Origin: Paracamarosporium sp. OC-R06-R3
Lineage: Eukaryota; Ascomycota; Dothideomycetes; Pleosporales; Didymosphaeriaceae
Reading direction: 5' to 3'
Assembly (NCBI GenBank): GCA_019828545.1
Contig: JACVRA010000361.1
Span: 1-64,000 of the forward strand
DNA: 64,000 bases
The notes beneath the pieces were generated by a model. The model worked only from the letters and a program-made list of their open reading frames with translations, did not search any database and was not told the DNA's origin. This document shows, piece after piece, positions 1 through 64,000 of this stretch (position 1 is its first letter; each line of letters starts with the position of its first letter). The position numbers were made by a program, and so were the translations under genes.

Positions 1-3000
1 GATATGATCAGTTAGTCCCCAGCCTCGTTACACTTAACATAAGTACTAGTAACCTTTTAACTATATCTATTAATACTCTTAAGAATAACGGTATTACTAC
101 TACTAGGGATTATTAGAACCCTATAGTTAAACTAGACCTATACTATAGTAACTATAAATATACAAAGATTTAGGTTTTATAACTTAACATATACTTCTAC
201 TTCTTAGGATGAGAATGGGAAGATAAGGATAAGACCCTCTTTATAGCTACGTATATATAAGGTAATATACTTAAATAGATTTAACCCTATATTAACTAGT
301 ACCTTACTAGAGAGAATAACAAAGACGACGCTACTAATTAGATAATAGAAGATTATAATTACTTCTATAAGAAGCTTAAGATATACTTTAGAATAGTTAA
401 TATAATATAGATTACTAAAAGAGCTCTCTAGAACATTAAGTAAGTTTAATTAGCTATAGAGTATATAGCTAAGTTTAAGAAAAACGCTAACTAAACTACC
501 TAGGACTAAGTATCCCTAATACTATACTTTTAATAGGGTCTTAAAAGATTTATTAGATAAGAACTTCTTTAAAGCAGCGCTACTACTAATACGCTCTAAG
601 AACTTATAGATAAATCTATTTAAATTAATTTAAAATAGTACAACTTAAAATAAGACTTATACTATAACCTAAAGGGAGTAAGGAATATAAAACTAATATC
701 TAAAGGTAGCTATTAAACCTTATAACTACCGCCTTACACCCTAAAGATTAACTATAGATATTAACCTATAGAAGGTATCTACTATAGCTAACTTAACGTT
801 CTAATAAAAGGATAGGAAAGAAATATATAGAATACTAAAAAATTATTTAACTAAATTACTAAACTTAGTAATGTTACTTTAGCTCTTAAGAATAAGTATA
901 GTAAGGGTACGTCTATATAAAGGACTATTATAGGACAAGAAACTTACACTTATTTTATATATTATAAGCTAGGATATATAGCTAGGAACTACAAATCTAA
1001 GAATAAGATTATTAGGTAGTTAAATGTATTAGACACCTTAGGAACGCCACTAGAGGAAGAAGAAGGAAAATAGGAAATTATTTTAACTAAAGAATAAGAA
1101 TAAAGACTTAATAGAATTATAATACTTCTATTAAAAGGTTAAGAATAATATAGTATTAAAAGAACAGTAATAGAAGAAGAAAGTAAAAAAGGCATTTCCC
1201 TAAGAATACTAATACTATACCTAAATATAAAGGCACTAGAAATAAAACTAATAATTAATATTTAGGACTACCTAAAAGAACCCTAATAACCTAGAGACAG
1301 AGATATATTACCTAAAAGTATCCTATACCTTAATAGTAAGTATTAAGAATAAAGGGCAACGTACGCCTTACTAGCCAATTATATATAGGCCAATATCTAT
1401 TATAACTAAAACAAGGATATAGAAATAACTTATTAAAATAAAAAACCTTTATATAAATAATAGTACAACCTAGACTATTAAAACCCTACGTACTTAAAAC
1501 TATATATAAAATATTATAAGCATAATGTATATATAATACATTATTAAGAAAAGAAAGAACTAAATTTTAAACTATAACGTCTACTTAGATATTAATAGGC
1601 CTGGTTTAATTACCCTATTATAATATATAATAAATACTTATAGGATAAATAAAAAGCTATATTCTTTTTAAACCTTACTAATAAGTAAATCCTTATAGTA
1701 AAGATAATTATTAATAACTTATATACCTAAGACTCTTAGTACACTTACTTAAACCTAGAATATCTTAGATATTTAAAACTTAAGAGAAAATATAAGTTTA
1801 GAAAAGAGAAACATTAGTACTGTAAGAGGAAGGTAGTAGAAAACTATTACCTTATACTAGAACTATATAAAGAATTATCTTTTTTAAATTTAAACTTTAA
1901 TAAGAGGAAGCCTTTGTTAAGCTAAATAAGATATTAACTATAATAATATAAATTAAGCTACTAATATAGCTTAAAAAGATATAGACAAAAGCTCTAATAG
2001 ATTTAGAAATAAGGAGAAACTTTATATTATATTAAATAGTAAGAAAAGTAGGACTTATTATACTAGATAAAGAAACACCCTATATACTCTATATTATAAA
2101 TGGAACCCTAATGCTATAGACGCCTTACATTACTTAAGAGGTTAAAATAATAATAATTATTTAAGAATACGTAGAAGAAATTGTTCTAGACGTATTAAAA
2201 GGATTATAATATAAANNTAATACTACAACCTAATATAGTTAAAAAACTAAGTAAACTCTTAGTAAACGCTAGTAGGAACTACTAGATTATAAAGCATAAG
2301 AAGATAAAAGATAGTATACTTTATAAGATACTATAAAAATACTACTAATAAAAGTATATATTTATAGAAAGGGAAGGAAAGGTAAACCTACTAGAACATT
2401 AACCTTAGAATTATATAATTAATTTAGAAGAAGGAAAGACACTGCTATTTAAACTATTATATAGTAAATCTAGGAAAGAACTCTAGTAAGAGAAAGAATT
2501 TATTAAGACTAATTTAAAAAAGGAATATATATAACCCTTAAAGTTACTAATAGTAAGCCTATTTATATTTATACTAAAGAAAGATAGACAACTATAGCTA
2601 TATATAAATTATTAACGACTTAACGATATAATAATTAAGAACTAATACCTACTACTAAATATATCTAAACTATAAGATAGACTTGTATAAGTAAAAGTCT
2701 TTATAATAATAGACTTAAGGGACGGTTACTACCTTATAAAAATAAAGAAAGGTAAAGAATAGAAAATAGCATTTTAAATAAAATATAAACTATTTAAATA
2801 TAAGGTTATACCCTTTAGACTTACTAATATATTAGCAACCTTTTAAGTACTAGTTAATAACGTGCTACGCAACTATCTAGATATATTTGTTATTATATAT
2901 ATAGACGATATACTCGTCTATTCTAAAAATAAATCTAACTATACTATACATATATAGACAGTACTAGAAGCCCTAGACGGAGCCTACTTAAGAATTAAAC

Positions 3001-5438
3001 TAAGGAAATATTAGTTCTATATTATAAAACTAGAGTTTCTAGGATATATTATTAGCATAAAAGGAATTAAGATAGTATTAAGTAAAATTAAATGTATTAA
3101 GAACTAGCTAATACTAAAAACGGCTAAGAATATTTAAGAATTCTTAAAATTCTATAGATTTAACTAATAGTTTATTTAAAATTACGTAAAAATTACAATC
3201 CTACTAACTAACCTAATAAAGAAGGATATACCCTTTAAATAGATAGATAACTATAGAATATTATTTTAAATACTTAAAATAGTATATATTTTAGAACTAG
3301 TCTTAGTATACTTTAGAAATAATAAACTAATATAACTTAAAATAGACGCTAATAATTTGGCACTAGGTACCTATATAAAGTAAAAAAGGAATAGTAAATA
3401 GTACCCTATTACCTACTATTTATATAAATTTATAGATACTAAAATAAGATACAACGTATATAATAAAGAACTATATGCAATTATAAAAGTATTAAAGTAC
3501 TAGAGAATATACGTGCTTAGTTGTTTAATACTAGAAATCTATATAGACTATAAGAATCTTTTATAATTTATAATAATAAGAGAACTTACACTATAACAAT
3601 AATAATAGTTATAGACTACTAGATAATATAAATTTAAAATATTCTATATTATAGGAAAAGAAAATAGACGAGCTGACGCCCTTAGCCAACGTAGTAACCT
3701 AGTAGGAGAAAAGGCAAAAATATACTCTATAATACTATAAAAAGTAAAAGATAGATTACTAGAACTTATAATAGAACTTAACTACCTTTTAGTAATTATA
3801 TATTAAGTATTAAAAGAAGTATAGATAGAACTTATATAATAATACTATAATAACCTACTTTATAAACACCCAAGAATTAAGAAAATAATAGAACTTATTT
3901 AAAGAAACTATAATTTTAAAGGAATTAAGGAAGCAATTATATAATACATTAAAAGGTATATAGAATACTAAAGAAATAAATATATAATATATCTTAAATA
4001 TAGAGAACTATAAGCAATTAAAATACTAACAGTACTATAAAAAGATATAGTAATAGATTTTATTATAGGATTACTAACGTCTAAAGACTCTATAACTAGA
4101 ATTAAGTATAATGTTATCTTAATAATAGTTTACTAATTAATTAAGTATACTAAACTTATTCTATATAATAAAAAGCTTATAGTAGAAGAACTTATATACC
4201 TTCTACTAGATTAATTTATTTAACATTACGAAATCCTAAAGATAATTATAAGTAATAGAGATAAGCTATTTATATTAAACTACTAGATAACCCTTATAGC
4301 GCTTATTAGAATAAAAAGAAAGTTATTAATAGTATACTATTTATAAATAGATGGATAAACGAAACGTATAAACTAAACGTTAGAAATATACCTACGTATC
4401 TACTATAATAATTAGAAGAATAACTAGATTTTATTACTACTAATAGTATAATTAGTATATAATAATAAAGAATTAGCTATATTAGAATATACACTATACT
4501 ATATAAACTATAGAAGACATTTACATCTCTTTAATTAAACACTACTAGCAATAATAAAAATAGAAAAGGCTATAAACCTAGCTAAAGAACTAAAAGAAAT
4601 ATATAAATAATTATAAGAAAACCTTATAAAAGCTTAATAGTAAGTAATTTCCTATAGTAATAAGAAATAAAAAAAGGCACCTTAGTTAAAGAAGGGGGAT
4701 AAAGTATATCTACTTATAAAGAACCTTTAAACATAGAAGAAAAAATATAAAAAACTTAACTATATTAAGGTTAGGCTATTTTTTATTCTAGAATAAATAT
4801 TATTAGTAAATTATAGATTAGAACTACTATTAGATGCAAAGATATACCTAGTATTCTATATATCTCTATTAGAACTAACAGAACTAAATACTTTAATCTA
4901 GACAACCTTCTATTACTAGCTAGAGGAAGAAACTAAATTTAAAGTTAAATAAATTGTATAAATACGCTACCTATTTACCACAGAAGAAGAGTATCTCGTT
5001 AAGTAGAAAGGATACCTAAACAGTAAAAATACATAGGAACTAAAGGAGAACCTATCTAACTATTAGTAAAGGATACAAGAGTTCTTTAATAAAATAACAC
5101 TATTAGAAAGAAGAAGGCTCTAGACACACCTAGGACTGTAAAACTACAGGGTTGGAAAAATCTTCCAATATTCTAGAAACATTCTATATTAAGGGAGAAA
5201 ACCCTATTATAGCATTAGCTATAGGACAATCTATAGATACGCCTATAGGATTCTCTAACTCTACCTCTCTATTTACGTCTATCTTAGAGAGAAGACACGC
5301 CGTCTTCTTACAAGTATACTCTTTAGCTTACTTTAGAATCTTTTTATTTTGCATTAGATAAGCAACTACTTTGGACAACAACTTCTTATCTTCTTCTATC
5401 TTCTTTTTATACTCCTCTCAAGTCTTGTCTAGAGACGC

Positions 5439-5633
5439 CTAGGAAAGATTGACACAGGGCTTACACACTACTACACACTTGGCGCAGCGAAGACGGACCG
5501 CGGGATCAGAAGACGACATAACAATATAGTCCACGTTGGCAGCCAGGCAACGATCGCAAGGGATGGGGGACAGATAACCGTAGCGACGAATTTCAGAAGA
5601 AGCACGGAGGGCACGACGTTTAGAATCCGACAT
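5439..5633 (-). CDS. Antisense Cys-rich small ORF of the retroelement
   Basis: Runs opposite to pol, between the chromodomain and the 3' LTR. The first ATG of the open frame gives 64 residues. It has a CDRC pair followed about 30 residues later by CAKC and CKPC, so it resembles a small zinc-binding module. I recall similar antisense Cys-rich ORFs at the 3' end of fungal chromoviruses, where a longer coiled-coil tail usually follows; here a stop truncates it. Unlike pol it is not AT-saturated. Whether it is expressed is unknown. Confidence 0.45.
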   Translation of the reverse strand: MSDSKRRALRASSEIRRYGYLSPIPCDRCLAANVDYIVMSSSDPAVRLRCAKCVVVCKPCVNLS

Positions 5634-5844
5634 AATACAGATACGCACTATAAGAAGCGGGGACGCTGGCTTTTAACTAAGTTAGCAGATTAGTCACGTG
5701 ATTCAAGGACGAATCTGAAAAGGGAGGAGGTAATGTTAGGATCTATAGTTAGAACCAACCAGGACCTCTTATATAAGCAAGAAGGACGCACTTGATGCCG
5801 CTAGTAGGACCCATAGGGCCAGCGCGTATCAAGGTCACGTGACC

Positions 5845-5867
5845 GACAGACCTAGCAGAGGTCTGTC
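5845..5867. repeat. Perfect 9-bp inverted repeat in the LTR
   Basis: GACAGACCT (5845-5853) and AGGTCTGTC (5859-5867) flank a 5-base loop. Two further AGGTCTGTCA or related half-sites follow up to 5910, upstream of a TATA-like box. It could be a regulatory palindrome or an RNA hairpin of the LTR. Confidence 0.7.
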
Positions 5868-5923
5868 AGGTCTGCCAGCAGACTTGACAGAGGTCTGTCA
5901 TGTCTGTCGCCCGATCTATATAG

Positions 5924-5955
5924 GAACAGAAGAATCACCTTTGATTCTTGTGTTC
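5924..5955. repeat. 14-bp stem with 4-base loop in the LTR
   Basis: 5924-5937 pairs with 5942-5955 with one mismatch. The hairpin begins about 10 bp after the second TATA-like box, so it would lie at or near the start of an LTR transcript. This is inference from position only. Confidence 0.65.
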
Positions 5956-6127
5956 AACCTGTTTTATACAGTAACAACCTGTTAGCAATCTATCGTTTGG
6001 ATTTCTTTAACAACTTCTATTGTATCGCTTCGCGACACAATATCGTTTCTACCTTGCACTAAGTATTCACTGCCCGAGAACCAACCCTACTTGCCCCTTT
6101 GTGTCTAGCTAACCTTAGGGCTTTAAC

Positions 6128-6981
6128 ACTAGGACGTGGCGGTACACGTGGCTCCCTCAACACGGATCCTTATATATTATACTATGCGAAAATACTTAGC
6201 TTGAGTATTCTCGTGCGTACCTTTTGGTGCAGGTGAGGGAAGCCACATAGTATTGGTTTCGAAGGCGGGGCGCCTACCTTATTACAAATTTTCCTAGTAA
6301 AACGCGTGCATTGGCTGAATCCGTGCATTGGGTGCACGGACACGTTAGTGCGTTACATAATTGACAGCTATTCCACCCTGACTGCCTACACTCCTGTGCA
6401 TAGTACATTTATGCCTTCTGCGTTGTTTGTCAATATCGGCATGCTTCTAGATATCTTCTATATACGTGCTTTCACAACTTTTGGGTGCTTCCTGCATTTG
6501 CCGTGGGAATCTGCAGGAGATTGAAGAGATTATTGGTCGGAATCTAGGTATGACAAAGGCTACGGCTACCGTTACTGTCCGCTCACATTGCTAAGGATCA
6601 TACGCATAGCCGTGATTATGACTGTTAAAGCATAGTGACTGCCCAACCGATGTGGAACAATCATTCCAACGAATCTTTTGATATTACTATCACACGATTA
6701 AAACTGTTGAGCGCAACGTGTACGATACAATCGATCTAAACGAGCAAGTGATCCTTTTCATTTTGGCTAAAGGAAACTATCGGACGAGGCGTCTGTGATT
6801 CTTGGCGAGTCTTGCGGTGTGTGAACCCTTACACTGACCCTATGCGAAGGAGCTCGCTTTTATTGACTATTCAGCCTGAGTGGCCTCAGCGCTGTGTCCG
6901 GAACTCCAACAAAACGAGTTCTTTCGTAACAAAAATCACGAATTTGAATATATGATACCGTTTTACGGTTCCGTTCCATGC
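6128..6981. other. Intergenic, no gene recognised
   Basis: Between the LTR and the hydrolase 3' end. No convincing ORF. It holds a short inverted repeat (TCCGTGCA / TGCACGGA, near 6319-6340) and moderate AT content without strong RIP. Confidence 0.6.
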
Positions 6982-8324
6982 TCATCGGAAGAAGCCACCA
7001 TCTCCGCCGATATAATTCCCCTGGAAAACTGATCCCCCACTGACAGTAGTAGGCCCACTATATTCAGACCCTGCTTGAGTGATGCTAAAGGCCTGCCTAT
7101 CAGGATACCTGGTATCTACCTCCTGGTTTGTAGGACGATTTTCCGAGCTTTCTGTTCGCGGCTGAGCACGCCCCAGGTTCTCTGACCTAACGATTTCTTT
7201 GACCCATCGACGGATCTCTCCGGCCACGGCAACAAACCCTGGCTCGTCTATATCTGCAAATTTGGTCATGTCCATATGATTGCTCCTTATGCCTATTGGA
7301 ATGTACCCGGGTAAAATGGCAGAATGAGACGGTACAACCTGCAATGAGTAAGTTACCTAGTAATTGCCAATACTGTTTGACTCACAACGCCGACTCCAAG
7401 TAAGGGCAACTCCTCATAAAAACAAGTGATAGCAATGGGTGCAAGCCCATCCTGGTCACGCGTCCGAATCATTGTGTGAAAGCTGTTCTGGATCCGCTCA
7501 AGCACCTCAGAATCACCCTTGAGGACAGCTAAGATCTCGGCGTTGGTCTGCTTGAGCACACCGATGAATCTGGCCATACTTTCCGCCCAATGTGCGAGAC
7601 CGGAACCGTGGTGTGGAGTGCCGAGGAACACGATACCGCGGGTGCAACGGAGAACCTGTTTGATATGCTCTTCTGGCCGCTGTTGCGCGGTAGCTAAAGC
7701 CTGTACAAGCAAGTTAGACTGGTACGTTTATACAAAACCGGGCGAAGTTACTCACATCTTCGCACACAAGACCACCCAAGCTGTGACAAACAAAAATAAT
7801 AGGGCGATCGTCCTAATGTGGTGAGTCCTTTACTGGAGCCGGATCAGGGTAAAGCCTCACGGTGTCATCGTCCTCTCTGTACGTCGCAACAGCGGCGAGC
7901 AGATTCATTGCATGGTTTCCGATTCTGTTCTTCGACACCATGCCTCGCCAGTCGGCTACGTAGGCGTCGTATCCGAACGTGAGGATTCGAGCGTTGGGCA
8001 CTTTTGAAGGAAGTAATGTCTTCGGCCACGGCTCGGTCGCACCTTTTGCCTTCCATGACTTCTCTCGGTCTCCTGTGAGACCATGGACGAAGATGATACT
8101 AAATTTGGTCAAGGTTGGCCATTTTTGCTTCGAGCGGAGTGTAAACGATGAGTGTCGACAGAAACCACTTACTCGACCATGCTATCTTCACCATTGTGCA
8201 ATAACTTGATACCGGAAGGGAACTTTTTCAACGACTTCAACGATATTGCCCGCGGGGTGACACTTTCAGAGACGCGCGTATTGTCCACGACAGGTTGTCC
8301 CCGCGAGGCCCACGGCCACTTCAT
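6982..8324 (-). CDS. SesB-type alpha/beta-hydrolase, likely NLR effector
   Basis: Five exons on the minus strand: 8324-8173, 8098-7861, 7812-7756, 7700-7386, 7338-6982, giving 372 residues. All introns are GT-AG, 47-74 bp. An in-frame stop lies six codons upstream of the ATG. The sequence is a DUF676/lipase-like hydrolase: VDIIFVHGL near residue 51, nucleophile Ser141 in CHSLGG on the 57-nt exon, and probable catalytic His275 in SNHMDM. Residues 300-347 look disordered. The last 18 residues carry GGSVFQGNYIG, also found at the start of the divergent NLR. Such lipases (SesB class) are known partners of fungal NLRs in programmed cell death. Here that role is inferred from the shared motif and head-to-head layout. 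Confidence 0.85.
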
Positions 8325-8617
8325 CGCGATGATAGCCTACCCTGAGTGTACTCAAGTGCCCCCGCTGGTTCGAAAGACAGAATATATAGAGATTAGAGAT
8401 AGCTTTTGGCAAGCAAGTACGACATTCGAGGGAAACTCGAGTTAGATACATGTGTAGGGAAGAGACGGATACGACGACACAGCCGCGCAGCTCAGCTGCA
8501 GCCTCAGCCTCAGCCTTGCCACATCAAAAGCCTGAACACTCCCCAGGCTGAAGAAGAACAAGACGATAACTACAACACCGCCCGGTAGAAGCATCGTCAA
8601 CTTTTGCTACATACATC
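8325..8617. promoter_or_regulatory. Shared divergent promoter, hydrolase/NLR
   Basis: Only 293 bp separate the two start codons, so the genes probably share control elements. No clear TATA box is visible. A CAGCCTCAGC direct repeat lies near 8495-8515. Confidence 0.55.
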
Positions 8618-11406
8618 ATGGATTTGTTCCGACGCAAAAGGACCCGCCACGATCCCTCGCGAACCAGCAATAGGCAGATCCACCAGGAAGACTCACGCTT
8701 CGGCGCTACCCAGGTGACGGGCGGCTCCGTCTTCCAGGGCAACTTTGTCGGCCTTACCATCAGTGAGTGCGCTTAAGTTCGACGCTTGCGATGCTAACAG
8801 TGCGTAGATTCGGCAGCCGCGGTCCGGCCCGAGTACGCTGGGCAGTTCTCGCACTCTGCGCTTACGCCCGTCAAGGCCTTCATTCCACGAAGGCGCCTGC
8901 GCCACCGCATCCGGACGCAGCTCTGCCGTCGCGCTGCAGACAGTGCTGAAGGCCCCAAGACGCTCGTTGTGTGGGGATTGGGCGGAGTCGGCAAAACGCA
9001 GCTAGTGCTAGACTACGTGCGACGGCACCGCACCGAATACAGGGCCACGTTCTGGATAGAGGCGGGGCGGAAGGAGTCGCTGGAGCGCGACTTTGTCCAG
9101 TTGTACCAAACGCTATTCGGGCTACGCGCGTCCGCTGAACCGAAGACGATCAGCGCGGAAGACGCTGTGACTAGCGTGAAGAGCTGGTTCTCCGGGCAGC
9201 AGGGCCCGTGGCTGATGGTGTTCGACGGAGCCGACACGATCGACAACAGCGAGGCTAGCGACTTCATCGACCTAAGGCACTTCATCCCGGACGTAGTCTC
9301 TCTGCACGTCATCGTCACGAGCCGGTGCAGCACGGCAAAGGACATGACGCAGCTGGAGGGAGTCCACGTTAGCGAGATGGAAGAAGGGGAGGCTGTGGAA
9401 CTGTTCTACCAGTACTCCCAGCTGCCGCATGACGATAACGATACTGGCACACGGAACGAGATCGAGGCTATCGTAAGGGAGTTGGGGTGTTTGGCGCTGG
9501 CCGTCACACTTGCTGGCACGTACGTGGGGTCGACGCCGCGGCTGCGGACCAATATCAAAGCATACCTCCCCGAATACAGGCGGCGGCGGCGCGAGCTGCT
9601 CAGGCAGAAGCCGGAGAGCTTGGTGCACCAATACAACGAGAGCGTGCTCACAACTTGGGAGACGTCCTACCAGGCTGTTGCCGATCAGTGCCCAGAGGCG
9701 CCAGTACTGATGACGATGATGTCGTTTCTGAGCTTCGACGATATCTTCCTCGCACTATTTGACGTAGGCGGTGATCAGACTGACAGCAGCGACGGAGATG
9801 AAGCTGGCATAGAGTCTACAGAAGATGAGTCTGTAGAGTATGAGTGGACGGATGACGAAGATGAAGTTGATACAGATTGGACACGCATTGTCTCTCCCGA
9901 CCGGACGCTAGACACATACAAGATCGAAGAGTGCTTTACAGTGTTGCAGAAATACTCGCTCGTGCAATGGAAGGAAGACCAGCAGAGCTACGCGATGCAC
10001 AAGCTGGTACATACTTGGGGACACGATAGACTTAGCGAGGAAGAGCATTGGAAGTTCATTCAGGCAACCTTTTGGATTGTTAAAGACGCAGTGAAAGGGT
10101 GTGGGAAAGCGCCAGAAGAAAAGCTCCGGCTGATGCCACACGTGATGGCGAACTTTTCAGCATTGGCCAGTGCAAGCAGTGGTTCAAACAGACTCACGGA
10201 GATTTTGCTTTGCGAATTGGAGAGACTAGGATTATTTGTAAATGAGCTTGGACGGTGGGCAGAAGTACAGGTAATTGGTGGGTTTGTACTCAACGAGAGA
10301 ATCAGGATCCTTGGCGAAGAGCATCTAGACACACTTTGGGCGATGAGTAACCTTGCTATTACGCTCGAAGACCAAGGGAAGCTAGATGAGGCAGCAAAGA
10401 TAAAGCAAGAGGTACTAGAGAAACGGAGGCAGATCGTAGGCGAGGAGCATCTAGATACGATTATAGCGATGAACAGCCTTGCTGTCACGCTCTATAAGCA
10501 AGGGAAGCTAGATGAGGCAGTAAAGATAATGCAGGAGGTATTAGAGAAACGAAAGCAGATCCTAGGCGAGGAGCATCTAGATACGATTATGGCGATGAAT
10601 AACCTTGCTANNNNNNNGCTATTACGCTTGGAGACCAAGGGAAGCTAGACGAGGCAGTAAAGATAATGCAGGAGGTATTAGAGAAACTAAAGCGGATCCT
10701 AGGCGAGGAGCATCCAGATACGATTATGACAATAAATAACCTTGCTGTTACGCTTGGAGACCAAGGGAAGCTAGATGAGGCAGTAAAGATGATGCAGGAG
10801 GTACTAGAGAAACGAAAGCGGATCCTAGGCGAGGAGCATCCAGATACGATTATGGCGATGAATAACCTTGCTATTACGCTTGGAGACCAAGGGAAGCTAG
10901 ATGAGGCAGTAAAGATAGGGCAGGAGGTACTAGAGAAGTGGAGGCAGATCCTAGGCGAGGAGCATCCAGATACGATTACGGCGATGAACAACCTTGCTAT
11001 TACGCTCGAAGAGCAAGGGAAGCTAGATGAAGCACTGAAGATAAAACAGGAAGTACTAGAAGCACGGAAGCGGATCCTAGGCGAGGAGCATCCAGACTTT
11101 AAGGCAACTGCGAAAAGCTTAGCTCGGCTTATCCATCGTCAAAAGTCGCGGGCCCTAGGCGAGGAGCATTCACACACGGTTGCTGATCCGCCCAGAAACC
11201 AAGAGAAGTTAGAGGAAGCGGTGAGAATACAGAAAAAAGTACCAGAGAAGACAAGGCGGGTTCTAGGCGAGGAGTATCCGCACACTGAGACAGCTGCTGA
11301 AGACTTAGCTGTGCTTGTTCATCGCCAAAAGTCGCGCGACCGTGGTATCCCAACATCAACTCGGAAGCGGAGTATATTTAGGAGGCTTCTAACAGGGAAG
11401 TTATGA
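8618..11406 (+). CDS. NB-ARC/TPR NLR with N-terminal amyloid-like motif
   Basis: Exons 8618-8762 and 8808-11406, joined by a 45-bp intron with a GCTAAC branch site; about 914 residues. Exon 1 encodes a short basic leader and then GGSVFQGNFVG at residues 35-45, before any folded domain. The NB-ARC follows: P-loop GLGGVGKT near residue 105, Walker B LMVFDGAD near 184, a TSR sensor, a GCLALAVTLAG stretch and the fungal MHKLVHTWGHDRL winged-helix signature. An acidic insert lies at about 9775-9880. The C terminus is a TPR array of 42-residue kinesin-light-chain-like units, then degenerate units and a basic tail. A run of Ns at 10611-10617 breaks the frame artificially. STAND receptors of this kind sense ligands through the repeats and seed an effector through the N-terminal motif; here the effector would be the neighbouring hydrolase. 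Confidence 0.88.
10313..11110 (+). repeat. Tandem 126-bp TPR-coding units
   Basis: The GGCGA of the GEEH motif recurs at 10313, 10439, 10565, 10702, 10828, 10954 and 11080. Spacing is exactly 126 bp except across the gap. Units are nearly identical at DNA level, a sign of recent amplification or concerted evolution. Shorter, decayed units follow at 11158 and 11266. Confidence 0.92.
10611..10617. other. Assembly gap (7 N) inside the TPR array
   Basis: The bases before and after the Ns both read GCTA. Removing the 7 Ns plus one copy of this 4-base overlap restores both the 126-bp spacing and the reading frame. The gap is therefore a scaffolding artefact, and the true repeat number is uncertain. 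Confidence 0.85.
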
Positions 11407-12662
11407 AAGTGAGCTATACCATATACTACTTGCCAAGTGTTGAAAGTGGCTCAGTATAATAGTGGAAGACAGGAGAACAACTTAATTAGGCCTCAAACTC
11501 TTGTCCTTCTCTTCTGGCAAAAATGTCCTCCTCTAAGTCCATATTTGGCTTCAGTGGTCCAATCCAGTCCTTCTGACCTAGATAGGCTCCAACCATCCTA
11601 TCTCGGTGCCAAGCCCTCCGTCTGGGTCCAGTCCATCTGATGACAAAGTGATTCTGTCCGTAGCAGTATAGTTTCCCCCTTGACACGAGGTCTGAGCCTG
11701 TATAGTGGGTTTTTACCTCTCGGCTAACTCATAGACGCGATATAGCTTCCTTGATGCTATTATTTTATACATAAAACCATGGTGTTTACCATGTTACTTG
11801 ACAGCACAAGCCATTTAGTATCTTGATAGACAACGCGTTGTATTAGAGGTGGCGTTAACTTGAAGGGCTTAACTAAGAGCGATGCCTACTAATAAAGGAG
11901 CATGCATATTAGTTTGTTTAGCGCTAGAGATCAGGCCTATCAATTAATACGGACGCAGCTTAGCGGGTAACGTGAACAACTGCAGTGAGACAATTGTACA
12001 CGAGTCGCTTCATGGGATACTCGGAGTTAAAAACCACAACCCTCAAGACATATGTTTGGATATTTATGTAAGCTCTCACGTCTGAAATACGGATGTGTTG
12101 TTGTATGAGCCGATATCGCGTCATGACACCCCCAATGATAATCATGCACGGAAGCGGCTAGCGTAGGGGATCTCTTGAGATCTGCAGAACCAGCATCAGG
12201 TCGTTGATCAAACTATGTGCTCGTGGCTGCAGGTGCAGGTTTATATCTTGATCTGCAGGTACAAACATGTTAAAGAGGGGATCTGGTTTCAAGTAGTTTT
12301 TCTAAAGTTCACTGTCGGGAATGAAATAACTCATTGTAGCTCGTTATCGGAAATAGGCTGCGGCCACTCAGGGCTACCCCACGAAGGATCACGCCAGCAA
12401 CGCTAAGACATTCTCCACTACCTTCAAGCTTGCTGGTGCAACGTAGCGGCTGACAGTTCAATGTGCGGGGTAGCAACCAGCTCCCCGAGGTAAGTATTTA
12501 CCAACCAATGACTATCAAGACAATGCAGTAAAAATCCGCTCATGTAATTTTTGACTCCTTCCCTTCTACCTGCTCGATTATTAAAACATTGCATCCGATC
12601 TCCTTACCTTTGTCAATCGCTTCTGAACCTCATCACTGACTGCACGCCGATACCTTTCAGAC
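11407..12662. other. Intergenic, no gene recognised
   Basis: Slightly AT-rich, with only short, non-conserved ORFs. I see no tRNA, transposon relic or conserved protein fragment. Confidence 0.6.
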
Positions 12663-13641
12663 ATGTCGCCACCGTCAGCAACCGAGCCCCACCACAATGG
12701 CGATTCGAAGCCCTCTAATTCTGCACCGCTTGAACCAGGAATCACCGAGACCGAGGCATCAGTGCAAAAGACCAAGATCCCGGGGCCTCCAAAGTTTGAC
12801 GACCCTTATAAGGAACGTGCATATTTGAAAGGCAGACTGGCTGGTAACGATCAACCATCATTTGAATTAAATAGCTACTTACCCTGGACTAGCCGCCTTC
12901 CGGATCTTCGGTAAATACGGCTTTGACGAAGGAGTCGCAGGTCATATAACACTTCGCGATCCCGTAGATCCCACAACATTTTGGGTGAATCCATTCGGTG
13001 TTTCCTTCAGTCTGATTAAAGCATCCGACCTTATCCGAGTGAACGAGGAGGGAGAAGTCATCGATGGCGGAGAATGCAGACTGTTGAACACTGCAGCGTA
13101 TATGATCCATTCGGCTATCCACCAAGCGAGACCTGATGTTATTGCTGCTGCGCATTCGCATTCTATCTACGGCCGGTCATTTTGTTCATTGGGAAGAAAA
13201 CTGGATACAATTACGCAAGACTCTTGCGCATTTCACAATGTGAGTTCACGACAACATGGAAGAACATGAAGCTGATAATAACAGGATCATGTCCTCTATA
13301 CTTCTTACAAGGGTGTCGTTCTTGCGAAAGAAGAAGGGATAAACATTGCCCAATGTCTTGGATCCCATAAAGCAGCGCTACTGCAAAACCACGGTTTATT
13401 GACTGTCGGACATACGATCGAAGAAGCAGTGTTCTGGTTTGTAAGCCTTGACAAGTGCTGCCACGCACAGCTTTTGGCCGATGCTGCGGCTGCTGGACGG
13501 GGTGGCGAACCGATCAAAATTGAAGAAGAAGATGCCGTATTTACAAGCAAGACGGTGGGAACGCATATGGCCGGGTGGTTTTCCGCCAAGCCATTGTTTG
13601 ACCTTATCCATAAAGAGACTGGGGGCGACTATTTGGAGTAA
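12663..13641 (+). CDS. Class II aldolase/adducin-domain protein
   Basis: Exons 12663-12843, 12893-13239 and 13285-13641 (introns 49 and 45 bp) encode 294 residues. After a disordered N terminus the fold begins at KFDDPYKER. It contains the metal-binding pair in AAHSHS and the later NHGLLTVG histidine, plus FDEGVAGHITLRD. These are the hallmarks of the fuculose-1-phosphate aldolase/adducin head family, where three histidines hold zinc. Fungal members of this length are cytosolic and of unassigned substrate. No obvious pathway partner is adjacent. The gene is intact and the call of the family is firm; the reaction is not. Confidence 0.88.
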
Positions 13642-14371
13642 GTTGCTAAGAGATAGAAGGAGTGCCGATGTAGCTGTGCCGGATTGGGAAATATTCAATA
13701 TGTATTGGCCTCCATGCTCCCATGTCGTCTTTGAGATGTATACTAATAGAGACGTACTGCGGATATTCAAGGCTTAAACCATGACAAGTTCCTTGCTAGG
13801 ATTCTTTACACGCGTATGTTGTTGGTGGAAGATGTCATGGTCCGTGAAAAGCCGAAGGCCAGGGCAATTATTATTTTCAACGGGAAGCCAAAATAGAATC
13901 AGTTGATCCTGACCTGAATCCAGTATAGTTCAAAGGTGATTTCTAGATATCGGCTATTGAACGTGTGAAGTATAGTACGCTGATGAATGGCTTGGTCGTC
14001 GGAATAATTCCTATATCAATGTGGGGTAATGTTCACACGATCTGATTCGTGGCTGGATACGCTACAATTCCCCTTTTGCTTCTTATGACCTAGATAACCC
14101 TGCTACTGGCCAAATTGGCTGTCTGGGTTGTCCTATTTCCTGATCTAGCAATGTGTCTATGTAAGCTCCACCAATCGCCGCGCATGTTAGTTCTATGGTG
14201 GGAAGATCGATAGAGAAAAGGGAAAATTGATGGGTTTAGATGGTTTAGCATTTAGAAGCCGGTATGGAGTATAAGAATGAGCTCGCATCTCTTCTTGACC
14301 ATACAGGACACGACTCAAATATCAATACTTGGAACAACTATCAAGTCTCACACGAGTAGGATTTCGTAAAG
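13642..14371. other. Intergenic, no gene recognised
   Basis: No conserved ORF. It holds the 3' flank of the aldolase and the promoter of the secreted protein. Confidence 0.6.
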
Positions 14372-15220
14372 ATGCCATCCCCTAGCCAGATAGTCATCGC
14401 ACTCGCCGTAGCTTTGACGGCTCCATCAGTTGAAGCAGCCATGGGTCCCGCATTCAGTACTGGTCCAGTTGGGAGTGGCTCTTGGATTCGAGAGGCTATC
14501 TCTACAGTTACTCTCCCCAAAGCTCCAACCAGTAAGAATGGCGTTACTTCCCTGTGGGTTGGCATGGGAACTTCAAATGGAGACTTGGTCCAGTCCATAG
14601 CGGATAATTGGCAATCCACATCGTGGGATATTTTTGCCTACACTCTTAAAAAGACTGGTCGTACGTATTAGACTCATGAATATGCTTTTGATGCGGATGC
14701 TGATTTCACATTGCAGCAAACTCTCAGATGCCCATCCAGGCCCCAGGCTCTACCGCGAAGCAGGGCGACAAAATCACGATGCACTGTGAGTTTTTTTTTT
14801 TTGCTTCCGAGAGGTGTAATTCGTGCTGAGTATTATGTACAGACAAATTCGATGATGCCAGCGGAAACTACACTCAGTACGTACTCGTCAACGGCAAGCA
14901 AGTCTCTACACTCTCGACAAATGATGGGCACGCTGAAGGCTTCGGAACCGCGGTTGAGTGCGGTGCTAATGACTGTGGAACCATTGGTGCTCATAGTAAG
15001 TACTTTTGACCTAATACACTTCCTGGTAACAAAACGCTAATGTCCAATCTCCTCGACAGCCTGGACGGACACTAAAATCATTTTGAACACTCCTGACCCT
15101 AACTATCGGCAAACTATGTACAAGGGGCAAGGAGTGACTGGAGATATGTCAACTAGCGATGGGGGCAAGACTTGGGTTGTGAGCACAATCAGCATTCCGC
15201 AGTTTAGCTTTGGTAGCTAG
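14372..15220 (+). CDS. Secreted concanavalin-like protein, G1-peptidase-like
   Basis: Four exons, 14372-14660, 14717-14785, 14843-14995 and 15060-15220, give 223 residues. The first donor is GTACGT at 14661. The N terminus is a signal peptide ending near VEAA. The core has LWVGMG followed by VQS, which resembles the W-V-G-I..LQT segment of glutamic (G1/eqolisin) peptidases. A later AEGFG..VECG..DCGT stretch supplies a Cys pair likely to be disulfide-bonded. The catalytic Glu of true eqolisins (WYEW) is not evident, so it may be a non-catalytic relative with the same beta-sandwich fold. Extracellular location is well supported; function is not known. Confidence 0.7.
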
Positions 15221-15500
15221 TTGTTGTGCCGTTGAGGAGAAATTCCCCTTGCACAGAACCATCGAAACATAAGATTGAGCATTTCACGTTCTCTTCGTGA
15301 CTTGTCTAAAACTACTTTATAATTCCGATATGACTGGTTTTGTGCGACGAGGCTTCGCTTAACATCATAAGAACTACAGTTTTGTTAGTCAACTCCTGCG
15401 TTCACATTAACAGTTTCAAACGATTTGAAGCAAGCATTGATATTTAGCCTCCTAGATCATTCTAAATCACCGCTGCTCAGACCACATAAAGTACCCGATC

Positions 15501-16067
15501 TCAAACGTTCCCAACAACGTTGCTACCACCAACTTGCTTCTCCATCTCAACAAAGTGCAGATCCTTGGGCAAATCCAAACCCTGGAAAGCTTCAACCGGG
15601 AAGGGCGACTTCTCTCCCGTCTTAACATACCCCCTCCTCTCATACCACTCGATCAATAAACCCCTCGTATTGAGCGCGTTCAGCCCAAGTTTCTTAACAC
15701 CCCACGTCTTGATGGCATATTCTTCAGCATTGGTAAGAACACGACGTCCTAGGCCGCCACACTGAAGTGTTGGATCCACGGCCAGCATGGCAAGGCGACC
15801 GAGCTCCTCGTTACGCTTGATAGTAGCCATAGCTCCTATAAGGGTGCCGTCGTTGGTGATGGCCATGAGGAAAGCAGCGTTTGGATTGTTGATGGTCGAG
15901 AGAATTTCTTCGGGGCTCATGGTGAAGCGGCGGTTAAGTTCGACGTCAGGCCCTGTCCAGGTCGCTCTGCTGTCCTCGGCGCGGAAGGCGGTTTGTACCA
16001 GTTGGGCGATTCGAGCCGCATCGTCAGGCGTTGCAACCTGGAATTGGAGTTGGATGTTGGTCGACAT
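15501..16067 (-). CDS. GNAT-family N-acetyltransferase
   Basis: A single exon of 188 residues. The acetyl-CoA pyrophosphate loop appears as QCGGLGRRVL, preceded by the LAMLAVDP strand and followed by LNALNTRGLLIEWYERRGY, the usual C-terminal half of the GNAT fold. No signal peptide or extra domain. Fungal proteins of this form acetylate small molecules or proteins; the substrate cannot be read from sequence. It converges on the secreted-protein gene with about 280 bp between stops. Confidence 0.88.
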   Translation of the reverse strand: MSTNIQLQFQVATPDDAARIAQLVQTAFRAEDSRATWTGPDVELNRRFTMSPEEILSTINNPNAAFLMAITNDGTLIGAMATIKRNEELGRLAMLAVDPTLQCGGLGRRVLTNAEEYAIKTWGVKKLGLNALNTRGLLIEWYERRGYVKTGEKSPFPVEAFQGLDLPKDLHFVEMEKQVGGSNVVGNV

Positions 16068-16371
16068 CTTGATGGGACGTTTTTTTGCTTGCGAAAAATT
16101 GCTAGGCAGTGTTGATGGTAATCTGTGATTTCTGCTACTCTTGTAGGTGGCGGATTGGTCTACTTATATGCTTTTCAAGTGCAACCAGCTACATAGGATC
16201 ATTCCATGAATTCGAGATTTACAAGGTGCACTGTTCAATTTTGTAGAATATAGGGCGTTGTTGTAGGAGGTAGGGCGTTGTCCTCAATATTGGAATTCCG
16301 CCCCTTTGCACCTTCCCCTTTACGACTAGCGTACCCGGACGAAAATAGCATCATCTCAAAGCAACTCTCAA

Positions 16372-17063
16372 TCATCCTATTCTCTGCTTTCTCCTGACCC
16401 ATACCTCTTCTTCTTCTTCTCCATTTTCGCCTTCTCTTGATCTCATCTGCACCTCCCATACTTGCAATTTGTAGCTTCCACGGTCCGACTTTCCAGTATG
16501 CATGTCGAACGACCATTCATGTTTCGGGCAGGTTATACCTGAACTCAATCTAATGCCGAAATCTTCAATGTCAAAAGGCATGCCATTTGATAGTGGATAT
16601 GACGAGTGAGGGCATTCCTGATCTTGTTAGCCGTCCATGTCCTAGGTTCAAAGACCCATCAAACTCGCAGCGAGATTGCTGGGCAAAAGCAAATTAATTC
16701 ACGTACATGATTTACAGCAACAAACTTTCCTCTGTATTTGAACACCATGACTTGATCTTTTGCGTTTCCAGCTTCGGGATCTTTCCATTCATCGATTGCT
16801 ACTTCTGTTGCCTTGGAGCTGTCTTCGCGTGGCACGTGGAATATACGACACCCTGGTCTGTACTTCCCATGACAAAGCCGCTGCTCGCTGACGCGAGTGC
16901 TGTCGTCAACGTCAGGATATGATGTTACCGCGCCGACACAGAACCTAGACGGGGTGAATGGTGTTGAAACGACGTGCAAATTGTCTAGGTGCCATTATAG
17001 TTTGACATACCAGGCATTCCCTGCACGGGAGGGTTGCGAGAAGGCATTAATAAGAAATGACAT
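16372..17063 (-). CDS. Rieske [2Fe-2S] domain protein
   Basis: Exons 17063-17011, 16944-16707 and 16617-16372 (introns 66 and 89 bp; donors GTATGT and GTACGT) encode 178 residues. The second splice brings together VAVNH and ECPHSSYPLS. This creates the first Rieske box C-x-H; the second, C-x2-H, is TCPKHEW. The tail ends in a basic VWVRRKQR segment that I recognise from fungal homologues. Stand-alone Rieske ferredoxin-like proteins pass electrons to oxygenases or act as redox carriers. It lies next to the FMN dehydrogenase, but a shared pathway is only a guess. Confidence 0.85.
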
Positions 17064-17292
17064 CGAGGGTATGGATGATTGGGGTCGGATTTGGGGTCGA
17101 ATGCGGGGACAATGTTCGCGGAAGGGTTCTCGATTCAGGCCTTATCGATAAGCACCGAACGAGCCTATGGTTATCGTGGCCTCATTTCATTCTACTTTTA
17201 TCTTTCAAAACCCAATCCTGAGACTTGTCGGAGGATTAACCTGATATGTCGCTTTATTTAATATAGTAGTTATCAACTTCCCAACTCATAAT

Positions 17293-18546
17293 CTAACTGA
17301 ACCAAAGATTCGTACTCTTCCAGTTGACATATTCAGGCCCGACCTCCTTCAAATTCCCCACGCCGAGGTTTGCTGCATCGATCGCAATCTCATGTTTCGC
17401 GATGGTAATTGCCTTCTTTACTCCGTCTGTACCGTACACATTGCTGTACATGAACGGCCTGCCCAGCCCTACAGCCCGCACACCGAGAGCGAGCAACTTA
17501 ACCACATCAGCACCATATCGTACGCCTCCGTCAGCATACACCTCAACCTGTTTGAAGATTTCTGGCTCCTCTTGGTAAATTTCTAGCGCGACTTCAAGCG
17601 AGGATGGCGTAGTGTCAAGTTGGCGTCCACCGTGGTTAGAAAGATAAATCGCCTTCACGCCGTTCTTCACGGCAAGACGAGCGTCGTCCACGGTTTGGAT
17701 ACCCTTGGGGATGATTGGCAGCGATGTCATGTTGCTGAGTTTGTGATACAGATCCCATGTTAGGTAGCTGTATGAGCTATCTGCCGATCCCACGCCGTAG
17801 CGCAGGGCGCGGTGCCTGTTGCCGTCTGCAGCTGAGTCCACAGTCAAAACGATAGCCTTGGATCCGGCCTTTTCGATGCGCGCAAATAGTTCCTGGGTCT
17901 CGGTGTCGTTGTCCGTGAGGTAGACCTGCTGGAAGAGAACCTGCGAACTGTTTGCCTTTGCGGCAGCAATCTCCTCAACAGTTTTACTTCCATAAATGGA
18001 GGCCATGTAAAGGATATTACCGGCGGCAGCGCCTTTGACGAAGTTGAGCTCAGCATCAGGATGTGCGTATCCACCGCGAGCACAAGGCGCAATGAAGAAG
18101 GGAGCGGAGAAGTTGTGACCCAGAATGGTGGTTGGAAGCGTGCTTTCAATGTTTGTGATGTCAACCATAACTGTTCCAGATTAGCCCGTAATCACGAGAG
18201 GGTAGAGATACTGTGCTTACCACGCGGTCGTAGCCGAAAGCGCTGGAACACTTCAAGATTGTTCCTGTACGACCATTCTCCCGCTGCTCCATTTCGATAG
18301 TAAGTGTACGCGGAAGCATTCATCTTGTGGCGCGCTGCCCAGTCAAAGTCAGGCAGGCCAATGATGTTCTCCAGCGGCGGCAAGGTTCCATTAGGAAGCG
18401 AGCCAAAAACAGCATCGAGTCTGTGTCTGTCAGCTGCCAAAATCTCAGCTTGGATGATTGTGCAATATTCACCCAGTATCCGGCTCGTTCAAGAACGGCC
18501 TCGCGGCCATCGCCACGGACGCAAACGCAAGGACGGAGCAGCGCAT
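17293..18546 (-). CDS. Secreted FMN-dependent alpha-hydroxy-acid dehydrogenase
   Basis: Exons 18546-18473, 18426-18221 and 18170-17293 (introns 46 and 50 bp) give 385 residues. The TIM-barrel shows the YRNN..FQRFRLRPR entry, APFFIAPCA, QVYLTDN, the catalytic SNHGGRQLD near residue 270 and the FMN-phosphate segment YADGGVRYGADV..ALGVRAVGLGRP. This is the lactate/glycolate oxidase superfamily without a cytochrome b5 domain. Exon 1 encodes a hydrophobic leader (MRCSVLAFASVAMAA) like a signal peptide, unusual for the family. The oxidised acid is unknown. Confidence 0.87.
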
Positions 18547-19360
18547 TGTGAAAGAATGACTTCAGTGAGAGAGTTGCGAACCGCTTAGAAGTCCTGCCAA
18601 CATACAAGGCACTCGGTCATCAATAAATAGGAAAGAGGTACGGCCAAGCCCCCATCTGCCTGCAGGGACTCGACGACCCAGGAAATTACCACAAAGGCGT
18701 CCCTTCTTGCGATTCGTTCTTCGAATGCTGGCGAGATCCCTCGAACGCCTGGCCAGCCATGGCGTCATCTCCGAACTCGCAGGTGTTGTTTTTTCAGAGG
18801 AGGATGTCCAGTGTTTCGCGTTGAGTGCAAGTTCCGGAGCGCTGCGGCTGGGCGCGCTACCTTTCTTGGGCAGGTTGTATAGACCGACTACCTGGTTTGA
18901 ACAGCACAAAGGCCGGGATCGTCGGAACTGCCGTTCTGGGGTCTTACGCCATCCAACATGCTGGGCGTAATCTTAAGAAACTTGGTAAAAAAGGCCGACT
19001 TCGAGCCGGCCGGGTATTATGTCATAAATGACCGCCGCTGTCATGTCCGTAATGGGCTGATATTATGAAGGATTAGGTATAATGGTGCCAGCCTATGGGC
19101 ACAGACTCTCACCAATTCAAGATTGTTCGACGTTAAAGTTTCTTCTTCAAGTCTCCGCTTTAGGTTAGTAGCGTGTAACAGAATAGTGCCTCAAATCTGC
19201 ATTCTCATTAGCGAATTCTTATCTGATTCAAGCCCACATTTAATCAGACGCAGCTGTGCGCAATCGCAACTGAGCATCTAGACAGCCAATCCGAAACGCC
19301 CAACTTGTGCAACCGACCTTCGTCCCTGAATGGACAACATATTAACGGATGTCCTACTCA
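18547..19360. other. Intergenic, no gene recognised
   Basis: Upstream of the FMN dehydrogenase and downstream of the adenylation enzyme. Short ORFs only, none conserved. Confidence 0.6.
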
Positions 19361-21075
19361 TTAGCTGACCATGCCATCCGCAAACAGCTCATCTAGACGC
19401 CCCTTGAACTTCTTTTCTGATACAACCCTCCTGACAGTCCCCTTAGCAGTCATATCCAGCTCTTCTCCTTCTCCCAAGAGCAGTATGCGCTCTCTTCGTA
19501 CGTGCGCATATTGAGAGATGCGCTCATTCATCTTTTGCACCAATTCCCACACATTCTCCTTGTCTATCCCACTCTTCGATTTCAAAATAAGTCCAGCCTC
19601 GTCCCGGTCAGTACCGATCATCATCGCGCCCTCAATTTCCTCGTGCTGTAAGAGAAACTGCTCAGCGGACAACGGGTGGTATTTCGCGGCATTGCGGAAA
19701 ATGAGCATGTCGTCTGCGCGGCCGAAGTAGCGCCATAGACGCCGCTTGGTGGGGTGCCGTGTGAAAAGGTCACCGGAGGCAAACTCCGAGCGCTCAGGGT
19801 GCAGTTTGAATATTGGTTGTATGAGACCATCCTTATTCTTTTTCAGGACTGCTTCGTAGACATGTGAAGTGGAATCGCCGCTATCACGAGCTTCCATGAC
19901 GACGCCTGACGCAGGGTGGAATTGCACGTAGTGCCAGTCAGATGAGTTCCAGTCGTATTCCCGGACAGGGCGCAAGCCGCCTATTTCTGTGCTGCCAATG
20001 GTGCAAGTTAATGGGATTTTGGAGTTGACAAGGTCGCCGGTAGAGTCGCTTATATCGCCACCGGCGTAGACAATGCCTGTGATGTATTCTGCTAGTGTGT
20101 CTAGCTTGACGGTGTCGCGGCTGAGTTGCTCGATCATGAGCGGGTTCATCTGCACGATGTCGGTTGGTGTAGCTCGTACGACTGCAAGAACGGTAGCGAG
20201 CGTTACGTTCCAGTCGCTGGGAGGGTAGACAGCTATATCACCGTTTGCAAGGGGTCGAAGTAGGTAACCCGATATATGAGCCGCCTTGAGTTGTTAGATG
20301 TTGTGAGAAAGTATGCGAAAAGCAGCATACCTACATGACCTGGCAGAAATAAGTTCAGCGTCCTCATCGCTGACGGTTTCGGCTTGAACCCTGGTGGAAC
20401 AGGCAGTTGATTCAAGGTAAGCCAGCTACATACCCAGTCATGAGTCCAGATGATCGGTTTTGGCGGCCCAGTTGTGCCGGATGTATACTGTACTACAAAA
20501 GGCTCGTTGTGGGCGCTCCCAAACTCCTTGTTGAATGCAAAATGTGCATATTTTTTACTTAGCAATTCGTTTACCGCTGGCACTTGGAATTGAGGCAAAG
20601 GATGCCCGTTTAGGACAGTGCTCACCACCGAGTGCGGTGATTCTGGTAGCAGCAAAGCTTTGCCGTCGAGCTGTTTAATCAGCTCGACGATGGTGGGTGT
20701 CCCAAGTATGGCGGCGGGAAAGAGCATCTCATTTTGTCAATTACCCGGACCATTGTTGCATCTACGTTACATGCTCACCTTATATCCTGTCTTTACTGCC
20801 GCCACCGCGAGAACGACATAGCGCAAATCATGCGGTCCAATGTATACGAGTGTTTCAAAGTTCTGACCTCGTCCGAGCATCCTGAAGATCCATGCGGCCA
20901 TGCCATTGATTGCATTAGCGAGACCGGAGAACGTTAGATTGTGATACTCAAGACTTTTAGAGTCATCTGTCACTGGAATCTGGCCGAACAGTCTGTCAGG
21001 ATTAGCACTAGCAATGTCATCAATAATTTGAGGAAGCAACTTCTTGCTGTCTTCGGTCGCAGTAATAGAACCCAT
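19361..21075 (-). CDS. Stand-alone adenylation (NRPS-like) enzyme
   Basis: Exons 21075-20779, 20727-20335 and 20284-19361 (introns 51 and 50 bp, the second with a CTAAC branch) encode 537 residues. It is an ANL-superfamily adenylate-forming enzyme: core A3 QYTSGTTGPPKP..TH, A5 CTIGSTEIGGL, A7 SGDLFTRHP, A8 YFGRADDM and the A10 lysine in TAKGTVRR. The order matches the A domain of Lys2/NRPS-like carboxylate reductases. The protein stops about 20 residues after A10, with no carrier, reductase or thioesterase domain. It may activate an acid for a carrier in trans, or be a truncated NRPS-like gene. Its substrate is unknown. Confidence 0.85.
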
Positions 21076-21571
21076 GATGGAGAGAAATGATTATCTTCAA
21101 AAGACTTCAGAATTTCGTCAGTCAATATGCCCAAGAATCTATAAAGAAACGGCATCTTGTGCTACATTCATATACATTGATATCATGATTTCGCACTTCG
21201 TTTACTATGGGCTCCGGTCAGATCCGGTGAGCAAGTCTCTTTGACTGCACACTTGATAGAATGTCGGATTGGGCCCGAACAGGACAGCAAGTGGATGACT
21301 CAGCTGATTTTCATGATATCCAATTAGATGGACCGGACGTCGTACAAGAATTTAGGGCATGCAGTCTCAGGACATGCTACGTCTAACAAGTACATATGAT
21401 TCGATCTAGGGGTATCATCATCTACCGTTGAATTATTAGCTAGCGCCTCAACTTGCGAGAGATCTTCTTACCTTCTACACTTTCTCCGTGCACATAGCAG
21501 TCTTTCGCTAAGGCCCAAACCTGGGTCATAAGCTGTGGGTATCAAAAATCTCAACCTTCCCTTTCTTGAAG
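21076..21571. other. Intergenic, no gene recognised
   Basis: Promoter of the adenylation enzyme and 3' flank of the dynactin gene; nothing else seen. Confidence 0.6.
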
Positions 21572-22292
21572 CTACGAAGCCCACTTCGCAATACTATTCG
21601 GCACCAATCTCTTGAACGTATTAATTTGTGTGGTGTGAAAAGTCATCCTCATCTCCAGAACCTCAGGCCTCAACAGCAGCGTCTTGTTGAGCCTATAATC
21701 CGTTGCGCTTTGTACTACCATGTAGTCCGGGATATGTGTGTTTGCGGGCAGAATGCAATGTGCAACAACAGTGCAGAACTGGACCCATCAGCTTTCTGCA
21801 TTTCGTCTTACGTCTGATGTAGCATACCTTCCCTATCACGCAACCCTTGCCCAAGTATGCCCCGACTTCAATCACGCTCCCTTCTCCCACCTCGGCTGCT
21901 TCTACGATAGCTGTGGCCTCTACCGTGACGTTCCGTCCCAAGACAGTGCCCTCTCCACGCGTGGAGTCGCGCACACTTGTCCGTGATATGACACTGCTCC
22001 TCTTGCTTTCATCTGTACCATCCCCCATGCCCACGCCGATCTTTGTCCTCTCCCATAGAACAACGCCTTCTCCAATGACCACGGGTGCGAGCGTGCTGCT
22101 GACTTTGGCGTGCGGGTGGAGTACAGCGTTCGGACCAACCGTAATGGGTTGCGTGCCCGTAAATCCAGCATGCTGCGCGATGAGAACGGTCGGGTCGATG
22201 AAAAGGGAGGGATGTTTCGGGAGGATAGAGGCGCGTTTGTTCATGGCCGACGTGCGGCGCGCGGCGTCGGGCCGCGCCGAGTGCGCGGACAT
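21572..22292 (-). CDS. Dynactin subunit 6 (p27)-like left-handed beta-helix
   Basis: Exons 22292-21828 and 21778-21572 (49-bp intron) give 223 residues. The body is built of hexapeptide turns ([LIV]-G-x4), for example ITVGPNAVLHPHAKV, VVIGEGVVLWERTKIG and SVIEVGAYLGKGCVIG. These form the left-handed beta-helix used by dynactin p25/p27 in the pointed-end complex that adapts dynein to cargo. The C terminus (THIPDY..V, NKTLLLRPEVLEMR, KRLVPNSIAKW) resembles fungal p27. A second Met at residue 17 could be the true start. It is an ordinary cytoskeletal gene lying between metabolic genes. Confidence 0.75.
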
Positions 22293-22679
22293 AGTGAACA
22301 GCGGTTCGATGCGGAGCCAGCCAGGAGTAGAGGGTATTTATCGAAGACGAAGGAATGACCTGCTCACCGACTGGTAACTTTGCGGGGCGGCGGCGTGTCC
22401 ATGGTGTGGTAGTTGCGGTCAAAGGTACACAAACATCCGAGCCGGGGGCGCGCTATCGATAAGAGGCTGGTGTAGGCGAACCCAAGCAGCGAGCCAAGCA
22501 GAATACAATGGCTTCATTGGATCTACAGTAATACACAATCCAAGTCTTCTACAACATGCGATGCCGTTCGAGCCACTATACAAAAGCCCCTCAATACTTC
22601 AAAAGCAGACAAGACGAGAATGGGCAAGAGGAATGGCAACAGAGATAAACTACAAATGCGTATACATCGAACCAATATA
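22293..22679. other. Intergenic, no gene recognised
   Basis: Promoter of the p27 gene and 3' flank of tyrosinase. No ORF of interest. Confidence 0.6.
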
Positions 22680-24911
22680 TTACCCTTCAATCACCCCATG
22701 CTCCTTGAATCCACCAACCCATCGGTCAAATGTATCGTCCGACTGCGCAACCTCAACAGCCGTACTGATGAGCGACACTTCCAGACCCTTTACTTGGTCC
22801 TTCTTGATCTCGAAGTTGCCCTAAGAGCTCGATTAGCAAATGGTTTAGTGGACTGCAACATCTCACTCACTAGTCCAAGCCTGTAATGTAGATTCTGCTT
22901 CAAGTACTCTGCCGCTTCACTTTCTGTCGCCACACCAGAATCAATAGCTTTTTGGAGTGCGAGGGAAAGATCGATTGTGTGGGAGGTTGTTTGATCGATC
23001 TGTAGCATCGGCGCACCGAGTGTAGATGCCAATCCCACGAAGGACTCTGCGTTCTGCCAGTCCTCCACGTTGGTGGGGACTTTACCCAGGAAAAGCAGCA
23101 CGTTGTATGGAGCACCACCACCTACGCCATTATCTAGGGCATAAGATGGAAGTATGATCTCAGCGAGATATAGCTCTTTCGTCGCGGGGGTGGTGGCGCG
23201 TTTTGACATGCGCTTTGCTTTTGTAGTCGTAACGGGTACATCAGCAGGGCCAGAGTACTGCGCTTTTACGGAGGCGACTATAGTAGCGTTTGGGGGATTG
23301 TTGACAAGTTCAGGGTACGTGTAGCCCAGGTCGTGGATGTTGCGAGCCGAGTTCGAGGTCCAGAAATCGCCCGCTGCGTTCTTGTGGAATGGTGTAAGGG
23401 CTGTACATCTCCATCAGCATTTCGAGTAGATAATTGCGTATAGAGCATGATTCTTACGCGACGATGCATCTAGTGGATCTCCAATACTGATAGTGTAGGT
23501 TGGTGTGGCTGCATTGCAGGAACCCAGGTAGGTATCGGGGAAGATGGCCTGGTGAAGTGCAAGCTGGCGATCCACATTACTGCCCTAGGCGTTAGTATTT
23601 GTGATTTCTTGCTATTTGAACATACTCACGCATGATGCATCCAAAACATAGGGTCAAAAGCCGTCGCACCACTCGGACTCATATGTCCAGGGAAGTTGGC
23701 ATTATGGATCGCATTGTGCAGGTTTTCCAGAGTGCCGGCCTTTGCAACACCATCGCAAGCTTGTGCGCTAGCCACCTGTGTAAACGTTTGATATTGTGAG
23801 AGAATGTTGTACAGCAGTGTTCGTTGACTTGGTAGAATCGAGCGAAGCTTGGAGTTCAATGCAGGGTGATCACTTGCAGTTTGCCCAGCACGGATGGTTT
23901 TGTCATTGTCCTGACAGACTGCAGGTAGACCTCCAGTGGCACCTCCTGGACCAGTAAATAGCGGACAACCCTGTTCCCGTCAGATAAGCTATCAAACATA
24001 CAATGCTCACCCATAGATTAGAATACTAGGTGATGTCCCAAGACACACGACACAAGTATTGCTGGTGCATGTTTCACACGACTTACCGTTCCATTGATTT
24101 CCTTGTTATCCAAAGGATGAAAGTTGTAGTCATAGAGTGGGTTGTCGATTTGCGTAGCCGTGCCATTAGGGAATGTGACTGAAACTTTTTCGTTTGTCAT
24201 GGACGTAGGCACCACAGGCTGATCGGTAGGAAGAGCTTTGGCCCAATCCCAATAAGGGATCCTAATTTGAGTCGCGGCATCCTGATACTTAGTTCGTGAC
24301 GCCGTTGGGAATCGGCTAGCGATACTCTGCGCAATCTGTTGCAGTTTTTGCTAGTGAATGTCAGCACTAAGTCGATGTGAGAACATGATTTGAGTAGGCT
24401 TGCCTCGAAAAGAGCGAGATATGGACGATGCCAGGTGCCAAATAGCAAATGGTTATGAGGACAGTAACCTAAAAAATCGACCCTCTTGTCCTCAATATTG
24501 CCTTCTACACCATCCCAGGCATACCTCAACGGACGTCAGAAAGATCAACTATCTTATAGAACAAGGCTCACCATGGCATGCCATGTATTCCTAGACCATA
24601 TTAGATCGCGAGCTTTAACCGGAGGGAGGGTATAACATACCTGCGATCTGGTACCACGAATCGATGACATGCTGGTCCATGGCTTGAAACTCCGCAATAG
24701 CAAGTAGAAACAGATTCCATGGTTCACCACCCGCCTTTTCCAGGTCACGAACCTCTACTCGAGGATAAACGCCACCAGTGGCACCTGTGATGGCATAATA
24801 CGAGCCAGGGCTTTGACGCTTCTCCACTAAATCACCCTCGGTACTGATGAGAGGGGAGGCATATGCAGTAGCCGTAAGCAGAGATACTGCTGCGATTACG
24901 TATGACTTCAT
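22680..24911 (-). CDS. Tyrosinase with signal peptide, nine exons
   Basis: Exons: 24911-24641, 24590-24572, 24524-24404, 24350-24087, 24025-24011, 23970-23630, 23579-23458, 23400-22871, 22820-22680; 607 residues. Type-3 copper oxidase of the fungal tyrosinase family, converting phenols to o-quinones for melanin or secondary metabolites. CuA comprises H93 (GIHGMPW), H120 (CPH, with Cys118 placed for the usual Cys-His thioether) and H129 (WHRPY). CuB comprises NLHNAIH and FWMHHANVDR. A signal peptide precedes STEGDLVEKR. Two exons are only 19 and 15 nt, and intron 3 (24403-24351) begins GCAAGC, a GC-AG intron. The C-terminal domain is likely removed on activation, as in relatives. Confidence 0.9.
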
Positions 24912-27177
24912 GACTTTACCAAGAATACAAGAAAAAATACCAATGAAGGCGAATAGAGAAGGTACTCTGAAGATCAGTTCACATCACTTCCTAACGAGTG
25001 CTCTTATACTTTACTCATTCCATCACGTAGGGCGACTATTCATTGCTAGTTCATGAAGCAAAGACTCCAACGAGGATAGAGCGTCTCCACTCAAGCCATT
25101 TGCATTGAGGGAGCTTCGTTTAGCATCAACCATTGGCCTCTAAGTCTTCTAGATGCCTTGGAGAAGCCATATGAAGGATGTCGAACGTTTGTTCGCAGAT
25201 AAGGCGTACGGCAGACCTGGTCTGTGGGACATCCCCCGTCAGCCGCCACTAAGCTGCACGTGGGTGCACTGACATCGCGTGTGCAATGAACACAATGCTA
25301 CATGCAAAACGGCGTCAGCAATCTTATCATAATTAGTAAAAAGATGATATACTGGATGACTTATAAGTCACATTGTCTGCTGAGATTGAAGGGGAGGCGC
25401 ATCAACTTGTCGCGTAGGAAAGTTTGTCATATGTCGACTCGGCACCGTATAACTGGCTCCGTGCTTTCCGTCCACACAATCCATGTGTGCTGTTCCTGGT
25501 AGGCTATGTAGCGAAAATTCTGTCCTCGGGCGAGCTTTGCAACTTTCCGAGTAAGCCGCCCACAGGCGAAGCTTGCGAATCGTATTTCCATCATCCTTGT
25601 TGACTCGTAATGTGGTGGGATTCGTAGGTCTCGCAAAGCAGTAGTACCAATACGAGTGTAACAAGCGCACGGGTACAGTGATGAATCCTGCAGGTGCATA
25701 GCTTCATGCCATCAAGATAAGCAGCATTACTACCTCTAAATGGTTAAGGACGCAACGAGCTGGTTCGTTGCGGATTTCGTAAGATCAATGGAAATGTGTC
25801 TCGTAAGCAATCCATAGCTCTCGCTAAGAAGCTAGTTTCTACGCCATGTGGCCACCAAAAATTTACATAATGTTAATAGACGCAACAAAGCGCAATGCCA
25901 AGTACTGCTGAGGTTGGAGTAGGTGGGGATTCATGGTTCCCACCGGCACGAGGCGAGCAGGCCCGTCACTAGCCCGCTGCGTCCCCATCCTTCGCGCACT
26001 CTCGATCCCTATCACACCACTATTCCGGGATAACAAGGCAGCTCATCTGCCTATTCCTTACCTCTCAGTTTTTCGATAATGCTAGTCAACTTGAGTGAGC
26101 GCGATATACAAGCGAGCTTGTCGCTTGAGAGCGTCGTTCACATGAACGCCACCAAAAGAAATCCTGCGGACCTGAGACCACATTCGCTAGACGACCCAGA
26201 CAACGATCGATTTTATGCCGGATGCATGCTAACACTAAGTAGCTACTATATACTGAAGGCGAGTATTCTTATAATACCAATGATCACCGCACCCTCTTGA
26301 TTCTTTCAATGAGAGTGTTCTTCGATATCCTAACAATGCTTTGAATCTCGAAAAAAGGTGAAACTCTTAAGCATTTTAATCTAGGAGTCCTATAATACAG
26401 TAGCTTCCCGCCATTCTAGAGCGTTATTTCTTTACTGCGACGTTGTACGAAGGGTCCCATCTGGTTCGTTAGTGATGAGGCAAACTGTCCTCAATCATCA
26501 ACTCAAGTCGTTCCCTCATCGCCTCTGTAGGTTAATCCAAAGCCTCGTTGATATTTTTTGCTTTTTTAGTCTTCCGCTACATCTGCATCAATACCACTAG
26601 CAATCTGCAAATGGTCATGTTGGTACAATCCTCACACACACGATTTGCGCACCATCAACGGTGCACATGCGGCCTATTCATCTTATTTCCCGTTTTTCAT
26701 CTATCTCGAGGATGGTTTCGTCGTCTAGAATAGAGTATTCGAATATGCTCGGGTCCGAATAAGGACGTTAAACAAAGATATGTCTTGCTTATAAGCTAAC
26801 CGTACGTGGCCACTGCTACACACTAAAGCATCTTTCATTCCGTCTTCAGTAACCCATCTGGCCTCCTCCCCACGATATAGAGTAGCTTGGTCTCTCTTCC
26901 TGGTCACGGACATGCGGATTCGCCGATATGCGTCGTGGGGCAAAGCCGGCAAAACGGCTATTGGACAACATTGAAAGCCGTTCGTCGTCTACGCCTGGAA
27001 TCTCCATCTCACATATTGGATATATGTTTGCGGGGCGTAAAATTAATCTACAGGATGCAGATAAGCGCTCTTGTACCATTGCCGACTCTCAACATCTCCT
27101 GTTGTTTCCCATATACACTTCCACGCTTCTTGCCGTCGTACGGCTTCTCTAGAATCCAACATCAGATTTCGTTCGTT
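24912..27177. other. 2.3-kb intergenic region
   Basis: No recognisable gene, tRNA or transposon. A 73-codon ORF at 26079-26300 (+) has no features I recognise. It contains divergent promoters for tyrosinase (minus) and the DUF1996 protein (plus). Confidence 0.55.
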
Positions 27178-28475
27178 ATGGCTGCTACCTACCTGTTAGC
27201 GCTTGCATGCCTGGCATGTTGTGCTCTGGCACAAAGTGGTATCGACTTAGACGCGCCGATGTTGAGAGGAGGGGGAAAGAGGGGACCAGGTGCTATGCTA
27301 CGATTTGGATGTTCCCAGGTAAGCAATCTGATTACTCTCTATGGATGTAACTGAATTTCTAGGTCGTCATCGAAAGACTTGACCCGTACGTCTTTGAGTT
27401 ACCCCACGTAGGAGCAAAGGTCACTGATTTATATTATCAGTCTTGTCAACCCAGACTTGAATCCGTCAACACACGTGCATCAAGTTGTAGGAGGCGTAAG
27501 TTTATCGCTTTCGTTATCGTTAGTCGACATAATAACAGTTTGCAGAACGCTTTCGCGGCTTCGATGCCTTCAACCGATATCTCAAAGCTTGCCACCTGCA
27601 ACACATGCCATTTCCTGGAAGATTCCAGGTACGCCTATCATCTATGGATTGCTCACATTGTTCGCTAACGATATAGCAGCAATTACTGGACAGCAAACAT
27701 CTACTTCAGAGCCCGCAATGGCACCTACAAGCGTATACCCCAAATCGCGAACCAGTTCAATGATGGCGACAATGCTGGAATTACCTTATACTATACCTCA
27801 CCAGATGCAAACGCAACAACTGCGTTCAGACCTGGGTTCCGCATGCTTACAGGCGACCCAATGAGGCGTACTTCAGAAGGGTTTGGCAAGAACATGCAGC
27901 AATGCTACCGCTGCTACACAGAGCCCAACTTTGGCGGTAGTCCATACCCTCCATGCATGGACCCTAAGTTAGATACGGATCATTTCCCCGAGCAGCCCTG
28001 CCCAGGTGGCATTCGGTCCAACATCATCTTCCCGCAGTGCTGGGATGGAAAGAACTTGGATTCGCCAGATCACCGTGCTCATGTCGTGCACCCTGTAAGT
28101 GGGCCAGCTGCTTTTCCCGTGGTGAACATTACGTGTCCTGCTAGCCACCCTGTACACATCCCGCAGTTGATGTACGAAATTGCATGGGACACGTCTGCTT
28201 TCAACAACAAAGACGATTGGCCAGAGGATGGGAGTCAGCCGTTGGTACTTTCAACTGGGGACAACACTGGCTACGGACAGCATGGGGATTACGTGTTTGG
28301 TTGGAAAGACGATTCTCTACAGCGCGCTATGGACAGCGGTTGCTACCTCCGCAACTGCTCGTTGTTGACGGAGCAACCCCCTAAGATCAAGAATTTGTGC
28401 AACGTTCCTGTCACAGTCGATGAGGATATAGACGGGTGGATGGAAGAGCTACCTGGAGGTGGAATGGGGAATTAA
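27178..28475 (+). CDS. Secreted DUF1996 protein
   Basis: Exons 27178-27318, 27363-27385, 27441-27495, 27546-27628 and 27680-28475 encode 365 residues; exon 2 is only 23 nt. A signal peptide (LLALACLACCALAQS) leads into the DUF1996 fold: RFGCSQ, NTCHFLED..NYWTANIYF, QQCYRCY, PC.GGIRSNIIFPQCWDGKNLDSPDH and HVVHP. The domain is widespread in secreted fungal proteins, sometimes fused to WSC domains, and its activity is not assigned. Conserved cysteines suggest several disulfides. It converges on the FMO gene with 44 bp between stops. Confidence 0.88.
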
Positions 28476-28519
28476 CAACGAGATGATCATGGTATAGTCT
28501 ATGGAGAGCAAATATCGTA

Positions 28520-30073
28520 CTAAAGCCTGGCGCGTGGCTCTTCACCCAATCCCCGTGCTTTCTCATTTTCTTCCCTCCACCATTTCTTCCTGATTTCATG
28601 CCCCTTCATGAACGTCTCCACCCACGAACGATCAAATGCAGGCAACCTGCGACCAAACTCACCCTCCTTGGCCTCACCAGCAAGCTCTCTCAGTTTCTCG
28701 AAGTACTCCTCGAAATCCGGGAAGATCAACGTGAAAAGAGCGCCGTCACCTTTCTTTGCAATGCGTTCTATCTCCCATCGCTGCTGCTCCTCCAGTGGCG
28801 GTAGCTTGGCACGACCTGACAGAATGCGCGCTGCTAGCACAGCCTGCCACTCAAACACCTTGAATGTCAAGCCCGCTCCTACAGCTCCGACGAATAGCAA
28901 GGTAGGATCTTTTTGGTATACCACGTGCTCGTACAATTCAGGCACGCGGTTGTTTCTTACTTCGACCTTCGGTAGGAAAGAAAGTGACCACGAGTAGCCG
29001 GTTCCAAAGATTATGTTATCGACGTCTGCGACGGATGTACCGTTAACGAAATGCACAGTGTTCCGACCATCTAAAATCGAGATGTGTGAGATTGAAGGCT
29101 TGGCTTCAATTTTTGGGTGCTTGAAAGCCACGTCGCCGAAGTAGCCATTTGCTTTGTGGCCTTTGATGACTGCGTAGACAGGCTGCTGCGCAACGTTTAC
29201 AAGATCGTATGCAATGTCAGCTGCAGAAACGGATGCGCCGACCACGATGACTTTCTGGTTCAGGTTAGTCTTATGAGACGCAGCAAGCAGCGGGACGAAC
29301 TTACCTTCCCTTTGTACGCTTCCCGCCCGCGGTACATCTTGCTGTGTTGAACACTGCCCGGTGTGGTCTTCTCCAATTCCGCCAATCCTCCAATCTTGGG
29401 AATATATGGCACGCTGTAATGGCCACTAGCGACGACGACAGCATCAAACCGTTCCTCCCACCATTCATCTTCGTTACTCTCGCTATCTCTGCGAAGAACC
29501 AGTCTCCATTCATTACCAACTTTTTCGGCGAGCTCTACAGCAGTGTTGTAAGATACGAGCTTCTCATATCCGTTCCTGTTTACTAGACCGGCAATATACT
29601 TTTGCAACACCGAGTGGTGTCTGAATGGGGTATCTTTTCCATGCTTCGAGATTGACAATCGACTGCGCTGGATAGGGATTGCTTCTTGAGAGAAGGACAT
29701 AGGTATAGCATCGACATTCGTCTCCATGTACGGATACACTGATGATTCGGCATAGCGTGGTCGTGAAGATTTGGGTGTTTTTGTGGGAAGCAATTGTGGA
29801 ATTTCCAGCGGCGAATCTGCCTTTCTTGAAGCGAGTGAATCGAGTGTTGATGGGTCCAGCTTTGGATGTGGGAGTTGATCTTCGATCCTGGTGCACGTTA
29901 GTTGGAAATTATGCATGCGAAGCGATACAAATGGATACTCACCAGCATCCACCTGGAGCTTCTCTACGCTCGAAGACGCGGATTACGTCGAATGTCTTCT
30001 CTTGAGCAAGGGCGTCAATCGCTATGGCACCACCTGGGCCCAGCCCAATGACGGCAACACGTTTGATCGGCAT
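28520..30073 (-). CDS. Flavin-containing monooxygenase
   Basis: Exons 30073-29943, 29887-29305 and 29254-28520 (introns 55 and 50 bp) give 482 residues. The FAD site is VIGLGPGG near residue 8. The NADPH site, VVGASVSA, starts right at exon 3. A GTGYSW variant of the FATGY motif lies in IIFGTGYS. The length matches yeast-type FMOs that oxidise thiols or amines; fungal paralogues often serve secondary metabolism. It is divergent from the MFS transporter, so co-regulation is plausible but unproven. Confidence 0.88.
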
Positions 30074-30671
30074 TTTCGACACGATGTCACGTGGAGATGT
30101 CAGAGCTTAGTTATGAGAGTCAAAACGTCTCGCTGATCTAGCGCTCTTATGTGCTGATTGAGAAAGAGGAATTCGGACACGTATTCGACCTGATAAGAGT
30201 CGCCCCGACCGAATCTGAATAGCAATCGGCGATCAAACTGCTATCGGCATCCCCCACAAGCCGTCTGCCCAGTTTCCGGAATCTAGTGGAGAGATACTCG
30301 CGCTATATGTGCGTCCAGGATGCGGTGGTTTTCAATAGAAGGCGAAAATTACTGTTGTACGACATGCAGGCACCGCATCGCGCAATCACGCTAACCCCTG
30401 CTAACCACCACTTGGCGATCGTTAGCGTCCCTACACCACCATACAGATGCTGTGAATGCTCCAAAGCGGCATGAATGTCATCGGCATCTGCCTGGATTGC
30501 AGGTCGGCATGGTGAAAAGGAGCTCGAACGTGCCGACCCAAGGGCATGGCGCCGGGACGAGAGCATGCACGGTTATGATGTGCTCGGGACGACAAAAGAG
30601 ATAAGATGCTGGATATCGCCAGATCCCAGGAGTGACATGCTACTTCCGGATACCTTACATGTCGCATCAGG
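30074..30671. promoter_or_regulatory. Divergent promoter, FMO/MFS transporter
   Basis: 598 bp between two start codons facing away from each other. No clear operator or TATA box was identified. Confidence 0.45.
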
Positions 30672-32283
30672 ATGGCAGAAGTCGAAAAATACGCCGTTCA
30701 ACCCGGTGCGCAGAGCGATGACAGCTCGAACGATGTCTTCGACGTGGAGAGAGATGTAGTTAGCTTGCGTGCATGGAGAAAGTGAGTGAAAAACTTATAC
30801 TGGTGGTTTCTACTAAACGTAATAACAGAGTTGACACCACCGTACTCCCGTTACTTTTTTTGGGCCTCCTCGTCTTCCAACTTGACCGCATGAACCTGGC
30901 TTCTGCGCTTACAGACGGTTTCGCAAAGCAGATTGGTGTCACCCAGAATACCATCAATCTCGGCAACCAGCTGATGTTTCTTGGTATTGTGGTTCTTGAG
31001 ATCCCAGCCAACATGATATTGCAACGGGTCAGTGTCCTCTCTCGAAACCGATATTCTTCGCAATAGCTAAACTCCGCAGATTGGACCGCGCAAGTGGATC
31101 TCAGGACAGGTCTTTGTCTTCGGACTAGTAGCTACCTTCCAAGTTTTTATCAAGAACAGGACTGGATTTCTGGTCTCGCGGTCATTCCTCGGACTTTGTG
31201 AGGCAGGCTATATACCTGGGGGCATCTATACGCTCTCTACGTGGTACACTAAACGTGAACTAGCCAAAAGAGTCGCAGTATTTTTCTTCGGTATGTTTGG
31301 TGGGAACGCTATAAGTCCGCTTCTTGCCTCGGGCATCCTCAAGCTTGGAGGTCGCGGTGGATTGAAAGGATGGCAATGGCTCTTTTTGCGTAAGTCTAAT
31401 CCGCAATTCCATCTATACATGCGCTAAATTCAACATAGTGGAAGGTTGCTTCACCATGTCCGTGTCGCTAGTCTTGCTATTCCTCCTACCTGGCTCACCT
31501 GATCAACCCCGTCCACTTCTCTCGAAAGGCCTTATCCGCTTTAGCGAATTGGACCAACAATCTCTACAGCGACGCCTTGAAGATGACAACGATGAGCTAA
31601 AGCCAGGAGCACAAGGCATGCATATCCCGCTTTCTCTCGTCTGGAAAACAGTAAAGAACTACCGCCGCTGGCCACACTTCGTCTCCACTTTTGCCGTCTT
31701 CTCTACATGGAGCCCCCTCACCACCTACACACCATCAATCATCATGGCTCTAGGATTCAGTCGCATCTCCGCCAACGCACTCGCATGCGTAGGCGGCTTC
31801 CTCGCGCTCGGCATCGTCTTCTTCTTTGGCTGGCTTTCAGACAAAACGAATAAACGCGGACTCGCCGTTATCCTCGCGCAGGCTTGCTACCTCATCATTC
31901 TGATCATTGCACGCTCGGTACATCCTGAAGTGGGAAAGTGGTCACGGTGGGGCCTGTGGACAACGGTAAACGCTTTTGCCATTGGGTACCATCCGGTGCA
32001 CAATTCTTGGGTCCAACTCAATTGTAAGGATCCGAGGGAAAGAAGTATCTCGATTGCAATGTGGGTTATGTCGGCGATTAGTGGGCTTATGGCGGGAACG
32101 CAGTATTTTAGAGGTGATGATGTGCCGTTTTATGGGAAGGGGTTGCGGACGATGATTATCATGGTGGCAGTTGGGATGGTGTTTGCTATTGTGCAGGAGG
32201 TGGTTTATTGGGATTACAATCGGAAAGCTAGGAAGAGGTGGGAGGAGAACGGAGGAGAAGAGCCTTGGCTTTATGTTCCGTGA
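30672..32283 (+). CDS. MFS transporter, allantoate-permease (Dal5) type
   Basis: Exons 30672-30781, 30829-31027, 31080-31389 and 31439-32283 (introns 47-52 bp) encode 487 residues. The cytosolic N terminus is acidic. TM1 contains LDRMNLASAL, typical of the anion:cation symporter family. TM4-5 has SRSFLGLCEAGYIPGGIYTLSTWYT, and about 12 hydrophobic segments follow with a central loop rich in charged residues. Members of this family carry organic anions such as allantoate, nicotinate or biotin precursors across the plasma membrane. The substrate here is not identifiable. Confidence 0.88.
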
Positions 32284-32752
32284 TGTGCGAGGATAGAATT
32301 TGAAAAACCATGCCTGCAGGATCCCGTAGTCCGTGGAATTGTAGCATTATAGTTCAACGATACCCGATATAGCTCAAAGCTAAAGAAGTACCAGATAAGA
32401 TTAGCGAAAATCAGGCTACTTGATATATTCAAACGCCTGGCTGAAAAGCCATGCCTTTCGGGGATATGGAGTACACCGTGCTTAGAACAGCGAAGATCAA
32501 ACAGAAGGCAAAAATAGATCGGAGACATCTATACGCATCCTTACTTGAGTATCACCAGATATTTCATTCATGAATGCCGAACTATGTGTTCCTTGCAACT
32601 GGACCAGATAGTAGAAAATACTCTTTTCAGACGAAAATAGGGCAACATGTGAAATTGCGCCGAGTATTGTGATATATTCGGTATCTAACTTTAGATAGAA
32701 TTTTTCTCACATCATGAGTTGATTAATGACTACGTTCGTACTACAAATCCAC
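32284..32752. other. Intergenic, convergent 3' ends
   Basis: Between the transporter and GH43 stops. No gene recognised. Confidence 0.6.
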
Positions 32753-33772
32753 TCATACATCAGCTTCCTCTAGCTTCGCAGGCGGCGGCTCTATCTTTGG
32801 TTGCGGCTCCGCCAAATGGATTTTGCCATCTTCGTCATACACTATCTCCCTGATCTTCGCACTTCTCAGGTGATTCTCACCGCCGCTCAAAGAGCTATCA
32901 TGATAGAACAAGTACCACTTGCCCTTGAATTCTGCGATGCTGTGATGGGTCGTCCAGCCAATCACTGGCTCTAGTATCCGACCTCCGTACGTGAAAGGAC
33001 CCAGCGGGGTATCACTAATGGCATAAGCGAGATAATGTGTGTCGCCGGTTGAGTAACTGAAGTAGTATTTGCCGTTATATTTGTGCAGCCATGCAGCCTC
33101 GAAGAAGCGACGAGCATGGTCTGTCGCAGAGATAGGCTCGGAAGTAGAAGGATCCAGAATGACAACGTCGGATATAGGAGAGGAAAGCTCTAGCATGTCG
33201 TCCCTCAACTTTGCGACCTTTGCGTGCAAAGCGCTACCGGTCGAGGGCTCATTTGCACCGAGTTGCGATTTGTCGAATGAACCATTGGCGTAGCATTGCA
33301 ATTGTCCGCCCCAGAGACCTCCAAAGTACAGATAGGCTTGTCCGTCGTCGTCGACAAAGACCGCCGGGTCAACACTGAATGTCCCTTTGATGGGTTCTGG
33401 CTCCGCTTTAAAAGGTCCTTCGGGCTTGTCTCCTACCGCGACACCAATCTTGAAGACATCCTCTTTATCCCGCGCGGGAAAGTAGAGGTAGTATTTGCCG
33501 TTTTTCTCCGCCGCATCGGGGGCCCACAATTGTCTTGAGACCCACGGGACATCATCCACTTTAAGCGCAATGCCGTGATCTGTGACCGGTCCGCCCACCT
33601 CTTCCATGCTGAATACATGGTAGTCATTCATATCATACTGGTCGCCGTTATCGTTGTTTTTGATGTCTGTTTCGCGGTCGTGCGATGGGTAAATGTAGAG
33701 TTTGCCGTTGAAAACGTGCGCAGATGGGTCGGCCGTGTAGAGATGCGTCACAAAGGGCTGTTTGTCCGCCAT
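32753..33772 (-). CDS. Glycoside hydrolase family 43 protein
   Basis: A single exon of 339 residues. It follows the five-bladed beta-propeller pattern of GH43: the catalytic base Asp in LYTADPSAHVF near residue 15, the pKa-modulating Asp in FSVDPAVFVDDDG, and the acid Glu in RRFFEAAWLHKY. Family members hydrolyse arabinan, xylan or related side chains. There is no signal peptide, so it may act on imported oligosaccharides in the cytosol. The start is the only upstream ATG in a long open frame. Confidence 0.88.
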   Translation of the reverse strand: MADKQPFVTHLYTADPSAHVFNGKLYIYPSHDRETDIKNNDNGDQYDMNDYHVFSMEEVGGPVTDHGIALKVDDVPWVSRQLWAPDAAEKNGKYYLYFPARDKEDVFKIGVAVGDKPEGPFKAEPEPIKGTFSVDPAVFVDDDGQAYLYFGGLWGGQLQCYANGSFDKSQLGANEPSTGSALHAKVAKLRDDMLELSSPISDVVILDPSTSEPISATDHARRFFEAAWLHKYNGKYYFSYSTGDTHYLAYAISDTPLGPFTYGGRILEPVIGWTTHHSIAEFKGKWYLFYHDSSLSGGENHLRSAKIREIVYDEDGKIHLAEPQPKIEPPPAKLEEADV

Positions 33773-34504
33773 GGCTGCGTATCACACAATTATCAAAATT
33801 TACTAGAATTATTAGGTATCAAGTATCGATGTTGTTGCTACCTAGGTACCCGCGGTGCTTTTATGGCTCGAGCCACTGAGGCTCAACTACCCCTCCAATT
33901 TAGCCATATTAACCATCGGAACATGCTGTCCGCGCACTAGAAGATCTGGTTCATCAGGCGAGGTCAACGGGCGCTCATCGTCATGCAGATATGGAGCTTC
34001 ACGATGAGACCGCGTCTGGAGGGCAATGGATGCGCTGGTGTTTACCCGTTAACCCGGTCGGGCGGATTTGAGGGATTCGGGTTGCCGGACGCATTGGGCG
34101 CGCATGCCCTGCAACAACTGGAGGCCTTTCTTTCTTCCTTTCAAGACTACTTGGGCTTCGAAATTGAATTCCAAGGCTGATAGGACGATATTCTTGTCTG
34201 TCAGATAGCTGATTCGAGCATTGACGTCATGTCACGTTGATGGCTGTTCAAACTCAGCGGGCTGTCGGGCTCGCCTTTACACCACCGCACTACTCATTGG
34301 CTTGACGTGGCAACTTTGTTTCCAAGAAAATTTTATCTATTTCAAACAGTAGTATTCAGTAACGACAGGAACAAGTACATGTTGGAATCTAAGTCTTTGC
34401 AACCTTTTCACTCAAGGAACGACTAGAGTTGGAAACATTTCATCCGCCAACTTCCCCATCTATCTTCAATCCACAGTTTATACCACATGACCACTTCATA
34501 CTAC
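33773..34504. other. Intergenic, no gene recognised
   Basis: Promoter of GH43 and left flank of the duplicated small-protein locus. Confidence 0.6.
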
Positions 34505-34851
34505 TCAGAGGCAGTAATCATTCTTGTGGCTGCCAACGCCACCGCAACCCTTACCACAGAACTGAATATACTTGATCTCCCCGCCCTTCAAGCAGTCGAA
34601 GAGGCTGTTCTGAATATGGTTATTGTCGGTTGGCTGATGTGCTGCATTGAGAGTCGACACAATGTGGTCATGGTAATTGCCTATCTACTGTTATGATATG
34701 AAGGGGAAATGGATCAACTGGCAGTGGAATTAGTACCTTTGTTCAAAAGAGAGGTTCCGCAATAGACGCCGCCCGCAGAACATGAATCTGCTATGACGGC
34801 AACAGGAGCAGAGGCCGCGAGGCTGAGAAAAGTGATGAAGTTGGCTTTCAT
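34505..34851 (-). CDS. Small secreted six-cysteine protein, copy A
   Basis: Exons 34851-34737 and 34680-34505 around a 56-bp intron encode 96 residues. A signal peptide covers roughly residues 1-20. The mature protein has six cysteines: SC, YCG, DCL, FCG, GCGG and the C-terminal YCL. It has no family I recognise and is too small for standard ORF cut-offs. Size, secretion and Cys content match fungal effector-like or antimicrobial-like proteins. The exon lengths (115 and 176 nt) are identical to those of its paralogue 1.8 kb away, which supports the model. Transcription runs leftward from a TATA-like region near 34930. Confidence 0.78.
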
Positions 34852-36302
34852 GATGGTTGTTGGAGTTGAGACTTGGTCGTTGTCGTCGAAGTTGATCTTG
34901 GAAGAGGTAAGGATTAACTGAACTGACTATATAAACTGAAGCATCAAAAGCCCTCTTTTATACCTTTTGGTATGAGGGGTTTTCTTCATGTACACTCACG
35001 CTTTGTCTCAAACATAGTCCGCAATGCGTAGGTGCGTGGAGAAGCTGGTGTAAGAATTACGGACGCAGATCGGCTTACACAGAGCGGTGCTTAGACTTAT
35101 CAGCCCAACTAGGAATATCCTATGACTATTCACTCGCAGCTTGATGCTTTAATGGGACGATCGTGCTCAATTGTAGGTACACAAAGCTAGATGTTGCTTG
35201 CCTTGTCTGTGCAGCGAGTCTTCGATGCCCTGATTGAGGCAACAGCGAGGATGACGACTAAGGGCATACGAACGAGAACAGATACAAAGGAAGAATGAGA
35301 CACTTTCAAGGCTAATATCCCAATTGATATGAGGTAGAGAGCAAATGCTATGGATATGCAGACCGAGCTACAGAATAAATAATGCAATTACACATATTGA
35401 TGCAATGGATGTTCGCGGCTTTCGGAAGGAGACACTATTACGCAGAAATTACTGTGGGTACTCGATACGTTCCTTCAACGTGTATTTCTACAGGCTGTTG
35501 CCATGTACAGAACAACCACATGAACAGATATTCTTTTCTGTTTCGTCGCACCATCTAATACCACCTCAACAACATCACGTGTAATAAACCTTAACCCTCC
35601 AAATCCTCAGCCTGGTGAGGCTTCAGACCATGTGTAGCCACGCTAAAACAACCACGCGCATTGTATGAGTAATGCCATTTTTGGGAATTTCCGCTTTTCG
35701 ACCAAACGGTGCGAATTCTTTCGGCTCATTTCGTCATCGTCATTCAGGCCACCCTCGAACTTCGATGGACCCAGAGAGCATTCAGCGCAACGGACTAGGT
35801 CGTAAAAGGTAAGCGAAGACGAGAACATGCCGAATCGGGTTGGTTTTAATCGCGCTGTATGAATGTGTAAACCTCAGCTTTCAGGCACATTGGTGCCCTT
35901 GCATATATCACGTGTTGTTGCTGACACACGATCAAACAGACCTCGGCAATCCTTCTTGTCTACGGACAATTATACTTCCTATGTACCCGCAGAACTAGGT
36001 CAATCAATTGTCCTTCGCTACTGGGGAGCCATGGGTTCTACTAAATCTCATGTGTGAGCGTCGCAGTACATGTGAGACAAGGCCTGAATCGATTTTCACC
36101 CAACATCGAATGCAGTCAATGCTGATAAACTCATGAAGTCAGGTGTGCGGCCCTTTATGTTTGTTTGTATGCAGTAGATCTATGTAAGAGGCTATCTGTA
36201 ATACTTGTCAGACTCAGGCCGTTCGTTCTCGTCCGAGATGACATTAGCCCCCACACAAAAGAGCGATACAACTGGTGTGAAGCGATACACCATTTCCCCC
36301 AT

Positions 36303-36653
36303 CTAGAGACAATAATCAGGATCCTCGCTCCCGACACCGCCGCAACCGTTGCTGCAAAATTGGCGGTACCTAATATCCCCACCACTCAAGCAGTCGAAGA
36401 GACTGACTTGGATATGCCTCTCGTCGGCCGACTGGCCTGCGGCCCTGAGGGTTTCGATGATGTGATCACGATAATTGCCTATTATCTGTCAGTTCTGTTG
36501 GAAGACAAAGAAACGACTGGCAGAGAACATGTACGTACCCTTGTTCAGAAGAGAAGTTCCACAGTATACACCACCCCTATTGCAGCTGGCCATTTGAACA
36601 ATTTCCGAAGCAGAGGCAGCGAGAGCAAAGATGGCGATGAAGTAGGTTTTCAT
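36303..36653 (-). CDS. Small secreted six-cysteine protein, copy B
   Basis: Exons 36653-36539 and 36478-36303 (60-bp intron, donor GTACGT) encode 96 residues. It is a paralogue of copy A: VYCGTSLLNKGNY, SLFDCL.GG and GCGGVGS are shared and all six cysteines align. The region between them differs at many positions. The signal peptide is MKTYFIAIFALAASAS-like. The two genes share orientation, exon sizes and flanks, so they come from one tandem duplication. Function unknown. Confidence 0.78.
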
Positions 36654-38192
36654 GGTGATGATGATGGTCAATCGGCAATGAGGCTTGGTCGTTGTTGTCA
36701 AAACTGATCTTTGAGGTGAAGGTAGTGTAGGGAAAGAAGGGGGACAAGGCGCGGCCCATTCGTCCCTTTATACCTTGTTAGATGAGACCTTTCCCGCACA
36801 TGCATTCATTTCCCGACCCTAAGACTATTCAGCAATGCCTAGGCGCATAGAAGAAGCCGGTGAGACTTACAAATGCAACACAAGGCGGTGTTTAGATGTA
36901 TCTACCCAATAAGAAGAAGCACGCAAGCACAAGTTCACAGCTTGATGCCTCAATGGAGCAGTTGCTATGGGTTGTGGATACACCAAGCCCTTGGTCATCC
37001 GCCTTATGCACAAAGTGAACTTTTGATGCTTCATATGGAGCCAAGGAACACCAAGATATTTGATCAAGGATATGAATTAAGGGTAAGACGGATTCATGCC
37101 CAGAATCAAGATTGGGTTGATAAGTGAAGAGTAAAAGCTGACAAGTCCATGAATAAGATCTACAGAAGGAGAGTTCCAATTACAAAGGGGATGAAACATG
37201 TCGACGTAAGGATTCTTCTTGTTCAGCGTGATGATCTTAATTAAAAATGTTATTTGGTCTCAATTGTCTAATCGTCTAATGTAGGCTTCTACCTGCTGTA
37301 AGGATAGGAGCGTCAGTAGCCACGTATCTACGAAAAACCATTCGGATTTTGCCTTCAGCCTTGCCACTAACCTTGCCACCTATAACGTGCAGGACCATCA
37401 CCACACTAATTACTTAAGCGTATTTTAGTCCCAACGACTAGCTCACCAATGAAGACCTCAGCTTGGTCATTTCTACGGCCATGCGTAGCCACACCGTGCA
37501 ACCGATTATACTATATGGGTAATATCACTTGCAGGAATGACCTCTTTCCAACAAAATAGCGCCGATCATTTTTCAGCTCGTCTTGTCATGGTAGTATTAG
37601 GCCACCGTGAAGAGCCTCGTGGACCTAATAGCGTCTAGCATAGCAGAGTCTGTCGTATAAGGTACCTAGGCGAAGTTCAACATGTGCCGGATCGAGCGAT
37701 TGCCCAGCCCGTACCAAGAACACCGGTATGTAAGCTCGAACTTCCAAGCACAGTCCTACCCTTACATATATGACATGTTGCTGACTCACGGTTGAGCAAG
37801 CCGCATACGTGACGAAAAAGGAAAGACTTCTTTTCTTTTTGGTTAACAACCTTCAACCTGGAACATCGAGCAACACGCACATATGGTCCACTGTTTGCAT
37901 CCCATTATTCTTCGTGACAAAGCCACAAGTCAATCTTTCATCGATGATAAGTTACTAGGTATATGAGAAGTAGAAACATGATCCAAAACAGACATGATTT
38001 ACATCACGATAAAGCGCGGCGCAATTCCGCACTACGCAGTCTACCACAAACCAAGCTTACCATGAATCCTACACGCCTCACCACAACAAACGCCACCACA
38101 AGACGAAGCCCAAAACCAATGTATAACATATACCTTACCACTCAAACACCAAACCATCCCAAATCCACATACTCCCCCTACAACCTCTCATA

Positions 38193-39068
38193 ATGCCACA
38201 CAAACCCCGCCCCACCCCAACAATAACACCCCTCTCGCCCCCGCCCCCAGGAACAACCAGCATCGAGCGCCCCGGCCCCGAAGCAGTCGCATACCACATT
38301 CCCACCTCTCCACCCTCCCAAGCCGCACACCCAGAGCCCCTGAAAACAACAATCCACGTCCCCACCCACTCGACCTGGACCAGCGGCCTGCACTACCACA
38401 CCACGCACACAGAGTACCTCCGCCTAATCCGCGGCTGCATCTCCGTGCGCCTCGGACCACAAATACATACGCTCTCCGCCTCAGCCGGAGGCGCGATTGA
38501 CCACCACGGGAAAATGGTGAAGCCCGGGCTCGTGGTGGAAGTCCCGCGGTACGCGCGGCACAACTGGGGTCGCGCGCAGCACTATCGCCTCAGGCGCCGC
38601 GTGTGTGGTGGTCGTCAATCTTTCGTGTTTCCGGCGGATTGGAACGACGATGTTGTGGTCGAGGAGTGGACTGCCCCGAGTGATGTGTCGAAGCCGTTGT
38701 TTTTCTGGAATCTGAATGGCGTTGTTACGAGGCCGGGTCCGGCGCCGAAGTGGGTCGTGGAGAGCTGGTGGGTGCCGCTGCAGCTGTTTGTGATATTTTG
38801 GGAATTGGATAATTGGCCTGTGTTTTTCGATATGAGGGGTAGGTTGATGCCTTGGTATGTGTTGGGGTATGAGTTGATGAGTGAATGGGTGGCCAGGAAG
38901 GTAGGGAGAGGTATAGAACATGTGATGACGTGGATGGTACTGTCTACTGTTAGTATTATAGCAAGGGTGGCGGGTGTGAAGGCCGTGGCGGAAGAGAGAA
39001 CACCTGAGGCACTGTGGGAGGCATGGCTCAGGGAGAAAGGAAACGTAGAAATGAAGAAAAAGGACTAG
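38193..39068 (+). CDS. Cupin-fold hypothetical protein
   Basis: An intron-less gene of 291 residues. After a Pro-rich N terminus there is a cupin-like stretch with STWTSGLHYHTTHTEY and LRLIRGCISVRLG, giving the HxH...E spacing of the first cupin box, then VPRYARHNWGR for the second. The C-terminal third is hydrophobic around WWVPLQLFVIFWELDNWPVFFDM. I recognise it as a lineage-specific fungal cupin-like family without known reaction. A ~80-bp internal segment (38637-38718) is duplicated at 39621-39705. Confidence 0.65.
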   Translation: MPHKPRPTPTITPLSPPPPGTTSIERPGPEAVAYHIPTSPPSQAAHPEPLKTTIHVPTHSTWTSGLHYHTTHTEYLRLIRGCISVRLGPQIHTLSASAGGAIDHHGKMVKPGLVVEVPRYARHNWGRAQHYRLRRRVCGGRQSFVFPADWNDDVVVEEWTAPSDVSKPLFFWNLNGVVTRPGPAPKWVVESWWVPLQLFVIFWELDNWPVFFDMRGRLMPWYVLGYELMSEWVARKVGRGIEHVMTWMVLSTVSIIARVAGVKAVAEERTPEALWEAWLREKGNVEMKKKD

Positions 39069-39327
39069 ACTATATGCTTCTGGTAACAGACGGGCATTGT
39101 TATCACAGATGAACTTCAAATACAGTCATAGGGAGGAAATTGGATGAAAGTTGGAAGTGTGAACAAGGTATCATTGCTTTTAGAACAGTAGTCAATTTTT
39201 GACTCTTTTCCAAGACCCAGCAAACCCGCGGTACCAAACAGTATTCGACCGACGCCAAGTGCAGATATGAAACCTATTTATACACGTCCATTGGGACACC
39301 CCGACTCAACACACAGCCCCGAGACGC

Positions 39328-39620
39328 TTACTTCTGGTTCTCGGGACGGAGCGAGCGGACGGCCTTACCGGCGCGCCAGATCTCGAGGTTGTCGATCTCC
39401 GCGAGCTCCTGGTTGTACTTCTCGCGGTAGTCGGGCTGCGAGTTGTACTCAAGAGACCTCTTGGTCTCAGAGCCATTCTCAACAGAGGTGTAGAGGTCGT
39501 CGAAGACGGGCTTCAGGGCATCCTTGAAGCGCTTGCTCCAGTCGATGGCACCACGGCGGGCGGTAGTAGAGCATGCAGCATACATGTAATCCATGCCGTT
39601 AGCGCCAATGAGAGGGCAGA
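39328..39620 (-). pseudogene. Severed 3' end of ILV5
   Basis: Encodes about 93 C-terminal codons of ketol-acid reductoisomerase, from PLIGANGMDYM to RPENQK and a stop, with no 5' part. Its codons look like those of the 5' part of the intact ILV5: by hand count none of 7 Leu codons is TTG and 1 of 8 Arg codons is AGR. It ends like canonical fungal ILV5. The breakpoint lies at the Y-P-L-I-G position. It is probably the original 3' end of the ILV5 gene now found at 45520-46906, displaced by the island in between. Confidence 0.88.
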
Positions 39621-39705
39621 TTGGAAAAACGACGATGTTGTGGTGGAGGAGTGGACTGCGCCGAGCGATGTGTCGAAGCCGTTGTTTTTCTGGAATCTGA
39701 CATAC
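39621..39705 (+). repeat. Duplicated fragment of the cupin gene at the break
   Basis: Matches 38637-38718 of the cupin gene in the same orientation, with three substitutions and a 3-bp A insertion. It abuts the ILV5 fragment directly. It looks like a short templated insertion made during repair of a double-strand break. Confidence 0.85.
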
Positions 39706-39774
39706 CTCTCACCCTTCAGACCGCTGCTAGACCGCCACACCTCTCACCTTTAGAACCCTGGCGCCCCAACTGCC

Positions 39775-39942
39775 TATAAAACTCGCCTCCCGCACCATCT
39801 GAACTTGTCTCTACACCTAATTCTTTTCCTGCGCTCGCGACCGAGAGCTCTGAGCCCACTACAGTAGCATTCCTCTAACACTAACCGTAAGTCACGAAGG
39901 TCTTGCCATTTGGAAAGAGCTGGTCGACTAACATAACTGCAG
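39775..39942 (+). promoter_or_regulatory. TATA box and 5'-UTR intron of the coiled-coil gene
   Basis: TATAAA at 39775-39780 is followed by a CT-rich start region. A canonical intron (GTAAGT at 39887, CTAAC branch, CAG at 39942) ends 27 bp before the ATG. This argues for a real plus-strand gene. Confidence 0.65.
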
Positions 39943-39969
39943 ATCTCTCCCCGAACGCGACCGACCGTT

Positions 39970-41352
39970 ATGGCCCATACTAGTGGAAGCGAGCCTCCAA
40001 CCGGCTCTCGTGATCCTCAAGTCGGCGACAACAATCCCCATCTCTCTTCACAGAATCAAGTTTACTTTCCCGAAACCTTCTCGGCAGAGCAGACTGCCCC
40101 ACAGGCTGGACTTCAAGACGGCCCAGGCTTGCAACCTGCGAACCCACAAGCTTTCGATTTCTTCGCTGGAGCCCAATATGAGCCTGTTTCTGGAGAAACC
40201 GATGACATTTTTGCTCGTTCGCCGGTCATGGATTGGCAAGCCGACCAAGCGGCCTCGGTCGCTAATCTCACGCGCGAACTGGAGACTTTGCGAGAGGAAA
40301 AAGAAAAGGCAATGAAACATGCGACCGATGTTCAGGCGCAGAAAGAAGAATTGCTCGCGCAAAAAAATAATTTGCTCGCAGAGAAGGCGACTTTGGAGAC
40401 AGAGAAGGCGACTTTGCAGACAGAGAACTCGAAAGCACAGAACGCACTCGCCAGTGCAAGAAACGAGATTAAACAACTAAAGGCCACTCGGGATAACAAT
40501 AAAGCTAATGAGGCGAAGATAGCAGATATGTTCAAGGCAATGAAGGAAGTTGCTCAACTCAAGGAAGATAACGCCAAACTCACCGCTCAGCAGACCAAAT
40601 TACAGACTGAAATTAACAGAGCCTCCGGTCCGTTGAGTCTCCTTGGTAGGTTTGCGGACCAGAAACCGTTCGGCATCTCGGAGGGGTCTTCCATGCTCAG
40701 AACTAAGGAGTTAACCGAGCTGTGGTTCCGTCAACTCTGGAGCCGCTCCGTCGCGTACACGCATCTCGCCAGCAATCTGGACTCTGCGATGCAAAAATTC
40801 CACAACAGCACAGCCGGTTCACCTGGAATTAAGCAGGACCCTGCTAAGTCGCAGTCCGGTCAGTTGTTTCCTTCTCGAGCGAGTTCTTCAGCTCCTACCG
40901 TCCAACCAACCAGCTCGCAGATGTCTTCAATGGCATCTTTAGCACCTCCTAAGCAGGAGGCTCCCCAACCTCAGCCTGGTCTCTCTCCGGGTCCGGGTCC
41001 TGCTATGTCTGCAGCCCTTAACATCCAAAAAGATGCCCCAGCAGCATCTTCAGCCCCTACTATGCAGGAAGCTCCCCAAGCTCAACCGACGTCTCGGTCT
41101 CGACCAAACTCTACGTCTCGACCGGTTCATCGGTCTCAAATTGGTTCTCACTATGGTGTCAAAGGAATGCTTGGTCTGCGACAGAATATGTCGATGGTTC
41201 CTCCAGCAGTATCTTCGGTTTCTCCTAACGCCACCGCCTCCCAGAGTTTTAAAGCTCAATCGGCAGCATCGGATATTCCCCCAACCTCCCAACGGCCCAC
41301 CGGTCCGGCTGATGATGATTCGCATACAAAAAACTTAAAGGCACGGCAGTAA
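39970..41352 (+). CDS. Coiled-coil / low-complexity protein, frame 1
   Basis: 460 residues. The N terminus is disordered. Residues ~95-220 form a long coiled coil rich in K, E, A and Q heptads (EKATL repeats). A more ordered block follows around FGISEGSS..LWFRQLWSRSVAYTHLASNLDSAMQ. The tail is rich in Ser, Pro and Gln with repeated PKQEAPQ / MQEAPQ motifs. No family recognised. The frame ends at 41352, but the next frame (41334-42539) continues in the same style without an ATG for 143 codons. The two probably form one protein joined by a -1 frameshift or broken by a 1-base indel. Confidence 0.72.
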   Translation: MAHTSGSEPPTGSRDPQVGDNNPHLSSQNQVYFPETFSAEQTAPQAGLQDGPGLQPANPQAFDFFAGAQYEPVSGETDDIFARSPVMDWQADQAASVANLTRELETLREEKEKAMKHATDVQAQKEELLAQKNNLLAEKATLETEKATLQTENSKAQNALASARNEIKQLKATRDNNKANEAKIADMFKAMKEVAQLKEDNAKLTAQQTKLQTEINRASGPLSLLGRFADQKPFGISEGSSMLRTKELTELWFRQLWSRSVAYTHLASNLDSAMQKFHNSTAGSPGIKQDPAKSQSGQLFPSRASSSAPTVQPTSSQMSSMASLAPPKQEAPQPQPGLSPGPGPAMSAALNIQKDAPAASSAPTMQEAPQAQPTSRSRPNSTSRPVHRSQIGSHYGVKGMLGLRQNMSMVPPAVSSVSPNATASQSFKAQSAASDIPPTSQRPTGPADDDSHTKNLKARQ

Positions 41353-41367
41353 ATACGTTTGCTGTTG
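41328..41367 (+). promoter_or_regulatory. Candidate -1 ribosomal frameshift signal
   Basis: An in-frame slippery heptamer A AAA AAC occupies 41328-41334. After a 9-nt spacer a 10-bp stem (41344-41353 with 41358-41367, including G-U pairs) closes a TACG tetraloop. The shift would lead exactly into the downstream frame. A missing A in the A6 run is the simple alternative. Confidence 0.45.
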
Positions 41368-42539
41368 GTAAGACCTTTACAGGACTCTCGCCAGCCGAGT
41401 ACAGCGAAGGAGAGGCATTGCCATCGACCGAGATACCGGTCACCAGAAGCAATGATACCATTAAAAGAGAGCATTCTTCCACACCAGCCTCGAGTGTGGG
41501 CACGGTTGCTGATCAGAGGCCTTTAAAAAGACTCAAAACGTTCAAATGGCCAATAACTATTGGGGGACGACCAACACCAGCCTCAGTTAAAGATTTCAAT
41601 GGAGATGTTGAAGCGCTACCGCCTTTTCGGTTGACGGATCCAGATGGCCCGCCACGCATTCCTACAGATCCGCTCTCGAACCAAACAAGTGGCTACAAGA
41701 AAGTTGGAGGAAATATTGATTTCACAAACATTGACTCAACCCTGAGAACGGCAAGGCAATATATGAATCATACTGGCGAATACTACACAGAAGGATTACC
41801 AAAGTTGAATCTGTCATCGCCTGGAAAGATTATATGCAACTTTGAAGGTATGGCGGTCCACGTTTGGAACACACCATCTCGGTCGAGGTCGAGAACGTTA
41901 TTCCCCTTTTGTTGGGTCCCACGAGTGTCTAGTCGAGACCTTTTCATTTTCGGTGATAAGCAAATCCGACTGTTGGGGCCTTGTTGGTCACACTTGTCAA
42001 AGTGCGTGGCGCATCACGAGCAACTTCCGGTTATTAGTTTTGACTTAAACACATGTCCACTGGACGGAGTGCCAAGGTCGTCAGGAAATTGCATCATTCA
42101 CGACTTTGCGATGAATCCCGAATACAAAAATAGCTATTGTGTTTTCGACTGGCCGGCGTCGTGGACAACAAAATCAATAAACGGAAAGCCCACCGACACT
42201 GTTCAGCGTGCACAACAAACCGGTCGCTCGGGCTATGAGCCCTTTCCCAGTGATCTCCTGAATAGAGATTCCCTCGATACTCGCCTGCCCGCAGTGCAAA
42301 AAAAGCAGAAATCCATCATGCCCAGCGATGTTACGCCTGCCAGAAGTCCTGAGCAAGGTCTTGCAGGCAGAACCCAACCCTATTATGCAACTGAAGGCTT
42401 CGATGACGGTTTTGATCAATCTTATCCAGACAGTATTCACGATGATGATCGTTCCACTGGGTTTGACCGGGCTCAGTCCATTTCCCACCGCTCCTTGTCT
42501 GCGTATGAAGACGCAAGCGAGGAACTACATTGGGTTTGA
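41334..42539 (+). CDS. Continuation of coiled-coil protein, frame 2
   Basis: An open frame of 401 codons after a -1 shift. The first ATG is at 41763, so the upstream 143 codons would be unusable unless translated from frame 1. It starts with a Lys-rich segment. A region with several Cys and Trp follows (FPFCWVPRVSSRDLFIFGD, LLGPCWSHLSKCVAHHEQ, CVFDWPASW), looking like a folded domain I cannot name, and the tail is acidic. With frame 1 the product would be about 856 residues. It ends 1.1 kb before the convergent nuclease gene. Confidence 0.62.
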   Translation, partial: LKGTAVNTFAVGKTFTGLSPAEYSEGEALPSTEIPVTRSNDTIKREHSSTPASSVGTVADQRPLKRLKTFKWPITIGGRPTPASVKDFNGDVEALPPFRLTDPDGPPRIPTDPLSNQTSGYKKVGGNIDFTNIDSTLRTARQYMNHTGEYYTEGLPKLNLSSPGKIICNFEGMAVHVWNTPSRSRSRTLFPFCWVPRVSSRDLFIFGDKQIRLLGPCWSHLSKCVAHHEQLPVISFDLNTCPLDGVPRSSGNCIIHDFAMNPEYKNSYCVFDWPASWTTKSINGKPTDTVQRAQQTGRSGYEPFPSDLLNRDSLDTRLPAVQKKQKSIMPSDVTPARSPEQGLAGRTQPYYATEGFDDGFDQSYPDSIHDDDRSTGFDRAQSISHRSLSAYEDASEELHWV

Positions 42540-43677
42540 CCGGGCAAAAGGTTAGGATGGGTATAGCTCCTGAAAGTCGAGATGATGATCTACGCGTATC
42601 TCGACGGTAGCAAAGTGGAAAAGTATGGCTCTAAGAGCAGCGAGGAGTCGATTCTGTTCTCCAATTTCTGTCTTTCTCGACCGATAGGCCGGTCTGGCCA
42701 CTACTTTTGCTTTACTTGCCTTCATTATTTGCTTTAAGTACGTCCGGTCAAAATTTTGGCAGTTCATTTTTAGTCATTCTCATGATTCTGAAACGGAGGG
42801 CTGAAAGGCTTCGATGGCCATTTGCTTAGTATTCAGTCGGTCTCCTGCATTTCGGAGATATGCAACAGGACCGGATTTCAAGTTTTGGGTATGGTTTGCA
42901 TAGTCTCGGGACATCATAGATAGTTCAATCAACCAATTTTAGTCTGTTAGAAGTATAAGACAAAATGGTGATTATACAAAAGTAGGTTGTTGAGTGGGTA
43001 TCAGCAGGTATATCTACCACAGGCCGTAATGTTCCGAAACACTGCTAGCCTAGGAACAGGATGTTGGTCCCGCGACGGCCATTAAGGGACATCTTGCATT
43101 TAACGCCTACAGGTAGGTTGATGATAGATAAGAGGAGGAAAATGAGGAAGATCGCCAGCGGCGACAGCAATAGGTGCGGTGTCGACAGGCTAGTTGTCAA
43201 CGGCTTAGTTTAGTTAACCGACTGGCCGGTCGACGATTGTCAACGGGCCGATAGATGAGGTACAGCAGTAGGTTAGCCGGCGAGGCAGTGCTGGTGAAAC
43301 GGCTAGGCGGCAGCAACATTGTAGCTATTTCACGTAAAGGAAAACAATGACATGACGGTTTTCGAAATCGATGATGTGTATTCTGCGACAGAAGCTATAT
43401 ACTACCTAGATAACAGACGTTTCCCGGACCATCGGGAATAGCTGAGATGCACAACAAGCATAAGCACATAAATATGTACAGAATGTGTCAGTATCGGTCC
43501 ACTAATCCATATCCTTCATCTCAAGTTTCGCGTCATCGTTGGCGTCGGCCGTAGCGGCTTGTCGAAGTTCTCGAATCCGGTCTTGTATGACGGCCGTGCG
43601 TTATTTATTCATAAGGCTGCGAGTTAAATCTACCAGCGATAACCCACGCCCATTTCGCCAGTCAATTCCACCATGAC
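42540..43677. other. Intergenic, convergent 3' ends inside the island
   Basis: 1.1 kb without a supported gene. Short GGCCGG/CGGC-rich stretches near 43180-43330; otherwise unremarkable. Confidence 0.55.
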
Positions 43678-45348
43678 TCATGGACGACGTCGATTAGGGA
43701 GCTCGCCATTGTGCCGACCAACGTATGCATTGCAAGCAGCGCATAGCCAGCATCTTCGCACTTTGCTCCATCGCCACACTCCGGACGTGGTCAGAGTCCC
43801 GCACTGCTCGTTCTCGCAGACTTCGGGGCAAGGGTAGTCCTGGTTTGCTGTCTTCAAGTTCCTGTGCGGCCGCATCTCGCCGTTATGTTTCCTCGCGTAC
43901 TTATCGCAGGGCGCGCAAAGCCATATTCCACGCGCCTTGTCAAATACCCAGATTCCAGACGTGGTCTGACTGCCACAAGCTTCGTTCTCGCAGTAACCAG
44001 GGGCAGGATGCTCTTTCCTCGCTGCGGCAGTCGCACTCGGAACGCGTAAGGCGTCATTGTGTACGTACGCGTAGCCAGCGCATGTAGCACAGGTAAATAT
44101 TTGAAAGGTTAAATTAAACCTCCATGAATCATTGGTGCTCTTAGTGCTACCACAGTAAGGATTCTCGCAGTATCCCGGACACTCGCGCTGGTTTCTTAAC
44201 TCGCGTCGAACTGCCATTGCCTCGACGTTGGCAGGCGGACAGCGCAGTTTGTTCGAATTGAGCCCTGTCGAATATCGGGCACATGCGCTGCACAAGTAGA
44301 TATTCATGGCTTTGGACCAATGCCATTGAGCGCTCTCCTGAACGGCGCATAGCTCATTTTCGCACCAGCCAGGTGCTGGTGGGCGGGAGGCAAGGTCGGT
44401 GTCGCGGGCGTGTCGGTCGGCGAGCTCTTCGCCAGTCTGGAAGCGTCCGTAGGTGGAATAAAACCTTGCGCACCGCTTACAGTTGTACTCGTTGCTTGAA
44501 AGAGGGTCGGGGTGCCACATTGAGGAGTCGGTAGATCCGCATCTGTAGCAGGTGTAGCGGTGTCTATGACGTTCTCGGTAGGCCATAGCATTCTCTGCAA
44601 CGACCTGCAGCTGGGCTGCACGGCGAATTTCGAACTCTTGGACGTCGTCCGAAGGAGCATCATACCCCTCGCGAAGTACATCAGTGCAGTTCGCTGATAT
44701 GATGGGCTGCTTGAATTTCAGTATGCCGTACGCATCAAGTGACTCGAATTGGCTGTTCGCTGCGACATGTGCATTCAGACCCAGGAGATGGCGGGTGATC
44801 AGTTCCCTAAACCGAGTCCACGCTTTATCGACAAGGGTGTCTTTGCTGGTTGCGAGGACGTATGGCTTCATGGGAGCTCCGTCGTTGTCGAGAAGCCTGT
44901 ATATCAGCTTGGTAGGTTCACCAGCACGATACTTCGGATCGAGATGCCGGTCAGTACGGCCTTTCATCCCGTGCAAGGCATTGCAGCTCTCTCCAGCGTA
45001 AGCGGGGGATAGCATCGGTATGTCGTCTTCTTTGTAAAGTGGCAGACCGAAGACAAGGTACGAGCCAACCGAAGCACCGTCGGGGATGCAGCAGGGATAA
45101 TCTGTGAGTGCTGCTAAATCGCCAGTGTCGATTCCGCCCTTTCTTCCAAATGCAGCTTGTACCAGCTGCGGCATTCCTTTGAAGTATCGTAAGGCTAACT
45201 CGTCGGCAGTATTGTCATCAATGAGTTGGACGATGTCCGAATGGATAGATAGTCGTTGATCCTGAACGTGTGCATGCAAGACACGACAAACTTCAGTCAC
45301 CGCAGAAAGCGTCCGCGACCTACGTCGAAGACTTGTCGAGGCACCCAT
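43678..45348 (-). CDS. GIY-YIG nuclease fused to five GATA-like zinc fingers
   Basis: A single exon of 556 residues; the ATG at 45348 is the first in the frame. Residues ~85-195 match a GIY-YIG nuclease: VGSY (95-97), AYAGES with the second Tyr at 117, Asn122, Arg131 in KGRTDRH with His135, and the metal-binding Glu182 in RELITRHLLGLN. Five fingers follow at about 267-293, 329-356, 394-423, 453-481 and 511-539. Each reads C-x2/4-C, a Trp, LC-x2-C, then often Y..(H)NGE.R as in GATA factors. The combination suggests a site-specific endonuclease whose finger array reads DNA. It lies 171 bp behind the ILV5 stop, on the same strand. Homing activity is inferred from context. Confidence 0.75.
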   Translation of the reverse strand: MGASTSLRRRSRTLSAVTEVCRVLHAHVQDQRLSIHSDIVQLIDDNTADELALRYFKGMPQLVQAAFGRKGGIDTGDLAALTDYPCCIPDGASVGSYLVFGLPLYKEDDIPMLSPAYAGESCNALHGMKGRTDRHLDPKYRAGEPTKLIYRLLDNDGAPMKPYVLATSKDTLVDKAWTRFRELITRHLLGLNAHVAANSQFESLDAYGILKFKQPIISANCTDVLREGYDAPSDDVQEFEIRRAAQLQVVAENAMAYRERHRHRYTCYRCGSTDSSMWHPDPLSSNEYNCKRCARFYSTYGRFQTGEELADRHARDTDLASRPPAPGWCENELCAVQESAQWHWSKAMNIYLCSACARYSTGLNSNKLRCPPANVEAMAVRRELRNQRECPGYCENPYCGSTKSTNDSWRFNLTFQIFTCATCAGYAYVHNDALRVPSATAAARKEHPAPGYCENEACGSQTTSGIWVFDKARGIWLCAPCDKYARKHNGEMRPHRNLKTANQDYPCPEVCENEQCGTLTTSGVWRWSKVRRCWLCAACNAYVGRHNGELPNRRRP

Positions 45349-45519
45349 CCTGAGTGGAACGCATGTGTTGACGAAGGATGGTAGACGACGGAAAGGACAG
45401 GTTGCATTCTTTGTTGTAAGCGACTTTAAAGTTGTACCTTCCTCCAATTTTTTTGCTCAGCACCTTCCCAGATCAGTGCAATTCCACCCTTCCTCCCCTT
45501 CCTTCTCAGATTACAGTGC

Positions 45520-45830
45520 TCAATTCTTTCGAGCCTCCGGCCTCAAAGACCGGACTGCCTTACCAGCTCTCCAGATCTCCAAGCTTCTGATTTCTTCCAT
45601 TTCCGCCGCAAATTTCTCGCGGTAGTCCTTTTGAGAAGCGTACTCCAATGTCTTGTGCGTCTCGGTGCCATCCCTGACAGAGGTGTACAAGTCATTGAAA
45701 ATCGGCTTCAAGGCGTCTTTGAACTTGGGAGTCCAGTCAATGGCGCCTCTCCTGGCAGTCGTACTGCATGCCTCAAACATGTAATCAAGTCCGTTGTTTC
45801 CAATCAACGGATAGAGGGACTGTGTAGCCT
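45520..45830 (-). other. Foreign or recoded replacement 3' end of ILV5
   Basis: The codon-usage boundary falls between GTC GAG GAG and GCT ACA CAG, just before the YPLIG codons where the stranded fragment begins. The protein is about three quarters identical to that fragment by eye, while synonymous sites are extensively different. Confidence 0.72.
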
Positions 45831-46906
45831 CCTCGACGGTCTCGTTGAAAGCCTCAGAAGGAGAGTGGCCACGCTCACGGAGAACCTCGTACTGGGCGAG
45901 GAACATGCCGTGGATACCACCCATCAGGCAGCCACGCTCGCCGTAGAGGTCGGAGTAAACCTCCTTCTCGAAGGTGGTCTCGTAGAGGTAGCCGGAGCCG
46001 ACGGCAACACCGAGGGCGATAGCCTTCTCCTGGGCCTTGCCGGTGACGTCCTGGTAGACGGCGATGGAGGAGTTGATACCGCGGCCCTCACGGAAGAGGG
46101 TGCGGACGGTACGGCCGGAGCCCTTGGGGGCGACGAGGATGACGTCCATGTCCTTGGGGACATCGACCTTGGTGAGGTCCTTGAAGACGGGGGAGAAACC
46201 GTGGGAGAAGTAGAGGGTCTAGCAATGTCAGCAGAGCCTGATGGTGGGGAACGAGTATGCTCACCTTCTCCTTGGTGAGGAGGGGCTTGATGGCGGGCCA
46301 AGTCTCCGACTGGGCAGCATCGGAGAGCAGGTTCATGACGATGGTACCCTTGTTGATGGCCTCGTCGATATCGAAGAGGTTCTTGCCGGGGACCCAGCCA
46401 TCCTGCTCAGCCTCCTTCCATGAGGTACCGTTCTTCCGTACACCAACGATGACGTTGAGGCCGTTGTCACGGAGGTTAAGACCCTGGCCGTGGCCCTGCG
46501 AGCCGTAGCCGATGAGGGCGAGGGTGTCGTTCTTGAAGTACTCCTGGTTTGATTGTTAGCTCAAAGTTCCATTGAGAATGTAGTTGATGCCGTTGAGGCA
46601 TGTGCTGACTTACAAGAAGCTTCTCCTTGGGCCAGTCCTCGCGCTCTGTAACCGACGTCAGCAATCAATTGGATCAGCTAAAAAGCATCAAAACTCACCG
46701 TAGACAGTCTCCTTGGTGCCGGCGAAGTCAATCGTCTTGACACCACGCACCTGCTGGAACGAGGTGCTGACAGCAGCCTTGGGGGCAGCTGCCACGCCAG
46801 CGCGAGCAGCGTTGAGCGCAGAGACGAAGGTACGCCTCTGCACAGCAGGGACGGCCAATTGGCGCGCAATCTGGCGGGAAGCACGAGCAGCAGGTCTTGA
46901 GGCCAT
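45520..46906 (-). CDS. ILV5: Ketol-acid reductoisomerase, mitochondrial
   Basis: Exons 46906-46699, 46645-46614, 46543-46265 and 46218-45520 encode 405 residues. It catalyses the isomeroreduction step of valine, leucine and isoleucine synthesis with NADPH and Mg2+. A basic, Ala/Arg-rich presequence targets mitochondria. The Rossmann signature is LIGYGSQGHGQGLNLRDNG. The knotted C-terminal domain carries GRG.NSS, the acidic metal-binding segment around ETTFEKEVYSDLYGERGCL, and ACSTTARRGAIDW. The last ~95 codons (45520 to about 45830) differ sharply from the rest: 6 of 7 Leu are TTG and 6 of 9 Arg are AGR, against none of either upstream in this exon. The ending RPEARKN is also atypical. This part looks like a replacement 3' end. 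Confidence 0.95.
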
Positions 46907-47704
46907 TGTGAATGTGTGAGGGGGTATCTTGGGGAGTTTGAGCGGAGAGGGTGTTGGACGGTTTTTAAAGCTGGGCTGGAGCTGCGTCTGGGGTCGTTCG
47001 GATTTTCGAGCTTGAACGGCCGAACATCGGCGGTGGGCCTGTGGCCAGTCACAGATGACGCTTCGGGGAGGCATGCGCATCTCCGAACCAAGCGAAAAGT
47101 GGGGCCCAACATCAGACTGACAGAACGGCGTTCCAGACAGCGAGAAACGGAGTACATGAATGCGGTAAACACTGCATCGTCTAGTCTAGTAGATAGTCGA
47201 GATGCGGTAGTGCGTGTGGTGGACGATGGCACGAGATCCTGACTCACCCATTGCCTATTGTCTACTGAACTTCGCTCCCCGGCCGATCTACGCTGAACCT
47301 CAAATCACTATCAGCGGTGAAGATCCACAAAACAAGAGTCACTGACGATACGCAGGTGTACCCAATAAACCTTTGATGAAATTCACAAATTTGCTGCGAT
47401 TTCTCTATGAAGAACCATCGCTATGCTTTAAGGCAAGATCCGACCGTATGGATAGATCCGAAGAGAGATAAACCCTGTAAACCAACGCCTCGCTCCTGAA
47501 TACACCATAACTAAATGCTCGCTCATGATTATCATCTCTGTCATGCAACCGTCTTTTGGGGTGCGTGCATCTCTCAAACTTTTGGCCAAAGCCGTGATTG
47601 CAAGAGTTTCACACACTGTGACTCAGCCTTCCACAACCAACGATCTTATGAATGGCTGCCCAAACTGTATTCCGTCGCGGTGTATAAAGCGCCGCAAAGT
47701 GCCC
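46907..47704. other. Intergenic: ILV5 promoter, UBC12 3' flank
   Basis: No gene recognised in 0.8 kb. Confidence 0.6.
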
Positions 47705-48419
47705 TTATTTCAGGACCCGGTCGAACGACTCGCCCCTCACAGTACCGCCACCCATCGCGGCGCGCACGTTACGCTTGAAGCCTTCCCGATTGTGCTTGAG
47801 GTCTTCGGCAGCCTCCTTGTTTAGCGGGTCTGATGCGTTGGGCTCGAGGAAAAGGAACTGAGGCAAGTTAGTACCACCACATCATACTCCAAAGACCTAG
47901 CATCTACGCACCTGTAGACCGACAAAGATCGCGTTCAAGTTCAAAACGGGCTTCCAGTCCTCTCGCAGAATGTTCAAGCAGACATTACCCTCCAGGTCGA
48001 TGTTCGGATGGTAGATCTTCTGCTTGCAACGGACCTTTGGAGCATCGTAGGGGAACGTCGGCTTGATTTCGAATGCGAACTCGAATTGGCCGCCCTTATA
48101 CATTCCCTCGTCAGGGTTGATCGCGAGCGAGAAGTCCTTGTAGTTGTCTAGCTCTCGCTTGAGCTCCATGGTGTCGCTGAGGGAAAGGTGCTCGAGATCT
48201 AGCTGAGTTAGCTACTGTGTAGTAGGAAAACATTAAGGCGTGTACCTTTTATTACTCGCAAATCAGCTGCCGAGAACTTCTTCTTGCCCGACGCTGCTGC
48301 TGCCGCCTCTGCGTCCTTCTGCTGCTTCTTCTGTAGAAGAGTCAGCGATCTGCATGTATCTGTACCACCGCCTTGGATCTCCCCTGGGAGTCGCGTACCA
48401 TAGACCATATTTTCATCAT
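47705..48419 (-). CDS. UBC12: NEDD8-conjugating enzyme E2
   Basis: Exons 48419-48399, 48330-48246, 48198-47912 and 47857-47705 encode 181 residues. The start MMKIWSMKKQQ is the N-terminal extension by which Ubc12 docks to the NEDD8 E1. The UBC fold follows, with KVRCKQKIYHPNIDLEGNVCLNILREDW and the catalytic Cys in NVCLNI. Ubc12 attaches NEDD8 to cullins. The first coding exon is 21 nt. The gene is divergent from RIB7. Confidence 0.95.
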
Positions 48420-49089
48420 CTTGGCGGTATTGTCTGGGTGTTCTTTGCTTTACGCGATGGTATCGGTAGGTCGCGTGCGAAGCGGGGAGAGTCGAAGTTG
48501 AGGGCGTTGACGGCGTTGGGCTGAGTCTCAGCGGGAGCAGAACTTCTCAGACAGATATATAAAGCACGCCGAAGAAAGCGCGAAGGTCAACTTATGTACG
48601 TTCTAAACGTATATAGGGAAAGATAGGCTGCAGGTAAAGGTAGACCGAAGGCAACGGGGAACGTGGGGCGAGTCGGCGGGGCGCGGTTTTTCCATCGCCG
48701 CTGCCGCCTGGTTGACGCGATCTTGGCTCCTCCTAGGCCGGTGATTCGCTGGGCCGCGGTGTCACAAACAACCTTACAAACGCAAAGTAGAGTTCTACAA
48801 GCGGGATTTTCACAATTCTTAACTATTGGACCAATTGTTGACGACTAGACTTTGGCCATCTTCGAAATCGTGGGTAATTCCTGTGCTCTCACTCAATTAC
48901 GTCTTTGTAACCAGCAGCAGGCACTCCCAAGATCAAGATATCAATCTGAAGACATCGAACAGAAGAGCAACAACCCAAAAAAAAAAAAGTCTCTCCAGGA
49001 AAAAACAACAATCGAAAAGAGCACAACCCCAACCCAGCAACCGCCCATCTCAACTCCACCACCAAACCTCACCCCAAACCCCCTCCAAA
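48420..49089. promoter_or_regulatory. Divergent promoter, UBC12/RIB7
   Basis: 670 bp between divergent start codons. An A-rich run lies at 48975-48988 and a C/A-rich leader before the RIB7 ATG. No further element identified. Confidence 0.45.
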
Positions 49090-49926
49090 ATGTCCAAACC
49101 CCGCGACGCCCTCACCTTTCCCCCCACCACCTCAACCCTCCTAACCCCCTACCTCCCCCCACCCCTCTCAAAATCATCCCCCCCAAACCCAACCCAAACC
49201 CAAAAACCCCACCTAACCCTAACATACGCAACCTCCCTCGACGCCAGCCTCGCCCTAACCCCAGGCACACAAACCGTCCTCTCGGGCGCAGCCTCAAAAG
49301 CAATGACGCACTACCTGCGGTCCACACACGACGCGATACTAATAGGCGCCGGGACCGCGATCGCAGACGACCCGTCGCTGAACTGTAGGATTGAGGGGGT
49401 AGGCGGGTACGGCGGGGAGGGATTGCGCGGGCAGCCGCGGCCTGTGGTGCTGGATGCGAGGGGGAGGTGGGGTGTTGATGGGGGGAGTAAGGTTGTGAGG
49501 TTGGCGGGGGAGGGGAGGGGTGTTGCGCCGTGGGTTGTTGTTGGGGAGGGTGTGTCTAGTATCGATAGGGAGGGGTATGAGGCTTTGAGGGGGGTTGGGG
49601 GGAGGGTTAAGGCGTTGCGGACTGGGAGTGATGGGCGGTTTGATTGGGGGGATGTGCTTAGTTTCCTAGGCGAGGAGGGGATTGAGAGTGTGATGGTTGA
49701 GGGGGGCGGTGAGGTTATAAATGAGTTGCTTAGTCCGAGGTATGTTGGGCTTGTGGATTCGGTTATTGTGACGATTGCGCCGGTTTGGTTGGGGAGGGGG
49801 GGTGTGCAGGTTTGTCCCGAAGAGAGGAGGGATGGAGAGGGGGGCAGGGTGCCAGTTGGGAGGTTGAAGGATGTTAGGTGGGTGCCGTTGGGTGAGGATG
49901 TGGTGCTTTGTGGACGGCCGCAGTAG
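49090..49926 (+). CDS. RIB7: Riboflavin pathway reductase
   Basis: A single exon of 278 residues. It matches the fungal/archaeal 2,5-diamino-6-ribosylamino-pyrimidinone 5'-phosphate reductase, the second step of riboflavin synthesis, using NADPH. Visible signatures are LTYATSLDASLAL, TVLSGAASKAMTHYLRSTHDAILIGAGTAIADDPSLNCR, RPVVLD and the GGGEVINELL near residue 205 in the RibD C-terminal (DHFR-like) fold. The codon composition is odd: C-rich at the start, then G/T-rich with long GGGGAGG runs. Confidence 0.93.
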   Translation: MSKPRDALTFPPTTSTLLTPYLPPPLSKSSPPNPTQTQKPHLTLTYATSLDASLALTPGTQTVLSGAASKAMTHYLRSTHDAILIGAGTAIADDPSLNCRIEGVGGYGGEGLRGQPRPVVLDARGRWGVDGGSKVVRLAGEGRGVAPWVVVGEGVSSIDREGYEALRGVGGRVKALRTGSDGRFDWGDVLSFLGEEGIESVMVEGGGEVINELLSPRYVGLVDSVIVTIAPVWLGRGGVQVCPEERRDGEGGRVPVGRLKDVRWVPLGEDVVLCGRPQ

Positions 49927-50363
49927 GGGTGGTGGTGCTTGGTACTGGTATGCCGTATGTAAAGTAGGGATTATGTCGTGTATGTGTATGTATCTTATGG
50001 GGAATATCTTGTATGAATCGTTCAGTCATCTTTCTTATCTATTTATCTATCTGTCTATCTCTCTACGGGTTTCCCCTTCGTTACAATACCTCACCAGTTC
50101 TTCAAAAACATTTCTTCCTTTTTATATTCTAGAGAAAACAAGAGTGTGGCATTATAAATTGAATGGCGTGCTGTTTATCATCTCACAAGGTAGTCGCGAA
50201 CTGGAAAGGCATGCTCGAGAATGGCGTAAGTGACTGACATTGGCCAGAGTAATTCATCACGCCGACGAGCACAGTCAGCTATGTGATATAAATTGGTCGT
50301 AACATTGTCGTTGTGTAGGCGAATAAAAGCTGCTGATCATTGAGCGGCATCTGTAGATAGGTT
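49927..50363. other. Intergenic, convergent 3' ends
   Basis: Between RIB7 and the DUF218-like gene. Contains a CTAT-rich microsatellite near 50035-50065. Confidence 0.6.
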
Positions 50364-51380
50364 CTATACCACTTCCGCCGAACCAGCCGAGTCCCATGGC
50401 AGGTGCTCCAGAACACTACCGTTGAACAGTGCCTTGACACTATCCTCCAGCCCATCAGTGAGCTGCTCGGCCACTTGCTCGTCCCAGCCTCGATTCCTCC
50501 GTTTGCTAGCTAGGGCTCCCCCTGTGCCGAGTGGATCCTCCAACCATGGTGCATACCCATACTTCTCTTCACCCTTGATCGTCTCTTCTCGCTCAGCTCC
50601 CGACATGACCGGATCAATGCCCTGCACCTGGATTCTTTCCGATGGCCATTTGATTGCAGGTGCATGCAGGTCCAAGAAGCGCCGTGCTTTGAAAGCATGT
50701 GTGATGATTCGAATTTGCTTGGGATATCTACCTGTCGTCCGTCTAAAAAGCAGTATGCTGAAAAGCAGGTTCTGGAAAGAGTCGGTTGCATTTTCCTCCA
50801 ACAAGATCCGACCTTTGGAAAAGAGCTGATGCGCTCGGCCGCCTCCCTGATTGCCCTGCGCTAACTCTTGTGCCAATGTTGCGTGGTAGTACGAGCGAGC
50901 TTCACTCAGCGGGGTCAATGAGCGTTTCGTGGGCCCGCCACTCATTACTAGAAGCGTCCTTTGAGGAACATCCGGAGACCATTCGCTCATCAACACGTCG
51001 ATGCCGGCCAAGGCATGCGCCACAAATGTCTCTTGCTCGCCTGGTTTGCCTGTTTCCGAGTTTGATTCCTGGAACGAGGCGAGATGCCAATTGTTTTCGT
51101 CACAAGGGTTGAAAAGAGGAAAGTCGGGAGACGAGACATCTGGGTGGAAGACGGCATGGCAGCAAACAATAACCAGGTTCTCGAAGCCCGTGTAGTCTCG
51201 AGGTGGGATTACATGATCGGGGTATTTGAAGTCCTCGGCTGGTAGGTAGGCTAGGGCGGGGTTTGCTTGCACGTCATCTGGGGAAGTTGAGGCTCCGGCA
51301 GGGCCCTTTGCGTTTGGGGTGTTGGCAGTGTGAAAGTTCGATTTCGGCAAAGTTCTGGAAGGTGTGGCTGGTGCAGCCAT
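50364..51380 (-). CDS. DUF218-like protein
   Basis: A single exon of 338 residues from the ATG at 51380; the open frame continues upstream without ATG. After a disordered leader comes NLVIVCCHAVFHP. It then shows the DUF218/YdcF pattern: MSGGPTK..TPLSEARSYY, EENATDSFQNLLFSILLFR, ITHAFKARRFLDLH. Bacterial relatives (SanA/YdcF) are linked to envelope functions; eukaryotic members are uncharacterised. No signal peptide is obvious. It is divergent from chitin synthase across 1.6 kb. Confidence 0.78.
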   Translation of the reverse strand: MAAPATPSRTLPKSNFHTANTPNAKGPAGASTSPDDVQANPALAYLPAEDFKYPDHVIPPRDYTGFENLVIVCCHAVFHPDVSSPDFPLFNPCDENNWHLASFQESNSETGKPGEQETFVAHALAGIDVLMSEWSPDVPQRTLLVMSGGPTKRSLTPLSEARSYYHATLAQELAQGNQGGGRAHQLFSKGRILLEENATDSFQNLLFSILLFRRTTGRYPKQIRIITHAFKARRFLDLHAPAIKWPSERIQVQGIDPVMSGAEREETIKGEEKYGYAPWLEDPLGTGGALASKRRNRGWDEQVAEQLTDGLEDSVKALFNGSVLEHLPWDSAGSAEVV

Positions 51381-53002
51381 GGGTATTATATTAAGAATGC
51401 AGGCGTTGGAATGAAGGGAACGGCGGCCCACCTGGTGGCTGGGTCGATCGGGTCTCGGCAATGTAAAATGATCAAAACTGCGATTGGTCGGCTTACTCGT
51501 GCATGTCAGCGGAAAAGAGCTGGCGCGGGAGGTGATGGGGTGAGAAAGGGTGGATAGGAATTTGGATGGACATAATCGATAATATGGTTAGATGGCGGGA
51601 TGGCCCTTCCCGCCAGGGTCTAAAGGCTTGGAAGGGACCGGTAGCGACGATGCAGGGCCGAGCACGCGCGAGACAGGCAACGCAGAAGATGGACAGCAGA
51701 CACATTCTGCGGTTGAGACAGCATTCACACAGCGGTGCTTGATTCAAAGGTCGGCTGAGCTACGGCGCCACTTGACCAAGCGGCCACGAGCAGCCAACGG
51801 GCAAAAGGTTAATGAGCATGTACATGTCCGCTCTTTCCCAAAGCGGACGCGGCGTGGTATGGAAGATGACCCGTCGCGAGCAGGCCAAGCGGTGAGATGC
51901 TTGTTTTAGGGCAGCCAGGACAAGTCGATGCAGACTTGCCATGTACTGCAGCAGCTGGCAATCCTCTGGTCTAGGTGCAGCGGTGAGGGCGATGCAAGAG
52001 GAGGATCTCGGATTTCTGAGACGCTGGAGATGCATCGTGGGATCGACGCCGGGTTGTCTTGGCCGAACTGCGACCTCAGGGCCATGGATAATACGTTATT
52101 TGCAGACGAGGCCGAAAGGAGTGCTTTGGCGTGCAGCCGGGGATGCCCCAGGTTGGCGGCACAGCGGTGCAGCGGTACAGCGGAACGGCGGGCGCTGCAG
52201 AAGCATAGGGGGCGCCGTTGAACCTTGGAAGAGGTTTGACAGTGACGTCGGCTAGCACCGTACCATGGAAATACCTGCAACGTGCAACAAGATGCACGAC
52301 GACGTCGACCAAGTCGGGTGTAGATGGTAGCGTGCGATAGTAAATTATTCGCGAATACCTGTCCCCCTACCCGCTGTGAGGCTGAGCAGCGTAAGCACTC
52401 ATGCTGCGCTGCTCTCTGCAGCTCCACCACCGGGGCGACTGAAGGCTGATTAAGGTGCCCATGCTCCTCTAATTATAGCCTCGCCCCTGCCTGCGGGCGT
52501 ATCCACCGCCACGCCTCAGTTGGCACGGCGACGGCTCGCTGAGCGTTGGCGGGAACCCCAAGCAGCGGCCTGCGAACGCGAAGAGGCCCGTAGCAGCAAG
52601 CCCGCTGCCTGTCGCCATCGTTGCGGGCGCCATTCACGCATTCTGGGCGCGTGATGAAGGACCGCAGGTGAAACAGGGAGGCGGCCGCGCAGCCAACCAG
52701 GCCCGCGTTTCACGTCGCATTCCCAGCGTTAGCCTAGCGCCGCCAGCACCACGACCGCAGCGCAGCCCCCGAGAGCCCTGCCGACCAAGCTCTCACCGCT
52801 AGGCCCCTTTGGTTAGTCGCAGGCCCGCCTCCACCTCAGCTCGCTCCCAGACATTTCTCCTCGCCAGTTCTTTATCAACGCTCGCCGCCCACGAGAGCTT
52901 CGTCCATCTCTCGCCATCCCATTGTGCACCGCGCCCCACCCCCCTCCCCCTCCCAAAACACACCCAGCAGTCCTCGCCGCCTGGCCCTGACCGCTGCACG
53001 CC
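51381..53002. other. Long GC-rich promoter of chitin synthase
   Basis: 1.6 kb without a supported gene. The ORFs here are short and non-conserved. A CT-rich tract just before 53003 fits a strong fungal core promoter. Confidence 0.55.
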
Positions 53003-55888
53003 ATGGCCTACCAAGGACCCGGGGGCAACGCCTACGGCGACCCTCACGCTCCTGTACGACCCCCTATCCGCATCTCCGTGGCCAGCTCACTGACTTGCAC
53101 AGCATCCCTACGAGGCCCGCCACGACGAGGAGGAAGTCGGCAGGTCGCTCCTGCACTCAAATCCCACGGGCACCCAGGGCCCCTTTGACGACCACCACGG
53201 CGTCTACGGCCACGACCAGCGCCCCCAGTCCACCTACAGCTTGACCGAGACGTACGCCTCGGACGCTCCCCAGACACAGTACCCGACCCAGTCGCACTCG
53301 GGCTCAGACGTCTACTCGGCCACTGGCGGCTACGACCCGTCCACCGAGTATGGCGCCCCTCACAGAGCAACCTCGCCCTACGCGAGGAGCGAGACCAGCT
53401 CAACAGAGGCCTGGAAACAGCGCCAGCAGCCCGGCGGTGGTGTTGGCCTCAAGCGTGGAATGACGCGTAAGGTCAAGTTGGTCCAGGGGTCCGTCCTCTC
53501 CGCCGACTACCCCGTGCCTAGTGCCATCCAGAACGCCATCCAGGCAAAGTACCGCAATGATCTCGAGAGCGGCAGCGAGGAGTTCACTCACATGCGATGT
53601 ATGTTTCAGATTTTTTGACAGCCCAGGCTGCGACACTGACACCTGCCAGACACGGCCGCGACGTGCGACCCCAACGACTTCACATTGAAGAACGGCTACA
53701 ATCTGCGCCCGGCCATGTACAACCGACACACCGAGTTGCTCATTGCCATCACCTACTACAACGAAGACAAGGTGCTCACCGCGCGTACCCTCCACGGTGT
53801 CATGCAGAACATCCGCGACATTGTCAACCTGAAGAAGTCCGAGTTCTGGAACAAGGGTGGCCCAGCCTGGCAGAAAATCGTCGTCTGCTTGGTTTTCGAC
53901 GGTATCGACCCCTGTGACAAGGGAACGCTCGATCTGCTGGCCACGGTCGGTATCTACCAGGACGGTGTCATGAAGAGGGACATTGACGGCAAGGAGACCA
54001 CGGCGCACATTTTCGAATACACGACCCAGTTGTCGGTGACGCCTAACCAGCAGCTGATCCGCCCCCACGACGACAGCGCCAGCACCCTCCCGCCTGTCCA
54101 GATGATGTTCTGTCTCAAGCAGAAGAACAGCAAGAAGATCAACTCGCATCGTTGGCTCTTCACTGCTTTTGGCCGCATCCTCAACCCTGAAGTGTGCATT
54201 CTGCTCGATGCCGGTACCAAGCCTGGTCCCAAGTCGCTGCTTGCGCTCTGGGAGGCTTTCTACAACGACAAGGATCTCGGCGGTGCTTGCGGTGAGATTC
54301 ACGCTATGTTGGGTAAGGGCTGGAAGAACCTGCTCAACCCGCTCATTGCGGCCCAGAATTTCGAGTACAAGATCAGTAACATTCTCGACAAGCCGCTAGA
54401 GTCGTCTTTCGGTTACGTCTCTGTGTTGCCTGGTGCTTTCTCCGCCTATCGTTACCGCGCCATCATGGGAAGGCCGCTCGAGCAGTACTTCCACGGTGAC
54501 CACACTCTCGCCAAGATCCTCGGAAAGAAGGGTATCGAGGGTATGAACATTTTCAAGAAGAACATGTTCTTGGCCGAAGATCGTATTCTTTGTTTCGAGC
54601 TGGTCGCCAAGGCCGGCTCCAAGTGGCATCTGACCTACGTCAAGTCCTCCAAGGGTGAGACGGATGTGCCTGAAGGTGCTGCTGAATTCATTGGTCAGCG
54701 TCGTCGTTGGCTGAACGGTTCCTTCGCCGCCGGTATCTACTCGCTCATGCATTTCGGTCGTATGTACAAGTCTGGCCACAACATCGTCCGCATGTTCTTC
54801 TTGCACATTCAGATGCTTTACAACGTCTTCCAAACGATTCTCTCCTGGTTCGCATTGGCTTCTTTCTGGCTCACCACGTCCATCATCATGTCTTTGGTCG
54901 GTACCCCTGATGAGGAGGCCGATCCGCCGAAGCACGGTTGGCCTTTCGGCGACAAGGTCACTCCTACCTTCAACACGGTCGTTCAATACGTCTACCTCGC
55001 ATTTTTGGGACTGCAATTCATTCTCGCTCTCGGTAACCGTCCCAAGGGTTCCAGGTGGTCGTACATGACATCTTTCATCGTGTTCGGTCTGATCCAATTC
55101 TACATTGTCGTCCTCTCCATATACCTCGTCGTTGTCGCCTTCACCAACCCCGACTCTCACAAAATCAAGCTCGACTCCGCCAAATCCTTCTTTGAATCTT
55201 TCACGGACAAAGCTGGTGTCGGTATCATCATTCTCGCCATTGCTTCGACTTTCGGTCTGTACTATGTGGCTTCATTCTTGTACATGGACCCGTGGCACAT
55301 GTTCACCTCGTTCCCCCAGTATCTCCTCATCATGTCTTCCTACATCAACATTCTCAACGTGTACGCGTTTTCCAACTGGCACGATGTCTCCTGGGGTACC
55401 AAGGGTTCCGATAAGGCCGATGCCCTGCCATCAGCAAAAACCGAGAAGGCTGCGGACGGTAAACATACGGTCATTGAAGAGCCAGATCTGCCCCAAGCCG
55501 ATATTGACAGCCAGTTCGAGGCAACGGTCAAGCGTGCTCTTGCTCCCTACACGCCCCCTGTTGAATCCAACGAGAAGACTCTTGAGGATTCGTACAAGTC
55601 TTTCCGTACCCACTTGACAACCGCCTGGATTGGTATGAATGCTCTTCTCGCCGTCGCTGTGCAGCAGGACGACATGGATCAGTTTGGTTTCACTGTAAGT
55701 TCCATCAATTACCACACACACCTACGAATCCTCGACTAACAAATTTCTAGTCGTCTGCCAACGACCGTACTGCCACTTTCTTCAACTTCCTCTTGATCTC
55801 GACCGCCATCCTCGCCCTGATTCGCTTCATGGGTTGTCTCTGGTTCTTGGGTCGCAGCGGTCTTTTCTTCTGCGTCCGCAAGAGATAG
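53003..55888 (+). CDS. Chitin synthase, class III
   Basis: Exons 53003-53053, 53103-53598, 53650-55694 and 55751-55888 give 909 residues. This plasma-membrane GT2 enzyme polymerises UDP-GlcNAc into chitin. A disordered, Gly/Ser/Tyr-rich N terminus precedes the Chitin_synth_1N region and [20 protein letters not shown]. The catalytic domain has [13 protein letters not shown] and the product-binding QRRRWLNGS. Several TM segments follow, and the last exon encodes a final TM helix ending in RKR. The overall sequence matches class III, found in filamentous fungi and important for hyphal growth. Intact. Confidence 0.95.
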
Positions 55889-56920
55889 ACGGTGCACGCA
55901 CTCGCGCTTACGCAACGGCAACCGTTGTGCGCACGGCCTTGTTATACCACCCTGTGTGTTTTCTGATTCCCCTAATGTTTTTGTTCGCACTTGCGGGTGC
56001 TGGCGTTTCGGCATATCATATCGATGGGACTCCAGCCGGCTGGGTTGCTGCGTAGTCTGGTCTTTTGCTCTTGATCGCTCGGTAAAGAAAAACTCACGTC
56101 AGATCGGTTGGCACCCGGCTTTGTATTATCCTTTGCTTGTCTATCTGCTTTTCTCGGATACCTTTGCGCTGGCATGTAGTGTGGTTGGTTGACTCGAGCG
56201 ATGGAGCGCCCGCCCGTGTGGAGCCAGGGTAGGGTGTCGGCAAGCAAAATGAAATGGAGAGGAGATGGGCCGAGCATTTACGATTGCGATACATGTGTGT
56301 AATCTTGTTGTTTGAATTGAATTGATTGATTGAGGTCATTAGAATGAGCAATTTTAAAAAGAGTTTCTTTTTCTGCGTTGTGTTGCTTGTGGTCTGCCTT
56401 ATATGTGATTTATTAGTTATGTGGTTTGTCAGTCTCTTTTTTCAAATTAGCACCATGCTGACTGACTGACTGTTGCCGCTGTGTAGAGCTCAGCTGACTG
56501 GGTATGAGTTTCCGCTTAGTGCTGTAAGCAAGATGCTCTGCGTAGTGCCTGCATGCGGAAGTAGAATATCGATGGCGCGAGCCTGGCTGGGTACTACTTG
56601 CTTGCTTGGTTCTCACTTGGGTGGAGGGCGGGAGCTGAGATGCTGAGTATCTGTCTGTGAGTGTGTGTGTGGATTATCCGCTCAGTCATCTTGTTCTCCT
56701 GACGGGATAATGGGGGTGGATGGGATGGGATGGGATGGAGAGGGGTTGCTTTGTCATTTGTTCATTCGGCATATGGATCTTGATAGCGTAGGGGAGTTTG
56801 TTGGCGACGCGGTGTTGGGCGTAAGGTAGGTGCTGGCTGGGGATGAGCGTGGTGGTTCGGTGGATAAATGGGTGGATGGGATGGGATGGGGAGATGGTCG
56901 GCGTGTGGTTCGTTTATATG
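55889..56920. other. 3' flank of chitin synthase, gene-free
   Basis: No gene seen. GGGAT/GGATG microsatellite-like runs lie near 56715-56740 and 56870-56890. Confidence 0.6.
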
Positions 56921-58530
56921 TATAGGTTATGCGGTTTGAGGGGGTGGATATGAAGCGGGCTAAGGTGATGATATGATAGTAATTGATGATTGTGGTTGTG
57001 CTTGGGCCTGAAACCGTTTCTCTGGCGGGTTTGTAGAGTGGCTGATGGTAGGGGTTTGACGTGGGTTGAGGTGTAGTGTGGGGTTGGAGGGGATGATGTG
57101 GTAGGGTATGATGGGGAAGCGATGTGGCTAAGTGGGTTACGGTTGTTTGTCTGGCTGGTGATGGGGATCATTATCATAGGGTGAGGATAATATTTATCAT
57201 GGCTAGATTCCTCGCAAACGGATACTCCGTTGTTTCTTGGGATCGGATAAGTTACTTGTGCGGGCGTTTGCAAAGCGCGCTCATGGAGAAGCCGATGGGG
57301 TCCTTTGGAAGCACGCGGGCTGCGATGTCGCATTTCTTGATGACGTTTTAGAGAACAGCAGCGCCGTCCCACATGATGTGTTCTTCGACGATTTTAGTCC
57401 TCAGACACTGAGGTAATGGAAGTGTGAAGAGAGAAGTTACGGGGAAGATTGGGGGGTTTATATATCTTTGGGTCATCTGGCGTGTGCGTTTGTTGGAGAG
57501 TGATGAGTAGTATCATCATCGAATAAAAATTCTGTGTCGAGGTACCATAAGCTCATGTGTTGCTTCTTGGAATGATTGTGGACGCGAATACGAATGGGTG
57601 GGACGGGGTTTTTGGAAAGGACATGGTTCAGAAACATGGCTGGTTTCGTAACGTATCTTGAGAGAACCGAGGGCGTACCACACAACATCATGACTTCCAC
57701 ATCGCTGTTTTGGGATCTACCATTTTAAGAGGCCTGATATAGTGTGAAGAAGGAGTGTAGGCGGAAACGAGGCGGTTTATATACGCATTCGCCGTTTGAA
57801 GATTGGTGGAAGATTAGAGTGAAAGATTTCACTGTGCAGCATGGTTATGATTTGCTATAGCTCAGAAAAACATAATATTGAAGACCTTGCTTTGAAACGA
57901 CCCGCATATGGAACTGGTGTGATCAAGATTCTGCCCTGCCTTGCGCACCGTTGGACTTTTGGAAGCATGGAGGCCAAACGTATAGTTCGCGACCCTTTGG
58001 ATTTTAGACTACGACACATCATTAACGCGTAGTAGGTTTCTTTTAGACTTCTATGGAAGAGAGAGGTATTGTGGGAGGAAAATGGAGAGGGAGAGCGGGT
58101 TTTTATACGCTTTCGTGTTTTCAATACACGGTGAGCGCGACGTTTGGTTGATGCGTACTATCACTACACAGGTGCTGCACTACCTCGTATTCATCATGAA
58201 ACGTTACCCGAAAAATTTGGTTTGGACAACTGCGATGTGAAGATTGCTCGAAACAGCTTCGTGCATGTAAAATGTTTTATCAATGTCACAACACGACATA
58301 CGCTGCAGGGCACAAGTAGAAACGCACCACAGCACAGACACATGTGTTTCCCATGATTAGATTTTAGAGCGAAGGGATCTGACCCATATTCAAGATCGAT
58401 CTGCAATTTAGTCTCGCTAAAGAGTGAGCAGTATGCAGAGTTTGCAATGGAAAAGATGGCGGTTTATATACCTCGCTCCCATCCGATGTGAGAGGGTTCT
58501 CGAAACGGGATCATACTATCCTATAGAAAT
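56920..58530 (-). repeat. Left arm of TATA-repeat array, minus-oriented
   Basis: Read on the minus strand, diverged ~320-360-bp units each begin with TATATAAACC-like boxes (57464-57457, 57783-57776, 58107-58100, 58470-58463; a weaker one near 56930). Where clear, a CT-rich tract with CACACT and then GACTAAAA- or TCTAAAA-like motifs follow. A TGATGA/TCATCA hairpin lies upstream of the first box, at 57501-57518. ORFs inside (up to 152 codons) differ between units and look fortuitous. Confidence 0.7.
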
Positions 58531-59940
58531 TGTAAGACGTTAAGCGTGATGATGCTCACCCTCATTCTGGTTTTTACAAGTCAGCATAGGCTCATGATAA
58601 GTTCTCTTACACGGCGTGATTTGAGAGATATCTCCATAAGCATGCCGTCACCTTATTTTTGTAACTGGGCTTTGTTTTTAGTGAGATAATACTAGCAGCA
58701 CAACTAAGTATTATTGATACTCTGTATGGAGACCACGCACAACACCATCAAAGCAGATTGACCGAATTTCATTTCCCTATTGATCGGAGCAGTAGTGTAG
58801 AGAATTTGATGTAACAGATCGAAGGGTTCTATGACATATTTCTCATCTCAATATACCTTACTTTATAGCCTTGAGCATTGCTGATAATCATTATCACTGA
58901 ACGAGTTCGGAGATCGTATCGCACGGTCAACATTATCAGCGAATAATATGAACACCTCGAAGATTCCTTTAGAGCTTTCAGATTGAAAAACAAAGTCTAG
59001 CAGCTGAGACCATAGTGTGGTGCAATCTGCACTTGTAGATCGCGCGAGACTTATACACTTAAATCTCTGCATAGGCTTCATGAAAATCCGAGGTTGATTT
59101 CTGTTTATTGGAGAGCGAAGATAGCGGCGCATATCATTTCAATTTGGGGTATTCGGAAAGGCTAACGGTCGCACCATATAGACTACATATGTTCTTTTAG
59201 TCACTTGAAAGAAAGTATCAGTGTGAATAGATTCAATCCATGAGAGGAGAAATTTCATAAGGGACGATGATGGTAAGTTCTAAACCCCGTGAAGTCTTGT
59301 GCATGTACGACTAAGTGGGGGTATTCCGGTATATTAGCCTTCTCTGCACAGTACTGTTTCTCCTCTACACTTCCATTCTCCAGAAAAATGGATAAAAAAT
59401 CCACCACATGGAATCACATGTGGAGATTTGGGCTTGGTGTTCCGAAATCTACAAGACTGCGTTTGAATGTGCGCGCGACACAATTGGGGAACGATGCCAG
59501 TACGCTTTTGCGTCGTGGAATGCTAGTGGTGACCATCATCACCATGAAATCATCAATAGTAAACAAGTCATATCCCACCTCTCCCCAAGAGCAGATGAAT
59601 GTTCCCACACCTCCTTCAATATCAGGCCGGTACCTAGATCTACCACCCACCCGCACGCCCCGCCACATGTCGCGCCATTTCCTCAAGCTTTCAAAGGACA
59701 ATGACACCACGTCAAGATTGATTTACCCATTTTAGTCACACAGACGATTTTGTATGCATATTGCTTCCATGTCCTTTTAGCCCCTCCAACAAGAAATGTA
59801 CCGAAAAGTGACCTCCTGAGCGTGGGCGATGGGCTTGATATATTTTTACACCATTCGAACCCACGTCACATCCACACTTTACTTTTCCTCGGTTTTAGAT
59901 GCACAAGTATGTCACACCACTTTCCGGAGAAAGTTGGGAT
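58531..59940. other. Centre of the two-armed array
   Basis: Gene-free. Scattered TTTTAG / CTAAAA motifs but no clear unit periodicity. The ORFs at 59289-59735 are overlapping shadows of each other without family similarity. Confidence 0.5.
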
Positions 59941-62900
59941 AGCTGACCGAAAGAAATGGTATAAAAACCCCATTGTTTTCTCCAGTTTAGCTCCTCACAC
60001 TCTTCTTTCTCCTCGCACGGGGAACCAAAAACGATGCAATAGAAACATGGAGCCAAGAACTTCATGCGACTAGCGTAATCAATGTCCTATTAACTCTCTA
60101 TACTTCGTCTTCCATCTTTCTCAAGGAACCAAAACCAACCTAGCGTGAAGCTATGAGCTGAAACGACGACGATATTTCCCATGCCTCTTGCGCTCTTCTC
60201 CATCTCCATTCCCTTATTTCCGGTAGTTCAGAACAGCAAATATAGTAATTGTATGGAAACGGTTTAGAACTGAAGATTACAAAATACATATCCTCTCCGG
60301 TCCTTCTTCTCTCTACTCCCTCCGTTCCAAGGGGCCAAAACTAGTACTGAGGTGGGACTATGAGCTTGGCCTAAGCCCGGACTACGTAAGGCCTTATGTT
60401 TTCTCTCTTAGGCGCACTCGCTTTCTCCGTAGAGACATATAAAGCCGATCACAGAAGATCAAACGAGAAAGGTTAAGCCCATCAGTCCCACGAATGGATG
60501 TCCTCTCCGCTCCTCGGCTATCTCCATACACTTCTTCACTAAAATATCCCTGAATTTACGTATGTCTCGCCAAGAAGTCGTCCCAAGAAAACTCCATGTC
60601 CTCTCCGCCCTCTACAGCGCCTAAAAAAAAGCGAGTAAGACCTGCCGATGGACTCGGACCAAGAAGTGGCTCAATGTAGAACAGAACGATATGTTTCATA
60701 GAAGTGGAGCAAAAGGCGGATCAGAATAGCACATGCCGTTTCGAGTTTACATGTATTTTCGGAGGAAGATTAAGCATCTCTTCGTATACACCATGGATAC
60801 ACCTACAACCCCACACCATGGTTTACGATCGTCTTCCTCTAGCTCATCTGACACGATATATAAACTTCTTTCTTTCTCCCGCCAGCTCTTCAGACTTCTG
60901 TTTCTTTCTTTAGGAAACTAGAATGCAACGTGAAAAAGGCTTATGGACTTGGACTAAAATAGCTACATTTAACGCTCCATGTCTATTTGTTGTCTCTTCT
61001 ACCTCTCTCCCAGTCTGTAAAACAGTCTTGTAATTTGTAAATAATAGTATCACTCCGGCTTATGATGATGGTGATGGGCACCATTAATTTAGTTCCAAAT
61101 AGGTATATGAACCGCTCTATTTCTCTCTACTTCCGATCCCCTCATTTCTCTCTTCTACTTTATGGGTAATTTAAAAAAAACACTCATCAAAGTCAATGGA
61201 GTTGACTACAAGCACCTGTTCCAATCTTCAATATCTGATTTATCTTCTCTTCCTCTGCTTCTCGCCGTCCACAAAACAGTCCTGTAAACCGTATCTGAGG
61301 ATATTGTTGATGATAACAATAACGAAGCTCGGCATCCTCGTCGTATTAGCTCAGGTATACGATATATAAACTCCATCCTTCCTCTCTAATCCTCTTTTGT
61401 CACACTCCTTCTCTTTCTCCTTAATGTGGGACTAAAAAGAAAATGATTCAGAAACCATTGGAGGGGTCTAGAAACAATCACCTGATCATATTCATTGTTT
61501 CCCTGACTCTCCCCGGTTTATAAAACAGTCTCTAAGAGATACCGTAACAAGCCGTATGTGATGATATCGCCGATAATGATGATATGCATCACCGTCATGC
61601 ATCACAACATCAAATATCTCCTATCTTTGATCTATATTCGGCGGCCATTATACCCTCTAGCTCAGCTCTAAAATCATATATAAACCCTTTTCTTCCCCTT
61701 TCTAACTCTTCTTCACACTTCTCTTCCCTACTTTATAGAGACCTAAAAAACGGGTATGGGTGAGAAACTATGGGGGTTGACTAAAAAGAGCTGGCCAAGC
61801 TTGATGCCTGCCGTCCCCTCCCGCCTTCTTCAGGGGACCAAAAAGCCAAAGAACCTGTACTCATGGAGAACGGATTGAAACCTCATAGATTCTCGACCTA
61901 TGTCTGTCCTCTGTCTCCTGTGCCTCTCACCCTATCCTGTTCGTAAAACAGCCCGCCAGGGTATCATTAATCATAATAATTATAATAGTGATGTTCTACA
62001 TCACCACTACGCACTAATTCGGCTTAAGAAGTATATAAACCTCGCTCCTCTCCCTTTAGCTCTTTACACTTTCCTTCCCTCTTTTATAGAAACTAAAAGG
62101 CAGGTCATTAAGTATCAAAGGGACGGACTAAAATGAAAACCTTAAAATCCGATGTCTATCTGTCGTCTCCTCTTCTTCTCTTATTTATAAAATGGTCTCT
62201 CTCTATCCTTAAAACAGCCCGTGGGGTTATCGCTATAAAGCCACATGTGAGGATGTCGCTGATATCAATGATGGTGATGATAATCACCATCGCACATAAC
62301 ACCCACATCTCCCAACAGCATCGCCCTAATGACTGGTAATGAATCCTCTCTTAAGTAATCAAAGGGTATATAAACCCCCCTCCGTTTCCCTCCTTCTACC
62401 CCTCACACTTCTCTCCCCTTCGCAGAGAACTAAAAATCTTATTAAAGCCCGCAATAGAGGCGCACTAAAACCCAGAATTGAAAAGTTCATTGTGCCTCCT
62501 TTGTGGGAACTAAAATTACTACAAGCCTAGCTCGTGGGGATGGGCTAAAATCGCCTTCATTCTCCCTCTATGTCTGTCTGCCGTCTCCTATGCCTCTCTC
62601 CCCGTTCCTAAACCAGCCCGCAACGATATCGCTGTAGATATGCGTGCAAGAATATTCTTGATGATGATGATACTCATCAACCGGGCCCAAAAACAATATA
62701 TAAACCCCTCCGTTTCCTTCCCTCAACTCCTCACACTTCCCTTCTCTTCCTCCTCTATAGAGAACTAAAAACTCAACAAGGCCCGCTATGGAGGCGGTCT
62801 AAAAGTATTGTGGTAACCGGACATGTGCTTCCTTTGCGGGAGCTAAAGAAACTGCAGACCTGATCAATGAGGGCCTACTAAAATGACTACGATTGATTGT

Positions 62901-63380
62901 TCATATCTCCTCTCCCTCTCTGTCTCCTCCGTTCATAAAACAACGCGCGAGGGTATTTCTGTAGACTTATAATGATGGTGATGCAGGACATCACTATCAC
63001 CATATACACTAGCTCACCTTAAACGGTATATAAACCCCCCTCTTTCCCTCTCTCAGCTACTCACACTTTTCTTCCTCCTTGCGGGGGACTAAAACTGGAG
63101 AACTAGTGAACCAGATGAACGGACTAAAACAACTAAAAACAAAAATACATGTGCTTCCTCTGCAAGGGACCAAAACCACAACGACGAAAAAATAATGGAG
63201 GCGGATTAAAAACCTAAGATTACCACTAAATGACCGTCTTCCGTCTCCTGCTCCTCGGAATTCCTAAACCAGCCCACCAGCGAAAATTTTGCTGCAGAGC
63301 TAACTACATACTATGATAATGATAACGATGATGATGATGCGCCGCACCACCACCCATCACATGACGCATCACCCGACCAC
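59940..63380 (+). repeat. Right arm of TATA-repeat array, plus-oriented
   Basis: TATA boxes at 60857, 61104 (variant), 61363, 61677, 62032, 62367, 62697 and 63027; spacing 247, 259, 314, 355, 335, 330, 330. A related box lies near 59955. Each unit, in order, has most of: an ATG/CAT-type inverted repeat, the TATA box, a CT-rich tract with CACACTT, GAACTAAAA or GGACTAAAA motifs, TGTCT..CGTCTCC, and CTAAAACAGCCCGC-like sequence. The repeats are diverged but clearly homologous and become more regular rightward. Confidence 0.82.
62270..62291. repeat. Perfect 9-bp hairpin upstream of a TATA box
   Basis: GATGGTGAT (62270-62278), loop GATA, ATCACCATC (62283-62291), 76 bp before TATATAAA at 62367. 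Equivalent hairpins: 61988-62004 (7-bp stem) and 62658-62680 (7-bp stem). Confidence 0.85.
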
Positions 63381-63704
63381 GAGACAAAGTCACACGCCAC
63401 GCCACGCCCCATGACATCGCCACACAAGCACACAAACACATACCTCATCGACGCTAAAGATTGCAGTGCAGAAACCGTAGCGGAGGTTCGGGACTGCCGT
63501 TCCGCGGGTACATCGACCCTGGATCCCTGTTCGTGGAAACACACCTCGAAGTCAAGTCAAAGTCAAGATCCCGCGTACCTACACCAATCCAATTCAATCC
63601 AATCCCCAATTTACGTACATTCTAACACCCCCTCCCATCCAAAACCCAAACCCTAACACACCCTTCCCTCCCCCTTCCTTCCCAGCCCACACCCCATCTC
63701 AAAC

Positions 63705-64000
63705 TCACACTCCCGCCTTCCTCGCCCTCCTCCTCCGCACAAACCACACCATCCACCCAACAGCCATAACACACAACAACACAACAGAACCCACAAACAG
63801 CACAAGCGCAAGCGCATTCTGCGCCTTCTCAGCATCGCCCCTGCGCACCAACGGCTGCACCTCACCAACCCCCCCAGCCACACTCGTCTCCAGCTCCTCC
63901 AGCTCCTCTACCCCACCAAGATGCTTACCCCTAAGTTCCCTGAGCAACTTCGCATTCGGATTAAGCGCCTGGTCATCGCCGAGCACGACGCGGGCTATTT
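63705..64000 (-). CDS. C-terminal part of a single-pass membrane protein
   Basis: The frame is open to the window edge, so only the last ~98 codons are present. It reads VVLGDDQALNPNAKLLRELRGKHLGG, an acidic linker (VEELEELE), a hydrophobic helix (ALALVLFVGSVVLLCVMAVGWMVWF) and a basic end RRRRARKAGV, typical of a type I membrane topology with a short cytosolic tail. Family not identified. Confidence 0.65.
   Translation of the reverse strand, partial: IARVVLGDDQALNPNAKLLRELRGKHLGGVEELEELETSVAGGVGEVQPLVRRGDAEKAQNALALVLFVGSVVLLCVMAVGWMVWFVRRRRARKAGV

Follow-up and report, generated by a model that had tools for sequence, protein, structure and literature searches.

The window analyzed here is a stretch of 64,000 nucleotides from Paracamarosporium sp. 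OC-R06-R3 (assembly GCA_019828545.1, contig JACVRA010000361.1, positions 1-64,000 of the forward strand), whose genome assembly comprises 43.09 Mb in 337 contigs. It contains an ILV5 gene and, beyond two other genes, a second and severed ILV5 3' end. The features of this locus are as follows:

46219-46906, minus strand: host-derived 5' part of ILV5, exons 1 to 3 with introns (from the spliced translation and the 5' tree)
45814-46218, minus strand: host-derived portion of ILV5 exon 4 to approximately the YPLIG break (codon use resembling the 5' part, with some drift toward the break)
45520-45813, minus strand: current (new) ILV5 3' end, from approximately Y309/P310 to the stop codon (foreign codon use; identity to Pleosporales)
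43678-45348, minus strand: putative nuclease gene, 556 aa, with a GIY-YIG-type pattern and five GATA-like fingers (motifs; relative P0001)
39970-42539, plus strand: second island gene, ~837 aa (coiled coil in the N-terminal half)
39616-39700, plus strand: filler, an 85-bp copy of 38634-38715, adjoining the severed ILV5 end
39328-39615, minus strand: severed (old, native) ILV5 3' end, 95 codons and stop (groups with Pleosporales)
38193-39068, plus strand: neighboring gene, 291 aa, source type of the filler (cupin-like by eye only)

The filler at 39616-39700 and the ~837-aa gene at 39970-42539 were absent from an earlier note on this DNA and are new here.

ILV5 is encoded by four exons on the minus strand (46906-46699, 46645-46614, 46543-46265, and 46218-45520), and its spliced translation is a ketol-acid reductoisomerase of 405 aa. 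The protein is contiguous, without an in-frame insertion, and the chimeric reading frame is continuous through exon 4. A PF01450 search of the whole genome gave two matches, ILV5 and the severed end, and found no second ILV5 paralogue, which the earlier note had considered as a possible source of the fragment.

Confirming the claim that the last ~95 codons of the intact gene deviate in codon use, the last 96 ILV5 codons gave a CAI-like score of 0.28, below all 214 equal-length leave-out windows of the 5' part (minimum, 0.48). The stranded fragment was likewise said to match the 5' part, and it does so with a score of 0.69. TTG accounts for 6 of 7 leucine codons in the current end versus 1 of 25 in the 5' part (Fisher P = 5e-5) and 0 of 7 in the severed end, and AGR accounts for 6 of 9 arginine codons versus 2 of 18 (P = 0.006) and 1 of 8, respectively. 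The switch in codon use occurs at or near the YPLIG break codon. From P310 onward, the current end is identical to the severed end at 69 of 95 aligned residues, and 33 of the 66 codons for residues common to both ends differ; comparison of the two ends by NG86 gave a dN of 0.28 and no finite dS. In the current end, 42 of the 44 near-invariant columns are retained, and 22 of its 26 differences also occur in some relative. ILV5 is a chimeric gene with a 3' end that looks foreign relative to the host 5' part, and this 3' end is under constraint.

The severed ILV5 end retains 95 intact codons and a stop codon without a frameshift. Its homology to ILV5 stops sharply at the proline codon of YPLIG, so that the fragment stands as previously described except for its boundary, which lies at 39615 rather than 39620. 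Abutting it is the filler copied from the neighboring gene, for which we found no Pfam match. The differences between filler and source amount to four synonymous substitutions and a single in-frame AAA codon, as if the filler had been copied from an allele of another lineage. Filler from the next gene beside the severed end fits the expectation for double-strand-break repair, and its presence indicates that one side was joined at least once by copying or end joining and not by clean recombination.

To place the two ends among ILV5 proteins, we fetched 193 relatives (P0002-P0194), aligned the 170 of at least 350 aa, and counted the 134 with both parts complete. Among these, 121 were nearer the severed end, 8 were nearer the current end (P0002, P0003, P0009, P0010, P0031, P0035, P0074, and P0085), and 5 were ties, in a collection of which 120 of 193 had been chosen for likeness to the current end. 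Of the complete relatives found by a 5'-part search alone, all 58 were nearer the severed end. Ten named genera, which we take to be Pleosporales, showed 86.3 to 95.8% identity to the severed end and 69.5 to 74.7% to the current end, and none of the five named relatives among the eight nearer the current end belongs to a genus known to be pleosporalean. The severed type is thus common to ten named Pleosporales that are kin of the host by the 5' part of ILV5, and the current-type 3' end, whose presence in relatives the earlier note had named as evidence against its reading, is not the type that these carry.

Trees were built from 61 of 64 rows picked by name or as near relatives. In the 5' tree, host ILV5 paired with P0016 (97/85) within a Pleosporales fork (94/97). 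The best trees placed the 5' part and the severed end with Pleosporales and the current end outside. The discordance anticipated between separate trees was therefore seen in the best trees, but an approximately unbiased (AU) test did not reject holding the current end with Pleosporales (P = 0.306; lnL lower by 11.87, with 95 columns only). P0016, the nearest relative, carries otherwise unusual residues of the current end only within the first 28 codons past the break.

The nuclease-like gene starts 171 bp past the ILV5 stop codon on the same strand and encodes 556 aa in an intact frame. Its N-terminal domain contains the active-site order of the GIY-YIG type (Y97, Y117, R131-x3-H135, E182, and N192), with the residues of R.Eco29kI as reference (PMC1952068). 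The pattern arose in 1 of 20,000 domain shuffles, an optimistic count because the regular expression was written after viewing the protein, and all active-site residues are conserved in P0001, a relative at 42% identity. Five finger units follow the domain in a GATA-like arrangement (C-x(2/4)-C ... C-x2-C; seven CxxC and four Cx4C), with weak GATA similarity below the Pfam cutoff (E = 0.036). The gene was not among the three genome matches to the Pfam GIY-YIG profile (PF01541), and Pfam did not recognize its N-terminal domain. The zinc-finger GIY-YIG nuclease gene proposed earlier thus holds as an intact 556-aa gene with fingers, but not as a Pfam GIY-YIG call; the class is a motif-level assignment, from which we infer the fold.

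Other searches with this protein gave little. There was no Pfam match to LAGLIDADG or intein domains at E values up to 10, and single-sequence hhalign, a weak test, gave no match between the domain and the genome's own cob-intron GIY-YIG and Slx1-like proteins. AlphaFold models of the whole protein and of the domain had mean pLDDT values of 35.4 and 32.7. A PDB sequence search returned weak GATA-finger matches (best E, 0.097) and chance matches only; NCBIfam gave no match, and P0001 gave two weak helicase matches far below the cutoff. A search of 5.8 billion proteins yielded one relative, P0001, among the best 8,000 candidates by shared words. No relative was confirmed in viral contigs (82 pattern matches) or prokaryote genome contigs (37 pattern matches), and none was found in plasmids or phages. 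Within the genome, the gene gave a single match, with no paralogue, second copy, or cluster.

The second island gene (~837 aa, with a proposed intron at 41349-41404) had only weak Pfam matches, mostly of coiled-coil type, and no other match or paralogue in the genome. The region 38000-47500, which includes the island, had no Rfam match at the gathering score and so no group I intron RNA, and a tRNA scan found none. A 68-bp match at C66 was inspected and yielded nothing further.

The architecture of the locus, as the earlier note had proposed, closely matches the published model of the WHO elements found at FBA1 in Torulaspora and Lachancea (Coughlan et al. 2020, PMC7282813). There, a WHO element has replaced the 3' end of the important metabolic gene that it lies downstream of; the old 3' fragment lies past a separately transcribed nuclease gene; the nuclease domain precedes CxxC zinc fingers that have been compared to the GATA type; and the host gene's 5' and 3' ends differ in their history (PMC7282813). 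At ILV5, the 3' end is likewise replaced, with a nuclease-like gene behind it and the old end stranded beyond, and several CxxC fingers follow the putative nuclease domain. The best trees place the 5' part and current 3' end differently, but the AU test (P = 0.306) does not reject a current end held with Pleosporales. Unlike WHO elements, this island occupies ILV5 rather than FBA1 in a filamentous Pleosporales-like fungus rather than a budding yeast, its protein has a GIY-YIG-like pattern without a LAGLIDADG or intein match, and it is a single element with filler and a second gene rather than part of a tandem cluster.

We estimate a probability of roughly 70% that a WHO-like homing element occupies ILV5. 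Such an element would pair a cut-resistant ILV5 3' end with the gene for a site-specific nuclease, and the native 3' end, displaced downstream, would act as the second arm of homology. The nuclease would cleave sensitive alleles of ILV5 close to the YPLIG codons, and repair templated by the occupied chromosome would fuse the recipient 5' part to the element's own 3' end. The supplied end would keep the enzyme functional and destroy the cut site, and the recipient's old 3' end would be displaced to the far side of the element. We infer cleavage, cut resistance, and homing, together with the GIY-YIG fold, from sequence features; the new ILV5 tail is probably cut-proof. Against this reading stand the AU result (P = 0.306), the low pLDDT values (35.4 and 32.7), the lack of a Pfam GIY-YIG or hhalign match, the filler at one junction, the single copy, and the second island gene, which the WHO-like model leaves unexplained.

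These last two observations, along with the filler on one side, would also make sense if an ILV5 break had been repaired in a one-off event with foreign fungal DNA bearing an ILV5 3' end and trailing genes, the nuclease being a passenger that never homed. We consider such a horizontal capture rather unlikely. The gene right behind the foreign end resembles a nuclease equipped with fingers for DNA binding, the new end shows a low codon bias that would be unusual in an ordinary ILV5 gene, and a constrained, diverged replacement opposite a severed end that begins sharply at one codon is predicted by homing and would be luck under capture. The AU test leaves room for the new end having originated within Pleosporales and hence for a local partial duplication of the ILV5 3' end, fast divergence of the used copy, and insertion of unrelated genes between the two. 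This explanation appears improbable: NG86 gave no finite dS between the ends, half of the shared-residue codons differ (33/66), and the severed copy, which is unconstrained, still has its frame open and the codon use of the host and is up to 96% identical to its counterparts in other genera. Recent severing combined with very old divergence fits a single local duplication poorly.

A draft of 337 contigs might contain an assembly error or contamination that fused two ILV5 genes. We regard this as highly improbable, since the locus lies within one contig of 207,661 bases, the chimeric frame is uninterrupted in exon 4, the genome search found no further copy of either ILV5 half, and filler from the neighbor sits inside the island. 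We give just as little credence to a domesticated element that has lost homing and whose nuclease, present in single copy with an intact frame, is kept for a cellular job, as HO arose from WHO; the old end is still open and host-like, so the insertion looks recent.

The homing reading therefore remains our preferred one. A few yeasts already provide an example of gene-end swapping by an element with its own nuclease and a spare tail; the nuclease in those yeasts is unrelated. If the reading is correct, the ILV5 island would be a second, apparently unrelated case, in a filamentous fungus and involving a different nuclease and a different essential gene, and end swapping of essential genes would be a repeatedly evolved route for selfish nuclease genes. 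Here the presumed cut-sensitive and cut-resistant ILV5 ends are both preserved ~6 kb apart. The 28-codon trace in P0016 resembles the gene-conversion tracts observed after WHO6 cutting (PMC7282813), suggesting that this locus may have been targeted more than once. We lean, with some hesitation, toward the view that gene-end-swapping homing arose at least twice in fungi, here with a GIY-YIG domain and GATA-like fingers as the driver at nuclear ILV5, separate in origin from the intein-derived WHO/HO lineage.

Other homing systems share part of this design. HO endonuclease also carries C-terminal CxxC fingers and acts on a specific chromosomal locus (PMC7282813), but it is intein derived, unlinked to its target, and active in mating-type switching. 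VDE-type inteins similarly home into an essential nuclear gene (PMC7282813), but the ILV5 element involves no protein splicing and leaves ILV5 uninterrupted. GIY-YIG homing endonucleases of mitochondrial introns have the same active-site residue order as the ILV5-island protein, but they sit in organellar introns, whereas the island gene is of nuclear type, with GATA-like fingers and no Rfam intron RNA. One GIY-YIG homing endonuclease (L005) lies in the cob gene of the same genome.

The genes of the ILV5 locus were arranged as follows, and the DNA between the current and severed ends of ILV5 is referred to here as the island:

46906 to a stop at 45520, minus strand: ILV5 (ketol-acid reductoisomerase), 405 amino acids, four exons; its 3' part now in frame is the current end (45520-45813)
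45348 to 43678, minus strand, as ILV5: nuclease-like gene, 556 amino acids
39970-42539, plus strand: second island gene, convergent, about 837 amino acids once a proposed intron (41349-41404) is spliced out
39328-39615, minus strand: severed ILV5 3' end, an uninterrupted frame of 95 codons closed by a stop

The nuclease-like gene starts 171 bp beyond the ILV5 stop and has one copy in the whole genome. KARI C-terminal domain matches across the genome were limited to the current and severed ends, so that the second ILV5 paralogue named in the earlier note as a possible refutation was not found. The second island gene, for which we found no paralogue in the genome, is possibly cargo of the element. 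It encodes a coiled coil, its proposed intron is 56 bp, and an 18-bp direct repeat (94%) lies at its end (42455-42472 and 42528-42545). A 68-bp non-coding stretch of the island (43042-43109) has an 88% identical match on a different contig (L012, C66:6993-7061).

The proposed switch in codon use inside ILV5, with the severed end resembling the 5' part, was borne out. Leucine was encoded by TTG at 6 of 7 positions in the current end but at 1 of 25 in the 5' part and at none of 7 in the severed end, and arginine was encoded by AGR at 6/9, 2/18, and 1/8 positions, respectively. By a CAI-like score built from the ILV5 5' part, the current end (0.28) fell below the minimum (0.48) of 214 equal-length 5'-part windows, and the severed end scored 0.69. 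Because the nuclease gene (0.29) and a neighboring cupin-like gene (0.25) also scored low, this score measures how far a sequence strays from a gene with strong codon bias and not foreignness per se. For a gene expected to be highly expressed, we infer that the low codon bias of the current end suits a recent mobile-element history. Although diverged, with dS against the severed end not finite, the current end looks like a working enzyme end and not a decayed copy, because 42 of 44 near-invariant positions are retained.

Comparisons with relatives pointed to the severed end as native. The nearest relatives of the 5' part were P0016 and Byssothecium circinans (both 96.4%), followed among named rows by Corynespora and Melanomma (94.4%), with the lichen-associated row P0124 level with these. 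Ten named Pleosporales relatives showed 86.3 to 95.8% identity to the severed end versus 69.5 to 74.7% to the current end, for which the best match among the protein-collection matches listed was 86 to 87%. Of 134 complete relatives, 121 were nearer the severed end, 8 were nearer the current end, and 5 tied, a count biased against this result because the first 120 proteins were collected by similarity to the current end; all 58 complete rows added only by the 5'-part search were nearer the severed end. In the best of the separate trees that the note asked for, the parts were placed differently. The 5' tree paired the window with P0016 (97/85) within a Pleosporales fork (94/97), and the 3'-part tree (63 rows) grouped the severed end with Pleosporales (SH-aLRT 93) and placed the current end outside, among Dothideomycete and Hypocreales-type rows, with SH-aLRT values (87 and 94) that fall short of the 95 mark. 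However, an AU test over 95 columns, which are few, did not reject constraining the current end with Pleosporales (p-AU, 0.306).

Homology between the two ends begins at the proline codon of YPLIG, and the 85 bases adjoining the severed end at the break (39616-39700) copy 38634-38715, inside the cupin-like gene about 1 kb away. Relative to that gene, the copy has four substitutions, none of which changes an amino acid in the gene's frame, plus an additional AAA codon that keeps the frame. Neutral drift in a dead copy would rarely produce such differences, whereas they would be expected if the source were an allele that had diverged yet stayed functional, and we read the 85 bp as break-repair filler made in another lineage and carried in with the element. 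That the filler stayed unchanged while the host cupin-like gene changed under constraint seems less likely, a judgment resting on five differences in all. Another hint may lie in P0016, in which the residues 5, 12, 27, and 28 positions past the break are those of the current end; none of the 11 other Pleosporales rows (the ten named rows and P0125) has them. Of the 26 positions at which the ends differ, P0016 matches the current end at 6, the severed end at 3, and neither end at 2 in the stretch up to position 47; past it, 11 match the severed end and 4 match neither. This confinement of otherwise unusual current-end residues to the vicinity of the break resembles the 106- to 306-bp conversion tracts, extending from the cut in the direction of the stop codon, that PMC7282813 describes in WHO6 survivors. 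Judged from its residues, P0016 may carry a mark left by the same attack. Alternatively, the pattern may have arisen by convergence, in favor of which F12, T27, and P28 are found in Hypocreales-type rows as well.

The 556-amino-acid protein is probably of GIY-YIG type, judging from sequence motifs. Pfam returned only a subthreshold GATA finger (E = 0.036). Five fingers in the protein follow the scheme C-x(2/4)-C ... C-x2-C, starting at residues 267, 329, 394, 453, and 511, and residues 95 to 192 hold G-x-Y, Y-x-G, R-x3-H, E, and N in sequence. The putative active-site residues are Y97, Y117, R131, H135, E182, and N192; those of the GIY-YIG enzyme R.Eco29kI are given as Y49, Y76, R104, H108, E142, and N154 (PMC1952068). 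All six are retained in P0001 (426 amino acids, 42% identity, E = 1e-117), the single relative found among 8000 candidates scored. Shuffling the domain 20,000 times gave the pattern, which was composed after inspection of this protein, once, and shuffling the whole protein as often gave it 12 times. Among the 194 collected proteins only P0001 had it, and among the 139 open stretches tested in the window only the gene itself did. The pattern was present in the GIY-YIG protein of the genome's mitochondrial cob intron and absent from its Slx1-like protein. That intron-type endonuclease lies on a mitochondrial-looking contig of 27.9 kb (L005, C300).

The arrangement at ILV5 fits the model outlined in PMC7282813 for WHO elements, the yeast homing elements at FBA1, in which repair of a cut allele brings in a resistant 3' end and the nuclease gene and leaves the old end downstream. 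Correspondingly, the nuclease would cut a sensitive ILV5 allele, and repair templated by the occupied chromosome would swap the ILV5 3' end for the resistant end of the element; the nuclease gene would enter during the same repair, and the old end would become the downstream fragment. The layouts would be alike, but the catalytic domains would differ. WHO proteins are described there as having three to five CxxC motifs, with atypical GATA fingers as nearest yeast kin. By analogy, the ILV5 element would work like a WHO element yet stand outside the WHO family, because Pfam found no LAGLIDADG match in the 556-amino-acid protein and the element is single copy in the genome, with no cluster. Among the literature matches listed (titles and abstract starts), none reported an ILV5 homing element or a GIY-YIG counterpart of WHO, although an earlier report is possible.

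Rfam found no group I intron RNA at gathering score in 38000-47500, which speaks against group I intron homing, and the ILV5 protein has no insertion, which speaks against an intein. Elsewhere in the window, the ORF at 8969-10648, which has unknown residues (XXX) close to its end, likely from an assembly gap in a repeat, is NLR-like and then continues into TPR-like repeats.
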